A DNA stretch of 56,246 bases from a virus. The stretch covers positions 1 to 56,246 of the IMG/VR virus record IMGVR_UViG_3300021335_000019; one strand, 5' to 3'. A model generated the notes under the pieces. That model was not told where the DNA came from. It searched no databases and was given only the letters and a program-made list of their open reading frames with translations. A program made the translations under genes and the position numbers. Shown one piece after another: positions 1-56,246 of the stretch (the stretch's first letter is position 1; every line of letters begins with the position of its first letter).

Positions 1-153
1 AGGGGCGGTAGAGCCGGCCCAATACTCGTAGAAACTGGGCTTCTCTGCCAGGGCCTCCAGGGCGGCGGCCTCCGTTCTGAATTTGCCTGGGAGAACGTAC
101 TGGCCGCTGGCCAGTACCCAGGAGCGGCGGATTTTGATGGCGGTGATTTTCAT
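1..153 (-). CDS. hypothetical small protein, 5' part (gene spans the circular junction)
   Basis: The ATG at 153 opens a 63-codon protein beginning MKITAIKIRRSW. It runs off the left edge and finishes at the other end of the window (stop 56074-56076). A leader with GGAG and a CACCACCCC tract precedes the start, and the shared ATxATTxCATCAGTC promoter-like block lies at 172-186. The sequence is basic at the N-terminus, followed by an alanine-rich helix and a tryptophan-containing C-terminal part. I do not recognise the family. In bases 1-8 the frame reads differently from the right-hand copy, which is probably an assembly edge or a strain variant. Confidence 0.6.
   Translation of the reverse strand, partial: MKITAIKIRRSWVLASGQYVLPGKFRTEAAALEALAEKPSFYEYWAGSTAP
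9..134. repeat. 126-bp terminal direct repeat, left copy
   Basis: Bases 9-134 are identical to 56121-56246, an offset of 56,112. The first eight bases (1-8) do not match the bases preceding the right copy. A single reading frame passes through the repeat and continues on both sides. This fits circular or circularly permuted DNA assembled with an end overlap better than a physical terminal repeat. Confidence 0.9.
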
Positions 154-163
154 GTGGCGCTCC

Positions 164-229
164 GGGGTGGTGACTGATGCAATTGTCACCCATGCACCGC
201 CATGCTGCGACTTACCGGGTGCCGGTTTG
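164..229 (-). promoter_or_regulatory. leftward promoter/leader module with AAACCGGCAC element
   Basis: Read on the minus strand, AAACCGGCAC (229-220) is followed by an AT-rich block ending in GCATCAGTC (186-172) and a CACCACCCC tract (172-164), then the ATG at 153. The same order occurs before the genes at 1095, 1887 and 7101. The AT-rich block is the likely -10 region. Its function is inferred only from this recurrence. Confidence 0.45.
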
Positions 230-385
230 GCGGGTGGCACATTGCAGCCGCTCGCTGCGGTCGATCATCATCAGCTGCTGCATCCGCTCGGCATACAAGC
301 CGGTAAACAGACCATTGGTGCGGCCTGAGTCTTCATACAGCGCATTCATGTAATCCGCGCGGGATTGTTGTTCTTGGACGTTCAT
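212..385 (-). CDS. hypothetical small protein (57 aa)
   Basis: Minus-strand ORF from the ATG at 385 to the TAA at 212-214, beginning MNVQEQQSRADYMNALYEDS. It is soluble, rich in Gln, Met and Arg, and has no recognisable domain. It fills the space between the VRR-NUC gene and the junction-spanning gene, in the same direction. Its last codons (ATRQTGTR) are written in the repeated AAACCGGCAC element that elsewhere lies just after stop codons. The C-terminus may therefore have been extended into a regulatory repeat. The ribosome-binding site is weak. Confidence 0.5.
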   Translation of the reverse strand: MNVQEQQSRADYMNALYEDSGRTNGLFTGLYAERMQQLMMIDRSERLQCATRQTGTR

Positions 386-415
386 AGGTGCTCATCAATG
401 AGGCGTGCTATCAAG

Positions 416-781
416 TTAAGTGGCGTCAGCTTGCGGATCGGCACTGATCAGCTGCTGCGCATCCTCCACGCTGCGTGCCACGCCGGCGATGCCGCCTGCT
501 GCCTGCACTGCATGAATCCATTGCTGTTGTTCTGGCCGGACGCGACCTGCAGCACTTTTTACCTCGATGCTGGTGAATACCGCCACCTGCTGCCCGATCA
601 TCTCCGGCGTGATCGTGCGTGTGGTCCAGCCGATCAGATCGCTGCTGCCTTTGGCCAGTCCGAAGCTCACGGGTCTGCCGTGCTGATCCCGCAGCGTGCC
701 GGTGTTATTGCGATGCAACCGCACCGAGCCGCGGCTGCAGCTCAGGCGGATCTGCTGCTGTATCTGCTGCTCGCTTGGCAT
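416..781 (-). CDS. VRR-NUC domain nuclease
   Basis: A 121-aa protein of the size of stand-alone phage VRR-NUC nucleases, a PD-(D/E)XK fold often found next to phage helicases and methyltransferases. Visible signature: an early Glu in the first helix (SEQQIQQQI), a Gly-rich stretch ending GSSDLIG around residues 45-51 that supplies the metal-binding Asp, a core IEVK around 72-75, and a following Q-x-x-W helix. It probably acts on branched or damaged DNA during replication and recombination. It lies downstream of the helicase/methyltransferase genes in the same leftward block. A minus-strand terminator lies just upstream (822-843), so it probably has its own promoter near 785-800. Confidence 0.85.
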   Translation of the reverse strand: MPSEQQIQQQIRLSCSRGSVRLHRNNTGTLRDQHGRPVSFGLAKGSSDLIGWTTRTITPEMIGQQVAVFTSIEVKSAAGRVRPEQQQWIHAVQAAGGIAGVARSVEDAQQLISADPQADAT

Positions 782-821
782 GAGATGCGTGGGTGATCAC
801 TGCAGCGTATCGGCAGCCATT

Positions 822-843
822 AAAAAACCCCTCAGCTGAGGGG
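822..843 (-). terminator. intrinsic terminator, leftward
   Basis: The perfect palindrome CCCCTCAGCTGAGGGG at 828-843 is followed on the minus strand by six T residues (827-822). It sits 12 bases after the stop of the 856-1095 gene and ends that leftward transcript before the VRR-NUC gene. Confidence 0.85.
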
Positions 844-855
844 CGGTGGGTGGCT

Positions 856-1095
856 TCAGGCGGCGGTGAGCACTAGCTCGAAGACATCCCAGCGAAGATC
901 AGCAACGTGGGCGCGTTTGAACTCCACATCCTGATCGATGAACCAGCCAGCGAATGCTTTGATCGCATCCCGCTCGCTGGCGTAACCGCCTTGCTTGATG
1001 CCAGTGGGCACGGTGCCGGCGAAAGAGTAGCCCTTGGAGCCACCAATGACGTGAGTACCAAAGGTGCCGATGGACAGCAGAGGAGCGGTGGACAT
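856..1095 (-). CDS. hypothetical protein (79 aa)
   Basis: Minus-strand ORF starting MSTAPLLSIGTFG. I chose the ATG at 1095 over the longer frame starting at 1323. It is preceded by the recurrent leader (ATGATTACATCAGTC, then CACCACCCAC, then ATG), and the longer frame overlaps the neighbouring gene at 1176-1445. The protein has a Gly/Ser-rich N-terminal half that looks like beta strands (GYSFAGTVPTGIKQGGY) and a helical C-terminal half with a Trp-containing strand. Family unknown. It ends a transcript, since an intrinsic terminator follows directly. Confidence 0.6.
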   Translation of the reverse strand: MSTAPLLSIGTFGTHVIGGSKGYSFAGTVPTGIKQGGYASERDAIKAFAGWFIDQDVEFKRAHVADLRWDVFELVLTAA

Positions 1096-1100
1096 GAGTC

Positions 1101-1165
1101 GTGGGTGGTGACTGATGTAATCATTGCAGCTGGCCGCCCTGTTGCGCCCTGTTGCGTGCCGGTTT
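1101..1165 (-). promoter_or_regulatory. leftward promoter/leader module with AAACCGGCAC element
   Basis: Minus-strand order: AAACCGGCAC (1165-1156), a directly repeated GCAACAGGGC-type decamer, ATGATTACATCAGTC (1124-1110), CACCACCCAC (1110-1101), then the ATG at 1095. The 15-mer ATGATTACATCAGTC is identical to that at 1913-1899. Confidence 0.5.
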
Positions 1166-1175
1166 GCAGGGTGGC

Positions 1176-1445
1176 TCAGCTGCGGTGGTGATCCATGGCG
1201 TGCATCTCCCAATGCTCTGCGTAGTCGCTGACCTGCTGCAGCAGCTCGAACATACGAGCGCGTTCCGCGCGTGCTTTCTCCCAGTTGCCAGGCTCCTGCG
1301 GGTAGAAGTCGCGTGCATTGCACGTTGCGGCTTGCAGCGCATCAGCGGCAGCGGCGACCGCCTTGCGTACAGCGCAATACTCCTGGCAAAGGTTATCGGC
1401 GCCAGTGCCGTTGAGATGGATCGTGGGCAGTGTCGGTGTGGTCAT
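1176..1445 (-). CDS. hypothetical protein (89 aa)
   Basis: Minus-strand ORF starting MTTPTLPTIHLNGTG. It is mostly helical with Ala/Arg/Glu-rich amphipathic stretches around residues 25-80 (KAVAAAADALQ, then EKARAERARMFELLQQV), which suggests a small helical bundle or coiled coil. It has no catalytic motif and I do not recognise it. Similar small proteins with a Lys/Arg-Ala-Val-Ala-Ala-Ala helix are common in phage early regions. A hairpin leader (1470-1486) and a CACCACCCGC tract precede its ATG. Confidence 0.65.
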   Translation of the reverse strand: MTTPTLPTIHLNGTGADNLCQEYCAVRKAVAAAADALQAATCNARDFYPQEPGNWEKARAERARMFELLQQVSDYAEHWEMHAMDHHRS

Positions 1446-1453
1446 GGCAGGCA

Positions 1454-1486
1454 GCGGGTGGTGATGGCTGCCGGATGCGCTCCGGC
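1454..1486 (-). promoter_or_regulatory. 5' leader hairpin plus CACCACCC tract
   Basis: On the minus strand a 6-bp stem GCCGGA/TCCGGC (arms 1481-1486 and 1470-1475, 5-nt loop) is followed by CATCACCACCCGC and then the ATG at 1445. The same arrangement, with changed but still pairing stem bases, occurs at 6176-6213 and 56024-56057. Confidence 0.5.
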
Positions 1487-1500
1487 GGGCGGTGGTGGGA

Positions 1501-1887
1501 TCAGTCCACTAGCTCGGTGATGATGCCCAGTCGCTTGGCATTGCGCCAGATCTCGCGGGCTTCTTCCACGTTGTCGATCGCGCGGTAATAGCTGTCGCGG
1601 CCCCACTCCTTGCCGCGATACGGAGCAACGCTCATCTGAACAGTTTTCCAAGTTCGCCGGCGCAGTTCGGCGCCACTGAACCGGCCGTTGTTGACCCATA
1701 CGGTCAGCACCACATCCGAGCAGTTGCCGATAAAGGCGTTCAGGTCACGCAACTTGCCGGTAGCGCCACAGGCGAAGCAGTCGCCGTTCTGCACGTGGCT
1801 GTAATGCGGCAGCTTGCCGGTGCCGTTGCAGAAAGGGCAAGTAACCGTTGCGTTGTGGGCCTTGCGAGGAGCGGTGGCAGTGGTCAT
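1501..1887 (-). CDS. DnaJ-type zinc-finger protein
   Basis: A 128-aa protein starting MTTATAPRKAHNATV. Two CxxCxGxG-like halves, CPFCNGTGKL at residues 17-26 and CFACGATGKL around 37-46, form a DnaJ-like zinc-binding hairpin. The rest is a Trp/Arg-rich domain (residues 60-128) that I do not recognise. Such fingers in phages usually accompany primase or helicase-like proteins and bind DNA or protein. It lies directly downstream of the DEAD/DEAH helicase and is preceded by the ATGATTACATCAGTC leader module, so it probably has its own promoter. Function beyond zinc binding is unknown. Confidence 0.7.
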   Translation of the reverse strand: MTTATAPRKAHNATVTCPFCNGTGKLPHYSHVQNGDCFACGATGKLRDLNAFIGNCSDVVLTVWVNNGRFSGAELRRRTWKTVQMSVAPYRGKEWGRDSYYRAIDNVEEAREIWRNAKRLGIITELVD

Positions 1888-1892
1888 GTCCG

Positions 1893-1954
1893 GGTTGCGA
1901 CTGATGTAATCATCGCTCCTAGTGGCCCTGTTGCGCCCTGTTGCGTGCCGGTTT
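1893..1954 (-). promoter_or_regulatory. leftward promoter/leader module with AAACCGGCAC element
   Basis: Minus strand: AAACCGGCAC (1954-1945) starts 8 nt after the helicase stop codon. It is followed by two GCAACAGGGC-type decamers, ATGATTACATCAGTC (1913-1899), a diverged CGCAACCCGG tract and the ATG at 1887. Confidence 0.45.
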
Positions 1955-1962
1955 GGCGGGTG

Positions 1963-3339
1963 TCACCTAACCCGGCTCCATTGCCCCTTGGTTTGCCGTG
2001 CGGCGATCACGTACCGCGCCCATGCTGCAGGATTCTTGTAGCCACGCTTGTGGCCGAGGTCAATCAGCTCCTGCAGGCTCTGCGCTGATCCCTGTTCGCG
2101 GCGGCGCTCGCGTTGCTGCAGTTCCACCAGCTCACCGTCAACCGTCTCCAACTCACGCCGTTCCGGTGCAAACTCATGGCCGCATTCATCGCAGCGGCTT
2201 GCGCGGCTGGCCATTGCCGCAAAGCATTTTGGGCATACCTTGACGCTAGGCGCTGCTTCGCGGTCGCGTTTCTTCACGCCATCCAAGCTCCATTCGCGTT
2301 CCTCCAGGTGGTGGCCAAGCCTGAGCGTGTTGCCGACATGATCGAGCACCACTGCCGGTGATTTGTCCGGTGCTGGTCTGAGGCACCGACCGATCATCTG
2401 CAGATGCAGGCTCACCGATTGCGTTGGCCGTAGCAGGATGCAACCGCCGACACTTGGCACATCCACGCCTTCACCGATCAATGCGCAGCTGGTCAACACC
2501 TTCAACCGGCCAGATTCCAGTGCCTGCAGTAGATCTCGCCTGCAGTCATTGCTCATGCTGCCATCAATGCTGGCCGCGGCGATGCCCTGGCTGATGAACA
2601 ATGCCGCCACCGCTTCGGCATGGGCAACGGAGCAGCAAAACGCAATCGCAGTCCTGCCGCTTAGGTGCTTTTTGTAGTGGCTGCAGCAATCGCCCATGAT
2701 CGTGGTGACGCGTTGCTCGGCTTGTTTGGTGTCAAAATCACCCATCCGCTTACGCAGTCCGCTGGCATCAAACCCAGGCGGTGCCAACACACGAGCGCTC
2801 GCAAGGAAGCCGTTATCAGTCAACCACTTCGAAGACGGACCTTCCACCATTGACTGATACCACTCCCCAAGGCCGCGGCCATCGCCGCGAACCGGAGTTG
2901 CAGTGACACCTAACAACTTGGCGGATGCAAAGTGGCTGATCACTTTTGCCCAGGTGCCTGCATTGGAGTGATGCGCCTCATCAACCACCAACAGCTGGAA
3001 AAAATCACGCGGTAACTTATGCAGCCGGCGTGCCAATGTTTGCACGCTTGCTACCTGCACCGCATGGCTTAGGTCCATGCTGCGATTGGCGGCGATCAAC
3101 CCATGCCGCACATCCATCCGCCTGAGGCTATTGCTGGCCTGTTCCAGCAGCTCAGCGCGATGGACAAGGATGCAGACGCGGTTGCCTTTGCGGGCAGCTT
3201 CCTGCGCAATGTGGCTAAAGCAAACAGTCTTGCCAGCACCGGTCGGCAACACCGCTAGGACGCTGCGGCGCCCCAGTTGGTACTGCCCACGGATCTCATT
3301 CACTAGTTGCTGCTGGTATGGCCGGAGTTGGATGGTCAT
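1963..3339 (-). CDS. DEAD/DEAH-box superfamily 2 helicase
   Basis: A 458-aa SF2 helicase of the SSL2/UvsW-like phage type. Motif Q and Walker A are at the N-terminus (RPYQQQLV, then LPTGAGKT at 31-38). Motif II is VVDEAHH (DEAH at 120-123), motif III TATP is near residue 145, and motif VI QMIGRCLRP is in the second RecA-like domain. A C-terminal four-Cys zinc ribbon (CPKC, then CDEC) follows at about 370-395. It unwinds branched DNA using ATP and probably works in replication or recombination. Its start overlaps the methyltransferase stop by ATGA (3336-3339), so translation is coupled. Confidence 0.92.
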   Translation of the reverse strand: MTIQLRPYQQQLVNEIRGQYQLGRRSVLAVLPTGAGKTVCFSHIAQEAARKGNRVCILVHRAELLEQASNSLRRMDVRHGLIAANRSMDLSHAVQVASVQTLARRLHKLPRDFFQLLVVDEAHHSNAGTWAKVISHFASAKLLGVTATPVRGDGRGLGEWYQSMVEGPSSKWLTDNGFLASARVLAPPGFDASGLRKRMGDFDTKQAEQRVTTIMGDCCSHYKKHLSGRTAIAFCCSVAHAEAVAALFISQGIAAASIDGSMSNDCRRDLLQALESGRLKVLTSCALIGEGVDVPSVGGCILLRPTQSVSLHLQMIGRCLRPAPDKSPAVVLDHVGNTLRLGHHLEEREWSLDGVKKRDREAAPSVKVCPKCFAAMASRASRCDECGHEFAPERRELETVDGELVELQQRERRREQGSAQSLQELIDLGHKRGYKNPAAWARYVIAARQTKGQWSRVR

Positions 3340-4298
3340 AGGTCATCGAGTCCCGCAATCTCGACTTGACCTGGTTCTCGGGTTGATTCAACTGCGATCT
3401 CCATGTTCTTGATCGCTTGCTTGTAATAGCTTTCCTTCAACTCAATGCCAATACCACGGCGACCAAGCGATACAGCACCGTAAACCTCAGACCCAACACC
3501 CATGAAGGGCGTAAGCACGGTTTCGCCTGGATTAGATCGCAAGCAAATTGCCCGATCGATCACATCCAACTGCAACGGGTGAACGTGTTTTTCATCATCA
3601 GGATCTTTGCTATCCCTGAATGGCAACACTCGGCCCATGTTGATGTCATCCCAAATCGATGATGCGTATCTGCGCCAGATCCAATGGCTGAACCTATTTT
3701 CGGTTTGCTTGCCTTTCCAGTTGCGATACCCATGTAGTTCTTGCGGAATAGGGCATTCGCCTGCGTAGTGGTCAAGGCCGGTAGTATTTGCGATTGGTAT
3801 TGGATTGCTGCCACTGCGGCGAAAAACCAGCAAATAATCAGCAGATGCAACGCCGGCATAAGCAGCATCATCAACGATTGTTTTGTGCGCAAGATTCTTA
3901 ACCATCGTGCGATTTCGCACCCACAGCGGCTCTTTCCAAATCGTATGACGTGCCACAAAATGCCAGCCCAGCTTTTGATGCAGCTCGATGATCTTGCCCG
4001 GTAGATCCAGTAGCGCATCTTGACCGCTGTTGCCAGTTGGAATGTCAGTGCAATGCACAGCGGTCAGTCGGCCAGGCATCGTCAACCTGTGCAGTTCTTG
4101 AATCACAAAGCCGTAATGATCCATGAATTGGTCATAGTCGCGGCAGTTGCTGATGTCACGCTCATTTGAGCTGTAAACATACAATCCAGCAAACGGTGGT
4201 GAATAGATTGAAAAATGAATGCTTTCGTCCGGCAGGTCTTGCATTACTTCAATGCAGTCGCCGTTGTAGATTGCGTAGCGATCATTGATCACAGCCAT
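3336..4298 (-). CDS. beta-class DNA methyltransferase (N4-cytosine or N6-adenine)
   Basis: A 320-aa site-specific DNA methyltransferase using S-adenosylmethionine. The catalytic motif IV is SPPF at residues 33-36. The SAM-binding motif FMGVGSE lies near residue 265 and is followed by GIGIEL. Catalytic-before-SAM order defines the beta class, and SPPF rather than DPPY favours cytosine-N4. No cognate restriction gene is next to it, so it probably protects phage DNA from host restriction. It sits between two helicases with overlapping starts and stops (10-nt overlap with the SNF2-type helicase), a common phage arrangement. Confidence 0.9.
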   Translation of the reverse strand: MAVINDRYAIYNGDCIEVMQDLPDESIHFSIYSPPFAGLYVYSSNERDISNCRDYDQFMDHYGFVIQELHRLTMPGRLTAVHCTDIPTGNSGQDALLDLPGKIIELHQKLGWHFVARHTIWKEPLWVRNRTMVKNLAHKTIVDDAAYAGVASADYLLVFRRSGSNPIPIANTTGLDHYAGECPIPQELHGYRNWKGKQTENRFSHWIWRRYASSIWDDINMGRVLPFRDSKDPDDEKHVHPLQLDVIDRAICLRSNPGETVLTPFMGVGSEVYGAVSLGRRGIGIELKESYYKQAIKNMEIAVESTREPGQVEIAGLDDL

Positions 4299-5659
4299 GA
4301 TGGAAGCTCCACTGTTTTGGTGTTGTACTGTTTGCGCTCAATGCTGAGCGAGTTGTTCATTTCGGCGACAAGGTTGGCGAACATTTGTTCGGCCTGTTGC
4401 CGCTTTCGGTTTAGGTTTTCTATGATCCGGCGCTCACCTTCGGTTAATACAATGTCAACCGTTACCGGTCGCTTTTGACCGAACCGCCAGCAACGCCGAA
4501 CCGATTGGTAATACTGCTCGAAGCTATGGGATGGGAAGTAGGTGATGTGATTACAGATTTGAAAATTCAAACCCCACGCGCCAATTTTTGGCTTAGTGAT
4601 CAACACGCGGGTTTTGCCTTCTGCGAAATCAATCAGCCTTTGCTCCTTTGCAGCATCTTTATCTTTGCCAGATACCTGCACAGAATCAGGAATCAGTTTT
4701 TGCAGTAGATCGCCTTCTTCGTTGAGATGACACCACACGAGGGCGGCTTGGCCGGTATTGGCGACCATGCTGGCAACCATCTCGCATCGCTCAGCAACAG
4801 TGCGTTTCTTCTCAGCGCGTTGCTCGCGTAGGTCTGTGGCTGGAATAGCAAAAAGCATTCCTTCCGCAACGGTTGATGACTCGATCAAGTGATCACGCTC
4901 GATCAATTCCGGCAATACAAAACGGCCATCATCAAAACCAAGGTCAGATGGCTTGCGGCAGGCGCGCGCCCAGCTGGTCACCCATCGCCAAAACGGAATC
5001 TCCGCATGACCTTTGAAGCGCCACTTAGGAGCTTCGCCATACATACGGCGACTGGTGAGGTTGTTCTGGTCATTTTTGAAGAATCGAGCCAGCATGTCCA
5101 TGTGGCCCATGTAGCCAAGCGCTTCGCTGCTGGTGCCGAGTTCGATGAAATCGTTAGGCGCAGCGGTAGCAGTTGCTAGCAGTCGGTATGGCACCTTGCG
5201 CATGAAATCAGTAATCTCATTGCGCCTTGAACCATCAAACGATTTCAGGATGCTCGACTCATCGCAGACCACTCCGGCAAAGTCGGCAGGTTTGAACGCT
5301 GACAGCCGCTCGTAGTTGGTGATCACGATCCGCCCAGGGACGCTGCCGTCACTGGATCGGTGGCATTCAATCCCGAACTTCTCGCCCTCGCGGATGGTCT
5401 GCGCAGCCACGGCCAGCGGCGTCAAGATCAGCACCGGTCGGTCGGTGTGCTGCGCCACGTTCTGAGCCCAGGTCAGCTGCATTGCCGTCTTGCCCAGACC
5501 GCAATCGGCAAAGATCGCAGCGCGACCTTTCCGCACAGCCCACTGCACGAGAGCTTGCTGGAAGTCGAACAGCTGATCTGGCATAAACACCGGCTCAAAG
5601 CCGTGATCAGCTCCGGTGTGGAGCTTGCGCTCCAGGAACTCCTCATAGCTAACACTCAC
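4289..5659 (-). CDS. SNF2-type DEAD-like helicase
   Basis: A 456-aa SF2 ATPase. Walker A is ADCGLGKT at residues 51-58, motif II is DESS at 133-136 (a substituted DEAD box usual in this phage subgroup), motif III is ATATAAP near 163, and the C-terminal motif is VRRCWRFGQKRPV (the SNF2 motif VI pattern QxxxRxxRxGQ). Start is GTG at 5659, overlapping the upstream stop as GTGA. These proteins are commonly encoded next to phage methyltransferases and remodel or translocate on double-stranded DNA. The exact role is not known. Confidence 0.88.
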   Translation of the reverse strand: MSVSYEEFLERKLHTGADHGFEPVFMPDQLFDFQQALVQWAVRKGRAAIFADCGLGKTAMQLTWAQNVAQHTDRPVLILTPLAVAAQTIREGEKFGIECHRSSDGSVPGRIVITNYERLSAFKPADFAGVVCDESSILKSFDGSRRNEITDFMRKVPYRLLATATAAPNDFIELGTSSEALGYMGHMDMLARFFKNDQNNLTSRRMYGEAPKWRFKGHAEIPFWRWVTSWARACRKPSDLGFDDGRFVLPELIERDHLIESSTVAEGMLFAIPATDLREQRAEKKRTVAERCEMVASMVANTGQAALVWCHLNEEGDLLQKLIPDSVQVSGKDKDAAKEQRLIDFAEGKTRVLITKPKIGAWGLNFQICNHITYFPSHSFEQYYQSVRRCWRFGQKRPVTVDIVLTEGERRIIENLNRKRQQAEQMFANLVAEMNNSLSIERKQYNTKTVELPSWL

Positions 5660-5880
5660 CCCACCACCTCCGGTTCGACTTGCTGCACCAGCCAGGTGCT
5701 GATCTCATGCGCAGTCAGCCGCGGCTCGGTTTGGCGTAGCACGGTGATCTCCGCCGAAAGATGCAGCAGCACCTCAGCGACACCAGCACGTTGCGCGCGT
5801 TGCGTATGCGCTGGGTAGTCAGTGCCGTTAAGGCCTTCCTGAAACGCTACGGTGCAGCGCCCTAGCAATGTGTTGTCCAT
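5656..5880 (-). CDS. hypothetical protein (74 aa)
   Basis: Minus-strand ORF starting MDNTLLGRCTVAFQEGLNG, ending in the GTGA overlap with the SNF2-type helicase start. It is predicted mostly helical (EVLLHLSAEITVLRQ, then TAHEISTWLVQQV) with a single Cys. Its start overlaps the stop of the signal-peptide gene upstream (TGATG). Family not recognised. The tight coupling suggests co-production with the helicase/methyltransferase set. Confidence 0.65.
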   Translation of the reverse strand: MDNTLLGRCTVAFQEGLNGTDYPAHTQRAQRAGVAEVLLHLSAEITVLRQTEPRLTAHEISTWLVQQVEPEVVG

Positions 5881-6167
5881 CAGATTGCGCTCCCCTTGCT
5901 GGCTTTGTAGGCGTCTTGCTGCAATTCACGGCAACGGTCAAACGTAGCCACCATGATCGCCTTTGCTGCGATGTCGAAGCCAGCCTCTTTAATCTCATCA
6001 CTCCAATGGCTATTGTCGCGGAGCGCTTGCCGCAACGCTTTAGGGAAGCCAACGCCCATGGCGTAATACTCGCATTCAGATTGCGCGACGGACTCTGCCC
6101 ATAACGGCAACGCTCGCGATGGTGTGGCCACTGCTAAGGCAGCAGCGGCAATGATCAATGCTCTCAT
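5880..6167 (-). CDS. small secreted protein with signal peptide
   Basis: A 95-aa protein starting MRALIIAAAALAVATPSRAL. It has a short basic n-region, a hydrophobic core of about 12 residues and an Ala-x-Ala-like cleavage region (SRA-LP) near residue 20. The mature part of about 75 residues has two cysteines (near 32 and 78), which could form a periplasmic disulfide. I chose the ATG at 6167 because it follows the conserved CACCACCACCCAC leader. The longer upstream frame is Gly/Ser-rich antisense of the Ala repeats. Exported proteins encoded among phage replication genes sometimes affect superinfection or the envelope. Function unknown. Confidence 0.7.
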   Translation of the reverse strand: MRALIIAAAALAVATPSRALPLWAESVAQSECEYYAMGVGFPKALRQALRDNSHWSDEIKEAGFDIAAKAIMVATFDRCRELQQDAYKASKGSAI

Positions 6168-6171
6168 GGCG

Positions 6172-6213
6172 GTCAGTGGGTGGTGGTGTTGCCGGATTGG
6201 GTGCGGCTCCGGC
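6172..6213 (-). promoter_or_regulatory. 5' leader hairpin plus CACCACCACCCAC tract
   Basis: Minus-strand stem GCCGGA/TCCGGC (arms 6208-6213 and 6191-6196, 11-nt loop) is followed by CACCACCACCCACTGAC (6188-6172) and then the ATG at 6167. Its loop sequence resembles that of the junction-proximal copy at 56035-56057. Confidence 0.5.
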
Positions 6214-6229
6214 TGGCCGCTGGGGATGG

Positions 6230-6841
6230 TCATACAACTGGAGCTTCTTTGATGAGCTTTAGCAGCAAATCGCGCTGACAGAGAGGGGCATCGGCCAACC
6301 TCGCCGCCGCTCTCGTCGCATCCGCCGCTCTCGTCGCCGCCGCATCCGCCGCTCTCGCCGCTATCGCCGCCGTATCCGCCGCTATCGCCGCTATCGCGCT
6401 TAACCACGGCATCACCTGCGCCATGCTTGCCGTTGCTTCTGCTTCTTTCCACTCCAAACCGCTTGCCAGGCGGTCCATCCCTGCAATCACGGAGTCGATC
6501 ACAGTCTGAACGTTATCCGGCGCTGCAGGCAGTGAACGCAATTCAGCAGCCAAAAACTGCCAAACCACTCGGGTCAGGTCTTTGCCATCGCATCCAACAG
6601 CAGCCGGGAAAGCCGCAAAAAACAGCGGCGCTTCTGCTGCAGGAAGGCCCTCAAAAATTGCTTCCGCGATTCGGGAAACCGCTAGTGGTATGCCGTACTC
6701 AGACTGGATAAATTCAGGGTCATTTCGCTTCTTGGCTAAACAGCCAATAAAGCATGTTTGATAACTGTCTTGAGCTACTTTATCTGCCTCAACATGAGAG
6801 GCAACTTCAGATTGAAGTTTTTGAAAGTTTTTGGTAAGCAT
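6230..6841 (-). CDS. hypothetical alanine-repeat protein (203 aa)
   Basis: A helical protein starting MLTKNFQKLQSEV. The first 145 residues are an unrecognised helical domain. Residues about 150-185 are a low-complexity run of Ala with spaced Asp, Arg and Ile (repeating units such as AAIAADTAAIAARAAD), then a charged C-terminal tail. Comparable Ala/Asp/Arg repeat tails occur in many bacterial and phage hypothetical proteins and probably form long helices. The DNA repeats under the tail (6299-6402) make its length prone to slippage. No enzymatic motif is visible. Confidence 0.65.
   Translation of the reverse strand: MLTKNFQKLQSEVASHVEADKVAQDSYQTCFIGCLAKKRNDPEFIQSEYGIPLAVSRIAEAIFEGLPAAEAPLFFAAFPAAVGCDGKDLTRVVWQFLAAELRSLPAAPDNVQTVIDSVIAGMDRLASGLEWKEAEATASMAQVMPWLSAIAAIAADTAAIAARAADAAATRAADATRAAARLADAPLCQRDLLLKLIKEAPVV
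6299..6402. repeat. imperfect tandem CGCCGCTATCGC-type repeats inside a gene
   Basis: About 100 bp of irregular 9- to 15-bp units built from CGCCGC, TATCGC, CTCTCG and CATCCG. They encode the Ala-rich helix of the 6230-6841 gene. Confidence 0.8.
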
Positions 6842-6879
6842 GGTTTAGAAAAGATGATTGATGACGGTGCGCGTGTGGG

Positions 6880-7101
6880 TTAGGCGGCCAGGATTTCCAT
6901 CAGGCGCTGAACGCTGGGAGTTTCGGGTGCGGCGCCGGCGGCAAGGTGAGCAATGGTTTTGCCGTGAATCCAAGCTTCAGCCAGAGGCTTGAATTGGCCT
7001 GTTTTGACCGCCGCGGCAAGGAAATTGCGATCGTGAGCGGGACAAGCAATGCCAGCCATGTGGGCGGCGATTCCCATTTTGTGCGCTTCGGTGATGGTCA
7101 T
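6880..7101 (-). CDS. small protein, possibly Rmf/CrpP-like
   Basis: A 73-aa protein starting MTITEAHKMGIAAHMAGIAC. The pattern of an N-terminal helix ending in an A-x-x-x-G-x-x-A-x-x-A-G motif followed by CP, then L-A-E-A-W-I-x-G around residues 40-50, loosely resembles the ribosome modulation factor/CrpP fold. This is a resemblance by eye, not a proven match. If correct, it might act on the host translation machinery or modify small molecules. The conserved leader (CACCACCCACTGAC then ATG) supports the start. Confidence 0.6.
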   Translation of the reverse strand: MTITEAHKMGIAAHMAGIACPAHDRNFLAAAVKTGQFKPLAEAWIHGKTIAHLAAGAAPETPSVQRLMEILAA

Positions 7102-7105
7102 GTCA

Positions 7106-7171
7106 GTGGGTGGTGACTGGGATAATTATGCACGCTGCTCAGCCGTGTGTCGCTGTGTCGTGTGACGGTTT
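7106..7171 (-). promoter_or_regulatory. leftward promoter/leader module with AAACCG(T)CAC element
   Basis: Minus strand: AAACCGTCAC (7171-7162, inside the 3' end of the HNH gene), then ATAATTATCCCAGTC (7129-7115) with a good -10-like core, then CACCACCCAC (7115-7106) and the ATG at 7101. Confidence 0.5.
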
Positions 7172-7557
7172 GCAGGGTGGTTGTAACGCCCAAATGCTTC
7201 TCTGGTGCGGTGAATGGCCGAATGGCATTCAGCACAAACGATCTGCACGTTATCGCGCGTGTCTTCGCCGCCATGCTGCACCTCGATGATGTGATGCGCT
7301 TGTAGCACCACCGCTGGCCGCAGGCTTTTAAGTAGCTGTCGGTTCCGTAGGCATGTCCAGCAGAAATCACGCATACCCTCAGGCACCAGCTCGAACAAGT
7401 CAGGGTTGACCTTCCGCCTTGCTGTTTTCTGGTCTGATGGCTTGGCAATCCAGCGGTGGCCGTGGACAGCGCAGCGGATCTCGCCGTAATGCTGCGTATC
7501 AGATCGCAGCCTGAACGGACTCTCGGCCCCGCATTTAGGGCATGGCATTGTTTCCAT
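7126..7557 (-). CDS. HNH endonuclease-like protein
   Basis: A 143-aa protein. The HNH/zinc core is near residues 90-120: HHIIEVQHGG (catalytic His pair), a spaced Asn (RDNVQIVC), and CAEC-H completing the zinc site with the CWTC pair near residue 68. An extra N-terminal zinc ribbon (CPKCG at 5-9 with a later C-x-x-H) may give DNA contact. It is the first leftward gene after the bidirectional promoter at 7583-7615, so it is probably expressed early. It could be a homing nuclease or a phage DNA-processing nuclease; the context does not decide. Confidence 0.82.
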   Translation of the reverse strand: METMPCPKCGAESPFRLRSDTQHYGEIRCAVHGHRWIAKPSDQKTARRKVNPDLFELVPEGMRDFCWTCLRNRQLLKSLRPAVVLQAHHIIEVQHGGEDTRDNVQIVCAECHSAIHRTREAFGRYNHPANRHTTQRHTAEQRA

Positions 7558-7582
7558 AGGTCACTGCATAGCAGCGTGTGCC

Positions 7583-7615
7583 TTGCCATCGTATCACAAT
7601 GGGATACAATGGCAA
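7583..7615. promoter_or_regulatory. palindromic divergent promoter/operator
   Basis: Arms 7583-7595 and 7603-7615 pair at 12 of 13 positions (TTGCCATCGTATC against GATACAATGGCAA). On the plus strand this gives TTGCCA, 16 nt, TACAAT (7583-7588, 7605-7610). On the minus strand it gives TTGCCA, 16 nt, TACGAT (7615-7610, 7593-7588). It therefore serves the ribbon-helix-helix/primase genes rightward and the HNH gene leftward, and it has the twofold symmetry expected of an operator for a dimeric repressor. Confidence 0.7.
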
Positions 7616-7632
7616 GGCATGGCCGGTCCCAC

Positions 7633-7776
7633 ATGCCGTTAGCTCGCCCCATTCCGCTTCGGCTCACGCCTGAGCAGCTGCGCTGGCTTGATGCCTGGCG
7701 TGGCAAAACCCTCTCCCGCAATGCCGCCATCAGAGTGCTATTGCAGCAAGCGATACAGCAGCAGGAGCACGCGTGA
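7633..7776 (+). CDS. ribbon-helix-helix (Arc/CopG-type) DNA-binding protein
   Basis: A 47-aa protein starting MPLARPIPLRLTPEQLRWLD. The short N-terminal strand with alternating residues (IPLRLT) followed by two helices (PEQLRWLDAWRG, then SRNAAIRVLLQQA) is the ribbon-helix-helix layout, and the size is right. An alternative in-frame ATG at 7609 lies inside the promoter palindrome and is less likely. Its position 17 bp from the palindrome suggests autorepression of the divergent early promoters. Its stop overlaps the GTG of the primase gene (GTGA). Confidence 0.75.
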   Translation: MPLARPIPLRLTPEQLRWLDAWRGKTLSRNAAIRVLLQQAIQQQEHA

Positions 7777-9884
7777 ACCTGATACAAGAACTCTCCCGCT
7801 TGCCGGATGATTGGGGTTTTGTCGCCGTTGATGGCAAGAAACGGCCATATCAAGACGGCTGGCAGAACAACCCGCTCACAAAAGAAACCCTCACCGCTGA
7901 GTTGGAATCCGGGCGCGCTCGCGCTATCGGCGTGTGTTGCGGTGTCCATTCCGGTGGTTTGCTGTTCTTGGATCACGACGGCAAATCCGCCAGCACCTTG
8001 CTCGCTAATTGGGGTTGCCCGCTTTCATCGCTGCCACGCAGCTGGGTGGTCAAGTCCGGTCGTGATGGCCGGATGCAGATCATTTATCGCGTACCCGAGG
8101 AGTATCGGGACAGCATCGCCACGCGTAAGTTCAAGACCGGCGTCATTGATGATGAAGGTAAAGCCGAACAGATCGAGCTGCGATGGAATGGCTGCCAGTC
8201 AGTAGTAGCCGGCGCGCACCCTTTGACCAATGGTTACTTCTGGGTGAAAGGCCACGGCCCCGGCGATCGAGACATAGCCGAGGCGCCGCTGTGTCTCATC
8301 GAGAAAATGCTCAAGCCAAAGCCGCAGCCGGTGCCCGTCGCGCAGCGGTCGCAGCTTGCGTTGCCGTCAGGTGACAGCGATTCCAATCGCGCGCGGTCAT
8401 TCCTTGCAGTACTCAGCGCAGCGCGGGCTGATGACTATGACGATTGGATACAGGTTGGTATGGCGCTGCACAGCGTCGGTGATGACTCATTACTAGATGA
8501 TTGGGAGCAGTGGTCCGCGCAATCTGCCAAGAACAAACCCAGTGACTGCCAGCGCAAATGGCGCAGCTTCAAGAAGTCCGGCATCACGCTTGGCACCCTT
8601 GGTGAGATGGCTAAAAAAGATGGCTGGCAGTCACCACGGCAGCGGTTAGTGCAAGTGCTGCCGCCTGTGATGGCCACTGCTGGTGGTAGTAGTGATGGCG
8701 ATGACGACAGCGATGGCAGCCGCATCCCAGCACCAACGCTCGACAAGCCATCCAAGCTCGAAGCAGCTGAGTTGTTGATCTTGCTACGGGACAAAATCCG
8801 TGACATCAAATACAACCTCTTCACTCAGGAGATTGAAGTCAACGGCAAACCCGTCGAAGGCGCTGATCGGTATTACCTCAGGCTTGCTGAGATGGGTTTC
8901 AAAGTTTCCAAAGAGCTAGCGATCGATTGCCTGGTCCAAGTCGCCAATGAGAACCAATACGACCCAGTGCGGCAATACCTCGAATATGTTGCCGCCAATG
9001 TCGAGCCAACCTACATCGATCGACTGGCGACCACTTACCTGCGGCCTGAAGATGAGGCAACCAGTGAAGAACCAACGATCTATGACGAGATGCTGAAACG
9101 CACCTTGATCGGTGCTGTAGCTCGTGCATTCAACCCAGGCTGCAAACACGACACCGCATGTGTACTCATGGGTGATCAAGGTGCTTACAAATCCAGCTTC
9201 TGGCAGTGTCTCGGTGGGCAGTTTTTTAGCGATGCTTTAGGTGACATCAGCACTAAAGATGACATCATGGTGCTACACCGCTCCTGGATTATGGAGTGGG
9301 CAGAACTTGATCACATCACAAATCGTAAGCACGCAGGGCAAGTAAAAGCCTTCTTATCTCAAGGCGTTGATTTACTGCGTGTGCCATACGGTAAAGCCGT
9401 TGAGTCATTCCCGCGCCGTGGAATCATTGTCGGTACAACAAACAAAACCGCTGGGTTCTTGGTTGATGAAACCGGCAACCGTCGCTTCTGGGTCATACCC
9501 ACAACCAAGACGCAGACGAATCAAATCAACACCGCAGCGCTGCTGCTGGAACGCGATGCGATCTGGTCCGCTGCTGTTAACGCATACCAGAACAATGAGA
9601 CCAATCGTTTACCGCAAACCATGGAGAATATGGTCAATGAAGAGAATACCAACTACGTTGTTGATTCGCCTTGGCGTGCACCAATACAGGAGTATCTTGC
9701 CCGTCGTAAATGTACAGATGTATTGACGATTGAAGAGGTCTTAACGCATGGCATCAAGAAGCCGGTCGAGCGTCAGACCCGTGCGGATCAAATGCAGGTT
9801 GGGTCCATCCTCAAGGATTTGGGCCTCGTGAAGCGTCGTGAGTCATCAGGGCGGCGCAGATGGCACTACAAAACGTCCAACTAG
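7773..9884 (+). CDS. PrimPol / PriCT-2 / VapE-type primase-helicase
   Basis: A 703-aa multidomain replication protein, GTG start overlapping the upstream stop. Residues about 10-180 form a bifunctional primase-polymerase domain: the DHD metal site in LLFLDHDGKS, then SGRDGR, then QIELRW and HP. Residues about 210-285 match the PriCT-2 linker (DYDDWIQVGMALH, then DCQRKWRSF). Residues about 420-640 are a VapE/D5-like AAA+ helicase with Walker A MGDQGAYKSS near 464-473 (Tyr replaces the usual Gly) and Walker B-like IMEWAELD, followed by an arginine-finger-like GNRRFW. The C-terminus is a small winged-helix-like tail. It primes and unwinds at the phage origin; the iteron-rich gap lies immediately downstream. 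Confidence 0.88.
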   Translation: MNLIQELSRLPDDWGFVAVDGKKRPYQDGWQNNPLTKETLTAELESGRARAIGVCCGVHSGGLLFLDHDGKSASTLLANWGCPLSSLPRSWVVKSGRDGRMQIIYRVPEEYRDSIATRKFKTGVIDDEGKAEQIELRWNGCQSVVAGAHPLTNGYFWVKGHGPGDRDIAEAPLCLIEKMLKPKPQPVPVAQRSQLALPSGDSDSNRARSFLAVLSAARADDYDDWIQVGMALHSVGDDSLLDDWEQWSAQSAKNKPSDCQRKWRSFKKSGITLGTLGEMAKKDGWQSPRQRLVQVLPPVMATAGGSSDGDDDSDGSRIPAPTLDKPSKLEAAELLILLRDKIRDIKYNLFTQEIEVNGKPVEGADRYYLRLAEMGFKVSKELAIDCLVQVANENQYDPVRQYLEYVAANVEPTYIDRLATTYLRPEDEATSEEPTIYDEMLKRTLIGAVARAFNPGCKHDTACVLMGDQGAYKSSFWQCLGGQFFSDALGDISTKDDIMVLHRSWIMEWAELDHITNRKHAGQVKAFLSQGVDLLRVPYGKAVESFPRRGIIVGTTNKTAGFLVDETGNRRFWVIPTTKTQTNQINTAALLLERDAIWSAAVNAYQNNETNRLPQTMENMVNEENTNYVVDSPWRAPIQEYLARRKCTDVLTIEEVLTHGIKKPVERQTRADQMQVGSILKDLGLVKRRESSGRRRWHYKTSN

Positions 9885-10095
9885 GCGGTTGGACGCCCAG
9901 ACCTATTGGCATGACTGGCGTTTTGGCCGTCCTACCGTCGTCCCGTCCTCCTTAGCGTCCAAGAGTTTCCTAACGCTCCCCTTCCCCCTCTTTTAAGCAT
10001 ACTTTAGTTAGTAGGTTAGGTTAGTAGGACGGATAGACAAAACCAGTGATAGCAAGGCGTCTCACCGTCCTAACCCCTGAAAACAGGTTGGACGG
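9874..10095. other. candidate replication origin with iteron-like boxes
   Basis: The gap between the primase-helicase and the next gene holds at least eight copies of an NCGTCCWAN-type box in both orientations: 9874-9881, 9888-9895, 9927-9936, 9943-9951, 9955-9963, 10024-10032, 10065-10075 and 10087-10095. The first pair forms a perfect 8-bp hairpin across the primase stop codon. A pyrimidine tract (9977-9992) and an AT-rich GTTAG-repeat tract (10003-10024) lie in the middle, as in iteron origins with an unwinding element. It could instead be a regulatory operator array. Confidence 0.5.
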
Positions 10096-10134
10096 CGCCG
10101 TTCTGCTACCATTCAGCCGTTCACAGCTCCATTG

Positions 10135-10377
10135 ATGATTAGAACCGAGGTCAAATTTCATGCTGATGATTTACAACACCTGGACCAGCAAGCCGCAGCT
10201 GTTGGCAAGACCCGATCGGCGTTCATCCGTGATCGCGCCCTTGCACGTCTCACTACGGCGGAGTACCATCGCCTAGTCTCGGCTGTGGCGCGTCGTATGA
10301 ATGGCGACCTCAACCGCAGACAAGTTGAAACTGTTACCGCATTTGTTGTTAATGAAATTCATCGCATCGCAGGCTGA
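10135..10377 (+). CDS. ribbon-helix-helix-like regulator
   Basis: An 80-aa protein starting MIRTEVKFHADDLQHLDQQA. The N-terminal strand RTEVKFH followed by two helices (DDLQHLDQQAAAVG, then TRSAFIRDRALARL) is the CopG/MetJ-type pattern, with a helical extension (residues 45-80) that may help it dimerise. It is the first gene after the iteron-rich gap, so those boxes may be its operators as well as, or instead of, an origin. ATG at 10135; a TTG three bases earlier is also possible. It overlaps the sliding-clamp gene by 26 nt. Confidence 0.7.
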   Translation: MIRTEVKFHADDLQHLDQQAAAVGKTRSAFIRDRALARLTTAEYHRLVSAVARRMNGDLNRRQVETVTAFVVNEIHRIAG

Positions 10378-11401
10378 TCTTTCGTCAGCACTCAAAACAA
10401 TCTCACGTGCAATCGGCAATGGCCGCACTCATAAAGTGCTCGCTGGTGCGCTACTCACCGCTACAGACGATGGCAACCTCACGATCACTGGTTACGACCT
10501 AGAGCTTGGTATCACGACCGTCATCACCGCCAGCGTCGATACACCCGGCAGCATCGTCATTCCGCATCGACTGCTATCGGAGATCACAAGCCGCCTTGAT
10601 GGCGCTCTGACGGTCGCCACCGCTGATGATGGTTATCGCTGCACCATTGCATCCACAAGCGGCTCCTACAGCCTCTCGTGTGACGCTGCGGACGATTTTC
10701 CTGACCTGCCGACACTGGAAGCCGCCACAGGTGCTTGCATGGCGCTGCAAGGTGTACTGCCGGCGGTGCTGCCTGCATCCTCCACGGATGAGTCCAAAGC
10801 CATCCTGCAAGGTGTACGCGTCGTCTGCGATGGTGCAGCGTGCAGCCTTACCGCAACCGATGGCCATCGCCTTGTGATGCGATCCGTTGACAGCGACACA
10901 CCAGCCATGGCGCTCACTGTTCCCGCACGCGCCATGGCGTTATTGCGCGAACCCGTCACCGTTGCCAGCGATGATGCTCACGTCAGCTTCACCGCAGGTG
11001 ACACCACCATCACCAGCAGGGTCCTGACCGGCACTTACCCCAACGTTGCGCAGCTAGTTCCCGAACGGTTTGACTACACCGCAACCATTGACCGCGTTGC
11101 TTTCCTGCGTGCATTGGAACGCGTTGCTGTCATCGCTGACAGCCACAACTCCGTGGTCAGGCTCACTGATGGCAAGCTCACTGCTGAAACCGAAACCAGC
11201 AGCGGTGCGGAATCCATCGCGGTTGATGGTGAACTGCCTGACATCGCCGCCAACGTGCACTACCTGCTCGATGGCGTCAAAGGCTTCACTGGCAGTCAGC
11301 TGCAGATCCGCGCTAACACCAGCACCACACCCGTGGTGATTGCAGATCCTGATGATGTTGTTAATATTTACTTAGTTATGCCTGTTCAGGTGAAGTCCTG
11401 A
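10352..11401 (+). CDS. dnaN: DNA polymerase III beta-type sliding clamp
   Basis: A 349-aa protein starting MKFIASQADLSSALKTISRA, close to bacterial DnaN length (about 366) with its three-domain repeat. Recognisable blocks: ALKTISRAIGNGRTHKVLAGALLTA near the N-terminus, the domain-2 stretch ATDGHRLVMR around 180-190, and a domain-3 segment with RVAVIADSHNSVVRL. The C-terminal core YLVMPVQ matches the conserved end of the beta clamp (YLVMPMR), extended by a few residues. The homodimeric ring tethers DNA polymerase to DNA. I find no phage DNA polymerase in the genome, so it probably recruits host Pol III. Confidence 0.93.
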   Translation: MKFIASQADLSSALKTISRAIGNGRTHKVLAGALLTATDDGNLTITGYDLELGITTVITASVDTPGSIVIPHRLLSEITSRLDGALTVATADDGYRCTIASTSGSYSLSCDAADDFPDLPTLEAATGACMALQGVLPAVLPASSTDESKAILQGVRVVCDGAACSLTATDGHRLVMRSVDSDTPAMALTVPARAMALLREPVTVASDDAHVSFTAGDTTITSRVLTGTYPNVAQLVPERFDYTATIDRVAFLRALERVAVIADSHNSVVRLTDGKLTAETETSSGAESIAVDGELPDIAANVHYLLDGVKGFTGSQLQIRANTSTTPVVIADPDDVVNIYLVMPVQVKS

Positions 11402-11571
11402 TGCCCGAGCGATTCTGGTACGTGCTACAACCCGATGGCACGTACCAGGTCAATCTTGCCATCACTGCCACGACTTACGTCAGCAGTATGCACCTGATCG
11501 ATGAAAAACGTAAGCAACTGCTAAAATCAATTCATGAAACTAGCGCGTCGTCACTACAAACTCAACGATGA
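11401..11571 (+). CDS. hypothetical protein (56 aa)
   Basis: ORF starting MPERFWYVLQPDGTYQVNLA, with its ATG overlapping the clamp stop (TGATG) and its end overlapping the small terminase gene by 38 nt. The N-terminal part looks like a short beta sheet (WYVLQPDGTYQVNLAIT) and the C-terminal part a charged helix. I do not recognise it. The coupling to the clamp gene supports translation. Confidence 0.5.
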   Translation: MPERFWYVLQPDGTYQVNLAITATTYVSSMHLIDEKRKQLLKSIHETSASSLQTQR

Positions 11572-12016
11572 AGTCATCAATAAGGTGCGCTTTCTCGCTG
11601 AGTTTGGCGCGCCGTTAGAGCACATCGCGTCTGCTGTTGGTGTTAGTTATGAGGCGCTGAATAAGTGGATAAAAAACGCAAAAACCCACAACAATCCCAC
11701 TGACCTTGAGGTACGACTTTTACAGGCTGTTAATGAAGGACGTGCCGCAGGTGGTCTGAGGTTAGTAAGTAAAATCGCAGAATCTGCTGATAAAGGAGAA
11801 ACCAAAGACGCGCAATGGTTGCTCACACATGCACCGGCATACCGCAAACATTACAGCGATAATGCAGCCGTGACACGTGCACGCGCGGAAGGTATCGAAG
11901 CAGCTGTTGCTGCAATCGCAGAGGCCGGTTTAACACCAGATCAGGAACGTATGGTGCTATTGCGTATCCAAGCAAAAACCGGTCAGCAGTTGCTGCCAGC
12001 TGATGAGGAAAGGTAA
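11534..12016 (+). CDS. terS: terminase small subunit
   Basis: A 160-aa protein starting MKLARRHYKLNDEVI. A helix-turn-helix lies at about residues 22-47 (APLEHIASAVGVSYEALNKW), as in DNA-recognising small terminases. A helical central part for oligomerisation and a C-terminal segment contacting the large subunit follow. It binds the packaging site and regulates TerL. It overlaps the TerL start by 14 nt. There is no clear Shine-Dalgarno before the ATG. A TAAAAT at 11522-11527 sits so close that a leaderless transcript is possible. Confidence 0.85.
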   Translation: MKLARRHYKLNDEVINKVRFLAEFGAPLEHIASAVGVSYEALNKWIKNAKTHNNPTDLEVRLLQAVNEGRAAGGLRLVSKIAESADKGETKDAQWLLTHAPAYRKHYSDNAAVTRARAEGIEAAVAAIAEAGLTPDQERMVLLRIQAKTGQQLLPADEER

Positions 12017-13361
12017 CGCGATCTTTGCACGGCTTGCGGAGCTGCAGGTTGCGGTACTCGATCGAGCCGAAGACTTTGACCTCGACGCCACATTGCAACA
12101 GATCCATAGTGACCTGCATCCTGGGCAGCTGGATTTCGTAACCGATAGCAGCACTGAGATCATTGGCGTCAGTGCTGGTTATGGCGCTGGCAAAACCAGA
12201 GCATTATGCGCCAAGGCGGTGACACTAGCCGCGGCCAATCAAGGATTCATCGGTACGGTGATGGAGCCAACTGGCCCATTGATTCGTGACATCTGGCAGA
12301 CCGATTTCGACAGCTTCCTTGAAAATTACGGCATCCCATATACCTTCAGAGCATCACCATTGCCTGAATATGTCCTGCACTTACCGGGAGGCGATACGAA
12401 GATTCTGTGTCGTAGCTTCGAGAATTGGTCGCGCATCATTGGCTTGAATCTTGCATGGGTACTGGCCGACGAGATCGATACCGTAACGCCAAGTATCGCT
12501 GATCGCGCATTCCCGAAAATCCTCGGTCGATTGCGATCTGGTAATGTGCGGCAGTTTGGCGCTGCATCAACGCCTGAGGGTTTTAGGTTCCTCTGGAAGA
12601 CATTCGCCAGCGATGAAGCTAAAGCGCGCAGTGACCGAAGGCTGATCAAGATGAAAACCACGGACAACCCGCATCTTCCTGCGGATTTCGTGGAACGCCT
12701 TGAAGCAAATTACGATCCAACATTACTGAAAAGCTATCTTCTCGGAGAGTTTGTCAATCTCGCCACTGGCAGCGTTTATGATCGCTTCGATCGCAGCAAG
12801 CATGTATTCAGCGAACAACCGGACATCAGCCGCGAATCGCTGCGCATCGGTATTGACTTTAACGTTGGCAACACCAATGCCGTGATCGGCATTCGTAAAG
12901 GTGAACGCGCCGTTGTGGTAGATGAAGTGACCGGCATGAAAGACACCGATGCACTAGCAGCTGAGATCCGCAGGCGTTACCCGAAGCACAAGGTTTACGG
13001 ATATCCAGACGCCAGCGGCAACAACCGCAGCACTAATGCAACCCGCACTGACATTCAGATCCTGGAGTCGTATGACATCAGCAACCAATCGCCGCAATCC
13101 AACCCGCCGATCCGTGATCGCGTGAACAACGTGCAAGCGATGCTGGAAAACGGCAAAGGCCGGAACCGGCTGCAGGTGTGGCAAGGCTGCGCCAAGCTGA
13201 TCGAATGCCTGGAGCTGCAATGCTGGGACGAGAAGACCGATCTGCCCGATAAGCAGTCTGGCTTCGACCATCTCAACGACTGCCTAGGTTATTGGCTGCA
13301 TCGCGACTTCTCCATGCTGCACAAGCAGGCAGGCCGCGGCACGGGAATCAGGCTTTACTGA
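12003..13361 (+). CDS. terL: terminase large subunit
   Basis: A 452-aa packaging motor. Walker A is GYGAGKT at 59-65, Walker B is VLADEID near 155, and the coupling motif with the Ser/Thr-rich AASTPEG follows near 180. The RNase H-like nuclease half has the acidic residues IDFNVGN near 284, a second acidic site DASGNN around 340, and the C-terminal DHLNDCLGYWL near 425. It translocates DNA into the prohead through the portal and cuts concatemers. The family resembles the Terminase_6-type large subunits of siphophages. The head genes follow after an early-type gene insert. Confidence 0.95.
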   Translation: MRKGNAIFARLAELQVAVLDRAEDFDLDATLQQIHSDLHPGQLDFVTDSSTEIIGVSAGYGAGKTRALCAKAVTLAAANQGFIGTVMEPTGPLIRDIWQTDFDSFLENYGIPYTFRASPLPEYVLHLPGGDTKILCRSFENWSRIIGLNLAWVLADEIDTVTPSIADRAFPKILGRLRSGNVRQFGAASTPEGFRFLWKTFASDEAKARSDRRLIKMKTTDNPHLPADFVERLEANYDPTLLKSYLLGEFVNLATGSVYDRFDRSKHVFSEQPDISRESLRIGIDFNVGNTNAVIGIRKGERAVVVDEVTGMKDTDALAAEIRRRYPKHKVYGYPDASGNNRSTNATRTDIQILESYDISNQSPQSNPPIRDRVNNVQAMLENGKGRNRLQVWQGCAKLIECLELQCWDEKTDLPDKQSGFDHLNDCLGYWLHRDFSMLHKQAGRGTGIRLY

Positions 13362-13413
13362 GCCAGCTGCAAAACCTGCACACAACGCGGCAAAGCAGAG
13401 ATTAGCTGGTGCA

Positions 13414-13454
13414 TACTTAAGGAGTCAGGGGGAGACCCCACCACACACAGACAA
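13414..13454 (+). promoter_or_regulatory. promoter and GAGA-tetraloop leader, copy 1
   Basis: A -10-like TACTTA (13414-13419) is followed 8 nt later by GGGG-GAGA-CCCC (13428-13439), then ACCACACACAGACAA and the ATG at 13455. No convincing -35 is visible. The hairpin stem differs from copies 2 and 3 but still pairs. Confidence 0.6.
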
Positions 13455-13634
13455 ATGACCTTCGACACCGCAGCCTTCACCGCCAAAGCCAACCAGCTCA
13501 ACAACGAAGACCTGATTGCTGGCTTTGTCGCGATCTATCACGTCGGCGCACAAGCTGCTATCGATGCCTATATCGACGTCTTGGTTGACCGCATCGGCTT
13601 TGACAAGACCAACGCCATCATCTTCAACCTCTGA
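13455..13634 (+). CDS. hypothetical small protein (59 aa)
   Basis: ORF starting MTFDTAAFTAKANQLNNEDL, mostly helical and acidic, with no recognised domain. It is the first of three small genes, each with its own GAGA-tetraloop leader, placed between the terminase and the dNMP kinase. The strong, repeated leader suggests high or early expression. Confidence 0.65.
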   Translation: MTFDTAAFTAKANQLNNEDLIAGFVAIYHVGAQAAIDAYIDVLVDRIGFDKTNAIIFNL

Positions 13635-13651
13635 TCACCTGGGCCCAGTGG

Positions 13652-13716
13652 TTGACAATACCCCTGGGCATACCCAATAATATGAACAAGCCCGAGAGGG
13701 CACCACACACAGACAA
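13652..13716 (+). promoter_or_regulatory. promoter and GAGA-tetraloop leader, copy 2
   Basis: TTGACA (13652-13657), an 18-nt spacer, AATAAT (13676-13681), exactly 8 nt, then GCCC-GAGA-GGGC (13690-13701), ACCACACACAGACAA, and the ATG at 13717. Transcription should start at or next to the hairpin. Confidence 0.72.
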
Positions 13717-13944
13717 ATGACCCTGATCGAAACCACCAACAACGGCACCTTCTTCACCCTTACCACTGAAAAGGGCAACACTGTTGAGGTCAGCACCGCT
13801 AACGGTCAATGCACCGTCTACATCAAGCAGAATGGCAGCCGCCGCCTCAGCTACGGCAAGACCTTCCGCTCTGTTGCTGAAGCTGCCGAGAACTACAAGC
13901 GCCAAGACATCAAGAGTGCCCTCTACGCACTGGCAGAGGCTTGA
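13717..13944 (+). CDS. hypothetical small protein (75 aa)
   Basis: ORF starting MTLIETTNNGTFFTLTTEKG. The first 50 residues alternate polar and hydrophobic positions as in a small beta sheet (TVEVSTANGQCTVYIKQNG). They are followed by a helix FRSVAEAAENYKRQDIK. It resembles in layout the 62-aa product of the next gene, so the two may be diverged paralogues with a beta-sheet-plus-helix fold. Function unknown. Confidence 0.68.
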   Translation: MTLIETTNNGTFFTLTTEKGNTVEVSTANGQCTVYIKQNGSRRLSYGKTFRSVAEAAENYKRQDIKSALYALAEA

Positions 13945-14034
13945 GCCCCTGCCGGGGAGCCTGCAATACAACAGCGCGTGACGCGTAAATACAGGGCACG
14001 TTGTGGCGTGATCCATACCCCGGCAACCAATCCA

Positions 14035-14066
14035 GCAACCTGCACAAGCATGGTTGAGCAGGTTGC
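14035..14066. repeat. 9-bp inverted repeat over a promoter -35
   Basis: GCAACCTGC (14035-14043) and GCAGGTTGC (14058-14066) pair perfectly with a 14-nt loop and overlap the TTGAGC at 14054-14059. It could be an operator or the terminator stem of the upstream gene, but no T tract follows. Confidence 0.5.
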
Positions 14067-14119
14067 ACCATGGCCCGATAATTAGTTCAAGCCCGAGAGG
14101 GCACCACACACACAAGCAA
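14054..14119 (+). promoter_or_regulatory. promoter and GAGA-tetraloop leader, copy 3
   Basis: TTGAGC (14054-14059), a 17-nt spacer, GATAAT (14077-14082), exactly 8 nt, then GCCC-GAGA-GGGC (14091-14102), ACCACACACACAAGCAA and the ATG at 14120. Confidence 0.7.
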
Positions 14120-14308
14120 ATGATCACCTTCACCACCCAGTCCACTCACCACTCCGTCACCAGCAACGGCATCTCCATCGGCATGGTTTATTTGACCCGT
14201 GAAGCTGCTGAAACCGCTGCTGAGCACCTGAACAAAGAGTGGAAAGGCAAGCGCACCTTCGGCGTCAAATCCTGGGAAGCCGAGACTTTCACTTCTCACG
14301 ACGGCTGA
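14120..14308 (+). CDS. hypothetical small protein (62 aa)
   Basis: ORF starting MITFTTQSTHHSVTSNGISI. I chose the ATG at 14120 because the leader hairpin and CACCACACACA tract lie directly upstream; the longer frame starts inside the promoter. The layout is beta strands, then the helix TREAAETAAEHLNKEW, then a basic strand, similar to its neighbour at 13717. No known family. It is closed by a strong intrinsic terminator at 14329. Confidence 0.68.
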   Translation: MITFTTQSTHHSVTSNGISIGMVYLTREAAETAAEHLNKEWKGKRTFGVKSWEAETFTSHDG

Positions 14309-14328
14309 TCCCCACAACGCCGACCATC

Positions 14329-14351
14329 GCCCGGCTCACCGCCGGGCTTTT
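14329..14351 (+). terminator. intrinsic terminator, rightward
   Basis: A 7-bp perfect stem GCCCGGC/GCCGGGC (14329-14335 and 14341-14347) with a 5-nt loop is followed by TTTT. It lies 20 nt after the stop of the 62-aa gene. Confidence 0.85.
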
Positions 14352-14407
14352 CTGCAGACCATTAGCGGGAGTGTCACACTACACGACGCAGCACTGCACT
14401 GCTGGGT

Positions 14408-14437
14408 CATAATGCCACCAGTCACCACCACCCACCG
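14408..14437 (+). promoter_or_regulatory. rightward copy of the CAGTC-CACCACCC leader
   Basis: CATAAT (14408-14413) is followed by GCCACCAGTCACCACCACCCACCG directly before the ATG at 14438. This is the same order (AT-rich -10, CAGTC, CACCACCC) seen upstream of leftward genes, here on the opposite strand. Confidence 0.5.
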
Positions 14438-14575
14438 ATGAATAGACAACAGCAGCTGGCCGCATTGGCCGCGCAGCTACACGAGCTGACCACCGAAGAA
14501 GAGCGGGAGGATTATCCGTTCTTCGATCACCTGCATGATCTGATCTATGACCTCGGGGTGGAGGAAGGCGAATGA
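14438..14575 (+). CDS. hypothetical small acidic protein (45 aa)
   Basis: ORF starting MNRQQQLAALAAQLHELTTE, helical and strongly acidic at its end (VEEGE). Its stop overlaps the start of the dNMP kinase gene (ATGA), and its ATG follows the CACCACCACCC leader, so it heads a short operon. Family not recognised. Confidence 0.6.
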   Translation: MNRQQQLAALAAQLHELTTEEEREDYPFFDHLHDLIYDLGVEEGE

Positions 14576-15099
14576 CTCTCCCCCGTCTCATCGGGCTTTA
14601 CAGCCCTGCACCGGGCTGCGGTAAGACCACCGCAGCTAATCTCTTCATCGAGCATCAGCGCGTGTCATTTGCAGCGCCGCTTAAGCGTGCTGTGTGGAAC
14701 ATGCTCGACGACCTCGGGCTTCCGGGCTTTCATTACATCTACACAGACAAAGAAGCCATCATCCCCGAGCTTGGCGTATCAGCGCGCCACATGATGCAAA
14801 CGCTCGGCACCGAATGGGGCAGGGCTTGCATCCACCCAGATTTCTGGGTGATGATCGCTCGCGCCGAGGCGCAACGCATCATGGACAATGGCGGATCCGT
14901 CGTGATCGATGATGTGCGGTTTTCGAATGAAGCCGCGATGATTCGCGACCTCGGCGGTGAGCTATGGCGCATCGAACGCCCTGGTGTCACCTACAGCGGA
15001 GACCACAGCAGCGAAGGCGGATTGGAAGACATCATCCCTCATCATGTGATCGTCAACAATGGAACCATTGCACAACTCAAGGAGAAGATTTATGGCTGA
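14572..15099 (+). CDS. deoxynucleoside monophosphate kinase
   Basis: A 175-aa P-loop kinase starting MTLPRLIGLYSP. Walker A is APGCGKTT around residues 13-20. Further features are the substrate helix FAAPLKRAVWNML, a central MMQTLGTEWGR, the second-strand VVIDDVRFSNEA (Walker B-like DD), and HSSEGGL near the end, all typical of the T4 gene 1-like phage dNMP kinases. It phosphorylates dNMPs to dNDPs for DNA synthesis. With ThyX and dCTP deaminase it makes up the nucleotide-supply set of this phage. Confidence 0.85.
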   Translation: MTLPRLIGLYSPAPGCGKTTAANLFIEHQRVSFAAPLKRAVWNMLDDLGLPGFHYIYTDKEAIIPELGVSARHMMQTLGTEWGRACIHPDFWVMIARAEAQRIMDNGGSVVIDDVRFSNEAAMIRDLGGELWRIERPGVTYSGDHSSEGGLEDIIPHHVIVNNGTIAQLKEKIYG

Positions 15100-15427
15100 A
15101 CAGCATAGTGCAACGGCTGAGCAATGGGCTCGTATTGAGTGGATGAGTCATCACACTGAGTTCTCCACTATTCTCGAACTGCGCGACAGGATCAAGGCGC
15201 TGGAGGCTGCCGCCAAGCCCAACCATCCGCCGGAAATTCCTGATAGTTCGCTGGTGAAGCGGGTGGCTGCAGCGATACATCCCAACGTCTGCGCACATGA
15301 AGCCCGCGCCGCGATCCGCGAGGTAGCGGCTTGGTTGTGGGAGCAGGAAAGGTACGTCCTCGACTGGGCGGCCGTCACGCTTGAAGAGGAGGCTAAGCTC
15401 GCAGCGCTTGGTGACTGGATTGATTGA
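15092..15427 (+). CDS. hypothetical protein with coiled coil (111 aa)
   Basis: ORF starting MAEQHSATAEQWARIEWMSH with a good ribosome-binding site (AAGGAG 8 nt upstream) and an 8-nt overlap with the kinase. The central helix ILELRDRIKALEAA is followed by a Pro-rich hinge and the motif EARAAIREVAAWLWEQE. That last motif recalls the RAAADWQLEQVIEWL element shared by the mini-genes at 48.4-51.1 kb, so it may be a distant member of that group. Function unknown. Confidence 0.7.
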   Translation: MAEQHSATAEQWARIEWMSHHTEFSTILELRDRIKALEAAAKPNHPPEIPDSSLVKRVAAAIHPNVCAHEARAAIREVAAWLWEQERYVLDWAAVTLEEEAKLAALGDWID

Positions 15428-15462
15428 TCAACCTGGGTAAGGTGCTTCTGCTAGTTATCTGC

Positions 15463-15473
15463 CGGTAGACTGC
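15463..15473 (+). promoter_or_regulatory. CGGTAGACTGC motif, candidate late -10
   Basis: The 11-mer CGGTAGACTGC occurs here, at 18453-18463 and at 27655-27665, each 20-30 nt before a structural-gene start. TAGACT could be a -10 hexamer; there is no clear -35. Confidence 0.35.
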
Positions 15474-15492
15474 AATCAACGCAGCGTCGCAG

Positions 15493-16845
15493 ATGTACTC
15501 CGGGTTTCGCCATTACGACCGGCCAATCGCCAAACGCGCCGTCACCAAAGTCGATGACCCATGCGCGGCGTGGCACGCAATGGAGCCGGCCTGGATCCTG
15601 ATCGAGGATCTCGTCGGAGGCACTGTTTCGATGAGGCGGAGGCATCGCACCTATCTTCCGCAGGAGCCACGCGAGCTTGATGAATCTTACGATGCCCGTC
15701 TTGTGCGTAGCGTATGCCCACCGTACTTGGTCCGCATTGAGCGGATGCTGGCCGGGATGCTGACGCGGAAGCCGGTCCGGCTCAACGACACCGGCGACAC
15801 GATCCGCGAGCAGTTGTTTGACGTTGACTTGCAGGGCAATGATCTGAATACCTGGTGCTACGAAACCGCCCGCACGATGATCCGCTACGGGCATGTCGGT
15901 GTGCTTGTTGATGCACCGCAAGATGGCGGTAGGCCGTACTGGATTGCGTATTCACCCAGGGACATCCTCGGCTGGCGCATTGAACTCGAAGACGGCGCGC
16001 AAAAGCTAACGCAGCTGCGGTTACGGGAAGTGATCACTGAACCCGATAGCGATTATGGCGAGAAAGCAGTCGAGCAGGTGCGTGTGTTGACGCCTGGCGC
16101 GTATGAACTGCATCGCAAAGACGATGACACTGGCGACTTTAAGCTGCATGATGAAGGCACAACAACGCTTGATCGGATCCCGTTTTCGGTTGCCTATTCC
16201 GATCGCGTTGGTTACATGGAGTCGCGGCCACCGCTGCAGGACATCGCTGAGTTAAACCTGAAGACCTATCAGGTGCAATCTGATCTCGACAATCAGCTGC
16301 ACATTTCAGCGGTGCCGATGCTGGCATTTTATGGTTTCCCGTCAAGCGCTGAGGAGGTATCAGCCGGACCGGGTGAAGCCATCGCCTTTCCATCCGAAGG
16401 TCGTGCGGAGTACATCGAGCCAGGTGGCAAGAGCTTCGACTATCAATTCAAGCGGTTGGATCAGATTGCATCGCAGATCAATGAATTAGGTCTTGCGGCA
16501 GTGCTCGGCCAGAAGCTAAGCGCCGAAACTGCTGAAGCGAAACGCATCGACCGCAGTCAAGGTGACAGCACGATGATGGTGATTGCGCAAAATGTGCAGG
16601 ACATGATCGACAACTGCCTGCAATTTCATGCGGAATTTCTCAGCACACCAGAGCAAGCTGGCAGCTGTTATGTGAACCGCGATTTCCTTGGTACCAGATT
16701 GGAACCGCAGGATGTGTTGGCATTGCTGCAGGTTTACACTGCAGGAACAATAACGCAGGAAACATTCCTGACCCGGTTATCTGAAGGTGAAGTGCTTGGT
16801 GATGACTTTGACATCGAAGCTGAACTTGAAGCAACGCAATCATGA
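15493..16845 (+). CDS. portal protein (DUF4055-like)
   Basis: A 450-aa protein starting MYSGFRHYDRPIAKRAV. The order of features matches the DUF4055 family of siphophage portals: an N-terminal segment with YLPQEPRE, the conserved block around RMLAGMLTRKPVRL, a central beta-rich clip/wing, and the C-terminal helical part with QINELGLAAVLGQKLSAETAEAKRID. It forms the dodecameric ring at the capsid vertex through which DNA enters and leaves. It lies upstream of the MuF-like gene, as usual. Its stop overlaps the next start (ATGA). Confidence 0.88.
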   Translation: MYSGFRHYDRPIAKRAVTKVDDPCAAWHAMEPAWILIEDLVGGTVSMRRRHRTYLPQEPRELDESYDARLVRSVCPPYLVRIERMLAGMLTRKPVRLNDTGDTIREQLFDVDLQGNDLNTWCYETARTMIRYGHVGVLVDAPQDGGRPYWIAYSPRDILGWRIELEDGAQKLTQLRLREVITEPDSDYGEKAVEQVRVLTPGAYELHRKDDDTGDFKLHDEGTTTLDRIPFSVAYSDRVGYMESRPPLQDIAELNLKTYQVQSDLDNQLHISAVPMLAFYGFPSSAEEVSAGPGEAIAFPSEGRAEYIEPGGKSFDYQFKRLDQIASQINELGLAAVLGQKLSAETAEAKRIDRSQGDSTMMVIAQNVQDMIDNCLQFHAEFLSTPEQAGSCYVNRDFLGTRLEPQDVLALLQVYTAGTITQETFLTRLSEGEVLGDDFDIEAELEATQS

Positions 16846-17123
16846 TCAACGCATTGCTATGGGCAGCATCGTGGTTCATCCCATCGGATGATGAGCAACC
16901 CATGGGACCAGTGACGGTGTATTGTCATAAGCTACCTGAAGAAGTGTTCGCCATATTGCGTGCATCATGGGATAACAAAGTCGAAGAAGTTACTGTCTAT
17001 GAATCAGATGATGCTTACGATGACTTCAACGAAATGCTGATGTGCGCGCTGGAAGAAGGTGCAGAGGTTGACGTACAGACGCAATACCACCCAAGTGATA
17101 TTGGCATCCACGTAGAGCAGTGA
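16842..17123 (+). CDS. hypothetical acidic protein (93 aa)
   Basis: ORF starting MINALLWAASWFIPSDDEQP. A short hydrophobic N-terminus is followed by a very acidic domain with an alternating strand/helix pattern (VTVYCHKLPEEVFAILRAS, then AYDDFNEMLMCALEEGAEV). It lies between portal and MuF with overlapping start and stop codons (ATGA, GTGA). I do not recognise it; it may be a minor head or assembly protein. Confidence 0.65.
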   Translation: MINALLWAASWFIPSDDEQPMGPVTVYCHKLPEEVFAILRASWDNKVEEVTVYESDDAYDDFNEMLMCALEEGAEVDVQTQYHPSDIGIHVEQ

Positions 17124-18325
17124 CAATCCCGCCGAATGTTGACACGATCTTTCGCAACGCGATCGATCTGAACCAATACAGCAACAGCGTTGCCAGGCGC
17201 ATCATCAACATTTACAACGACATCATCATCGATGCGGTCAATCAACTGCAAACGATCAATGAAGCCAGAGCGCCAGTCAAAGCCGCGCGGTTGCGTGCGA
17301 TCTTGGCGCAACTAAAAGACAGCCTTGCGACATGGGCTGGCGATGCGACAGAGATCACCGCATTGGAGCTTCAAGGCTTAGCAGAGCTTCAGTCTGAGTT
17401 TGTGGAGGAACAGCTACGGCTGGCATTGCCAGCTGGTGCCAGGGATATGGTCCGCACCGTTGAGATCAGCCCACAGTTTGCGCAGTCGGTTGTGACCACT
17501 GACCCGACACAGATCAATGTGGTTGCATTGTCGGATGACCTGTTCGCTGCAGTTGAGGGCGCACCGCAAACATTCAGCTTGACTGCACCTAAAGGCGCGA
17601 TGATCACATTACCCAATGGCCGTGTTGTCGAGAAGTCATTTCGTGGCCTAGCGGAATCGCAAGCGGAGCGGTTCAGCAGCAGCGTCCGGCAAGCGTTGCT
17701 GACGGGTGAGACGACGCAGGAGCTATCACGCAAACTGCGTGGCACGTTGGAGTTCGGCGAAGAAGCGAAGACCATCAAGCAACTCGCATTATCCGGCGGC
17801 GAAGCAACCAAAATGGCCGGCCGTCAGGTAACTAGCATCGTCCGCACAAGCATCAATCAAGTGGCCAATGCTGCATCACAGCAGGTGTATGAAGCCAATC
17901 AAGACATCACCAAGAAGTATAGATACGTCGCAACACTTGACAGCCGCACGACTGCAATTTGCCGCGCTAATGATGGCCGTGAGTTTGAATATGGCAAAGG
18001 TCCAACACCACCGCTTCATTTTTCATGTCGTTCAACGACAGTCCCTGTCATTGATTACGAAGGGCTTGGATTTGATCCGCCGCGGCCTGGTAAACGCGCA
18101 GCTAAGGGCGGCATGGTTGATTCTGATACCAGTTACGGCCAGTGGTTGCTGCAGCAAGGTAAAGAACGACAGCAGGAAGTGCTGGGCAGCAAAGCACCAT
18201 ATTTCAGGATGCTGGCGCGCAAGCATGGCGCCCGTGATGCGATGGCGAAACTGGTCCGCGAGGATGGCCGGGAGCTAACATTGGATGAGCTGCGGAGTCG
18301 ATACGGTGCCATTGAAAAAAGGTAA
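17120..18325 (+). CDS. MuF-like minor head protein
   Basis: A 401-aa protein, GTG start overlapping the preceding stop. The C-terminal MuF signature is clear: YRYVATLDSRTTAICRANDG around residues 272-291, then PPLHFSCRSTTVP (conserved H-x-x-C-R-S/T) near 300. The preceding helical region (residues 1-250) resembles the portal-associated part of SPP1 gp7-type proteins. A few copies enter the capsid and aid assembly or DNA ejection. There is no toxin extension beyond the MuF domain; the final 80 residues are basic. Confidence 0.88.
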   Translation: MTIPPNVDTIFRNAIDLNQYSNSVARRIINIYNDIIIDAVNQLQTINEARAPVKAARLRAILAQLKDSLATWAGDATEITALELQGLAELQSEFVEEQLRLALPAGARDMVRTVEISPQFAQSVVTTDPTQINVVALSDDLFAAVEGAPQTFSLTAPKGAMITLPNGRVVEKSFRGLAESQAERFSSSVRQALLTGETTQELSRKLRGTLEFGEEAKTIKQLALSGGEATKMAGRQVTSIVRTSINQVANAASQQVYEANQDITKKYRYVATLDSRTTAICRANDGREFEYGKGPTPPLHFSCRSTTVPVIDYEGLGFDPPRPGKRAAKGGMVDSDTSYGQWLLQQGKERQQEVLGSKAPYFRMLARKHGARDAMAKLVREDGRELTLDELRSRYGAIEKR

Positions 18326-18458
18326 GTCGCAGCTTACAATTTCTCAAAACATCCGCAAGTTAATCAAAGAAGGCTACAGCAGGCAACAAGCAGCTGCTAT
18401 TGCTTACTCCCAAGCCGGGATGACACGTAAGCGCAAACCCGCAAAACGCCGACGGTAG
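18306..18458 (+). CDS. small basic structural-region protein (50 aa)
   Basis: GTG-initiated ORF overlapping the end of the MuF gene, starting MPLKKGKSQLTISQNIRKLI. The core S-Q-N-I-R-K-L-I-K-E-G-Y-x-x-x-Q-A-x-A-I-A followed by a Lys/Arg-rich tail is a familiar small phage protein encoded among head genes. It ends KRRR. It probably binds DNA or RNA, or is a minor virion component. The exact role is not established. Confidence 0.7.
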   Translation: MPLKKGKSQLTISQNIRKLIKEGYSRQQAAAIAYSQAGMTRKRKPAKRRR

Positions 18459-18463
18459 ACTGC
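18453..18463 (+). promoter_or_regulatory. CGGTAGACTGC motif, candidate late -10
   Basis: Second copy of the 11-mer, overlapping the stop of the 50-aa gene and 20 nt before the ATG at 18483. Confidence 0.35.
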
Positions 18464-18482
18464 TGATAGCTGCAACTCCGTC

Positions 18483-18554
18483 ATGCCTGGTTACAACAAA
18501 GGCCCGAAGAAGCCGCAGAAACCTATGGGTAAAAAGGGAGGCAAAAAGAAGTGA
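18483..18554 (+). CDS. tiny lysine/glycine-rich protein (23 aa)
   Basis: An ATG at 18483 gives MPGYNKGPKKPQKPMG followed by a Lys/Gly tail and TGA at 18552. The stop overlaps the GTG of the next gene. Such tiny Gly-Lys peptides are encoded beside phage head genes and may neutralise DNA or be leader peptides. Evidence is the start-stop coupling and context only. Confidence 0.5.
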   Translation: MPGYNKGPKKPQKPMGKKGGKKK

Positions 18555-18778
18555 AACGCGGTGATCGGGTGAGCTGGACCTATCAAGGCAAACGCACTTA
18601 TGGTGTCATCACAAGTATTGGCGGCAAGCGTGCCACGATCAATACTCCAAATGGCGGCACCGTGACCCGCGTCGGCAGCGATGATGACCCGATCGTGCGG
18701 ATCAAATCTGAATCCACCGGCAATGCCGTGCTTAAAACCAGATCGCAGCTGCGGCCAGCGCCGAGGCGAGGACGATGA
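18551..18778 (+). CDS. Hva1/TUDOR-like small protein
   Basis: A 75-aa protein, GTG start, beginning MKRGDRVSWTYQGKRTYGVI. A five-stranded SH3/Tudor-like barrel is suggested by GDRVSW, YGVITSIGGKRATI and DDPIVRIKSESTGN, as in the DUF2945 hypervirulence-associated TUDOR family. The last 15 residues are basic. Phage copies are of unknown function. It is coupled to its neighbours by GTGA and ATGA overlaps. Confidence 0.7.
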   Translation: MKRGDRVSWTYQGKRTYGVITSIGGKRATINTPNGGTVTRVGSDDDPIVRIKSESTGNAVLKTRSQLRPAPRRGR

Positions 18779-19047
18779 TCAACTATCGCGGTGAAAGGTT
18801 CGCTGGCTACAACAAGCCCAAGCGGACGCCAAAGCATCCGACCAAATCCCATGCGGTGCTTGCCAAAGAAGGCGACACGGTAAAGCTGATCCGGTTCGGG
18901 CAGCAAGGCGTCAGCGGCAGCCCACCACGCAAAGATGAATCCAAAGCCGATGCAGCCAGGCGGCGTGCATTCAAAGTGCGCCATGCGGCAAACATCCGCA
19001 AAGGGAAGATGTCAGCAGCGTATTGGGCGGATCGCGCAAAATGGTGA
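18775..19047 (+). CDS. DUF6321-like small structural-region protein
   Basis: A 90-aa basic protein starting MINYRGERFAGYNKPKRTPK. The pattern VKLIRFGQQGVSGSPP, then a Lys/Arg-rich AFKVRHAANIRKGKMSAAYWADRAKW, is a familiar phage family found near portal and scaffold genes. It is probably a minor head or DNA-associated protein. Overlaps the preceding stop by ATGA. Confidence 0.72.
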   Translation: MINYRGERFAGYNKPKRTPKHPTKSHAVLAKEGDTVKLIRFGQQGVSGSPPRKDESKADAARRRAFKVRHAANIRKGKMSAAYWADRAKW

Positions 19048-19091
19048 CCATTATTGTTAGCATAGATTGCACTTAACCCTGCGGGTTATTT

Positions 19092-19829
19092 ATGTCCGAA
19101 GAAAAAACACAGCCCACTACAGAGCAGCCTGCGGCTCCTGTAGCAACACCACCCACACCGCCAGCAGCAGCGCCGTCAGCTGACATCGACGCATTGCAAC
19201 GCAGCATCCAGAATCTGGAGCGCAAAAACCAGGAGCTTGCAGACGAAAAGCGTAAACTCCGCAAATACGAGAAGATGGCGGAGACATTGCCCGATGGAGT
19301 GGACATCAAAGAACTCCTTGATTTTAAGCGCAGCCATGAGCAACAGCAGCTTGAATCGCAGGGAAAATATGAGGAAGCACGACAGGCTTTGGAGCAGCAG
19401 TTCCGTGAGGCGACGGCGCAAAAGGACCAGCGCATCGCAGAACTCGAAGCCAAGGTCCGCGAGCTAGAGCTGCTGACGCCTGCTGTATCGGCATTGGCCG
19501 ACATCGTGCATGACCCTGACATGGTGCTCAAGACCAAACTCGACAGCAACCAGATCGAACGCGAGGCCGATGGCACCGTCGTCGTCGTGAACGGCTACCA
19601 GCGCACACCCGTCACCGAATGGGCAAAGGCCACGCTGCCGGCATGGATGCAGAAAGCACCTAAGCCGCAGGGCAGTGGTGCACCGATCAACAGCAAACCA
19701 TCAGGAGAGATCCCGCCTGGTATCAAAAACCCATTCGCCAAGGAAACCTTCAACCTGACCGAGCAATCACGATTGTTCCGCACGGATCGTGATCTGTATG
19801 ACAGGTTGAAAGCAGCTGTTAAGATCTAA
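19092..19829 (+). CDS. head scaffolding protein
   Basis: A 245-aa protein starting MSEEKTQPTTEQ. A Pro/Ala-rich disordered N-terminus (residues 1-30) is followed by a long coiled coil (about 32-140, rich in Lys/Glu/Gln with ALEQQFREATAQKDQRIAELE), then a C-terminal part ending in a basic/aromatic helix. Position directly before the capsid gene, size and coiled coil are all typical of scaffolds, which direct prohead shell assembly and then leave. A TAGATT at 19063 may be its promoter -10. Confidence 0.85.
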   Translation: MSEEKTQPTTEQPAAPVATPPTPPAAAPSADIDALQRSIQNLERKNQELADEKRKLRKYEKMAETLPDGVDIKELLDFKRSHEQQQLESQGKYEEARQALEQQFREATAQKDQRIAELEAKVRELELLTPAVSALADIVHDPDMVLKTKLDSNQIEREADGTVVVVNGYQRTPVTEWAKATLPAWMQKAPKPQGSGAPINSKPSGEIPPGIKNPFAKETFNLTEQSRLFRTDRDLYDRLKAAVKI

Positions 19830-19893
19830 TCAACCGGCTGCGCTGGGGATATGGGCTGCGCCCGCTTTGTAAACCCTTTTGAGGATTTTAGTC

Positions 19894-20907
19894 ATGGCGA
19901 CTCTTCGCTCTGACATTATCGTTCCAGAGCTTTTTACCCCATACGTCATCGAGCAAACCACTCAACGTGATGCCTTCCTGGCTAGCGGTGTGGTGCAACC
20001 GATGACTGAACTCAACGCCACCGAAGGCGGTGACACCATCCAAGTGCCTTTCTGGAAAGCAAACCTTTCCGGTGATTTTGAGGTGCTGTCTGACAGCTCC
20101 AGCCTGACGCCTGGCAAGATTGAAGCCGACAAGCAAGTGGGCGTAATTTTGCATCGAGGGAGAGCCTTCGAGGCAAGAGATTTGGCCGCACTTGCTGCTG
20201 GTTCCGATCCCATGGCCGCTATCGGCGCCAAAGTTGCTGAGTACGTCGCCAACCAACGCCAGAAAGATCTGATCGCTTGCGTTGATGGGTGCTTCGGCGC
20301 TCTGACCGGTGGCGACAGCCCTGCGTTCAACGCATTGCGTTTCGACACCTCCGGCGCTACAACCCTTGGCCCCCGTCAAGTCGCTAAGGCCCGTAGCCTG
20401 CTGGGTGATCAAGGCGAAAAGCTGGCTGCTGTTGCGATGCATAGCGCTGTGTTCTACGACCTCGTTGAACGAAAGGCCATTGATTATGTGACCGCTGCTG
20501 AGGCACGCGTCACCGCTGATTCCGCCATGCCCGACGCCTTCGGTGGTTCCACCGCAATGGCATATGAAGGCAACATGCAGGTTCCCGTTTACATGGGTAT
20601 GCGTGTGATCGTGTCCGACGATCTGACACCTACCAGCACTGATTATCCGGTGTACTTCTTCACCCAGGGCGCTATTGCCTCGGGTGAGCAGCTGGCGATG
20701 CAAACCGAAACCGATCGTGACATCCTCGCTAAGAGCGATGCCATGTCGATCGACCTGCATTACGTCTATCACCCGGTCGGCGCACGCTGGACTAGCGCTA
20801 CCATCAACCCAGATCGTTCTGAGCTGGCCACTGTTGGTAACTGGTCGAAGGTGTACGAAACCAAGAACATTGGTATCGTGCGTGGCACTGTTACTTCCAA
20901 CTTCTGA
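19894..20907 (+). CDS. major capsid protein
   Basis: A 337-aa protein starting MATLRSDIIVPELFTPYVIE. I chose the ATG at 19894 because GAGG lies upstream; a longer frame starts 15 nt earlier. It resembles HK97-fold coats of the P22/gp5-like siphophage group: an N-terminal PELFTPYVIEQTTQRDAF segment, an early GGDTIQVPFW strand, the long spine helix DPMAAIGAKVAEYVANQRQKDL, and a late AMHSAVFYDLVERKAI region. It directly follows the scaffold and precedes the decoration and connector genes. Confidence 0.92.
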   Translation: MATLRSDIIVPELFTPYVIEQTTQRDAFLASGVVQPMTELNATEGGDTIQVPFWKANLSGDFEVLSDSSSLTPGKIEADKQVGVILHRGRAFEARDLAALAAGSDPMAAIGAKVAEYVANQRQKDLIACVDGCFGALTGGDSPAFNALRFDTSGATTLGPRQVAKARSLLGDQGEKLAAVAMHSAVFYDLVERKAIDYVTAAEARVTADSAMPDAFGGSTAMAYEGNMQVPVYMGMRVIVSDDLTPTSTDYPVYFFTQGAIASGEQLAMQTETDRDILAKSDAMSIDLHYVYHPVGARWTSATINPDRSELATVGNWSKVYETKNIGIVRGTVTSNF

Positions 20908-20918
20908 GGTAACTAACA

Positions 20919-21332
20919 ATGGCATCTATCTTTGAACTGGAGCAACCGGTCTTTGACCGCATGAACGCCAGCATTGAGCTGGTTGCTGCCTCCGATGAGG
21001 CCACCGCCCTGACCGCCGCCCAGTCGGTCAACAGCCTGGTGGTGATGACTCCTACCGCTGGTCGCAACGTGACCACTGCCACGGCAGCTGCGATCGTTGC
21101 TGAACTTGGTTCCGGTGTGCGTGTTGGCACTACGTTCCGCATCATCCTGCGGAACCAAGCTGCTGCTACTCATGCTATGACCCTTGTCGGCGGCACTGGC
21201 GTGACGCTTGATGCAGACAACACCAACACTGCTGCTGCTGCATCTACGCGTGAGTTCATCGGTCGCGTTACCGCCATCGCAAGCGGTTCCGAGACTGTTA
21301 CCGTGTACTCCATGCCCAGCGGCACCCACTAA
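20919..21332 (+). CDS. head decoration-like protein
   Basis: A 137-aa protein starting MASIFELEQPVFDRMNASIE. After a short helix it is dominated by Ala/Thr/Val/Gly beta strands (TPTAGRNVTTATAAAIVAEL, VTLDADNTNTAAAASTREF), as expected for a trimeric jelly-roll or beta-tulip decoration protein sitting on the capsid. Position directly after the capsid gene fits. No specific family is certain; a head-fibre base is also possible. Confidence 0.6.
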   Translation: MASIFELEQPVFDRMNASIELVAASDEATALTAAQSVNSLVVMTPTAGRNVTTATAAAIVAELGSGVRVGTTFRIILRNQAAATHAMTLVGGTGVTLDADNTNTAAAASTREFIGRVTAIASGSETVTVYSMPSGTH

Positions 21333-21508
21333 TGGGAATGTTTGGATTCCGGCGACTGCGGGAACGTGAGGCTGCTGCTAAGGCGGCAGCCTCTTTTTCC
21401 ACTCAGGCAGAGCCAACTACACTGAATCAACCGGAGATCACTGATGGCGATCGTCCTAGTAGCAACACCAAACGCAGCCGACGCAAACAGTTACCTGACG
21501 CTGAGTGA
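21332..21508 (+). CDS. small head-region protein (58 aa), overlapping
   Basis: The ATG overlaps the decoration gene stop (TAATG). It encodes MGMFGFRRLREREAAAKAAA followed by a Ser/Thr/Pro-rich basic tail ending at 21506-21508. It overlaps the next gene by 65 nt in another frame. Short proteins with an FRRLRE-E-A-A-K helix and a Lys/Arg tail are common right after phage capsid genes. Role unknown; moderately supported by the coupling. Confidence 0.6.
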   Translation: MGMFGFRRLREREAAAKAAASFSTQAEPTTLNQPEITDGDRPSSNTKRSRRKQLPDAE

Positions 21509-22004
21509 CGCGCAAGACATCATTGATGGCTTGGTGGAAAACGATGATGTCGTGGCGTGGGGCACTGCTACGACAGATCAAAAGAATCGTGCGCTTTACA
21601 CCGCAACGCAACGGTTGGATCGTGAGCGGTATCTAGGTGCAAGGGCTACTGATACCCAAGCCTTACAGTGGCCGCGCACTGGTGTACGGAAACCTGATAC
21701 ATACATCAACACTTATGCGGTTGGGTTTCCGTTCCGCATTACCACTGACTATTTCACCGACACCGAGATCCCGCAACAGATCAAGGAAGCTCAAGCCACG
21801 CTTGCGGTTTACCTGAACAACAACAAAGATGGCATCGGGCTGTCAGGATTGGAGGATTACAAAAACGTCAAGATCGGCAGCATTGACGTGACACCGAACC
21901 AATACGGCGCTACTGGCGCTGATCGTATTCCGCCAATGGTCGAGCGTTACCTGACAGGGCTTAGAATAAGTGGGCCAGGAAACATCGCTATTAAGCGCTC
22001 ATGA
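21444..22004 (+). CDS. head completion / DnaT-like connector protein
   Basis: A 186-aa protein starting MAIVLVATPNAADANSYLTL. The block ANSYLTLSDAQDIIDGL, then DQKNRALYTATQRLDRERYLG, then QALQWPRTGV, is the usual form of the 'DnaT-like ssDNA-binding' family found in siphophage head-completion operons. There it acts as the first head-tail connector (adaptor) rather than in replication. Preceded by TACACT at 21418, a possible late -10. Confidence 0.8.
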   Translation: MAIVLVATPNAADANSYLTLSDAQDIIDGLVENDDVVAWGTATTDQKNRALYTATQRLDRERYLGARATDTQALQWPRTGVRKPDTYINTYAVGFPFRITTDYFTDTEIPQQIKEAQATLAVYLNNNKDGIGLSGLEDYKNVKIGSIDVTPNQYGATGADRIPPMVERYLTGLRISGPGNIAIKRS

Positions 22005-22207
22005 CTCTGTATTCTGTCGGCGGCGGTGACGCTGTTCCAAGAGAAGGGCTTGAGATCCCGACGCATGATTTTGTCCAAAACACGTACACTGGCGGCAACT
22101 TAACGCAAACGATGTTTAAGCGCGGCGGCGCTAGCGGAAAGGTTGTTGCTACTTTGACGATGACTTACGACGGCAGCAACAACCTGTTGACCGTCGCTAG
22201 GAGCTGA
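22001..22207 (+). CDS. hypothetical small beta-rich protein (68 aa)
   Basis: ORF starting MTLYSVGGGDAVPREGLEIP. It is probably a small beta sheet (GGNLTQTMFKRGGASGKVVATLTMTYDG). It resembles the short appended domains that report Nt/Ct interfaces in phage fibres (gradient of Gly/Asn/Thr). It lies at the left edge of the inserted spike/fibre cassette and overlaps its neighbour by ATGA. Family not recognised. Confidence 0.65.
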   Translation: MTLYSVGGGDAVPREGLEIPTHDFVQNTYTGGNLTQTMFKRGGASGKVVATLTMTYDGSNNLLTVARS

Positions 22208-22209
22208 TC

Positions 22210-23859
22210 ATGTCTTATCAATACAACCCACTTCTTTCTGCAGGTCTTGACAAGGTAGGTGATAGCGCCGGCTCGCCTGTGTCTCTGCCTGAGATTTATC
22301 TATTCGGCGCTGGTCAGTCAAATCTGGTTGGTTTTCATAGCAACGATTATTCCGCCACGCTGATCAACGGGGAGAACCCCAGCGATTTGGTCGAGATTTG
22401 GAATCGATACAACACAGCATGGGAGGTGTGGGATCTTAATTCTTCAGTAGCCCAATACGGCGATGCGTTAGCGACCGATCCTGCCACACAGTTGCCAGGC
22501 GTGCCGGGGCGCAATTGTCCGATGTTTCATTTAGCGCAAAAAGTCGCGTTTGAGACTGGCCGAAAAGTTCGCGTTTTAATGTCCGAAAGAGGCGGGACAG
22601 ACATCGATAAATGGCTGACAACCGCAAACGGAGGCACCAATGCGATATGGAGTAAATTCACCGCTGACGTTACGAATAGCCAGATTCCGAGGTTTGATGG
22701 CTGCGTCTGGATGCACGGCGAGAACCATGAGAATGACGTCAAAACTGGAACTTACACTCCCTACTCCCCAGGGGCTGTCACATACCTAGACGACGTTCGT
22801 GCTTATTGGACACAGGTTCTAAACCACACCAATACAGCTGGTGATCCTCTGATGGATCAAACGACGCCTGTAGCGGTTGGCATGATTCGGGACTTTTGGC
22901 AGACATCAGGCGTGCGCCAAGGGGGGCCAACTGGTGTTAACGGGCTCTACGCAACGCTGATAGATCCGGTTCGGGCTCAAATGGCGCAAGATCCTATCAA
23001 ATTCATTGTTGCTCCTCATAAGGATCTTGAAAGCGATGAAAACATAGGCCCTGCAGTGAGCCCCGATGGTGGCAACCATTATGGGCGCAGGCAGCTTGTA
23101 GAGATGGGCCAGCGTTATTGGTACTCGGCGATCTTTCAACCTGGCAACCCAATCTTCAGAAAACGGATCATCAACGAAAACACAACCTTTACGATCAGCA
23201 CAACAGGTTATTACACTGACAGGATCAACGGAAAGTTTGACTCTTGGGACAACTTTTTGGCCTTTTACAAAGAAGTGGAGCTTGTTGATAACCCTGTAAT
23301 TACAGTCGAAGTTGAAGATGGCACATACGATCAAGATATATTGATCCCTAATCATCGAAACTTTGATGAGAATTTTACGCTCAAAGGCGTTAATCGGGGG
23401 TCTACGCCTTCATTTAATGGTGTGTTCGCTGATGACTTGGCCGCGCTTGAAGCGTATCTTCCCACTAAATTTACAGGCTCCTTTACACTCGATAGAAACG
23501 TAAATGTTCAAAACATATTATTTCACGGCTCAGGCACTGATACGGGAATTTTTGTCAACGAATACTGTAACAAGCTTCGATACATTGGAGTAATCAATTA
23601 CAACATAGGAGTTATCGATACGGCTGCTTACTTTAAGCCAGTATCGAATTTTTACAGTATGCACAACGCTTCATACGGCATCAGAGTAAATACTGGCGAC
23701 ACTATTCTCAACAATGGGACCGTATCTTTCTTGTATAACGGGACCAATGATTATTACGCTTCATTGCTGGGGCGTATTTTCGCAGGAAACAAAGCAGGCG
23801 CGATCTTTAATCCTACTAGAGGCTCTGGCCCAAGCAGCACTGGTGCTGCCATTTATTAA
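22210..23859 (+). CDS. SASA-type carbohydrate esterase with beta-helix tail (spike)
   Basis: A 549-aa protein starting MSYQYNPLLSAGLDKVG. Residues about 25-310 form an SGNH/SASA-type (sialate O-acetylesterase-like) hydrolase: GAGQSN with nucleophile Ser37, the oxyanion-loop SERGGTDIDKW, WMHGENHEND, and the Asp286-x-x-x-His290 pair in DGGNH. Residues about 330-549 look like a right-handed beta helix (TVEVEDGTYDQDILIPNH, then NVNVQNILFHGSGTDTGIFV). It probably deacetylates host surface polysaccharide. Its place between two head-completion genes is unusual, and its AT-richer codon use suggests recent transfer. Confidence 0.82.
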   Translation: MSYQYNPLLSAGLDKVGDSAGSPVSLPEIYLFGAGQSNLVGFHSNDYSATLINGENPSDLVEIWNRYNTAWEVWDLNSSVAQYGDALATDPATQLPGVPGRNCPMFHLAQKVAFETGRKVRVLMSERGGTDIDKWLTTANGGTNAIWSKFTADVTNSQIPRFDGCVWMHGENHENDVKTGTYTPYSPGAVTYLDDVRAYWTQVLNHTNTAGDPLMDQTTPVAVGMIRDFWQTSGVRQGGPTGVNGLYATLIDPVRAQMAQDPIKFIVAPHKDLESDENIGPAVSPDGGNHYGRRQLVEMGQRYWYSAIFQPGNPIFRKRIINENTTFTISTTGYYTDRINGKFDSWDNFLAFYKEVELVDNPVITVEVEDGTYDQDILIPNHRNFDENFTLKGVNRGSTPSFNGVFADDLAALEAYLPTKFTGSFTLDRNVNVQNILFHGSGTDTGIFVNEYCNKLRYIGVINYNIGVIDTAAYFKPVSNFYSMHNASYGIRVNTGDTILNNGTVSFLYNGTNDYYASLLGRIFAGNKAGAIFNPTRGSGPSSTGAAIY

Positions 23860-23870
23860 GTAATTGCATT

Positions 23871-24164
23871 ATGATACTCAGCAAATCGCTTCAAAAGGTA
23901 GCTGAAAAGGTCGTTAATAAGTTTGGCGGTGATGCGATTATTCGCACGGTGACGAGTGGTGCCTATGACCCTGTGACTGCTACGGCAAGCGAAAGCGTCA
24001 ATGATGTAGAACTGAAGGGTGTAGTTGAGGATGTTAATGCACGGGAGGTGAATGACCTTGTGCAAGCTGGTGATCGTAGGTTGCTGATTGCGGCGGAGGA
24101 CTCACCGCCAACCTCCCCACTGGGCATCCATACAAAAACGTGGCGCCGTAAACTGATTCCATGA
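23871..24164 (+). CDS. head closure protein, truncated duplicate
   Basis: A 97-aa protein starting MILSKSLQKVAEKVVNKFGG. It is clearly homologous to the 118-aa product at 25020 over its first 75 residues (KFGGDAIIRTVTSGAYDP; VEDVNAREVNDLVQAGDRRL). The last 20 residues are unrelated (ending TKTWRRKLIP), so the C-terminal beta strands of the fold are missing. It is either a decaying copy left by insertion of the spike/fibre cassette or a repurposed connector. A start/stop overlap (ATGA) with the next gene keeps it translated. Confidence 0.7.
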   Translation: MILSKSLQKVAEKVVNKFGGDAIIRTVTSGAYDPVTATASESVNDVELKGVVEDVNAREVNDLVQAGDRRLLIAAEDSPPTSPLGIHTKTWRRKLIP

Positions 24165-24502
24165 GCATCCAACCTGGCCAGCACAACATCTCCGTGCAGC
24201 GTAGGGCTGACTATGACCTGTCGCTGCAGTTCAAGGACAGCGCTGGTGCCAACATAAACCTAACCGGCTGGACTGCTTACGCGCAGGTGTGGGATCGCGG
24301 CCGCAGCACAAAATACGCTGACTTTGCGGTTACTTACACTGACCGCACTACTGGCCAAATCAGTATTGCGCTGACCGACACGCAAACCGCAACATTCCCG
24401 AATGAAGCGTTTTATGACGTACTGTTAGAAGATTCAAGCGGTTTGCGTAACTACTACCTTGAAGGCATCGTCTACGTGTCTGAGGGGTACACAGCGCCAT
24501 GA
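24161..24502 (+). CDS. BppU-like / fibre base protein
   Basis: A 113-aa protein starting MSIQPGQHNISVQRRADYDL. The sequence RRADYDLSLQFKDSAGANINLTGWTAYAQVWD, then GQISIALTDTQT, then YDVLLEDSSG, follows the pattern of the N-terminal jelly-roll of baseplate upper proteins and of similar short proteins next to phage fibres. It probably anchors a fibre. In this head context it may attach a fibre to the capsid or neck. Confidence 0.65.
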   Translation: MSIQPGQHNISVQRRADYDLSLQFKDSAGANINLTGWTAYAQVWDRGRSTKYADFAVTYTDRTTGQISIALTDTQTATFPNEAFYDVLLEDSSGLRNYYLEGIVYVSEGYTAP

Positions 24503-25023
24503 CAACCGTTATTGTCAACGAAACTACTAACACCGTTGTCGTCACGACACCTGGCCCGGCTGGGCCATCAGGCGCTGCTGCCATCATGGTTCGCGGCCAG
24601 TGCTCGAAAATGACAGACGGCACAATCGACATCACTGCTGAGGGCGCTTACATCACCACCGGCCTGACGGCAACGCTAGACACTGACACTGCCTATGGCA
24701 TGGTGCTTGGCACTGATGACACCTTCGGGCTCCGCAATACAAGCGGCGGCACGAAGTTGTTCAGGATCTACGGCAGTATCGATGCGACCGATGGGAACAA
24801 CTCAACCCTGGGCGTGAAGCTGGCCAAGAATGGCGTGGCGATTGACAACAGCGAGTGCCGAGCCTTTACCGGCAGCGGTGCGCAAGAGGCCAAGCTGGTG
24901 ACCAGCTGGATGGTCGAGCTGGATGATGGCGATGAGATCTCGTTGATGATCGCCAACCACAGCAACAGCACGGACATTATTCTGAAGCGTGGAAGGATCG
25001 TTGCTAGTGAGGTATTTGCATGA
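24499..25023 (+). CDS. short fibre protein with collagen-like stalk and TNF/C1q-like head
   Basis: A 174-aa protein starting MTTVIVNETTNTVVVTTPGP. The N-terminal strand segment is followed by a short Gly-Pro-x stalk (PGPAGPSGAA at 18-27). A C-terminal beta-sandwich domain follows, with alternating strands (TLGVKLAKNGVAIDNSECRA, then ELDDGDEISLMIANHSN), like the TNF/C1q-like knobs of phage fibres. It probably trimerises. Together with the two preceding genes it forms a fibre/spike cassette inserted in the head-completion operon. Confidence 0.65.
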   Translation: MTTVIVNETTNTVVVTTPGPAGPSGAAAIMVRGQCSKMTDGTIDITAEGAYITTGLTATLDTDTAYGMVLGTDDTFGLRNTSGGTKLFRIYGSIDATDGNNSTLGVKLAKNGVAIDNSECRAFTGSGAQEAKLVTSWMVELDDGDEISLMIANHSNSTDIILKRGRIVASEVFA

Positions 25024-25376
25024 CACTCGCCATACCACTACGTAAGGTTGCTACCAAGCTGATGAGCAAGTTTGGCGGCGATGTCACGTTGCGTACGGTA
25101 ACGCATGGTGTTTACAACCCAACAACCGGCACGGCATCAGAGGTTACGTCTGATGTAACGATCAAAGGCGTGCTGGAGGATGTCAATGCTCGTGAGGTTA
25201 ATGATCTGATCCAAGCCGGTGACCGCAGGCTGACGATCGCAGCGGCTGATGTCAACGCAGCACCAACTACCGCTGATCGCATCATCATCAGCGGCGTCAC
25301 CTATCAAGTGGTCCGTATCGCCACGATTGAGCAGGACAACCAACCAATCACCTACGAACTGATCATGAGGGCATAG
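25020..25376 (+). CDS. head closure protein (full-length copy)
   Basis: A 118-aa protein starting MTLAIPLRKVATKLMSKFGG. The pattern VTIKGVLEDVNAREVNDLIQAGDRRLTIAA, followed by ADRIIISGVTYQVVRIATIE, matches the SPP1 gp16/HK97 stopper-type head-closure barrel. It closes the DNA exit channel after packaging. The gene at 23871 carries a truncated copy. It is in the usual place, directly before the gp10-like gene. Confidence 0.75.
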   Translation: MTLAIPLRKVATKLMSKFGGDVTLRTVTHGVYNPTTGTASEVTSDVTIKGVLEDVNAREVNDLIQAGDRRLTIAAADVNAAPTTADRIIISGVTYQVVRIATIEQDNQPITYELIMRA

Positions 25377-25378
25377 CA

Positions 25379-25852
25379 ATGGCGCGCAACATCCCGCTAT
25401 CGCAGATCGGGAACTACATCGAAGGGCAGTTCGAAAAGCTACTGCGAGCGTCAGTGCTGGAAACTGACGCAAGAGTAAAAGCTGCCAGCCCGGTTGATAC
25501 CGGCAGGCTGCGCGCCAGTTGGCAGATCGGTGAAAACTCGGCGCCTGGCGGAGAGGCTCCGGCAAGTGACAGCTACCCAAAGGAAAAGAAAGACAAGCGC
25601 ACTGTTCATTCAATTTTGCCACCGCAACGCATCAACTACTCGCGGGAAAAGGTCGGTAACGTCTACAGCATTCACAACAACCTGCCAGCCGTCGAGCCGG
25701 TGCTGACCGGCAACAGCCTGCCGCCATCGTGGAATGGCAGATGGCGATCTAAGGGTAACCAGATTCAAAAGGGTTACATCCCTAACATGGTCGAGAAGGA
25801 CATGCAGGACTTCATCAAGAAAGCCGCTGACAAGATCGCAAGGGAATCATGA
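25379..25852 (+). CDS. HK97 gp10-like tail completion protein
   Basis: A 157-aa protein starting MARNIPLSQIGNYIEGQFEK. The typical SPVDTGRLRASW segment (residues 38-49) and a later NNLPAVEPVLTGN region define the HK97 gp10/minor tail-connector family. It helps join the tail terminator to the tube. Overlaps the following gene by ATGA. Confidence 0.8.
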   Translation: MARNIPLSQIGNYIEGQFEKLLRASVLETDARVKAASPVDTGRLRASWQIGENSAPGGEAPASDSYPKEKKDKRTVHSILPPQRINYSREKVGNVYSIHNNLPAVEPVLTGNSLPPSWNGRWRSKGNQIQKGYIPNMVEKDMQDFIKKAADKIARES

Positions 25853-26271
25853 GCAGCACCTACAACGACGTCCGCGCTGCTATCGAAGGCCGCATTGCTG
25901 CTGAGATGGCATCAGCGCCGTCCTATTTCGTTGCCTACCCAAACGTCCCGTTTACTCCGCCAAACAACCTGCCGTGGCTGCAGGTGTCGCTTACGTTTGG
26001 CGACAACAGCTACGCCACGCTGATTGGCCCTAGCACTGGATTCAACAAGCAAAACGGATTGCTGACGGTCAATACATTCACGCCTGTTGGTGTTGGTGCA
26101 GCGGCAAACTACACCATCGCCGAACGCATCAAGGATCTGTTTGATCGTCAAACTGTATCCAGCATCATCTTCGATGCTGCATCAGGCCCAAGTGTCATCA
26201 CACCATCAGAGCCAGAAGCGGCTTACTTGCAGACGCAACTGAGCATAACCTTTGAAGCGTATTTAGACTAG
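25849..26271 (+). CDS. tail terminator protein (DUF4128-like)
   Basis: A 140-aa protein starting MSSTYNDVRAAIEGRIAAEM. The first helix followed by NLPWLQVSLTFGD and a central GLLTVNTFTPVGVG strand pair is the layout of the lambda gpU/DUF4128 terminators that cap the tail tube and set its length with the tape measure. Position between the gp10-like gene and the tail tube agrees. Confidence 0.75.
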   Translation: MSSTYNDVRAAIEGRIAAEMASAPSYFVAYPNVPFTPPNNLPWLQVSLTFGDNSYATLIGPSTGFNKQNGLLTVNTFTPVGVGAAANYTIAERIKDLFDRQTVSSIIFDAASGPSVITPSEPEAAYLQTQLSITFEAYLD

Positions 26272-26298
26272 AGCTAGCCATTCCTTTGCTCTAATCCC

Positions 26299-27057
26299 AT
26301 GGCCGTCACCGTTCTGTCCGGTACGTCCGGCGCTCTGTACTACAAGCCCGCAGGGACCACCGGCACGTTCGGTGAGTCTGGCGTCAACACTACCGACGAT
26401 GAAATCACGGTGCAACCATACCTGAATCTGCAGGTTGGCGATCCTGTGGTGTTCAGCGTTGTCAATTCTCAAACCGGCGGCACCGGCACCGGCACTCTGC
26501 CTGCTGGAATCAGCTCAGGCACCACCTACTACGTCATCAGCTACACCGCATCCACCGGTGTGCTGCAGGTGTCCGGCACCCTTGGCGGTTCAACCATCAC
26601 CATCACCGACGATGGCACCGCCAATGCTCCTAATGAGTTCCAGGTGGCCTATGCCGATTACGCTGCTGTCGGGCAGGTGCAAAGCTGGAGCTTTGAGATC
26701 AGCCGGTCTGAAATCGACGTGACCACCATCGGCCAGGTCGGCACTCAGTATGCTCCATTCCGCGCTTACATCCCTGGTTTCGCTGATGGCAGCGGCTCCG
26801 CTACGGTTTATGTGACCGATGAGGATGCCGCGTTGTCTAACCGCATGGTCGAGGATGTGCTGCAGCGGAATCAAGTTGGTTGTGCCTTTAAGTTGTACAC
26901 CGACAAGCAAGGCACCGAAGCCCTGAGCCGCAGCATCGCAATGGATGCTGTGCTGCTGACCGCCAGCCTGAACATCAACCCTGATGATGCTCAACAGGTC
27001 GAGATCACCTTCCGCCCGACTGGCGCTCCCAGCTTTGACTTCAGCACCAGCGCCTGA
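26299..27057 (+). CDS. major tail tube protein
   Basis: A 252-aa protein starting MAVTVLSGTSGALYYKPAGT. The tube-fold core is spread over two parts (residues 1-50 and 130-250, including SWSFEISRSEIDVTTIGQ). A beta-rich Thr/Gly insertion sits between them (residues about 45-115, TGTGTLPAGISSGTTYYVIS). The insertion resembles an extra surface domain of the kind that decorates siphophage tails. Followed by a probable terminator at 27081, as expected for a highly expressed gene. Confidence 0.8.
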   Translation: MAVTVLSGTSGALYYKPAGTTGTFGESGVNTTDDEITVQPYLNLQVGDPVVFSVVNSQTGGTGTGTLPAGISSGTTYYVISYTASTGVLQVSGTLGGSTITITDDGTANAPNEFQVAYADYAAVGQVQSWSFEISRSEIDVTTIGQVGTQYAPFRAYIPGFADGSGSATVYVTDEDAALSNRMVEDVLQRNQVGCAFKLYTDKQGTEALSRSIAMDAVLLTASLNINPDDAQQVEITFRPTGAPSFDFSTSA

Positions 27058-27080
27058 TACGCTGTCACTGGAAGGAGAGA

Positions 27081-27106
27081 AGCCCTGGCAATGCTGGGGT
27101 TTTTTT
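27081..27106 (+). terminator. probable intrinsic terminator
   Basis: A short GC stem (AGCCC against GGGGT with an internal GC pairing) is followed by seven T residues, directly after the tail-tube gene. The stem is weak, so it may be only partly effective. Confidence 0.5.
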
Positions 27107-27143
27107 GTTGCTAGAGTAACAACGAACAGGATATTTTTTGAGC

Positions 27144-27491
27144 ATGACCGCAAAGCTGTCCGCATTGGATCGCCTTAAAAAGGCAGCAAACTTCACGCCA
27201 TCTAAGCGTGTGGTGAATCTGAACGACGGCACTGAGTTTGAGTTTTACTCAACACCGCTCACGATGTCCGAACGCGAGCGTGCGCAGAAGATGCCAGGCG
27301 GTGATGACGCCAATGGATTTGGCTTGAACTTGCTGGTCAATAAAGCGATGGATGAAAACGGGCAGCGATTGTTTCAGGCTGGCCAGATCGCAGAGTTGCG
27401 TGAAGAGGTGCGTGATGATGACATCCAAAAGCTGATCCTTGGTGTGATCCAAGAGGATGAGCAGTCAGACATGAAAAGCGCTAAAGACTGA
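27144..27491 (+). CDS. tail assembly chaperone, N-terminal part (gpG-like)
   Basis: A 115-aa protein starting MTAKLSALDRLKKAANFTPS. A small domain with DGTEFEFYSTPLTMSERERA, then a helical acidic part ending MKSAKD, occupies the lambda gpG position between tail tube and tape measure. A TTG two codons upstream is an alternative start. The downstream frame (27475-27660) begins in the +1 frame and has the usual gpT-like sequence, so a shifted G-T fusion is expected. Confidence 0.75.
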   Translation: MTAKLSALDRLKKAANFTPSKRVVNLNDGTEFEFYSTPLTMSERERAQKMPGGDDANGFGLNLLVNKAMDENGQRLFQAGQIAELREEVRDDDIQKLILGVIQEDEQSDMKSAKD

Positions 27492-27660
27492 CCTGCGTCG
27501 TGATAACTGGCTCATGCTGCAGCTTTGTGTTGCAGCAGAACTTGGCATGAGCCTTGCACGGTTGAATCAAGAAGTCACACCAGAGGAGCTATTGATCTGG
27601 GATGCGTTTTTTACTGGCAGAAATGAAGAACGCGAGAAAGCGATGAAGCGGCGACGGTAG
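27475..27660 (+). CDS. tail assembly chaperone, C-terminal extension (gpT-like, by frameshift)
   Basis: The frame opens at 27475 after a TGA at 27472 and runs to the TAG at 27658. It reads DNWLMLQLCVAAELGMSLAR, then EELLIWDAFFTGRNEEREKA, ending KRRR. The L-x-x-M-S-L-x-x-L and EL-x-x-W-x-A-F/Y pattern is typical of the C-terminal chaperone domain. It is in the +1 frame relative to the gpG-like gene. AAAA at 27474-27477 and AAAG at 27483-27486 permit a +1 slip of a lysine tRNA. An ATG at 27514 could also start it separately. Confidence 0.6.
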   Translation, partial: KALKTDLRRDNWLMLQLCVAAELGMSLARLNQEVTPEELLIWDAFFTGRNEEREKAMKRRR

Positions 27661-27665
27661 ACTGC
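27655..27665 (+). promoter_or_regulatory. CGGTAGACTGC motif, candidate late -10
   Basis: Third copy of the 11-mer, overlapping the stop of the gpT-like frame and 23 nt before the GTG of the tape measure gene. Confidence 0.35.
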
Positions 27666-27687
27666 TGCTAGGTAGTGGTCGCCAGCC

Positions 27688-30600
27688 GTGAGCGCAGTTG
27701 CTAACGTCGCAATCAACCTTGATTCGCGTGGTGTACCGGCAAAGCTGAAGCAGATCGCTGATCGCGGTAAAGAAGTCGATCGGTCGCTTAATGGCGCAGC
27801 AGCTGCGACCACAAAAGCTGGGCGTGAGATAAAGACTGCAGCCAATGGGATGCGGTATTTCACGGACGCAGCAGGTCGAGCGCGAAAGGTTAACGGGCAG
27901 TTTGTCACCAGCACTGAGGCGGCAGCGGCAGGGATCAAGAAGCAAGACACGGCAGCTCGTAGCCTGATTGGCACCATGACCAAGCTGGCGGCCACCGCTG
28001 GCGCTGGTCGAGTTGCGGCGGGAATTACGCGCACCGCTGCAGGATTCGAGGAGGAACTTCGTCGTGCTGCCGCGATCGAAGGCGGCGGCAATCTAGATCA
28101 GCTGCGGCAATCAATCGAGCGGGTTGCATCAACAGCAGCAGGCACGCCAACAGAAGTGGCAGCGCTTGCTACATCATTGAGTCGCGCTGGTTTTACCGCA
28201 AAAGAAACCAGTGAATCACTGCAGGGCATCGTCACCGGCGCTGAAGCGACAAGCGTTGCATTTGACCAGCTTGGCAGCATCGTATCATCTAGCCTGCGTT
28301 CATTTGGGCTAGCAACATCAGATACCGCATCAGTGGTTGACACGTTGGTGCAAACCGCTAACAGTTCAAACCAGACAATCCTTGATCTTGGCGAAGCGTT
28401 GAGTTACGCAGCGCCAGGTGCGCGAACACTTGGCATCAGCATTGGCGACCTATCTGCAACGATTGGCCTTCTTGCAGATAATGGCATCCGCGGCAGCCGA
28501 GCTGGTACATCGCTGTCAACCGGCCTGAATCGGCTGCAGCTTGCAGCATCCGGCAGCCAAGAAGAATTGTTTGAGATCACGCGCGGCAGCGCAATGCTGA
28601 CCAAAGCGATGGATACATTAGGCAGTCAAGTGCTAGATGCAGAAGGCAACCTTAAACCACTTGATGATGTACTTCTTGCGCTTAAGGGTAGCCTCGATCA
28701 GTTAAATGTCGGCCAGCGCGTTGAGCTAACCAAGGCATTGTTTGGTGAAGAAGCGGGACGCGGATTCCAGGCATTGCTGGCAAGCAGCGAAGAGAAGATC
28801 CGCAGTATGTTTCAAACGATTGAAAACTCGCAAGGCAAAACAGAACAGGTCCGCGAAGAGATGCGCGGATTCTCTGACAGCATGAAAGTGCTAGGCGGCA
28901 ACATTGAGAACACTACCAACGCAATTGGCGATAAGTTCATTGTTGTTTTGCAGCCATTGGTTGATGGGCTGAATGCAACATTGAAGGCTGCATCTGAGCT
29001 ACCTAAACCAATACGCGACATTGGCGCCGCCGCTGCCGCCGCCGGCATCGCTGTCGGTGGCTTTGCATTGGCATTTAAGACGGCAGCTCCTTTAATTGAA
29101 TTGGTGGCCTACAAGCTAGGAGCTGGCGGCCTTGCTGGGGCAATGACAGCACTGCTAAATCCCATTGCGTTGGGTGCTGCAGCATTTGTTGGTCTTTCTG
29201 CTGTTGTTATTAAGTATTACGCAGATCAAGCCAAATTAAACAAGCTGCTTAATGCGTCTGAAACGATGGTTGGCGACCTGACGGGCGCAAAACAAGAATT
29301 AAAAAATAAAATTGCAGAAACAAGTGTTGAGCTGCAAAAAGCAGCTGGAAAGCTTGATCAAATGCGTGATAAGGGAGTGTCAAACGCTCGTGCAATTCAA
29401 GCGCAAGAAAAACGTGTTAAAGAATTAAAGAAACTACTTGAAGGTTTAGAAGGCGAATACACCTCAGTTATTAAGATTATTGAGGTTCGTGAAAAGTTTG
29501 GTATTGATACTCTAAATGCAGCACCTGGCACTCGTGGTCGTCAAGCTGCCATCGATGAACGCCGAGCAGAAGCGAAGCGGAAGGCAGCAGAGAAGGCACG
29601 ATTAGACGCTTTAAGCGATCCAAGCGGCGGCGGTGCAGCGGCCAGGGGCGCAGGCGCAGCGGCAGCCAAAAATGATGAAGCAAAGCGCATACAAGAGCGC
29701 ATTAGTGGTTTACAGCAAGATGTTGCGCTAAATGAAAAACTGCGTGGAATTAGAGAGAAAATTGCAGAAGCTGATTTGGCTGGCGATCAAGCTCTTGCGG
29801 TTAAACTTCAAGGGGAAGAACGTCTTCTCCAGCTTGTTGACAGTTACGATCGACTGAAAGCCAGCGCTGCGAACAACGCAGAACGTGATGCGCTTGAAGC
29901 TAAGCTGCAAAGCGAAACATTGCTTAGTCAGCAGGATGTCTTGGCTCAGTTGAACAAGCTGGATAGCGACAAAGCAAAAGCGTTTGAAGATCAACTTCGT
30001 CCCTTGCAGGAACAACGCAGGTTGCTTGAGGCTCAGCTGAATGGCCGTAGGCAAGAAGAGGAGCTGATGATCCAAATCGAAAATGCGACTAGAGGACTTG
30101 TCCCAGCAGAAGCTCAGCGGGTTGAAAACTTAATCCGTGGCAACGCTGCATTGGAGGAGCAGCTGAATCAAGTTGATCTACTAAACGAAGCCCTCGCCGG
30201 TGCTGGTGAAATCATCGGCAATCAGCTACGTGGCGCGATCGATGGATTGATTGATGGCACGGCTGATTGGAACAACATCCTGCGAGATACGCTTAGCCAG
30301 CTTGGTAGTTTCTTCTTGAACCTTGGCTTGAATCAACTGGCCGGCCCTATGGGATCACCTGGCATCCTCAGTTTCCTTGGTTTCGGTACTAAGGAACGCG
30401 CCAACGGCGGCCCCGTCAACGCAAACGAGCCTTACATCGTCGGCGAACGCGGGCCTGAGTTGTTCATCCCATTCCAGCAGGGCAACATTACATCCAACGA
30501 AGAGCTGAAAGCGCAGATGCGTGAAGCCAGCTCTGCACCGATGGCCTTTGCTAAACCAGGCGCTGATGGCAAAAATGGCGACGACACTATAAGCACAAGC

Positions 30601-30903
30601 GAAAGGCGTTTGCTTGAGCGCTCCTACGCTGACCGACTGCGGGAAACCCGGGAAGTCATGCTGCCGTTCACACGCAGCGCTGAACAGGCATCAATTGTGG
30701 CAGCCGAGCGCGAAACCGCACAAGCCATCAGCAATCCTGGCCCGATCGATGTTCGGTACGAGTCAACCGTGGTCAACGGCGTCGAGTACGTCACTGCTGA
30801 GCAGCATCAAGCTGGCATGGCGCAGGCTGCTGAACGTGGGCGTGCACTTACGCTGGCGGCACTGCAAAATAGCGTTAAGGCCAGGAGTCGCGTCGGGATA
30901 TGA
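27688..30903 (+). CDS. tape measure protein
   Basis: A 1071-aa protein, GTG start, beginning MSAVANVAINLDSRGVPAKL. The N-terminal coiled part is followed by a TP901-type minor-tail domain around residues 125-330 (VASTAAGTPTEVAALATSLS, then LGISIGDLSATIGLLADNGI). A hydrophobic segment with transmembrane-like helices lies near 445-515, then long Lys/Glu/Ala coiled coils (about 520-850) and a Gly-rich C-terminal part near 900-950 with ERGPELFIPF. It sets tail length (roughly 150-160 nm at 1.5 Angstrom per residue) and enters the host envelope on injection. Confidence 0.92.
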   Translation: MSAVANVAINLDSRGVPAKLKQIADRGKEVDRSLNGAAAATTKAGREIKTAANGMRYFTDAAGRARKVNGQFVTSTEAAAAGIKKQDTAARSLIGTMTKLAATAGAGRVAAGITRTAAGFEEELRRAAAIEGGGNLDQLRQSIERVASTAAGTPTEVAALATSLSRAGFTAKETSESLQGIVTGAEATSVAFDQLGSIVSSSLRSFGLATSDTASVVDTLVQTANSSNQTILDLGEALSYAAPGARTLGISIGDLSATIGLLADNGIRGSRAGTSLSTGLNRLQLAASGSQEELFEITRGSAMLTKAMDTLGSQVLDAEGNLKPLDDVLLALKGSLDQLNVGQRVELTKALFGEEAGRGFQALLASSEEKIRSMFQTIENSQGKTEQVREEMRGFSDSMKVLGGNIENTTNAIGDKFIVVLQPLVDGLNATLKAASELPKPIRDIGAAAAAAGIAVGGFALAFKTAAPLIELVAYKLGAGGLAGAMTALLNPIALGAAAFVGLSAVVIKYYADQAKLNKLLNASETMVGDLTGAKQELKNKIAETSVELQKAAGKLDQMRDKGVSNARAIQAQEKRVKELKKLLEGLEGEYTSVIKIIEVREKFGIDTLNAAPGTRGRQAAIDERRAEAKRKAAEKARLDALSDPSGGGAAARGAGAAAAKNDEAKRIQERISGLQQDVALNEKLRGIREKIAEADLAGDQALAVKLQGEERLLQLVDSYDRLKASAANNAERDALEAKLQSETLLSQQDVLAQLNKLDSDKAKAFEDQLRPLQEQRRLLEAQLNGRRQEEELMIQIENATRGLVPAEAQRVENLIRGNAALEEQLNQVDLLNEALAGAGEIIGNQLRGAIDGLIDGTADWNNILRDTLSQLGSFFLNLGLNQLAGPMGSPGILSFLGFGTKERANGGPVNANEPYIVGERGPELFIPFQQGNITSNEELKAQMREASSAPMAFAKPGADGKNGDDTISTSERRLLERSYADRLRETREVMLPFTRSAEQASIVAAERETAQAISNPGPIDVRYESTVVNGVEYVTAEQHQAGMAQAAERGRALTLAALQNSVKARSRVGI

Positions 30904-31373
30904 GCGCTTACGCATTCGTCAATTACATCCGCTTCAAGACGCAGGCCGATGCATACACCGGCACGCCGTACCAGAACTTCAGTATCAACGAAAGCAGGAC
31001 GTACAGCGGCGTCACCTACAGCTTTGCGCCATTCGCCATCTCATCCGGCGGTGGCGCTCGCGGCGGCGAACGCTCCAGCGCATCACTCGTGGCTGGCACG
31101 GATGCGATCTCCGTAAACCTGTTCGCCGAAGCGGTGCAGAACCGTTACATGCTGGAGATCAAAACCGTCAGCCTTGATCCGCTTACCTTTGCTGATGAAG
31201 CGCTGGCCGCATCTGAGATCTGGCGTGTTGCGTCCTATGACATGGACACCAGCCGCGTGGTACTCAAGCTGACCTCACCGCTTGATGCCGTCAAGGCGCA
31301 GGTACCACGTCGCACGTTGAGCACCGCCTTGGTTGGTGCGTTGCCAACATCCGGCGCATTGGTGGTGAGCTGA
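30900..31373 (+). CDS. minor tail protein (gpL/distal-tail-like)
   Basis: A 157-aa beta-rich protein starting MSAYAFVNYIRFKTQADAYT. The position (tape measure, this, NlpC/P60, tip protein) corresponds to the lambda gpM/gpL region. Strand-rich segments VTYSFAPFAISSGGGARGG and SVNLFAEAVQNRYMLEIKTV, and a late MDTSRVVLKLTSPLDAVKAQ, match minor tail proteins that build the distal tail ring. Overlaps the tape measure stop (ATGA). Confidence 0.7.
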   Translation: MSAYAFVNYIRFKTQADAYTGTPYQNFSINESRTYSGVTYSFAPFAISSGGGARGGERSSASLVAGTDAISVNLFAEAVQNRYMLEIKTVSLDPLTFADEALAASEIWRVASYDMDTSRVVLKLTSPLDAVKAQVPRRTLSTALVGALPTSGALVVS

Positions 31374-31741
31374 TGTGGCACCAGTGGATCGGACTACCGC
31401 ATAAGTTCCGTGCTGATCCACGCAAAGGCATCGGCGCCGATTGCTTGATCATGGTCTGGAACGTGCTCGAAGATGCCGGCGCACCGCATCCACGGCTTGA
31501 TCCGACATGGCTTGACCTTGCCGAGAGCGGCAGGCATCGCCTGTTAGCGCGGGTTTACGAGCAACTTACAATACCGTTAGATGCTCCAGAGGAGTACGCG
31601 GTAACCTTGTTCTCCACTGAGCGCACCATTGGAATTGGCGTTGTTGTTGATGGTGGTTTGCTCCACGTTCATCACCGTCGCGGTGTGCAGTGGATGCCGC
31701 TGGATCGTTGCAAACCGCTGGAGTTTAGGAAATTCAAATGA
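31373..31741 (+). CDS. NlpC/P60-like tail hydrolase
   Basis: A 122-aa protein starting MWHQWIGLPHKFRADPRKGI. The cysteine site GADCLIMVW (Cys24) and the later histidine in GGLLHVHHRRGV near residue 100 form the papain-like NlpC/P60 pair. The protein is short and lacks the lambda gpK metalloprotease half. It probably cuts cell-wall peptide during DNA entry, or is a structural derivative. Sits between the minor tail and tip genes as gpK does. Confidence 0.7.
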   Translation: MWHQWIGLPHKFRADPRKGIGADCLIMVWNVLEDAGAPHPRLDPTWLDLAESGRHRLLARVYEQLTIPLDAPEEYAVTLFSTERTIGIGVVVDGGLLHVHHRRGVQWMPLDRCKPLEFRKFK

Positions 31742-34700
31742 TGCTGCCTTCTGATCGCTACCTTGCCGACATCCTTGGTCTGACGGAACAGCAGTATCGT
31801 CACTTTCAGATCGAGGTGCGGAAACGCGCAGCCGAAGGCCCGCAGCCTGCGGTGGTGGCTGAGATTACCACCGTCATTGCCATCGCCAACCTCGTCATCG
31901 GTCTTGGTGCGCTGGCGGTATCAGCGTTACTCAAGCCGACAACACCGCAACCCGGCCAAGCGCCAGGCCAACCACGTCAGACGCAGGACACCACTGACCC
32001 GATCATTCGCAACAGCAGGTTTGCGCCACGGTACGGATTCGACAGTCAGCAGGATATTGCCACACTCGGCAGCATCATCCCGATCGTTTATGCCAAGCGG
32101 GAACTGATCAGCGGTGATTACTACGGCGGCATCAGGATCAACATGCCGATGCTGTGGAACCAAATCCTGAGCCTGGGCGGCGGCCAGATGCTGCGTGGTG
32201 TGTTCCTGCTGGGCGAAGGCACCGTCAGCAGCATCGACACGACTGGCTTCGCGATTGGCTCTAACACGTTGCAGGGCTATGTCTTCGATAGCAGCTCCGC
32301 AACAGAGCAAGGCGCTCGCGTCACGGTGTACTTCAGCCCCGACGGTAATCGGATTATTGAAAGCGATCGAGTGCTTGGACGCAGTGGCGAACAAGATCGA
32401 CGAGTCAACGGCGGTGGCTCGTCTTCCACGACTACAACTGGAGATGTGTTTAGTGTCTTTTATGAAGACAGTGAACAAACGGACTTCTGTTCATCCAACC
32501 GCCCGAGTACGCAGACTACGTTTGGTGTCTATGCACCAATCGGCAATGACCTGATGTATAAGGTTAATCCTGTTATCCGGCCGGGTGTCAGGACTGTTTT
32601 TGAGAATCAAACAGCCGATACAAGGGTAAACGTTACTTGCCCTGTTGACTGGCAGCAGATGAACACAAGGGATAAGTATCGCGCTGAGTTCTCTAGTTTT
32701 AGCGGCGTAGTTGGAACCGGATCAGAGCAAAGTGTAAGCGCAGGAAGCACAATCACTTACAAGCTATTCAGCAACAGCGATTGGGCGACACAGTTTGACG
32801 ATTACACCGACGCAGGTGATGACCAGCCAGGCGGTGAGGCCGACTGCAAAGATGTAGCGTCAACTGTCGCCTCAAGGCAAAGAGCATGGTTCGATCGCCT
32901 TACTGTTGGCGAGCTTTACAAGATTGGGACCGCGCTTGCCGTTTGCACCAGTGTTGACAATGAGTTTGTTTCTGATGCGGACTTGGGCGGCAGCGGCGGC
33001 ACGACCGTTACCGCACTTTTCTCTGTAATCAAAGCTGGTGACGTAAAAGGGCAATCCGAGACTTACCTTTCCGATGGATCGGGCGGCAATGAAGTCGCCA
33101 CAACCGGCGGCCACTTGCTGCGTTACACAAGCGCTCACATTTCGACTACCCGTGCGTGCGCCGCGATTGAGCTTGGCTTAAAGTCCACGCTCGGCTCAAG
33201 AATAAATGGGCTTTGCAACTTTAGAGACACCAAAACATATCAGCAGATTGACGAGCTGTACTGCACTGCGTTTGAAAACGAAGAGGCTTCTGAAATTGTT
33301 AGTGCTTTGTATCAAAGCGGAACTATTTCGACTCCGTTTGAACGCTATTCGTTCTTCAAGATCAAATACCGTGACATTACAAGCAGCAGTTGGACAACAC
33401 TAACCCATGCCTATGGCGTTCGCAGCGAGACACAACAAGCGCTATTTACTTACATCCGCTTGGAATTTAGTAGCGTCAAGCAACGCGAATTTATGTTCGA
33501 GCCGCTGTCGGGCTTTGAAATCCGCAACAGCAAATACGGTGCAGGCGCAACCCTCTATGTGCTCGATCCAAAGAAGAATCGCACCACTGTCACCGAGAAT
33601 GGAACGACAGCCGTATTTAATGGCGAGTCTGTTGCACTGAACGAAACCAATTTTGGCATTAACTACGGCAACGCTGAAGCGGCACTGCCTGACTCGTACT
33701 CATACTCCGAAGGAGGCGGAAACACCCGCACTTACGATGGATTGCCCAAAGTTGACACAAATACTTATATCGACGACTATGCCAAGTTGGCTGAGATGTT
33801 TGTTTACCCTGAAATTTCAACAACCGCTGAGGGTGGCCCTGAGCACGAGATCGTCTATGTCAATGAGATCGTTCCGAATGACAGCGCACCGCTGTATGAC
33901 GATCTTGCCCTTGTCGGCATCAACATCCGTTCATCAGCGGAATGGCAGCAGTTCGCGCAGTTCTCTAGTTATGTCACAGGCGGCAAAGAATGCACGCTGA
34001 TGCTCGGCGGATCTGGCGCCACCCATCTGTTCCCGGATGTGTTGTATGACCTGATGACCGACACCCGCTATGGCGCTGGTTCGTTGATCAAGTCCTACAT
34101 GATCGACACCACAGAGTTTGCAACTGCCGCGCAATGGTGCCTGGACCGCAAATACTTCTACGATGCTGCCGTCGCAGAACCGATCAACATCAGACAATGG
34201 GCAGCAGATCTAGCAGCCACGCACTTGCTGCAGTTCGGTGAGATTGACGGCAAATACTTCTTGCGCCCTGCTATCTCGTTCACTGCTGTGTCAATCGCTG
34301 GCCTGTTCACCGCAGGCAACATCGCAGAAGGCAGCTTCCAGCTTCAATACTTCGATCCTGAAGACCGCGATCCGATTCAGGTTTCCGTTCGTTACCGCGA
34401 GGAACGTCCCAGCAACGACCTGACCAGTCTGGGATTGTTCCCAGTGGTGCGTGAAGTGTTGGTGCGCGAATCCGACGCCGCAGGTGGTTCTGACACCGAT
34501 CCGATCGAGCAGCTCGACATGTCGGCATACTGCACCAGCCAAGCTCATGCGATCGATGCTGCAAAATTCCTGATCAGGATGCGTCGCATCCCGACCCATA
34601 CGATCACCTTCAAAACCATGCACGATGGCCTGACTGCAGGCTTGGCGCCTGGTGATTACATCAAAGTCGCCATGGACGAAACCGAGTACGACGAGTTCAA

Positions 34701-35034
34701 CAACGGTGTAGTCACACCCGAGGGCGCATTGGTCAGCACAAAGGCATTATCCGATGGCACTTACAACGTGGTCGCATGGGATGGCACCGAAGGCACGCCA
34801 CCAGCAGATGCAACGCTGACTGTCAGCAACAGCGGCAAGACTGGTTCGCCAACCGGCATTGTCTTCACCGTCAAGCTGCCCGCTACTCAAGTGCGCGTGT
34901 ACCAAGTGGAGCGGATCACGCCAGATGATGAGGGCACATTTACAATAGAAGCAATGCGCATGCCCGTGAATAGCTCCGGCGTCCTTGAGGTTGCTGATGG
35001 CTTCGATACCGCTGGCAACTGGGAGATTTCGTAA
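31738..35034 (+). CDS. tail tip protein (gpJ-like)
   Basis: A 1098-aa protein starting MMLPSDRYLADILGLTEQQY. A short helical N-terminus is followed by a hydrophobic stretch (residues about 39-66, AEITTVIAIANLVIGLGALA) like those in gpI/gpJ-type tip proteins. Beta-rich domains follow: IPIVYAKRELISGDYYGGIR, a variable insertion (residues 220-650), and a conserved late part with VGINIRSSAEWQ and YDLMTDTRYGAG that resembles lambda gpJ. It forms the central tip and probably contacts the receptor. Confidence 0.82.
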   Translation: MMLPSDRYLADILGLTEQQYRHFQIEVRKRAAEGPQPAVVAEITTVIAIANLVIGLGALAVSALLKPTTPQPGQAPGQPRQTQDTTDPIIRNSRFAPRYGFDSQQDIATLGSIIPIVYAKRELISGDYYGGIRINMPMLWNQILSLGGGQMLRGVFLLGEGTVSSIDTTGFAIGSNTLQGYVFDSSSATEQGARVTVYFSPDGNRIIESDRVLGRSGEQDRRVNGGGSSSTTTTGDVFSVFYEDSEQTDFCSSNRPSTQTTFGVYAPIGNDLMYKVNPVIRPGVRTVFENQTADTRVNVTCPVDWQQMNTRDKYRAEFSSFSGVVGTGSEQSVSAGSTITYKLFSNSDWATQFDDYTDAGDDQPGGEADCKDVASTVASRQRAWFDRLTVGELYKIGTALAVCTSVDNEFVSDADLGGSGGTTVTALFSVIKAGDVKGQSETYLSDGSGGNEVATTGGHLLRYTSAHISTTRACAAIELGLKSTLGSRINGLCNFRDTKTYQQIDELYCTAFENEEASEIVSALYQSGTISTPFERYSFFKIKYRDITSSSWTTLTHAYGVRSETQQALFTYIRLEFSSVKQREFMFEPLSGFEIRNSKYGAGATLYVLDPKKNRTTVTENGTTAVFNGESVALNETNFGINYGNAEAALPDSYSYSEGGGNTRTYDGLPKVDTNTYIDDYAKLAEMFVYPEISTTAEGGPEHEIVYVNEIVPNDSAPLYDDLALVGINIRSSAEWQQFAQFSSYVTGGKECTLMLGGSGATHLFPDVLYDLMTDTRYGAGSLIKSYMIDTTEFATAAQWCLDRKYFYDAAVAEPINIRQWAADLAATHLLQFGEIDGKYFLRPAISFTAVSIAGLFTAGNIAEGSFQLQYFDPEDRDPIQVSVRYREERPSNDLTSLGLFPVVREVLVRESDAAGGSDTDPIEQLDMSAYCTSQAHAIDAAKFLIRMRRIPTHTITFKTMHDGLTAGLAPGDYIKVAMDETEYDEFNNGVVTPEGALVSTKALSDGTYNVVAWDGTEGTPPADATLTVSNSGKTGSPTGIVFTVKLPATQVRVYQVERITPDDEGTFTIEAMRMPVNSSGVLEVADGFDTAGNWEIS

Positions 35035-35039
35035 AAGCA

Positions 35040-35459
35040 ATGCCTGTTCTGACTGTTCAACGAGCACCAACCAGCCGCAGCTTTCGTGCTGGTAAGTGGC
35101 CGATCACGACTGCAACAAGCCAGTCAGGTGTTCGCAGCAAAAGACTTTGGGGCAGTCTGGCTAGCGGTGGTTCGCTGAGTTTGACCTATGCAAACATCCC
35201 TGATGACGTAGCTGAGGACTTCATTGATAGCTGGCAGCAGACAAAAGGTGGGTTGGATTACCTAGAGACAACAAGTGGTAACGGCATTCAATCGACGGAT
35301 TTGATGTTTGATGGAATGTCGGCTGACATGAAAGCTGAGGTCTTAAGTGCAACGGCAGGCACACAATGGACCTACGCAGCAGCACCAGTTGTTGAAAGCG
35401 TGGCGCCTGGCATCAGCACTGTTAAGATTGAATTGATTGCTGAACTTAGGTCTGACTGA
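35040..35459 (+). CDS. hypothetical tail protein (139 aa)
   Basis: ORF starting MPVLTVQRAPTSRSFRAGKW, five bases after the tip gene. A beta-strand-rich protein with SGVRSKRLWGSLASGGSLSL and DVAEDFIDSWQQTKGGLDYL, reminiscent of proteins that follow gpJ in siphophages with extra tail-tip components. Family name not known. Directly coupled to the next gene (TGATG). Confidence 0.65.
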   Translation: MPVLTVQRAPTSRSFRAGKWPITTATSQSGVRSKRLWGSLASGGSLSLTYANIPDDVAEDFIDSWQQTKGGLDYLETTSGNGIQSTDLMFDGMSADMKAEVLSATAGTQWTYAAAPVVESVAPGISTVKIELIAELRSD

Positions 35460-35857
35460 TGGCTGTCAAGACAGGCGCTACCGCCGAACTCAGGCTTGAT
35501 GGTACGGCTATCGCCAAGGTGCGCGACGTATCCATCACGTTTGCTAGGGATGCGCTCGAAACAACCGGCATTGGGCAGAACGATCGCACCTATGCCTATG
35601 GCATCCGTGGCACAACAGGCAGCGGCACTTTGCTTTACGACGCAGCCGATACTGCAACCCGCGCAGTAATCAATAGGTTGCTGAGCGATTCAACCTCGAC
35701 CAACAGCATTTCAATGGTGCTGGATACCTCGACTACTGATGGCACAATTACCGGCAACGCTTTGATTACTCAGGCTGGCACGAGCGTCAGCGTCGGTGAT
35801 CTTGTCAGCATCCCGATCTCGTTTACCTTCAGCGGCGCGCCCAGCGGTAGCTTCTGA
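35459..35857 (+). CDS. tail-tube-like protein
   Basis: A 132-aa protein starting MAVKTGATAELRLDGTAIAK. The run VRDVSITFARDALETTGIGQ, then TYAYGIRGTTGSGTLLYDA, then VGDLVSIPISFTFSGAPSG is a compact version of the tail-tube fold. It lies far downstream of the main tube gene, with fibre genes, so it may form a tip or fibre hub ring. Overlaps both neighbours by a single base (TGATG). Confidence 0.65.
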   Translation: MAVKTGATAELRLDGTAIAKVRDVSITFARDALETTGIGQNDRTYAYGIRGTTGSGTLLYDAADTATRAVINRLLSDSTSTNSISMVLDTSTTDGTITGNALITQAGTSVSVGDLVSIPISFTFSGAPSGSF

Positions 35858-36891
35858 TGGCAGTACTCGGCAGCGGCGGTGTCCTTGACATCAGCCGGGA
35901 AATCCCGGATGCAATGGCGCTGACTTCTGCTCGATTGAACGCTGGCAGCATTTCACTTGCCAATCAGGCTTACTGGGCCGGTGACCGCATCATTATCGCC
36001 GCTGCCGATGGCGTCCCATTTGATGTCAACGGTGACGGTTACGCAGACTGCCCTGACGGCCATGGCTTTTACCGTGGTTCGGCTTGGGACGCAGGCCCAG
36101 CGTTGGCTTTCTATGTCGGCGGATTGACGGATGGCGCACCGTTCTACGATCAGTTCACAGCAGACGACAACGATCGCTATAACACCACCGCCACGACAGG
36201 TTTGACAACACAGATTGATGGCTACATGAGCCGCGATGTGCTGGATCGCCTCAAGCTGTGGACCACCGAGGGCGCAGCGCATTCCGAAACTGGCACCGAA
36301 AAATCGCTGATCGCCGTCAAGCCATCGAATTTCATCATCGCGCATTACGACAACGACGCGAGCTACACCAGCGCAATCGATACTGCAGCCAATTCGATCC
36401 AGCCGCTGACGCTGCCTGATTCTGAGCAACGCCTCGAATCAGCGATCACATTGCCTGCTGGCTTCAGCGTTGTGTGTGAAAACCGTGACTGGAAGCTGCA
36501 ATGCGACCTTGCAGAGTGGGCCATGAGCATCGATGCCAGCAACCTCGATACCACCGCAATCGGCGAAACCTTCGGCGAAAACATCAAGTCCCTGGTACGT
36601 GGCGCTGGTAGCCTGCAATTCATGGCTGAGCACAGCAGCGTCGATACTGAGGAGGATGGCCTTGCGTTGCTCAGGTTGGTGCTATTAACTCAGAATCAAT
36701 GCAATACCAAAGCGCGATTTTATATTTACAAGGATCGCTCAGCGCCATCGCCGCGCATCGATGGTTCAGTCTATTACGAGTGCGACATCCTGCTGACCAA
36801 CACTCGTCTTAACACCCGCGCTACTGAGATAATTGCTGGTACGGCTGACTTTGTAGCCACATCCGAGATCAAGATCAAAGTAGCAGCCTGA
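35857..36891 (+). CDS. hypothetical tail-tip protein (344 aa)
   Basis: ORF starting MAVLGSGGVLDISREIPDAM. Predominantly beta-sheet, with an early calcium-site-like DVNGDGYADCPDG (residues 55-67) and a late part with WKLQCDLAEWAMSIDASNLD and ARFYIYKDRSAPSPRIDGSV that looks like a tube-type fold. It lies between the tube-like gene and the long fibre. Similar proteins occur in cyanobacterial siphophages as far as I recall. Probably a hub that holds the fibre. Confidence 0.65.
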   Translation: MAVLGSGGVLDISREIPDAMALTSARLNAGSISLANQAYWAGDRIIIAAADGVPFDVNGDGYADCPDGHGFYRGSAWDAGPALAFYVGGLTDGAPFYDQFTADDNDRYNTTATTGLTTQIDGYMSRDVLDRLKLWTTEGAAHSETGTEKSLIAVKPSNFIIAHYDNDASYTSAIDTAANSIQPLTLPDSEQRLESAITLPAGFSVVCENRDWKLQCDLAEWAMSIDASNLDTTAIGETFGENIKSLVRGAGSLQFMAEHSSVDTEEDGLALLRLVLLTQNQCNTKARFYIYKDRSAPSPRIDGSVYYECDILLTNTRLNTRATEIIAGTADFVATSEIKIKVAA

Positions 36892-36933
36892 TTTCCACGG
36901 TGCTACGATGACTCCATGTAGTGCCAAAGTAAC

Positions 36934-39900
36934 GTGGCGAGTCTGGAATTTGCCGGTGACGATGGTTCGCTGAGCGACATCAACGCAACCCAAGGTGAGT
37001 TCCGCAGCCAGATTGCGGCCTTGACCGATATGGTCAAGCAGATCGCCGGTAACGCTGTAGTATCAGCCGGTGACTCCGCCCAAGCCGATCCGCTCAACGC
37101 CCCATTTACGCTTTACGTCAACCCTTACACCGGTAGCGACGAGTTCGTTGGTGGTTCGTACAACGACTACGAGACCGGCGTCACGCAAGCCGAGATCATT
37201 GAATCGAAGCTGAAGCGCCTCGAAAAGCAACGCCTCACCTGCGGCTTCACGCCCCAGCGTCCGTTCAAAACCATCAACCGCGCCGTCATCGAAGCGGCGA
37301 TCATCACTAGCAAAAACTGGTACACAATTACTGATCCTGCCGCGCATGTGGACTGCGTGAGCATCGTGCTCAGCGCTGGTGTTCATACGCTGTACAACGA
37401 TCCTGGGCAAGCCAGCACAAGCATCGCAAGCTGGGGCGCTTACAGGAATCCGACCACTGCGGATCTGATCAAGTTCAACCCCGCCACTGTTGGTGGTGTG
37501 TTGCTGCCTCGCGGTTGCAGCTTATGTGGCCCTGACCTTCGCAAAACCACCATCCGCCCCAACTGGGTGCCTGCTGTTGCCGATGAAGCAGCGGATTACA
37601 GCAACCGGCACGGGATGCTGAAGATCACTGGCACAGGTTACTTCTTCGGCCACACCGTCATGGACAAGATTGGCCTTGAGGCCAGTCACCACCTGCTGGA
37701 TGCCTATCAGTTCACCAGCAAGGCTGAACTTGACGACTTCTACGCCAAGACCTTCAGCGCCGTTGGCTCCGGCGCGGACCTCGCTTCGGCGCTGACTGTT
37801 ACACGCGGCACCGAGTACCAGATCGTTGGTCCGATCGATCAAACCCAAACTCCAACCGCTGCGTGGGATACCATCAGCAGCGCTTCGCCTTACATCTTCA
37901 ACGTTTCCATCCGTTCCAATTACGGCATGGGTGGTGCGTTCATGGATGGCTCGAAGGTCGAGGGCCTCAAGTCCATGGTTTGCGCCAATTTCACTGGTGT
38001 GAGCCTGCAGAAAGACATGAGCTGCTGGCAGATTTATAACGGCAGCAACTGGGTACAGCCAACCTATGAGCAGTACATCGCAGCGGACCCTGATAACACG
38101 CGCATGAATCCGGCTCGATTGAGCCGCCACATCAGCGCCATCAACGATGCCTTCATCCAAGAGGTATCAGTCTTTGCCATCGGCCAAGGGATTCACCACT
38201 TCACCGATCTCGGTGGAGAAATTACCGTAACCAACAGCAACTCGTCGTTCGGCGGCTGCGCCGCATACAGCAAAGGCTACAAAAGTACCGCATTCCCGAG
38301 CGACACCAACTGGGCCGTCAGCGGCATCCGCGTGCCGCTTGATCTGCAAGAAAAAACCGGCAACATTCGCTACATCTACCTTGGTACGACTAGCGCTGTT
38401 ACGTCAAGCAAAATTACGCTTGATGCCAACCTTGCTGCTGACCCAACATCGAGCGATACGCCGTCTGTTCTATTGCAAGACGGTTATTCATTTGCAAGCG
38501 GCACTTACATCTGGATCGAGAATCCGCTGGGAGATCCGTGGTACGCACCACTTGCCTCAAACGCATGGCAATCCAGCGCACCGGATGAAATCGACATCAG
38601 CTCCGCCTTTGACGGCACTGATGCAACGACTGAGGACGGCACCAATCTGCTGCTCGGCAAGCGTGTCTACATCCGTCGCTTGGTTGATACACGCACGCCA
38701 AACGAACGCCGCGTTTCGATCCTCGCCAACAACACCGCTTCGGCCCGATTGCCGCAGCGTAATTTCATCGTTCAAACTGATCCGCTTCGCAGCAATGGCG
38801 CCATCAGCCGTGAGTTCACCACTACCGGCACCGAGATCTTTGCTGTCAGCAATGCTGGCGCAGGCAACGAAGCTGGCGTAACGACCTCGACAGAATTCAC
38901 GCTGCGGCGCTCTGCACCGAGCACGACATACAGCAACGGCGACTTCTACACCGCTGGCTCAGTGGTGCGTGCCGACGGCAAGCATTACGTCGCCACTCGG
39001 GATGTTTATGCAGCAACTGCATCACCTGATCCTGGATCATGGTTTGAAACCTATGTCCACACGGCATCGGATTACGACGCCGAAGATCCGACCACGCAAG
39101 AGTCGCGGCAGATTACAATCGACACCGATACTGACACCGATCCATACAGCACAGATCTGAGCATTAACTGGTCGAGCGTCTGGGCTGCTGATGAGTATCG
39201 CGGCTCCACCGACTACAAAGGCGTTCACGCCTTCTTGGTTGCGATCGGGCTGACGAGCAGTCAAGCCCATGCTGCATTGGTGCCGCAAGCTGCTGCTGAT
39301 CGGCTGCTGGATCCAACCAGCGCATCCGATTTCCCGAACGCACCATCAGGTGGAGCGGCAACCGGACGTGGCAACTGGGCTATCGAATTTCGCCGCCCAA
39401 GCACACTGCGCCTATACGGCCACGCCTGGGAATGGGCCGGATTCCTGAACTACTCCAAAGCCATCCCGGCAGCGCAGAAAGACCTTGGCCCGCAAAACGC
39501 CTTCACCTATTACTTCACCAACGAAGCTGGTGGTCGCGTCGTACCGCAAGGCAGCAACGAGAACGGATTCAATATCACACCACGCGGCCTTGAGGACATC
39601 GAGACTGGCTCAACGCTGACTGTCGAAAATATCGGCAGCAGCAGCATTGACATCATCGCGCAAACCGAGTTTGAGAACCTCAACGTTACAGATACTCTGA
39701 CCGCTGAAAACCTCAACATCACTGGCACGATCAGCGGCTTGCCGACAGTTGGCTCCGCTACAGCAGGCAACACTGACGAAGACCTCGGATTCGTCAGGCT
39801 CGCCAGCATTTCTGACCTAGAAAGCACCTCTATCGCGTCAAACGATGCTGCCATCAACGCATCACCTGAAGCGGTTACGCTGCAAGGGCTGAACTACTGG

Positions 39901-41523
39901 AAAAACTTTAACAATCTGCTCAGCGCCCGCAGTGGTACGCAATACGTTTACGTCGATCCCGTCAATGGTCGAGACGCTTCGGTGCAGCAGTTACTCGACG
40001 AACCGCCGAACGTAAACATGGCGTGGGATGGATCAAAGTGGAGCAGAAGCAGCAATCAACCAGCAAGATCTCTTTCGGCTGCAATAAGCTACGCGACTGC
40101 TACATTTAGCCCCAGTGAAATTGTTGAATTCCGTATCGGCCCTGGCCTTTACTTGGAATCCGGCACTAAAACATTTACGATGGAAGCAAGGATTACAGCG
40201 TGGGATTTTTCAACGCAAGGATACCTAAACAATGCCGCAAACGGCGGCACCACGCCGTTTAATGCAGCCAATTTTTACGACCACACACGGCAGCCTACAT
40301 TTATTACCAAAATCGAACAAATCCAGTTGTACAAAAGCACGGGACAAACTGCACTCCTTATATTCACCAGTGGGCTCCGTTTTACGTTCGAGCGACGCTC
40401 GACTATCACAGGAGTTGCGTGGTGGGGAGCGCAGCAAACATTAAATAGCAGTACTGTGCCTGATAGCTGGTTTGGCTCTACTGGTGACTATGTTTCAGCG
40501 GATAGGACAGATCCCGCGAACTGGCGTGCATTGGCTATTGCTGATTTTGGTAATGCTTTTAATTATTACATAAGGGCTCAAGCTGTTGATGCTGCAAATA
40601 TCGAGGGCACAGCAGGGCAGATTTACGGGATGCGTGCTTTTCCGGTCATTAAATTTGAATCGCAAGGAACAATAGCCAATGTAGCTATTGGCGCAATGAC
40701 GCCTGCGGATGATGCAATTCGTGGCGACCTTCGCAACACGAGCGGCGGTATTATCAGCCTAGGGGCGGAAGAGGTAGATGTATCCGGCCTTTGCTTGATG
40801 GGGAATGTGCGAGTAGATAGCAGTCAAAATACAGGCAGCTACTCAAACATTAAGCTCCGAGACGGATCTTCATTTGCAGGCTCGTACGATGTTGCGACTT
40901 ATGAGCTATCTGGCTTTGCGCCTATTTTATTTACATGCGAAGGAAATAGTGAAATTTCTGTGCGATTTGGCACCGCTTTAGGCGCAACTGGCACGGTTGG
41001 CACCAATACACTGGTGTACAATAATCCTTGGTCAAACATCAGGCTTTTTAATACAGAAGCGACTCCAGCCATTGCAAGTAATGTGTCTTCTGCTGCTGGC
41101 TCATCCGGTTACTGGAGAGAACTGGGGCCTGGCTTTAATGCTATTTTTGATAAATTCTCTACATTTGCCGGGACCACAAACCGAAGCTGGAGCCAATATT
41201 GGGTAAGCCCAACTGGCAGCTCTGGATTTGAAGGTAAATTTGGAAATTACAACACAATCGCAAATGCAAGCGCAAACGTTAGAACTACTGGATTGATCTA
41301 TAGCTTGGGTTGGGAGATTACAGATTTTGGCACAGATACACCTACAACTATTTTCAGGGTAGCAAGCAGCGGTGATCTGCCTTCTATCGATTCGGGCGTA
41401 ACTTCACCCGGAGACATTGGTTCGTATACTGATTTCAACGACTTAAATGTCCGAGTGCGGACAATCAGGCAAGGTATTGACGTTGATGACGTTCGCACCG
41501 CCCACCGGACCATTGTTCTCTGA
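36934..41523 (+). CDS. long tail fibre with two beta-helix modules
   Basis: A 1529-aa protein, GTG start, beginning MASLEFAGDDGSLSDINATQ. A short anchoring helix region (1-45) is followed by a first beta-helix module: FTLYVNPYTGSDEFVGG, then PQRPFKTINRAVIEAA, about 52-480. Mixed domains of about 480-850 follow, then a helical stalk ITGTISGLPTVGSATAGNTD near 930. The second beta-helix module is TQYVYVDPVNGRDASV, then ARSLSAAISYATATF, about 1000-1400. The 'YV-P-G-D ... A--A--A' start of both modules suggests internal duplication. The last 500 codons have AT-richer codon use, as if the tip was exchanged. It probably binds or degrades host surface polysaccharide. Confidence 0.8.
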   Translation: MASLEFAGDDGSLSDINATQGEFRSQIAALTDMVKQIAGNAVVSAGDSAQADPLNAPFTLYVNPYTGSDEFVGGSYNDYETGVTQAEIIESKLKRLEKQRLTCGFTPQRPFKTINRAVIEAAIITSKNWYTITDPAAHVDCVSIVLSAGVHTLYNDPGQASTSIASWGAYRNPTTADLIKFNPATVGGVLLPRGCSLCGPDLRKTTIRPNWVPAVADEAADYSNRHGMLKITGTGYFFGHTVMDKIGLEASHHLLDAYQFTSKAELDDFYAKTFSAVGSGADLASALTVTRGTEYQIVGPIDQTQTPTAAWDTISSASPYIFNVSIRSNYGMGGAFMDGSKVEGLKSMVCANFTGVSLQKDMSCWQIYNGSNWVQPTYEQYIAADPDNTRMNPARLSRHISAINDAFIQEVSVFAIGQGIHHFTDLGGEITVTNSNSSFGGCAAYSKGYKSTAFPSDTNWAVSGIRVPLDLQEKTGNIRYIYLGTTSAVTSSKITLDANLAADPTSSDTPSVLLQDGYSFASGTYIWIENPLGDPWYAPLASNAWQSSAPDEIDISSAFDGTDATTEDGTNLLLGKRVYIRRLVDTRTPNERRVSILANNTASARLPQRNFIVQTDPLRSNGAISREFTTTGTEIFAVSNAGAGNEAGVTTSTEFTLRRSAPSTTYSNGDFYTAGSVVRADGKHYVATRDVYAATASPDPGSWFETYVHTASDYDAEDPTTQESRQITIDTDTDTDPYSTDLSINWSSVWAADEYRGSTDYKGVHAFLVAIGLTSSQAHAALVPQAAADRLLDPTSASDFPNAPSGGAATGRGNWAIEFRRPSTLRLYGHAWEWAGFLNYSKAIPAAQKDLGPQNAFTYYFTNEAGGRVVPQGSNENGFNITPRGLEDIETGSTLTVENIGSSSIDIIAQTEFENLNVTDTLTAENLNITGTISGLPTVGSATAGNTDEDLGFVRLASISDLESTSIASNDAAINASPEAVTLQGLNYWKNFNNLLSARSGTQYVYVDPVNGRDASVQQLLDEPPNVNMAWDGSKWSRSSNQPARSLSAAISYATATFSPSEIVEFRIGPGLYLESGTKTFTMEARITAWDFSTQGYLNNAANGGTTPFNAANFYDHTRQPTFITKIEQIQLYKSTGQTALLIFTSGLRFTFERRSTITGVAWWGAQQTLNSSTVPDSWFGSTGDYVSADRTDPANWRALAIADFGNAFNYYIRAQAVDAANIEGTAGQIYGMRAFPVIKFESQGTIANVAIGAMTPADDAIRGDLRNTSGGIISLGAEEVDVSGLCLMGNVRVDSSQNTGSYSNIKLRDGSSFAGSYDVATYELSGFAPILFTCEGNSEISVRFGTALGATGTVGTNTLVYNNPWSNIRLFNTEATPAIASNVSSAAGSSGYWRELGPGFNAIFDKFSTFAGTTNRSWSQYWVSPTGSSGFEGKFGNYNTIANASANVRTTGLIYSLGWEITDFGTDTPTTIFRVASSGDLPSIDSGVTSPGDIGSYTDFNDLNVRVRTIRQGIDVDDVRTAHRTIVL

Positions 41524-41528
41524 TCACC

Positions 41529-41861
41529 ATGATGTATTCCTGGACCTTCAAAAACCTGCGCGTTGCCGCTAAGCAAGGCGACCTTGCTGACGTGATGGTC
41601 AGTGTTGACTACCGCATCGGTTGCACCGCTGATCGATCTCGATGGGTGTATCACTATGGCAGCGTGGACTTCGCGCCTGCTGATCCAGCGTTATTCACCG
41701 AGTATGACGCCATCACCGAGGAGCAAATGGTCGGCTTCGTCGAGCAGACGCTAGGCGATCAATTAACGTCTATCCAAAACAGCTTGCAGAGCGAATACGC
41801 CAACCCCATCACTGCCCGCGAGCTTCCTTGGGAGTTAAAGCTAGACTCAAACTATCAGTAG
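41529..41861 (+). CDS. small cyanophage-type structural protein (110 aa)
   Basis: A protein starting MMYSWTFKNLRVAAKQGDLA. The layout (YSWTFKNL, then DVMVSVDYRIGC, then EEQMVGFVEQTLGDQLTSIQ, ending TARELPWEL) is the form I know from short proteins encoded near fibre genes in cyanophages. It has a beta-sheet N-terminal half and a helical end. Its 43-aa relative at 42680 has the middle removed. Function unknown; perhaps a fibre accessory or chaperone. ATG at 41529 or 41532. Confidence 0.72.
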   Translation: MMYSWTFKNLRVAAKQGDLADVMVSVDYRIGCTADRSRWVYHYGSVDFAPADPALFTEYDAITEEQMVGFVEQTLGDQLTSIQNSLQSEYANPITARELPWELKLDSNYQ

Positions 41862-41874
41862 TGCATCAGCGACC

Positions 41875-42591
41875 GTGGCCAACGTCAAAATCACAGATCT
41901 TGCCGCGTAGACCAATCCGGCAAGCACTGATGTTCTCGCGATTGTTGATGTTGGCGCAGATGTAACCAAAAAAGTTACGATCGCGGATCTGCTTGAAAAT
42001 GCTGGTGACGGCACTGCTGCTGCGCCAGCTTTTTCATTTGATTCTGACAACAATACTGGGGTTTTTCTCGCAGCTGCTGACGAGCTTGGTTTTAGCACCA
42101 ATGGTGTTGGCCGTGTTTATATCGCCGGTAATGGCGATGTAACAGTAGTTGGCGCTTTTAGTAAAGGTTCAGGCTCTTTTAGGATTGATCATCCACTACC
42201 AGAGAAGAAGGAAGCCCATCACCTAGTCCATTCATTCATTGAGGGTCCACAAGCTGATCTTATTTACCGTGGAAATGTTCAACTCGTAAATGGCGTTGCC
42301 ACTGTGAATCTTGACGAAGCGGCACGAATTACGGAAGGTACATTCGAGGCTCTATGCACAAACGCGTGCTGCTTTACGTCAAACGAATCCGACTGGACTG
42401 CTGTTCGCGGGTCAGTATCCGGCAATATCTTAACTATTAAAGCGCAAGATCCTGCTTCTGACGCCGATGTTTGTTGGATGGTAATTGGAGAACGCAAGGA
42501 TCAGCATATGCTTGATACTAACTGGACAGATGAGAATGGTCGCATTATTACTGAACCTCTAAAACAGCAGCGTTTCGCCGAAGCGGGCTAG
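41875..42591 (+). pseudogene. tail fibre tip protein interrupted by an in-frame TAG
   Basis: GTG at 41875 opens VANVKITDLAA, then TAG at 41908-41910, after which the frame stays open for 226 codons to the TAG at 42589. Conserved-looking segments follow the stop: TDVLAIVDVGADVTKKVTIA, FSFDSDNNTGVFLAAADELG, then GSFRIDHPLPEKKEAHHLVH and EGTFEALCTNACCF. These are typical of phage fibre C-terminal domains. The only downstream start is a GTG at 42304, which would give a partial protein. The amber codon may be a sequencing error, a mutation, or read through. Confidence 0.75.
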
Positions 42592-42623
42592 TCCTACTCT
42601 CTACTTTCCCTAGCGCGTAAACC

Positions 42624-42649
42624 GCCCCATGTCGTCATGGGGCTTTTTT
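42624..42649 (+). terminator. intrinsic terminator, rightward
   Basis: A perfect 8-bp stem GCCCCATG/CATGGGGC (42624-42631 and 42636-42643) with a TCGT loop is followed by TTTTTT. It ends the fibre transcript before the lysis genes. Confidence 0.92.
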
Positions 42650-42679
42650 ATTACACTGCCAACTGAGCATCATTTCATC

Positions 42680-42811
42680 ATGTCCACCACCTTTACTTGG
42701 GCAATCGCTAACCTTGGTGAAGAAAAGGTCACTAAAATTGAAGCTGCTCTTCAAGCACAACTCGACGAAAAGCACGCACCATCAAAAGCTGCAGGAGTGC
42801 CCTGGAGCTAA
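42680..42811 (+). CDS. 43-aa internal-deletion relative of the 41529 protein
   Basis: ORF starting MSTTFTWAIANLGEEKVTKI and ending SKAAGVPWS. It joins the N-terminal TFTWAIANL of the family directly to the C-terminal LGEEKVTKIEAALQAQLDEK, lacking the roughly 65-residue middle present in the product of 41529. It looks like an in-frame deletion product. Still translated in principle; otherwise a relic. I chose the ATG at 42680; the longer frame begins in the terminator. Confidence 0.6.
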   Translation: MSTTFTWAIANLGEEKVTKIEAALQAQLDEKHAPSKAAGVPWS

Positions 42812-42840
42812 ACTGCAGTAGGAGGCACCGAGGACCGACT

Positions 42841-43119
42841 GTGATTGAGCTAATGGCAGCGGCTCTCGGTGCGTTACTAGGCGTCGGCGGCACTGGGGCG
42901 ATTATGACCCTTTCAGGTGCCGCCAAGCGCAACACAGAATCCCGTGAAGCTGTAATCAGGCTCACATCTGCTGTTGAATCGATTGCTGGAAAGCTGGAGG
43001 AGTTGCATCAGGATATGAAGGAAGACCGAAAGGCGATCTACACAAAGCTCAATGAGCATGGCGAAAGGATTACTGTATTGGAAAACAAAGGCAGCATCTG
43101 GGGCGACGTCGGGCGCTAG
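42841..43119 (+). CDS. holin-like membrane protein with coiled coil
   Basis: A 92-aa protein, GTG start with AGGAGG 22 nt upstream and GAGG nearer, beginning MIELMAAALGALLGVGGTGA. One transmembrane segment lies at residues 4-24, followed by a long amphipathic coiled coil (AVESIAGKLEELHQDMKEDR, then KLNEHGERITVLENKG) on one side of the membrane. This resembles XhlA-type haemolysin/holin partners. Position just before a second membrane peptide and the endolysin supports a lysis role. Confidence 0.65.
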   Translation: MIELMAAALGALLGVGGTGAIMTLSGAAKRNTESREAVIRLTSAVESIAGKLEELHQDMKEDRKAIYTKLNEHGERITVLENKGSIWGDVGR

Positions 43120-43145
43120 GATCAGGTCACAAGCCATATATTCTC

Positions 43146-43286
43146 ATGCACCTCGAAGCAATCCTCGCCTCGCCGATTACTTGGATTGTGGTCGCCGCCG
43201 CATCTGAGATCATCGCCCTGTCGCCTCTGAAGGACAACAGCGTGATCCAGATGATCTTTACCGCATTGCGCTCAATCAAAAAGTGA
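43146..43286 (+). CDS. small membrane protein, lysis-region (46 aa)
   Basis: An ATG at 43146 gives MHLEAILASPITWIVVAAAS followed by EIIALSPLKDNSV and a basic C-terminus, stop TGA at 43284. One hydrophobic helix (residues 9-27) and a short amphipathic tail. One base separates it from the endolysin gene. It is a candidate holin or pinholin-type partner; similar short proteins flank endolysins in cyanophages. Confidence 0.65.
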   Translation: MHLEAILASPITWIVVAAASEIIALSPLKDNSVIQMIFTALRSIKK

Positions 43287-43287
43287 C

Positions 43288-44016
43288 ATGAAGTCGATCC
43301 GTCTTCTAGATCTGTTCAAGTATTACAAAAAGCTCGGCCACCAAACGGCTGGCCTGCTTGAACTTGAGCAACAAATTCTGTACTTCTGTCCAGATTGCTT
43401 CGATCGCGATCAAGAGTGGTACAAAACCTGGTCTACCGCCGTTGCCCCTAAAGAGGGTAAGTGGCTCGTCAGCCGCAAACAAGTTGCCGCTGTTTCAGGC
43501 TGGAAACCAAGCCAGTTTGACGACAAGTTCATGAGCGACCTAAACAAGCTCATCTACAGCACTGGAATGACCAGCGTCCAGCAACGCCGCCACTTAATTT
43601 CGCAAACGGCCCACGAAACCGGTCGCTACCGCTGGATGAAGGAGCTAGGCGACGACGATTACTTCACCCGCATGTACGACAACCGCAGCGACTTAGGCAA
43701 CGGCCCGGGTGACGGCAAAATCTTTTTTGGCGGCGGCGCAATCCAACTAACTGGCCGCTACAACTACCAGCGTTTCAGCAACTGGCTGGAACGTAACGGC
43801 ATGACCGACGACAAGGTTATGCAAGAAGGCGCTAACTACGTCGCCGAGCAGTACCCATTCCTCTCAGCAGTCTGCTGGATCGAAGAAAACAACTGGGCAG
43901 CCGTTTGTGAAGGCACTGATGTCTACCAAGTAACCCGAATTCTCAACGGTGGGTACAACGGCATCGAAGACCGCCTAGCACTGTATAAAAAAGCGTGCGA
44001 AGCTATAAAGCAATAG
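43288..44016 (+). CDS. endolysin, GH19-type muramidase/chitinase
   Basis: A 242-aa protein starting MKSIRLLDLFKYYKKLGHQT. A catalytic domain begins near residue 60. SQTAHETGRYRWMKELGDDD supplies the first catalytic Glu (HETG), FFGGGAIQLTGRYNYQRFS is the GH19 substrate-cleft signature, and a late WIEENNW and ILNGGYNGIEDR complete the fold. The N-terminal 60 residues are not recognised and may bind the cell wall. It cleaves peptidoglycan for lysis after release by the preceding membrane proteins. Confidence 0.85.
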   Translation: MKSIRLLDLFKYYKKLGHQTAGLLELEQQILYFCPDCFDRDQEWYKTWSTAVAPKEGKWLVSRKQVAAVSGWKPSQFDDKFMSDLNKLIYSTGMTSVQQRRHLISQTAHETGRYRWMKELGDDDYFTRMYDNRSDLGNGPGDGKIFFGGGAIQLTGRYNYQRFSNWLERNGMTDDKVMQEGANYVAEQYPFLSAVCWIEENNWAAVCEGTDVYQVTRILNGGYNGIEDRLALYKKACEAIKQ

Positions 44017-44020
44017 TTGA

Positions 44021-44266
44021 ACCAGTTACATTCAAAACATCTGGGGCGTTGACCTTGCGGACCTTAAAAGGGCGCATGTTGCCGTCGGTTGGTTGCATCA
44101 TGGCCCCTCTGCCGCACCACGCGGTGGTGACCACTGGACCTGCTGCATTGGCAACTCCGATTCCCTTGGTGTTCACGTTGAATACAGCCGCAAGAACTTG
44201 CCGCGGCGTTGGGAAGTTGACGGTCTGAGCACCGGCTGGGCTATCCTAGTGAAGCCTGAATTTTGA
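44021..44266 (+). other. open frame without a start codon (possible gene remnant)
   Basis: Between the endolysin stop and the dCTP deaminase start there is a plus-strand frame of 81 codons with no ATG, GTG or early TTG: TSYIQNIWGVDLADLKRAHV, then VEYSRKNLPRRWEVDG, stop 44264-44266. The opposite strand is also open across the same stretch (TPRQVLAAVFNVNTKGIG, then DGNMRPFKVRKVNAPDVLNV) and also lacks a start at its 5' end. One of the two is probably a decayed or fragmentary gene. I cannot tell which. Confidence 0.35.
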
Positions 44267-44269
44267 AGC

Positions 44270-44785
44270 GTGATCCTGAGTGATTGGCAGATCCAACACC
44301 ATGCAGAACAAGGCGCGATGGTTGAACCGTTTGACCTTGAACTTGTCAACCCCGCCAGTATTGATGTAAGACTCGGCAATCATTTGATGATCGAAGTTGC
44401 CGATCAACGCGAGCTGGTAGAGGTTGACATCAGCAAACGCACCGCAGAGCATCCGTACTGGTTGCTGCCGAATGAATTTTGTTTAGCTGAAACGCTAGAA
44501 ACATTCAACTTGCCAAGACTTATCGCCGCGCAGTTTGTGTTGAAATCAAGCCGCGCACGCGAAGGGTATGAGCACATGCTTGCGGGATTCTGCGATCCAG
44601 GCTGGCATGGCAGTAAGCTCACGCTTGAACTCAAAAATGCACGCAGATTTCACGACTTGCCGCTATACCCTGGCCTGAAAATTGGCCAGATGGTGTTTCA
44701 CAGAATGTGCGCATCACCACTTCGGGACTACTCTGAGACTGGTAGATACAACGAGGACGTCAAGGTAGCCGCAAGTAAAGGTTAA
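44270..44785 (+). CDS. dcd: dCTP deaminase
   Basis: A 171-aa protein, GTG start, beginning MILSDWQIQHHAEQGAMVEP. Recognisable dCTP deaminase/dUTPase-fold motifs: NPASIDVRLGNHLMI near residue 30, LKSSRAREG near 97, and HGSKLTLELKN (catalytic Glu) near 122. It converts dCTP to dUTP on the way to dTTP. Genomically it complements ThyX and the dNMP kinase. It is near the end of the rightward block, converging with leftward genes. Confidence 0.9.
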   Translation: MILSDWQIQHHAEQGAMVEPFDLELVNPASIDVRLGNHLMIEVADQRELVEVDISKRTAEHPYWLLPNEFCLAETLETFNLPRLIAAQFVLKSSRAREGYEHMLAGFCDPGWHGSKLTLELKNARRFHDLPLYPGLKIGQMVFHRMCASPLRDYSETGRYNEDVKVAASKG

Positions 44786-44931
44786 AACACACGCTTCATG
44801 CGTTCAGAGTAAAGCTGAATTGCTTGCTCGTAAAACACACGAGCCTGCCATTCTTGGCGGTGCTCCTTTATCATGCCAGCATAGGTGACGCGCCACACGT
44901 CATTTACTTTTTCGATTGATGGAGGTTTCAT
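44782..44931 (-). CDS. hypothetical small protein (49 aa)
   Basis: Minus-strand ORF from the ATG at 44931 to the TAA at 44782-44784, encoding MKPPSIEKVNDVWRVTYAGM, then KEHRQEWQARVFYEQAIQLY and a basic end. It is well formed, with a W-x-V-x-Y strand and an amphipathic helix. Its start codon overlaps head-to-head the start of the plus-strand gene at 44930 (the shared CATG). Its stop overlaps the dcd stop. Possibly the last gene of the leftward block after the sigma factor. Confidence 0.5.
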   Translation of the reverse strand: MKPPSIEKVNDVWRVTYAGMIKEHRQEWQARVFYEQAIQLYSERMKRVF

Positions 44932-45154
44932 GGGTTGGGCTCAATGGATGATCGTTGAACTCCCGGTTGAGGAGCAACTCACCCTAGAGAAGCAAGCACG
45001 GACGCCATTGCATCAAGGCAGCAGCGATCAAATCCGGCAGTTGTGCTCAAGCCTGATCCGTCAAAATCACCATCAGCAAAAGCTACTGAAGCAAGCCACT
45101 GGCCGGATCATTGAACTTGAAGCAATGGCAGCGTGCCTTGACATTCAAACGTAG
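44930..45154 (+). CDS. hypothetical small protein (74 aa)
   Basis: Plus-strand ORF starting MGWAQWMIVELPVEEQLTLE with a strong GGAGG six bases upstream of the ATG. It has a strand, then a long helix with IRQLCSSLIRQNHHQQKLLK, then RIIELEAMAACLD, a likely coiled coil. Its end overlaps the 3' end of the sigma factor gene by 47 bp on the opposite strand, and its start overlaps the minus-strand 49-aa gene. Family not recognised. Confidence 0.6.
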   Translation: MGWAQWMIVELPVEEQLTLEKQARTPLHQGSSDQIRQLCSSLIRQNHHQQKLLKQATGRIIELEAMAACLDIQT

Positions 45155-46016
45155 CTGTCTTACCTAATGCGCGCCTAATCTTGATAAATGCGCGATCACG
45201 GCGCTGTCTGATGCGTTCGCGCGATACATTATGCTGCTGCGCAATCTTCCTTAATGTCGTCGGTTCATTATCAAACAATCCAAAGTATTTTACGATGATG
45301 TCTCGATCGAAGTCGTCCAGTTGGTCACAGGCAAAATAAAGCCCGGCTTGCCGCTTTTTATCATTGACATCATCGTACAAATCCTCACTATCGGATAACA
45401 TATCAACAAGCGGCGATCCATCTTCTTTGGTAAGTGCATCAAGGCTGGTGTGCATTGTTGAGCGTTCCATGATTAACCGCAGATCACTTGGCTTCATGTC
45501 CATGATCTCGGCTACTTGATCTAGTGTTGGCAGCACACCATGAGCCTGCCTGTATTCGTTTTTGATCTTGAATGCACGGTTAACTTTCTCCAGCGCATTG
45601 GTTGGTATTCTTACAGCACGGTCATACGATTCAATTCCGCGATTCATCGCTTGTCTGATCCACCAATAGGCATAGGTGCTGAACTTATAGCCGCGTGCAC
45701 CATCAAACAGCTCCGCTGCGCGTTGCAATCCGACCGTACCTTCTTGAATCAAATCCATGTGATCCATGGCAGCGCCACGGATTCGTGGTGCAAAAGTACG
45801 GCTTACATGCACCACAAGTCTGAGGTTGCATTTGACCAGCTCCTCACGCGCGCGAAGCCCAGATCTAATCTCACGGCGTTCAGTATTGGTCGGGTTAGGC
45901 TTATCACGCAGATCCTGCCAACGCTTGACGCGCCTGGACAGCTTGATCTCTTGATCCGTGGTCAGCAGTGGATACTTGCCGATCGCATTAAGATAATCGC
46001 GCATTACCTCAGGCAT
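45108..46016 (-). CDS. RpoD-like RNA polymerase sigma factor
   Basis: A 302-aa sigma-70 family protein starting MPEVMRDYLNAIGKYPLLTT (region 1.2). Region 2 is NLRLVVHVSRTFAPR, then MDHMDLIQEGTVGLQRAAEL and the promoter-melting segment GYKFSTYAYWWIRQAMNR. Region 3 is near GVLPTLDQVAEIMDM. Region 4 is RDIIVKYFGLFD, then TTLRKIAQQHNVSRERIRQR. It resembles group 1/2 cyanobacterial sigma factors and lacks the long region 1.1. I chose the ATG at 46016 because CCCCACCACCCACTG lies directly before it. It probably redirects host polymerase to phage promoters. Confidence 0.9.
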   Translation of the reverse strand: MPEVMRDYLNAIGKYPLLTTDQEIKLSRRVKRWQDLRDKPNPTNTERREIRSGLRAREELVKCNLRLVVHVSRTFAPRIRGAAMDHMDLIQEGTVGLQRAAELFDGARGYKFSTYAYWWIRQAMNRGIESYDRAVRIPTNALEKVNRAFKIKNEYRQAHGVLPTLDQVAEIMDMKPSDLRLIMERSTMHTSLDALTKEDGSPLVDMLSDSEDLYDDVNDKKRQAGLYFACDQLDDFDRDIIVKYFGLFDNEPTTLRKIAQQHNVSRERIRQRRDRAFIKIRRALGKTATFECQGTLPLLQVQ

Positions 46017-46031
46017 CAGTGGGTGGTGGGG
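46017..46031 (-). promoter_or_regulatory. CCCCACCACCCACTG leader of the sigma gene
   Basis: Minus strand: CCCCACCACCCACTG directly precedes the ATG at 46016. It contains no Shine-Dalgarno. It belongs to the CACCACCCAC leader group. Confidence 0.5.
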
Positions 46032-46045
46032 AAGACCGGCGAATC

Positions 46046-46354
46046 TTAGCACTGATCTTGGTGCAACCACAACCAAATAGTGCCTTCAGCTTCAGCGGTC
46101 CAGAACGGTTGCAGCCGGAACCACGCTACCCAGTCATCAGATCCCTTGCGTGAGTTGCAGTTTGCGCAGCAGCTTATCAAGTTCGCTCGGTCAGTGTGTC
46201 CGCCTTTGCTGCGTGGCCTGACGTGATCCAGCGTTGTCGCTGGATTGCCGCAGTAAGCGCAGCGGTGTTCCCATGCTTCGAGTATCGATTGCCTGAATTG
46301 ACGCTTAGCGTGACGACGTGGCACAAGGTAGCAGCCATCGATGCAGTGATCCAC
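46046..46354 (-). CDS. HNH endonuclease
   Basis: A 102-aa protein starting MDHCIDGCYLVPRRHAKRQF. A classic McrA-like HNH core at residues about 33-70: CAYCG, then TTLDHVRPRSKGGHTDRANL, then CCANCNSRKG (two Cys pairs and the DH-N-N catalytic set). It is small and free-standing, so it could be a homing endonuclease or a packaging/DNA-processing nuclease. It lies between the metallophosphoesterase and the sigma factor. Confidence 0.85.
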   Translation of the reverse strand: MDHCIDGCYLVPRRHAKRQFRQSILEAWEHRCAYCGNPATTLDHVRPRSKGGHTDRANLISCCANCNSRKGSDDWVAWFRLQPFWTAEAEGTIWLWLHQDQC

Positions 46355-47506
46355 CTAATCAGTAAGGATGGGCGCTGAAATCGTGAATCCTCGCTCTGAG
46401 TCGATGCAACGGAGCAGCTGCTGCGGACGTTCTGGCGCAAAACCCAATTTCATGCCATACGGCGTAGCGCCGATCAGGGAGCCGTTGACTGACCAGTTCT
46501 GGCCCATCGTCAGCTGATGGAAGTGACCCATAAAGGTATGGTCAGCCTTAATGCCTTGGTCTTGGCGGTAAATCCATTTTTGCAGCGGTATGGTAATGCC
46601 TCCAACACCGCCGCCATACCTGATGGCGTCACCATGGTGGAAGCGGAGGCGGTGATTCATCACGTTGACGTAATGAATGTTGCCGTCACTGATGTCGAAT
46701 GTGATGCGGGGTTCTTTGCGGTAGTGGCGGGCGAGGGATTTGTACATCAGCCACTCGTAACTGGTGGCCGCGGCATTGCCCGCTCGCATCTTGTCGGTGG
46801 TACGGCCATGGTTCCCGAAGGAGCAGGGCACGATGATCTGCTCAAAGTCGCCATGCTCTAGGAGATGATCAAGGCCAGCAACGATGGCGCGCTCACATTC
46901 GATGAGCTGCTGCGTCGGGCTCAAGATTTGCGTCTCAACCTGATCAGGATGCAGCCAGTTGTCGATCAGATCACCACCAAGCCAGATGATGCAACGGCGC
47001 ACCTCGGCTGCGCTGCGCAGCATCCGTACAACCCGCAGTGTGTTGCGGAACAGAGCGCCGGCACGTTCGTGGAAGATGTCTACGTCGTAGCGGTTCAGGC
47101 CGCAGACCGTCGCAGGATCCACCACAGCGCCGCAGTGCCAATCTGAGCACAGCAGCAGCGGCACTGTTTCGCTGCGTTGACCTGTGGTGTCTACAACAAG
47201 CGATGCAGGTTGTTCAATGTCACGGATCTCCAGTGCCGTAGCCAGCTGCTCTTGCAGGCTTTCAACTTTGCTTAGCAGCCTGTCTTGATCACTGATTTGG
47301 CCGCGCACCTGTTCCCGTAATCGACGGTTCTCTATCTGCAGCTGCGTTAGTGCCTCTTGCGTGTCGCCCTTGCCTTTGGGGCAATGCCCAGACTTGCAGT
47401 ACAATTCACCGCTGTTCTCGTCGCGGTAGAGCAGATCAGCAGGCAGCTTCTCACGGCAACGACGCAACCGGCGGCAGGTGAACTTCAGCTGTTCGACTGC
47501 CGCCAT
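46355..47506 (-). CDS. calcineurin-like metallophosphoesterase
   Basis: A 383-aa protein starting MAAVEQLKFTCRRLRRCREK. The N-terminal 110 residues contain a Cys/His-containing segment (CKSGHCPKGKG) and a coiled coil. The phosphoesterase core follows: SDWHCG (D-x-H) near 139-144, GGDLIDNW (GDxxD) near 190, GNHGR (GNH) near 245, then HHGDAIRYGG and GHFH near 335-340 for the two metals. It may act on phosphodiesters in nucleic acids or nucleotides. Start preceded by a TATAGT that may be a -10. Confidence 0.88.
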   Translation of the reverse strand: MAAVEQLKFTCRRLRRCREKLPADLLYRDENSGELYCKSGHCPKGKGDTQEALTQLQIENRRLREQVRGQISDQDRLLSKVESLQEQLATALEIRDIEQPASLVVDTTGQRSETVPLLLCSDWHCGAVVDPATVCGLNRYDVDIFHERAGALFRNTLRVVRMLRSAAEVRRCIIWLGGDLIDNWLHPDQVETQILSPTQQLIECERAIVAGLDHLLEHGDFEQIIVPCSFGNHGRTTDKMRAGNAAATSYEWLMYKSLARHYRKEPRITFDISDGNIHYVNVMNHRLRFHHGDAIRYGGGVGGITIPLQKWIYRQDQGIKADHTFMGHFHQLTMGQNWSVNGSLIGATPYGMKLGFAPERPQQLLRCIDSERGFTISAPILTD

Positions 47507-47639
47507 ACGATGCGGTTCAGTGCCCTCACTATAGAAGAAATGGGGTCAAGGCGTCGCAGCTTGGCTGCTTACTCTTGTTTCGCCAATTCGCCAAGAGTCA
47601 AAATCGGCGGCAATGGCACTGCTTGAGCTTATGCACTGG
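47507..47639. other. 133-bp intergenic region with hairpin and possible leftward promoter
   Basis: It contains a 7-bp inverted repeat ACTCTTG/CAAGAGT (near 47572-47599, 14-nt loop). On the minus strand it contains TCTATAGTGAG just upstream of the metallophosphoesterase start, a possible -10 (TATAGT). No ORF of convincing composition is present. Confidence 0.4.
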
Positions 47640-47828
47640 CTATACCGAGTTTTGTGCATTTAGGAAACGAGCGAATGCACCAGGGCGTGGTTTGAAGCTG
47701 CGACGGTAGGTTTTGTTGGTGTTTGAGATGTAGAGTTTGCGGCCATTATCGGTGATGATGTATTTAGCACCGCGGGGGCTGATGTGTACTTCGCGGTTGC
47801 CGATATACTTTTCAGAGATGGTTGCCAT
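47640..47828 (-). CDS. hypothetical basic small protein (62 aa)
   Basis: A protein starting MATISEKYIGNREVHISPRG, rich in Lys/Arg, with a beta-strand pattern (AKYIITDNGRKLYISNTNKT) suggesting a small SH3-like or beta-hairpin nucleic-acid binder. I chose the ATG at 47828 because GGAG lies 10 bases upstream. The 5' leader is a relic of a mini-gene 3' end (reads KKAMRPTTTTPENN then stop). Confidence 0.65.
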   Translation of the reverse strand: MATISEKYIGNREVHISPRGAKYIITDNGRKLYISNTNKTYRRSFKPRPGAFARFLNAQNSV

Positions 47829-47884
47829 CAGTTGTTCTCCGGTGTGGTGGTGGTGGGGCGCATTGCTTTTTTGAGTCAGTTGCA

Positions 47885-48154
47885 CTAAGTGAGCCGGCCA
47901 TACGGCTTGTCATCGCTAAGGTCGTCGGCATCTACGGTTTCGATGTCCTTCCATTCGCCGCCGGATTTGAATCCCTGACTCCATGTGAAATAGCCCTGGA
48001 GCTTCAGATGGACTTGACCTTCGTCGGTTCGGAAGCGCACCAGGCGGTAAATGTCAGGAATGTTTTTTTCAATCCTGGCTGCATCGATGTGCACTGGTCC
48101 AGACGGAATGAATATCTCATCTGTGCTCCAGCTGATGGGGCGTTGGTCAGTCAT
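47885..48154 (-). CDS. hypothetical protein (89 aa)
   Basis: ORF starting MTDQRPISWSTDEIFIPSGP. Two halves with beta strands (YRLVRFRTDEGQVHLKLQGY) and an acidic end. It shares the MTDQ start used by many neighbours. Its start overlaps the stop of the upstream gene by 8 nt. Not recognised. Confidence 0.6.
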   Translation of the reverse strand: MTDQRPISWSTDEIFIPSGPVHIDAARIEKNIPDIYRLVRFRTDEGQVHLKLQGYFTWSQGFKSGGEWKDIETVDADDLSDDKPYGRLT

Positions 48155-48416
48155 TGTGCTTAATCAGAGGTTGATAGGTCATCTCAAAGATGTCAGGCTT
48201 GCAAGGATAGAACTCACCCTTCACGCCTTTGATAATCCAGTCGCCAATCCGGGCTTGATGGTCACCTTCAAGGGTTTGGATTACCAGTGGTGGGATACAC
48301 CTCGTTCGATAGCAATACTTGCCATTGGATTTAATCCAAGCGATGATCTCGTCAAGATTGTCCTTGGTCAGTTGCCGCGCCTCAATGACGACTGGCTTTT
48401 TCTGGAAAAATGGCAT
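48147..48416 (-). CDS. conserved phage protein (GDWIIKGVKGEFYPCKPDIF type)
   Basis: An 89-aa protein starting MPFFQKKPVVIEARQLTKDN. The pattern of a K-K-P-V-V-I-E-A start, a central IQTLEGDHQARIGDWIIKG, then GEFYPCKPDIFEMTYQ is a very widespread small phage protein of unknown function, with a compact beta barrel-like layout. Its start overlaps the preceding mini-gene stop (TGATG) and a GGAG lies 10 bases upstream. Confidence 0.8.
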   Translation of the reverse strand: MPFFQKKPVVIEARQLTKDNLDEIIAWIKSNGKYCYRTRCIPPLVIQTLEGDHQARIGDWIIKGVKGEFYPCKPDIFEMTYQPLIKHND

Positions 48417-48670
48417 CAGTTGTTCTCCGGTGTGGTGGTGGTGGGGCGCATAGCTTCTCGAAGGTTTCCAACAACGTAATCAACGCCCCGTTGTTCCAGG
48501 TCCAAGTTGTGGCGCAACCACTCAATCACCTGCTCCAACTGCCAATCAGCAGCGGCACGCATGATTCGTCGAGTAGATGGACAGGGTTCTTGCCACTTGA
48601 GCCAGTTGTCTTTGTTGTCTTGCCAGATTTGGCAGCAAAGGTCGACAGTCAGTGGGTGTTGTTCAGTCAT
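48416..48670 (-). CDS. RAAADWQLE-family mini-gene (copy A)
   Basis: An 84-aa protein starting MTEQHPLTVDLCCQIWQDNK. It has the family core RAAADWQLEQVIEWL at residues about 38-52 and the shared C-terminal tail AMRPTTTTPENN. The mid part between them varies. Its stop overlaps the next ATG as TGATG, and the tail codons contain the next gene's ribosome-binding site (CCGGAGAAC). Function unknown. A paralogous set of at least four such genes occupies 48.4-51.1 kb. Confidence 0.72.
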   Translation of the reverse strand: MTEQHPLTVDLCCQIWQDNKDNWLKWQEPCPSTRRIMRAAADWQLEQVIEWLRHNLDLEQRGVDYVVGNLREAMRPTTTTPENN

Positions 48671-48924
48671 CAGTCGTCCTCCAGTTGATGGACTGCTTCG
48701 AGTAGTTGCCACTTGAGGGCACCTTCTTTGATCAAGCGCTCAAGTTTCTCCCTGGGGGTTTCAGCAAATTGCCATTCGCGTCCGTTGATGGTGCCAAAGA
48801 CATCCCACCTGACATCGCCCCAGACATTGCATTTGACGTGCTTAACACGCCATGCTCCCTCGATAAACTCAAAATCAACAAGTTTGAGGGCTTCTTCGAG
48901 TGGGATTTGGTTTTGTTCAGTCAT
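48670..48924 (-). CDS. ALKLV/TPREKLxRLI-type mini-gene (copy 1)
   Basis: An 84-aa protein starting MTEQNQIPLEEALKLVDFEF. It is homologous to the 62-aa product at 50096-50284: both have EEALKLV, then V-F/Y-GTING, then ETPREKLERLIKEGA and a LLEA-x-x-QLED end. This copy has an extra 20 residues (FIEGAWRVKHVKCNVWGDVR) in the first part. Family unknown. Confidence 0.7.
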   Translation of the reverse strand: MTEQNQIPLEEALKLVDFEFIEGAWRVKHVKCNVWGDVRWDVFGTINGREWQFAETPREKLERLIKEGALKWQLLEAVHQLEDD

Positions 48925-49298
48925 CAGTTGTCCTCCTGTTGTTGTGGGCGTAGTTCTTGCATAACTTCTTTGAAAAAGTCTTCACATGCGTCTGCCCCGG
49001 CGACGTATCCCTGTATACGCCACTCGTTGAGCTTCAGCTCTACCTTTCTCATTACTTCTTCCAACTGCCAGTCAGCAGCGGCACGCATGTCTTGTCTAAA
49101 GATTGAAATGGGATAGTCGTAGCAGAGGCTGTCTTCATAGAGATCAGAGATCTCTTCGATGGCCTCATCAGTCAGTGGGTGTTGGTTGGTCATTGGGGTT
49201 CTCCTCATGTAGTTGGCGTAATGTCTCATCATGCTGTTGGCGTAAAGCTCTTGGTGGAATTCGCAGAGTTTGTCAGTCAGTGGGTGTTGGTTAGTCAT
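48924..49298 (-). CDS. RAAADWQLE-family mini-gene with duplicated start (copy B)
   Basis: A 124-aa frame starting MTNQHPLTDKLCEFHQELYA. The same start motif MTNQHPLTDE recurs in frame at residue 36 (position 49193), with its own GAGGAGA site upstream. The core RAAADWQLEEVMRKV follows, and the tail ends LRPQQQEDN. It looks like fusion of two mini-gene starts after recombination. Either or both starts may be used. Confidence 0.7.
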   Translation of the reverse strand: MTNQHPLTDKLCEFHQELYANSMMRHYANYMRRTPMTNQHPLTDEAIEEISDLYEDSLCYDYPISIFRQDMRAAADWQLEEVMRKVELKLNEWRIQGYVAGADACEDFFKEVMQELRPQQQEDN

Positions 49299-49528
49299 CA
49301 GTTGTCCTCCTGTGTGGTGGTTTTGTAAAGAATAGGGGCATAACTGTTGTCAACAGGTTTAGTGGTCAGATGAGTACCTCCGCAATGAGGACATCGATAA
49401 ACTGAATAATTTTTGCCATGCTTTTTAGCGAACTTGTCTGCCGATTGCTTGTAAGTCTTGTTGCCAAGGTTTGCTTTGCCTTGGCACCCACGCTCAAAAG
49501 ATGGTTGTCGGTCAGTGTCAGTGGTCAT
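49298..49528 (-). CDS. small zinc-ribbon-like protein (76 aa)
   Basis: ORF starting MTTDTDRQPSFERGCQGKAN. It contains a C-x-x-CGG-T-H-L-T motif (CPHCGGTHLTTK near residue 50) with Tyr/Lys-rich basic flanks. This is a common small phage protein type, probably a one-zinc ribbon. The tail ends TTTQEDN as in neighbouring genes. ATG at 49528 overlaps the upstream stop (ATGA). Function unknown. Confidence 0.72.
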   Translation of the reverse strand: MTTDTDRQPSFERGCQGKANLGNKTYKQSADKFAKKHGKNYSVYRCPHCGGTHLTTKPVDNSYAPILYKTTTQEDN

Positions 49529-50037
49529 GGTGTCTCCTGTGTGGTGGGCTCCGGTATCGGTAGGGCGTAGTGGGGGAGCACATGGGTCCAGCAAACCCAA
49601 GCCTCTGGACGGTCGAATGACCAGAAGGGATCTGTATCGTCCGCGTCAAAGCACCAACACCAACCATTGTTGTCACACCACCCCTCACGCTCCCAGGGCC
49701 TCTCGCTTACCGGGATTGGCTGGACAGCAGGGCGGCCCCAGCGGGCGCGATCAGCGGCAATGACAGCGCGGGCGAAAGACAGCACGTCGTCTCTCATGTT
49801 TGCGCCTGCCTGTAACGGATAAATCACGCCCCCGTCGCACATGGTGTAGGAAACTTGATGCTCTTGAGACAGGTCAAGAATCTCCTCATCCGTGAGTTCC
49901 TCCGGCTCGGGCTGGGAGAGGTAGGCGTAAGCTTCGTCAATTAGTGCCGACTGATTGGGGACGTTGTACTGGCAGTGCAAGAGATCCAGCTTCTCAGCCA
50001 GCCGCTGGATCAGGTTGCGTGGGTGTTGGTCAGTCAT
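49525..50037 (-). CDS. DUF551-like phage protein (170 aa)
   Basis: A protein starting MTDQHPRNLIQRLAEKLDLL. The N-terminal half is helical and acidic. The C-terminal half, PIPVSERPWEREGWCDNNGW, then WVCWTHVLPHYALPIPEP, follows the familiar DUF551-like pattern with conserved Trp/Cys. It has the MTDQHP start and the PTTQETP tail seen in other early genes here. Role unknown. Confidence 0.75.
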   Translation of the reverse strand: MTDQHPRNLIQRLAEKLDLLHCQYNVPNQSALIDEAYAYLSQPEPEELTDEEILDLSQEHQVSYTMCDGGVIYPLQAGANMRDDVLSFARAVIAADRARWGRPAVQPIPVSERPWEREGWCDNNGWCWCFDADDTDPFWSFDRPEAWVCWTHVLPHYALPIPEPTTQETP

Positions 50038-50068
50038 CTAAATGTTGAACGAAGTGTACATTGAAGAA

Positions 50069-50089
50069 GAAAGCCGCTGGTAAGCGGCT
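50069..50089 (-). terminator. weak terminator or mRNA processing hairpin, leftward
   Basis: Minus strand: AGCCGCT-TACC-AGCGGCT (50089-50072) is followed by TTTCTTCTTC. It lies in the 58-nt gap between two mini-genes; the T tract is interrupted. Confidence 0.5.
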
Positions 50090-50095
50090 AGGTCT

Positions 50096-50284
50096 TCAGT
50101 TGTCCTCCAGTTGATTCAATGCTTCGAGTAGTTGTGACTTGTGGGCACCTTCTTCAATTAGGCGCTTGAGTTTCTCCCTGGGGGTTTCAACGTACTGGTA
50201 TCTACAACCGTTGATTGTCCCATAAACATGCCCTTCAACAAGTTTCAGAGCCTCTTCAAATGTGATTCGGTTTTGGTCAGTCAT
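50096..50284 (-). CDS. ALKLV/TPREKLxRLI-type mini-gene (copy 2)
   Basis: A 62-aa protein starting MTDQNRITFEEALKLVEGHV. A shorter paralogue of the 48670-48924 gene, keeping VYGTING, VETPREKLKRLIEEGA and LLEALNQLEDN. The start overlaps the preceding stop (ATGA). Function unknown. Confidence 0.7.
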   Translation of the reverse strand: MTDQNRITFEEALKLVEGHVYGTINGCRYQYVETPREKLKRLIEEGAHKSQLLEALNQLEDN

Positions 50285-50517
50285 TTGTTGTTCTCCTGTG
50301 TGGTGGTGGGGCGCATTGCTTTTTCAAGTTCTTCGGGGATGTTTACCGCTTCTAAGCTGCTGCCACGCTCGAAGATTGTTTCGTTAAGCCACTCAATCAC
50401 CTGCTCCAACTGCCAATCAGCAGCGGCACGCATGCAGTCATAAGCGGCAGGATGTCGCACAGGCCAAGGAGCAATCTCTTCGCAGATCTTGCTAGTAAGT
50501 GGGTGTTGTTTACTCAT
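50281..50517 (-). CDS. RAAADWQLE-family mini-gene (copy C)
   Basis: A 78-aa protein starting MSKQHPLTSKICEEIAPWPV. Core RAAADWQLEQVIEWL at residues about 30-44, then a variable helix and the tail AMRPTTTQENNK. The tail codons hold the CAGGAGAAC ribosome-binding site for the next gene. Confidence 0.72.
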   Translation of the reverse strand: MSKQHPLTSKICEEIAPWPVRHPAAYDCMRAAADWQLEQVIEWLNETIFERGSSLEAVNIPEELEKAMRPTTTQENNK

Positions 50518-50852
50518 CAGTTGTTCTCCTGTTGATGTTGTTGTGTTTGAAGTAGCATCGTGCGGAACTGATTTTCCATAACCTCCCTTTCCATAACCTC
50601 CCTTTGCACAACGTCCAAGAGCTGCTTATCTGTCAAGCAGTGAAACTCTGCCGAGTACCTAATCATATCAGTCTCCATATCTTCGGTTTCTGTAATCTCT
50701 ACCTGCTTAAGGATTTGTGTGGCGATATCGTGCGCTAGTTCTGACTTGATTTGCTGGGTAAAAAATTCAGGACAGAGTGCGTTCATTATTTTTTTGCGTG
50801 AGACTAGAGTAGACGCACTGATCAAGGTTTTGTCAGTTCGCAGGCGTATCAT
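50517..50852 (-). CDS. hypothetical helical protein (111 aa) with 5-aa repeats
   Basis: A protein starting MIRLRTDKTLISASTLVSRK. Mostly helical. Near residue 85 a 15-bp tandem repeat (50574-50603) encodes REVME twice. The end is Gln-rich and finishes QENN like neighbouring genes. Not recognised. Confidence 0.62.
   Translation of the reverse strand: MIRLRTDKTLISASTLVSRKKIMNALCPEFFTQQIKSELAHDIATQILKQVEITETEDMETDMIRYSAEFHCLTDKQLLDVVQREVMEREVMENQFRTMLLQTQQHQQENN
50574..50603. repeat. 15-bp tandem repeat, two units, in frame
   Basis: TTCCATAACCTCCCT occurs twice in direct succession (50574-50588 and 50589-50603), adding five residues per unit to the minus-strand protein. Confidence 0.85.
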
Positions 50853-51127
50853 TGGTTGTTCTCCTGTGTGGTGGTGGGGCGCATTGCTTTTTTGAGGTCG
50901 TCAATAAACGCTTCCGTGAGAAAATAAGTGATGTAATAATCTTCCATTACGTAATCTTCCATTAAGTAATCTTCAGTATTAGTTTTTAACCACTCAATCA
51001 CCTGCTCCAACTGCCAATCAGCAGCGGCACGCATGTCTTCTTCGTCGTACCAACGACTTGTGTACTCTCCAGAGAAATTGAACGTTTTGCCAATTACTTC
51101 GTCAGTCAGTGGGTGTTGGTCAGTCAT
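50849..51127 (-). CDS. RAAADWQLE-family mini-gene (copy D)
   Basis: A 92-aa protein starting MTDQHPLTDEVIGKTFNFSG. Core RAAADWQLEQVIEWL near residues 32-46. The variable part carries a YLMEDYVMEDYY repeat from a 15-bp DNA repeat (50938-50982), and the tail is AMRPTTTQENNQ. I chose the ATG at 51127 (GGAGG 11 nt upstream) rather than the longer frame. Confidence 0.72.
   Translation of the reverse strand: MTDQHPLTDEVIGKTFNFSGEYTSRWYDEEDMRAAADWQLEQVIEWLKTNTEDYLMEDYVMEDYYITYFLTEAFIDDLKKAMRPTTTQENNQ
50938..50982. repeat. 15-bp tandem repeat, about three units, in frame
   Basis: Two close copies of TAATCTTCCATTAMG and a third, diverged unit lie in the variable part of mini-gene copy D. Each unit adds five residues (MEDYx). 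Confidence 0.75.
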
Positions 51128-51195
51128 TAGGAAGTGCCTCCAGTGCGCGGCGGATGGCAGAAGCGGTAAGTATTGAACCGTTAGCTCCGTGCAGC

Positions 51196-51513
51196 TCATT
51201 CAGGATTGTCTCCAGTTCCGACAGCGCCAGGTCTTTTCAAGCTCGGCGGCTTGGGTCGGCGGGCGGCGCGGAGTGCATTGATGTAGTCGGTCGGCGTCTC
51301 GTCCGCCATCCACTCACAACACGCCTCCAGCTCTTCATCACGGGCCTGCTGCAGCTCGGCCTCATTGACCTCGCCGCGCTGCTCGTAGCCCCATTGGGCA
51401 GCGTGATAGGCAACTTGTTCGGTAATGCTGCAGTAATCTTGAGACCGTGCTTCAGTCATCCATTTAGCTATCAGCTCAGGCGGTGGGGTGATGGGGTGCT
51501 GTTGTTCAGTCAT
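51196..51513 (-). CDS. RRPKPPSLK-type phage protein, probably frameshifted
   Basis: A 105-aa product starting MTEQQHPITPPPELIAKWMT. The part up to RAARRPKPPSLK is of a familiar cyanophage early type (helices with ARDEELEACCEWM). After AAAA at 51234-51237 this frame reads an unrelated short end (RPGAVGTGDNPE). The neighbouring frame continues with DLALSELETILNELHGANGS and ends LRRALEALPND-like at 51120. The usual C-terminus has probably been cut off by one extra A, or is reached by frameshifting. Confidence 0.7.
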   Translation of the reverse strand: MTEQQHPITPPPELIAKWMTEARSQDYCSITEQVAYHAAQWGYEQRGEVNEAELQQARDEELEACCEWMADETPTDYINALRAARRPKPPSLKRPGAVGTGDNPE

Positions 51514-51641
51514 TGGTTGTTCTCCTGTGATTCGAGTTTCCGCAGCTCAGCGCGGATGTTTGCAGCCATGAACTTGTTGCCATGGCGTTCTGCGATCTCA
51601 AGCGCCTTCAGGTAGCGCTCGCGGCGGGAGGGTTCAGTCAT
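51510..51641 (-). CDS. small helical protein (43 aa)
   Basis: ORF from the ATG at 51641 to the TGA at 51510-51512: MTEPSRRERYLKALEIAERH, then FMAANIRAELRKLESQENNQ. A two-helix basic peptide sharing the QENNQ tail and SD (CAGGAGAAC) with the mini-genes. It overlaps the ThyX stop and the next start (ATGA). Function unknown. Confidence 0.6.
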   Translation of the reverse strand: MTEPSRRERYLKALEIAERHGNKFMAANIRAELRKLESQENNQ

Positions 51642-52267
51642 GCCCATGCGGCCTCCGCAATGACGGGAAACTGCGCCGTAAAGATTTCACGGCACTGCTC
51701 AGCCAGTCGGCGATGCTCCAGCTGCGTCTCCTCACTGGCACGAATCTGAATGTAATGAATCCAACTACGCAACGTACCAGTCATATACATCGAAGTCGGC
51801 GTACACATCGGCAGGATGCGCCTGGCCGTTTCTTTGGCCACACCCCTCTCAAGCATCTGATCATAAAGAAAGAAGCTGTCGGCAATCAACCGCCCAGCTT
51901 TCTTTTGCAACTCATCCTGGTGCGTGGGGTGAATGTCATTGATGCTGTTCTGCCGGTTATCAAGGTCTTGCCGCCTAAACCATGGAATCTCAGCAGGCTT
52001 GGTCTTGGCGTAACGAGTCGAAAACTCCTGAAAGCTAAACGAACGATGCCGCAAGATCTGAGCGGCGATGTCGCGTTCGGTTTCGATCAGGACGCACAAC
52101 GACGCCATCTCGAACGGCGACCAGTGCTTGTGCTTAATCAGGTAACGCAGCAACCGAGGACCGGTTTTCCAGTTCTCGTCATTGCTGGGATTGCTGACGC
52201 GAGCCATCTTGACGATGAGTCGCTCAGCATCAGGCGTGCAATGCACGAAGCGGACATGTTTAGTCAT
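51638..52267 (-). CDS. thyX: flavin-dependent thymidylate synthase ThyX
   Basis: A 209-aa protein starting MTKHVRFVHCTPDAERLIVK. The defining motif RHR-x7-S is at residues 73-83 (RHRSFSFQEFS). Upstream HWSPFEMASLCVLIETERDI and downstream YMTGTLRSWIHYIQIRASEE with QLEHR are the usual ThyX substrate- and FAD-binding parts. It makes dTMP from dUMP with methylenetetrahydrofolate and FAD. A GTG one codon earlier is an alternative start. Overlaps the upstream HTH gene by 8 nt. Confidence 0.94.
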   Translation of the reverse strand: MTKHVRFVHCTPDAERLIVKMARVSNPSNDENWKTGPRLLRYLIKHKHWSPFEMASLCVLIETERDIAAQILRHRSFSFQEFSTRYAKTKPAEIPWFRRQDLDNRQNSINDIHPTHQDELQKKAGRLIADSFFLYDQMLERGVAKETARRILPMCTPTSMYMTGTLRSWIHYIQIRASEETQLEHRRLAEQCREIFTAQFPVIAEAAWA

Positions 52268-52457
52268 CACGAGTTGCCTCCCAGTTGATTACGTCTTCCA
52301 GTCGATACTGCACACGCGGCTGTCGTGGGCTGCGGCCAGCACGTGCAAGTTCATGCCAGTGCGGCCCGATGCCGCGATACCGCCAGCCCTTAATGGTGGC
52401 AGGCTTCAACCCAAGCCTTGCGGCGAGTTGTTCGGTGGTCAAGAAGTCAGTCTCCAT
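52260..52457 (-). CDS. excisionase/MerR-like HTH protein (copy 1)
   Basis: A 65-aa protein starting METDFLTTEQLAARLGLKPA. The helix-turn-helix LTTEQLAARLGLKPATIKGW is followed by a wing (RGIGPHWHEL) and a short strand/helix (RVQYRLEDVINWE), the HTH_17/winged-helix layout. It is paralogous to the 54099-54308 product. Possible transcription regulator of the leftward block. ATG at 52457; an 8-bp hairpin with a CACCACCCAC loop lies 28 bp upstream. Confidence 0.82.
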   Translation of the reverse strand: METDFLTTEQLAARLGLKPATIKGWRYRGIGPHWHELARAGRSPRQPRVQYRLEDVINWEATRDD

Positions 52458-52484
52458 GGTTGTCGTTAAAGTGTGAACGGGATA

Positions 52485-52515
52485 GCGCCGCAATCCTGTG
52501 GGTGGTGTGCGGCGC
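52485..52515 (-). promoter_or_regulatory. leader hairpin with CACCACCCAC in its loop
   Basis: Perfect 8-bp stem GCGCCGCA/TGCGGCGC (arms 52508-52515 and 52485-52492). On the minus strand the 15-nt loop carries CACCACCCACAGGAT. It lies 28 nt upstream of the HTH gene. Confidence 0.55.
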
Positions 52516-52524
52516 AAGTCCCTC

Positions 52525-52719
52525 TCAACGCGGATCGATCGGGTTGGCCGATAGCTCTAACTTGCTGATTTGCAGCTGGCTGCCGTCTTCCTTTTGGCAG
52601 ATGTAATGCGGGAATGGTGTCATCACATCTGCGCGTTCAACGATTGCAACCCATCGGCGGCGGTTGCCGTGGATGTAAACGATGTCGCCGGGCTCGAAGT
52701 CTGCGGATGGTCTAGCCAT
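52525..52719 (-). CDS. hypothetical small beta-rich protein (64 aa)
   Basis: ORF starting MARPSADFEPGDIVYIHGNR. The pattern F-E-P-G-D-I-V-Y-I-x-G followed by RRRWVAIVERAD and HYICQKEDGSQLQISKLEL is an SH3-like small barrel of unknown role, common in phages. It overlaps the 3' part of the gene at 52623 in another frame. Confidence 0.68.
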   Translation of the reverse strand: MARPSADFEPGDIVYIHGNRRRWVAIVERADVMTPFPHYICQKEDGSQLQISKLELSANPIDPR

Positions 52720-52844
52720 TGGATTTTGCTCCAGTAGGGCAGCCATTCCTTAGCGACTAGCTGCTTTGCTTCGGTGAAGGATGCAGCACGCACCACTTCA
52801 AATACATTTGCTTCAGGGATCTCAAAGTAGTATTTGTTGGTCAT
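52623..52844 (-). CDS. hypothetical protein (73 aa), overlapping
   Basis: ORF starting MTNKYYFEIPEANVFEVVRA. The first 45 residues (SFTEAKQLVAKEWLPYWSKI, then QWL) look real and belong to a small phage type with a conserved EW-x-PYW helix. Beyond residue 45 it shares DNA with the MARPSADFEPG gene in another frame and looks like low-quality sequence (TSSPATSFTSTATAAD). Its natural end may have been lost. Confidence 0.6.
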   Translation of the reverse strand: MTNKYYFEIPEANVFEVVRAASFTEAKQLVAKEWLPYWSKIQWLDHPQTSSPATSFTSTATAADGLQSLNAQM

Positions 52845-53119
52845 GTGGCAAATCCTCTAGCGCGGGCTCGATGTGGGCTTGCAGGATCGCTGCGATTGTT
52901 ACCGTCGGCAGTAATAACAACAGGACGCGGGTGAGAACGTTCATCCGCTGGTTTCAGTAGATAGGTGTGCAGTTGCGTGAGATTGGCTGATAACCAATGG
53001 ATCATTTGCCCGCAAGTGAACCCCGCGGCATACACAAAAGCAACAGCGACAGCGATGATGCGGACGATGGATTCAATCTGACTTCCTAGTTGCTGGCTTG
53101 ATGGGATGGTGAGTTTCAT
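52841..53119 (-). CDS. small membrane protein (92 aa)
   Basis: A protein starting MKLTIPSSQQLGSQIESIVR. One transmembrane helix at about residues 20-40 (IIAVAVAFVYAAGFTCGQM) is followed by a second, weaker amphipathic segment and a polar basic C-terminal tail. Its ATG overlaps the stop of the 35-codon ORF (ATGA). It could act in the inner membrane, for example in superinfection or host-takeover steps. Not recognised. Confidence 0.6.
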   Translation of the reverse strand: MKLTIPSSQQLGSQIESIVRIIAVAVAFVYAAGFTCGQMIHWLSANLTQLHTYLLKPADERSHPRPVVITADGNNRSDPASPHRARARGFAT

Positions 53120-53223
53120 TTGATTAGCGGGAGTTGTGGTGCTGGCTTGTTGTACTTGCGTGGTGGTGGTGGGAGCAATTCGCCCGGTAGTACCGGGCGT
53201 TGCTTGCGGATGATGGTGATCAT
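53116..53223 (-). CDS. small protein (35 aa) with CACCACCCAC leader
   Basis: ATG at 53223, stop TGA at 53116-53118, encoding MITIIRKQRPVLPGELLPPP and a basic end. It is below usual ORF-calling length. Support: CACACCACCCAC directly before the ATG, and the ATGA overlap with the next gene. A 19-bp palindrome (53181-53199) lies inside it. The palindrome, not the peptide, may be the functional part. Confidence 0.5.
   Translation of the reverse strand: MITIIRKQRPVLPGELLPPPPRKYNKPAPQLPLIK
53181..53199. repeat. 19-bp palindrome CGCCCGGTA-G-TACCGGGCG
   Basis: Nine-base arms pair perfectly around one central base. It lies within the 35-aa ORF and has no T tract on either strand, so it is more likely an operator or RNA hairpin than a terminator. 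Confidence 0.7.
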
Positions 53224-53244
53224 GTGGGTGGTGTGAATGCTTTG

Positions 53245-53270
53245 ACGAGGTAGTGGGATGATGTCCTCGT
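53245..53270 (-). promoter_or_regulatory. leader hairpin before the 35-aa gene
   Basis: 6-bp stem ACGAGG/CCTCGT (53245-53250 and 53265-53270). On the minus strand it is followed by CAAAGCATTCACACCACCCAC and the ATG at 53223: the hairpin-then-CACCACCCAC order of other leaders. Confidence 0.45.
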
Positions 53271-53331
53271 GCCCCATTATTGCCGTGCTGCGCCGTGTTG
53301 CAACGTGCGCTGTGCCGGTTTGCTGACCGGC

Positions 53332-53646
53332 TCAGGCGAGCACAGCCATGGCGTTGGCGTTGAGCCAGCTGGCGACCTCAGAGATCAAGGTCAATCCGTC
53401 CTTGTGCATGGCGGCGATCAGTTGCGCTGCCTGCCATGCCGTAGCGCGACGCAGCGCCATTGAAATGGTGCCGGTGATGCGACCAGTGGCATCGGCATAC
53501 AGCACGCCATAAGCGAGTTGCTTAGCGGTAAAGCAGCTGGACTGCTGCTCAAGATTCCGCAGCTGCTGCTCAGCGCCACCAGCAGCACGACGCTTGCCGC
53601 GGAAGGAAGCGGGAACAGTGGCCAGAACCGCAGTGGCGGTGGTCAT
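53332..53646 (-). CDS. hypothetical helical protein (104 aa)
   Basis: A protein starting MTTATAVLATVPASFRGKRR. Ala/Gln-rich helices (GGAEQQLRNLEQQSSCFTAK, QAAQLIAAMHKDGLTLISEV). It has no motif that I know. ATG at 53646; MIMTTA two codons upstream is possible. AAACCGGCAC follows its stop after a few bases, as for other leftward genes. Located between SSB and small genes. Confidence 0.62.
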   Translation of the reverse strand: MTTATAVLATVPASFRGKRRAAGGAEQQLRNLEQQSSCFTAKQLAYGVLYADATGRITGTISMALRRATAWQAAQLIAAMHKDGLTLISEVASWLNANAMAVLA

Positions 53647-53748
53647 GATCATCGCAGCCTCTGGGCTGCCGTGTGGAGGGCCGATTGCCTCCGGTGAGAT
53701 CACTATCGGCCCTATTCAGCTCCGCTTAGCTGTGCGCTGTGCCGGTTT

Positions 53749-54093
53749 TCAGAACGGAATGTCTTCGTTGCTCGGTGCTGCTGCTGCTGGCTGAGCAGAT
53801 ACGCGTGGCGGCAGCGTGAATTGATCAACGCTCAACTCAAGACTCTGGCCTTGGCTGCCGTCTTTCTTCTCATAAGTGCGCACCTTACCGCGACCTGCGA
53901 CGGTGATCGCAGATCCTTTCCGCAGGTACTGCATTGCCGTATCAGCGCGTTTGCCCCACACCTGGCAGTTGATCCATGTGGTTTCGTCTTTGCCGGTTTT
54001 GGCAGCAAGTGAGAAGTTTGCAACCTGCGATTGGCCGACATCCTTGAGCTCAGGATCCTGGCCAAGGTTGCCGTGTGCGGTGATGTTCAGCAT
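53749..54093 (-). CDS. ssb: single-stranded DNA-binding protein
   Basis: A 114-aa OB-fold protein starting MLNITAHGNLGQDPELKDVG. The core NFSLAAKTGKDETTWINCQV, then RKGSAITVAGRGKVRTYEKK, is SSB-like. A short Pro/Ala linker leads to the acidic tip NEDIPF, which matches the SSB C-terminal tail that docks partner proteins. Tetramers coat single-stranded DNA in replication and recombination. It sits close to the RecT and exonuclease genes. Confidence 0.92.
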   Translation of the reverse strand: MLNITAHGNLGQDPELKDVGQSQVANFSLAAKTGKDETTWINCQVWGKRADTAMQYLRKGSAITVAGRGKVRTYEKKDGSQGQSLELSVDQFTLPPRVSAQPAAAAPSNEDIPF

Positions 54094-54098
54094 GGTGT

Positions 54099-54308
54099 TC
54101 AGTTCAGTGGTGTGATGCCATTGGCTTCCTCAAAAGCCAAGACGTGGGCAAGTGGATAACGAACCCGTGGCGTGCCAGCTGGTGTGCCAAAGCGCGGCAA
54201 GGTGAAGTATTGCGGACCAACGCCGCGTGTGCGTTGGTTTTTGATGGCGCTGGGTTTCAGGCCCCAGCGCTCAGCGAGTTGTTCAGTGGTCAGGTACGGT
54301 TCAGTCAT
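54099..54308 (-). CDS. excisionase/MerR-like HTH protein (copy 2)
   Basis: A 69-aa protein starting [20 protein letters not shown]. Same layout as the 52260-52457 product: [23 protein letters not shown], a wing [10 protein letters not shown], then [20 protein letters not shown]. It overlaps the 3' end of the RecT gene by 8 nt. It could regulate the recombination genes. No integrase exists here, so excision is unlikely. Confidence 0.82.
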
Positions 54309-55065
54309 CAGCAAACGGATCCTCTTCAACCTCGGTCAGTTCCTTCTCCTTGGCCATGAGCAACTCCAACAGTTGCGTCATCTGCTCATCGCTGAGATCT
54401 CCCGATCGAGCTTCCATGCGTTCCTGCAGCGCCTTGAGTCCATCGATGCTGGTAACTTTGGCGATGGCGGCTTTGCCGGCATTGAAAACCTTCTCGTCGC
54501 CTGCCGGTGCAGCCGGTGCTGGTTCAGCGGTAACGGTGACAGCTTGAACCTCCTCGACCTGATCCATCTCCTCAGAGCCGTAAACACCAGACAGATCAGC
54601 CGGGAATGCTTTACGCAATGCGAGGGCTTCGCTGCATTTGGCGATCATCGCAGCGCCCATCTTGCTCCACAAGCCTTGGCCAGCGTTGTAGTCCGCATAA
54701 CGCGCCACGCCTACGAATGGATGCTGGCTGCCCTTGCGGTGGATGATGGTCTTGGCCGCGGCGGGTGGTTTGCTGCCAAGCCAGACATCTTTCCATTCGC
54801 CATCTTCGCCGCACCAAAACGTCTCGGAACCATCAAGCTGGCCGGTGCGTTCAGCGATCGAGCGCAAGCCATCGATGCCGGCTTGGATGGTCATCTTGCC
54901 GCCACGCTTGATGGCGTAGATCTGTTTGCTAAACGGGTCGAGCCCAGTGCGTTGGCACGCATAGGCAAACATCCGCAGCTCATCAGCGCTGCAGCCTGGC
55001 GCGATCGTCGAGGCGATCAGCTGCTTTTGCTCTGGGGACCAGAGCGCAAGGGAACTAGAAGTCAT
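54301..55065 (-). CDS. RecT/Bet-family single-strand annealing protein
   Basis: A 254-aa protein starting [20 protein letters not shown]. The core [20 protein letters not shown], then [18 protein letters not shown], then [20 protein letters not shown] matches the Bet/RecT group of annealases. The C-terminal 90 residues are Glu/Ala-rich, with a linker and the helix [16 protein letters not shown]. It anneals complementary strands after exonuclease resection. It is next to the RecE-like exonuclease (11-nt overlap), an expected pair. Confidence 0.9.
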
Positions 55066-55849
55066 CTGAAGTCAGTGTGTCGTGGGTGGTGGTGAATGCC
55101 CATTTGGGCAGGCTCAGTGGCTCGATGGTGTTGCTGTAACCAGGCCATTCGTTAATGGCGCGGCAATCAGCAATCATCCGCATGTTCTGCTTACGCAGCT
55201 CATTGCCGTGTTGCATGGCATCAGCATCGAGCTGATACACGCCAACGGCATACGGATAGGTCTTCTCTACTGCGATGAAGATGAACCGCTCAGCCGGTAG
55301 ACCAGCTAGGTAGTGACTGGCCTGAACATGGTAGCGGAAGGTGGCGCAGGATTTGGCGAAGCCGGCAGGTGATGCGTCGGTGGTGGTTTTGAGGTCAATC
55401 ACCGTGGCGCCATTGAGCCAATCCGGGCGGCACTTGCACCGCATTCCGGTGTCGGCATCATCCCACCAGAAGCTCTGCTCTGCCTGACCATCACGCAGCA
55501 GCTCAGCAGCGGCTTGGTGACTGCGGACAGCACCAGCCATCGCCAATGCTGCATCCATGTCAGCAGCGCTAACAGGCGTGATGCCTTTGGATTCCATCTC
55601 AGCAGCCAGTTCCTTACCGGCTTTGGTGCGGCGATCCGGCGCTAGGTCATAGCGATTGCGCAGCTCATCTGGTTCCAGCACAGCGGTGTGGACCAACGTG
55701 CCAAACAGCATTGCAGCGGTGGGTTTTACCGGCTGACGATCGGGATTCAGGTAGCGCGACCAGTAGTGATACGGCGACTTTGCCACCATGTGCAGATGGC
55801 TGGCACTGACAGCAGGGTCAGCGTGATACTCCTCATTGGTGATAATCAT
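55055..55849 (-). CDS. RecE-like PD-(D/E)XK exonuclease
   Basis: A 264-aa protein starting [20 protein letters not shown]. The N-terminal [20 protein letters not shown], then [20 protein letters not shown], is typical of RecE/DUF3799-type phage nucleases. The catalytic part is [20 protein letters not shown] (metal-binding D...DxK) and a following [11 protein letters not shown] helix. It degrades dsDNA 5' to 3', leaving 3' tails for the RecT-like annealase. Its start overlaps the small Cys-rich gene (ATGA). Confidence 0.88.
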
Positions 55850-56013
55850 CGCTCAACCCACTCCCCGCACCAGTCATCGTCAGCAACACCTGGCCACCAT
55901 GCGTTGCGACCCTCTTCATAGCTTGGTCGCGGTGCATGGCGATGGCATCTGCACGCCTGGGGGTGCCAGTATCGGCAGTTTTCGCAACACTGCTCTTCGA
56001 GTGGTGTGTTCAT
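55846..56013 (-). CDS. small Cys-rich zinc-binding protein (55 aa)
   Basis: ATG at 56013, stop at 55846-55848: MNTPLEEQCCENCRYWHPQA, then CRCHRHAPRPSYEEGRNAWW and [10 protein letters not shown]. The C-x-x-C-R-Y-W ... C-x-C-H ... P ... W-P ... DDWCGEW layout is a common phage zinc-finger peptide of unknown role. Its stop overlaps the exonuclease start (ATGA), and it has the hairpin/CACCACCCAC leader, so it probably heads the recombination operon. Confidence 0.75.
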   Translation of the reverse strand: MNTPLEEQCCENCRYWHPQACRCHRHAPRPSYEEGRNAWWPGVADDDWCGEWVER

Positions 56014-56023
56014 TGGCGTAGTC

Positions 56024-56057
56024 GTGGGTGGTGGCCGGGATTGGTGACGGCTCCCGG
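56024..56057 (-). promoter_or_regulatory. 5' leader hairpin plus CACCACCCAC tract
   Basis: Minus-strand stem CCGGGA/TCCCGG (arms 56052-56057 and 56035-56040) with an 11-nt loop, followed by CCACCACCCAC and the ATG at 56013. The stem pairs differ from those at 1470-1486 and 6191-6213, but pairing is kept. Confidence 0.55.
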
Positions 56058-56073
56058 TGGGCCGTGTGGGTGG

Positions 56074-56246
56074 TCAGACCTCGGCGACCCTTGGGATCGA
56101 GTTGGCGACCGAGGCGCCGATAGAGCCGGCCCAATACTCGTAGAAACTGGGCTTCTCTGCCAGGGCCTCCAGGGCGGCGGCCTCCGTTCTGAATTTGCCT
56201 GGGAGAACGTACTGGCCGCTGGCCAGTACCCAGGAGCGGCGGATTT
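56074..56246 (-). CDS. hypothetical small protein, 3' part (gene spans the circular junction)
   Basis: The 3' portion of the 63-aa gene that starts at 153. The frame enters at the right edge and ends with TGA at 56074-56076 (final residues SIGASVANSIPRVAEV). The stretch 56121-56246 duplicates 9-134. A GTGTGGGTGGTC (CACCC-rich on the minus strand) overlaps the stop, directly upstream of the hairpin leader of the next gene. Confidence 0.6.
   Translation of the reverse strand, partial: IRRSWVLASGQYVLPGKFRTEAAALEALAEKPSFYEYWAGSIGASVANSIPRVAEV
56121..56246. repeat. 126-bp terminal direct repeat, right copy
   Basis: Identical to bases 9-134. It marks circular closure of the contig. Confidence 0.9.

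Follow-up and report, generated by a model that had tools for sequence, protein, structure and literature searches.

A covariation-supported GNRA hairpin leader, predicted to lie at the mRNA 5' end, is repeated before small genes in a cyanosiphovirus-like genome and its uncultured relatives

Secondary structure at the 5' end stabilises mRNA because RppH and RNase E both require 5' ends that are single-stranded, and in E. coli the ompA and papA leaders are 5'-terminal stabilising stem-loops (PMC3997798). Repeated elements that accompany phage genes have also been described. For T4-like phages, PeSL (promoter early stem-loops) cassettes are described as repeated promoter and stem-loop units that accompany gene shuffling (PMC4503421). 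In cluster K mycobacteriophages, SAS and ESAS repeats lie just upstream of many small-gene start codons, with SAS being a fixed 13-bp sequence resembling a ribosome site and ESAS containing 17-bp inverted repeats of conserved sequence (PMC3203893). The PhotoRC-I/II, psbNH, manA and wcaG motifs occur in putative 5' UTRs of cyanobacteria and cyanophages (PMC2864571, Rfam).

The window analysed here is a 56,246-base virus record from IMG/VR. Its genome is cyanosiphovirus-like, and the nearest cultured matches of its large terminase were found in S-H1 (77%) and KBS-S-2A (75%), both cultured cyanophages with Synechococcus WH7803 as host. Three small genes (59, 75 and 62 codons) occupy the interval from the end of the terminase gene at 13361 to the portal gene at 15493. 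Every one of them has, in order, a promoter-like sequence, a hairpin of 12 nt and an A/C-rich leader ahead of its ATG, as follows.

13412 to 13417, + strand: -10 element CATACT of promoter 1, placed by the alignment of 38 leaders, 10 nt before hairpin 1
13428 to 13439, + strand: hairpin 1, GGGG-GAGA-CCCC (covariance model R1, 58.4 bits; predicted energy -6.8 kcal/mol)
13440 to 13454, + strand: A/C-rich leader 1, ACCACACACAGACAA, 15 nt to the ATG
13455 to 13634, + strand: 59-aa gene, with no family match above cut-off
13652 to 13681, + strand: promoter 2, TTGACA-18-AATAAT, sigma-70-like
13690 to 13701, + strand: hairpin 2, GCCC-GAGA-GGGC (covariance model R1, 43.2 bits)
13702 to 13716, + strand: A/C-rich leader 2, 15 nt to the ATG
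13717 to 13944, + strand: 75-aa gene, with homologues in 13 viral loci
14054 to 14082, + strand: promoter 3, TTGAGC-17-GATAAT, sigma-70-like
14091 to 14102, + strand: hairpin 3, GCCC-GAGA-GGGC (covariance model R1, 45.2 bits)
14103 to 14119, + strand: A/C-rich leader 3, 17 nt to the ATG
14120 to 14308, + strand: 62-aa gene, with a weak DUF7336 match under the Pfam cut-off (E = 9e-4)
about 14329 to 14351, + strand: intrinsic terminator closing the three-gene cassette, a 7-bp GC stem followed by TTTT

The hairpins that a sequence-only reading had placed upstream of the genes at 13455, 13717 and 14120 were thus located at 13428, 13690 and 14091, each with its ATG downstream and each directly preceding ACCACACACA. 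That reading had also put every hairpin exactly 8 nt after the -10 element. This holds for copies 2 and 3 and fails for copy 1, in which an 8-nt spacing would need TACTTA as the -10; the relatives align CATACT instead, a -10 whose position after the terminase gene is conserved in S-H1 and KBS-S-2A. Within the 56-kb window no further hairpin of this type was found, the next covariance-model match having an E value of 3.8.

To identify relatives, loci were fetched by means of the terminase and the 75-aa protein. At least about 38 distinct leaders from uncultured cyanophage contigs could be aligned; these loci are metagenome fragments, some on contigs from the same samples, and all counts refer to distinct leaders, not independent events. 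The compensated stem changes noted among the three window copies extend across the relatives to nine stem types (GGGG, GCCC, GGCG, GCCG, GCGG, GGGA, GGGC, GCCA and GGCA), all perfectly complementary in the 38-leader set. The fetched loci contributed GGCG-GAGA-CGCC, GCCG-GAGA-CGGC, GCGG-GAGA-CCGC, GGGA-GAGA-TCCC and GGGG-GAAA-CCCC, and pattern scans and a survey added, among the matches listed, the stems GGGC, GCCA and GGCA and the loops GCGA and GGGA; among the matches listed for two wide pattern scans, chance matches predominated. The loop is mostly GAGA and rarely GAAA, GCGA or GGGA, all of them GNRA and on the sense strand only. The spacing from the -10 to the hairpin is 8 nt in most GCCC-type leaders, 9 nt with GGGA and 10 nt in nearly all GGGG and GGCG leaders, and the distance from hairpin to ATG is 15 to 18 nt in 31 of 35 sites. 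The leaders are 89% A+C (46% A, 43% C) and carry no Shine-Dalgarno motif at a usable distance. Bare hairpins have predicted energies of -4.4 to -6.8 kcal/mol, and the leader and AUG of the window copies are predicted to be 87 to 91% unpaired. Stems may be mixed within one phage, with GGGG and GCCC in the window and GGGG, GGCG and GCCC in contig L027.

From the 38-leader alignment, whose members were chosen for pairing, it was found that three of the four pairs had changed on both sides, giving 47 doubly changed cells with no one-sided changes and no mismatches; none of 500 shuffles reached as high. A pairing-blind site was therefore also used, defined as [N]ATA[N]T followed after 8 to 10 nt by NNNN-GAGA-NNNN, a leader of at least 70% A/C and ATG. 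Among the loci retrieved solely through protein homology, all 19 GAGA sites were fully paired, with six stem types represented, and in the same loci full pairing was found at 22 of 266 sites with any four-base loop and at 3 of 247 with loops other than GAGA. Across all of the approximately 350 loci, 31 of 34 GAGA sites were fully paired, compared with none of 15 for the control loop AGAG and 2 of 198 for CNRA, ANRA and TNRA. When IMG/VR was scanned with six stem positions left free, 4/4 pairing occurred, among the matches listed, only where a promoter and an ATG surrounded the hairpin. Pairing was likewise retained in homologous leaders wherever the GNRA element was present, loss of pairing in such leaders being what the sequence-only reading had said would count against it. 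The observation is thus confirmed as real and far from chance, and the structure and placement of the hairpin are well supported. Pairing of the stem is kept and its sequence varies, as is characteristic of a 5'-terminal stabilising stem-loop.

Several other GAGA hairpins were encountered. In L104, a 156-kb contig, a late-promoter-like TATAAATA is followed by GACC-GAGA-GGTC, with a covariance-model E value of only 0.09. At L037 2605, L172 10515 (- strand) and L278 approximately 1022 to 1064 (- strand), another hairpin with a T run stands between the GAGA hairpin and the ATG, immediately before the latter, and resembles an attenuator within the leader. GAGA hairpins that have 3-bp stems (GCCGAGAGGC and ACCGAGAGGT) and no promoter are present a short way upstream of an ATG within operons at L240 1208 (- strand), L295 771 and L113 2701, and are perhaps Shine-Dalgarno hairpins; those of GCCGAGAGGC in L240 and L295 lie between genes, 7 nt before the ATG, and were counted apart from the family.

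An Rfam 15 scan of the whole window identified no family above the gathering cut-off, and a permissive Rfam scan of the locus gave zero matches to the hairpins. The 12-nt GNRA hairpin itself was found in no cultured-phage record, either by BLAST against 50,697 phage records, in which two leader consensuses gave no relevant match, or by covariance model. Weak matches to covariance model R1 (E = 0.008) were obtained in S-H1 and KBS-S-2A, however, revealing a sister hairpin that was detected by the covariance model only and missed by BLAST of the leader consensuses. Its layout is CATACT-TGCATCAA-GCGGG-[AG]CAC[AG]AG-CCCGC-ACCACCCCACAA..ATG, with a 5-bp stem and a 7-nt loop; in its promoter spacing and A/C leader it matches the GNRA family. 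It was located at three sites.

S-H1 (MK105819.1), 3491 to 3537, - strand: sister hairpin, matched by covariance model R1
KBS-S-2A (HQ634187.1), 13823 to 13869, - strand: sister hairpin, matched by covariance model R1
Contig L031, 1578 to 1624, - strand: sister hairpin

In S-H1 it lies upstream of a 198-base gene annotated as hypothetical. As S-H1 and KBS-S-2A are cultured, the question of function can be addressed in a laboratory host. Alternative leaders after the terminase gene in KBS-S-2A, L030 and L032 to L035 carry GGAGG..CCTCC or a close variant, followed before the start codon by a second hairpin, GCAGCC-CAGA-GGCTGC.

As the sequence-only reading had proposed for the window, the genes behind the hairpins are small phage genes: at least about 53 leaders head some three dozen unrelated gene clusters, and the cassette genes of the relatives are mostly 44 to 90 codons long. 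The leader may for this reason be regarded as a portable expression module. A single gene can also be found behind different leaders or stems. The 75-aa gene has the hairpin in about nine of its 13 viral loci, with five stems (GCCC, GGCG, GGGG, GGGA and GCCG) represented among its homologues. The post-terminase leader drives this gene in L058 and L061 and the 59-aa gene in the window, in which the 75-aa gene has a separate leader of its own. Two homologues (L088 and L089) have the promoter and A/C leader without a hairpin and two others (L073 and L091) have a different hairpin; thus, the hairpin appears to be a useful add-on and not essential. The 75-aa protein of the window is itself a mosaic, with its first approximately 28 residues matching the L027 lineage and the remainder the L088/L089 lineage, and comparison of these sequences points to a crossover within the gene. 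The exchanges of genes and leaders and the mosaic protein together indicate that the leader is a plug-in expression unit to which the hairpin is an add-on. The resolution of the 75-aa gene tree was too poor for stem changes to be counted. A genome scan identified two phage-like contigs, both in marine bins; L118 and L119 (PAQM01000014.1 and PBTG01000079.1), which carry the 75-aa gene on phage-like contigs binned to Crocinitomicaceae and Myxococcales MAGs, are probably misbinned cyanophage contigs.

Three further features of the window were recorded. An imperfect 16-bp inverted repeat with a spacer of 0 (14035 to 14066) overlaps the -35 of promoter 3 and is a possible operator; a related CCTGC..GCAG arrangement lies upstream of promoter 1. 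A phage-encoded sigma factor of the sigma-70 family (45108 to 46076, - strand) comprises regions 1.2, 2, 3 and 4, shares 62% identity with that of KBS-S-2A, is related to group 2 factors of S-CBS1 and S-CBS3, and may select the hairpin-leader promoters. Between the second and third cassettes lies a 74-nt structured RNA (13951 to 14024, + strand), with a closing stem GCCGGGG/CCCCGGC and two inner hairpins, for which six pairs changed on both sides across 13 copies. RNAs of this type stand after several unrelated cassette genes in the relatives. Against Rfam sRNA-Xcc1 (RF02221; gathering score, 53), the window RNA scored 28.5 bits and that of L240 44.9 bits (E = 3e-5), both below the gathering score, and the RNA appears to be a phage-borne, diverged relative or member of this family.

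The element is probably, though far from certainly, a portable leader made up of a sigma-70-type promoter, a 5'-terminal GNRA hairpin protecting the mRNA and an open A/C-rich ribosome landing site. A start about 7 nt after the -10 would place the 12-nt GNRA-capped hairpin within about 0 to 4 nt of the first base of the transcript, in agreement with the earlier proposal of a hairpin at the very 5' end of the RNA; this placement derives from promoter geometry and the 8- to 10-nt spacing. With the 5' end buried in the hairpin, poor engagement would be expected of RNase J (a 5'-3' exonuclease) and the 5'-end-dependent RNase E of cyanobacteria, both of which require that end to be single-stranded and free. 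The unstructured A/C-rich stretch of 15 to 18 nt that follows would serve as an open 30S landing site, one ribosome footprint long, between hairpin and AUG, and short messages for tiny phage proteins could thereby live longer under infection-raised RNA decay. One cyanophage raises host RNase E during infection, and antisense RNA is thought to shield its own transcripts (PMC9692554); a leader shielding short phage messages would fit such a setting. Cyanobacteria possess RNase E and RNase J with no RppH recognised (PMC10989914), and consequently the pathway known from E. coli may not apply to them. Other points weigh against a stabiliser: a 4-bp stem of the stated energies is small, some homologous genes (those of L088 and L089) lack the hairpin but keep the promoter and the A/C leader, and it is not obvious why a bare stabiliser would need a GNRA loop almost throughout.

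This last point leads to the main rival of the stabiliser, a protein that reads the GNRA hairpin. A phage or host protein bound to it could influence either translation or the transcript as it is being made, as a translational regulator or the lambda boxB/N antitermination system does. The lambda boxB hairpin folds in a GNRA-like way as well, and the loop of the present element is nearly always GAGA even though other stable loops would hold the stem equally well. An antiterminator could make use of the intrinsic terminator after the cassette and of the terminator-like hairpins and T runs before the ATG in L037, L172 and L278. However, stems differ within one phage (the window and L027), so that any such protein would have to be indifferent to the stem; a hairpin at about +1 to +4 leaves no room upstream for a boxA-like motif; and no candidate RNA-binding or N-like protein was evident among the cassette proteins. 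Protein binding is accordingly rated as rather unlikely, and of the two roles suggested by the sequence-only reading, a 5'-end stabiliser or a protein-binding element, mRNA stabilisation fits better because the letters of the stem are free and its complementarity and loop class are fixed. A related and likewise unlikely suggestion, to which slightly less weight is given, is that the hairpin is a phage-wide tag for a dedicated RNA-binding or polymerase-modifying factor and the tagged small ORFan genes are one regulon; if so, new genes would join the regulon simply by landing behind the leader.

The leader could alternatively be mainly a DNA linker, with identical promoter-leader blocks recombining homologously to swap small genes, as proposed for PeSL; the hairpin would then be kept for this purpose and have no RNA role. 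The same leader does precede some three dozen unrelated genes, one gene is found behind different leaders, two lineages are combined in the mosaic 75-aa protein of the window, and a 75-nt block resembling an RNA is shared after several unrelated cassette genes. A recombination linker should nevertheless keep its sequence, yet the arms vary with pairing retained and the GNRA loop is on one strand only. We consider this reading unlikely, and gene shuffling is likely to be a consequence or co-benefit of the leader and not the reason for its hairpin. It is very improbable that the hairpin acts in initiation or early elongation by forming in the exit channel, blocking backtracking or pausing near the promoter and so raising promoter output: given the tight 8- to 10-nt spacing, the hairpin would emerge from the polymerase ahead of all other RNA, but the distance to the AUG is equally tight, which is not predicted by a role in early elongation. 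Chance, or one leader copied three times in one genome, can be set aside almost entirely, for although copies 2 and 3 are 87% identical over 39 nt, none of 200 first-order Markov windows contained such a site and the covariation across relatives refutes it. Three other candidates were ruled out. A DNA operator is incompatible with arms that vary with complementarity kept and with a strand-specific loop. A hairpin sequestering a Shine-Dalgarno sequence does not agree with a hairpin that ends 15 to 18 nt before the AUG, nor with the absence of GGAG/GAGG from the GGGC, GCCA, GCGA-loop, GAAA-loop and GGGA-loop variants. An intrinsic terminator or attenuator is excluded as every hairpin precedes A/C-rich sequence with no T run.

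This covariation-supported structured 5' leader is new to Rfam and occurs in viruses of abundant photosynthetic bacteria, where it is a sequence handle for collecting dozens of unrelated tiny phage genes, with expression probably shared. Should the stabiliser reading be correct, it would represent a natural minimal stabiliser, about 30 nt long overall, from a host that has both RNase E and RNase J and no recognised RppH, useful there for studies of 5'-end-dependent decay and as a genetic part.

Among known systems, the PhotoRC-I/II, psbNH, manA and wcaG motifs are similar in being structured RNAs in putative 5' UTRs, some of them in cyanophages, but they are distinct, larger and tied to photosynthesis or sugar genes. 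SAS and ESAS resemble the leaders as repeated elements before small phage genes, partly with inverted repeats. The leaders, in contrast, have a 4-bp variable stem and a GNRA loop 15 to 18 nt before the AUG, and the SAS repeat GGGATAGGAGCCC is absent from them. The boxB hairpins of lambda and P22 likewise have a short stem capped by a GNRA-like loop, close to where a phage transcript begins, and the GCCC/GGGC stem shares letters with boxB; however, the loop here has four bases on a 4-bp stem instead of a pentaloop on a 5-bp stem, there is no room for boxA 5' of the hairpin, and several stems occur within one phage. PeSL, which are composite terminator/promoter units, are also repeated around exchangeable small variable genes. 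They belong to T4-like phages, whereas the genome described here is cyanosiphovirus-like, and its stem-loop follows the promoter and is part of the transcript, with ACCAC and no T run after the hairpin. The ompA and papA leaders share with this element a hairpin at or near the first transcribed nucleotide (predicted in the present case), an unstructured leader and conservation of complementarity rather than sequence. Unlike them, the hairpin described here is of 12 nt only with a GNRA loop nearly always present, and it is repeated, at fixed spacings from the -10 and the AUG, before dozens of unrelated small phage genes.
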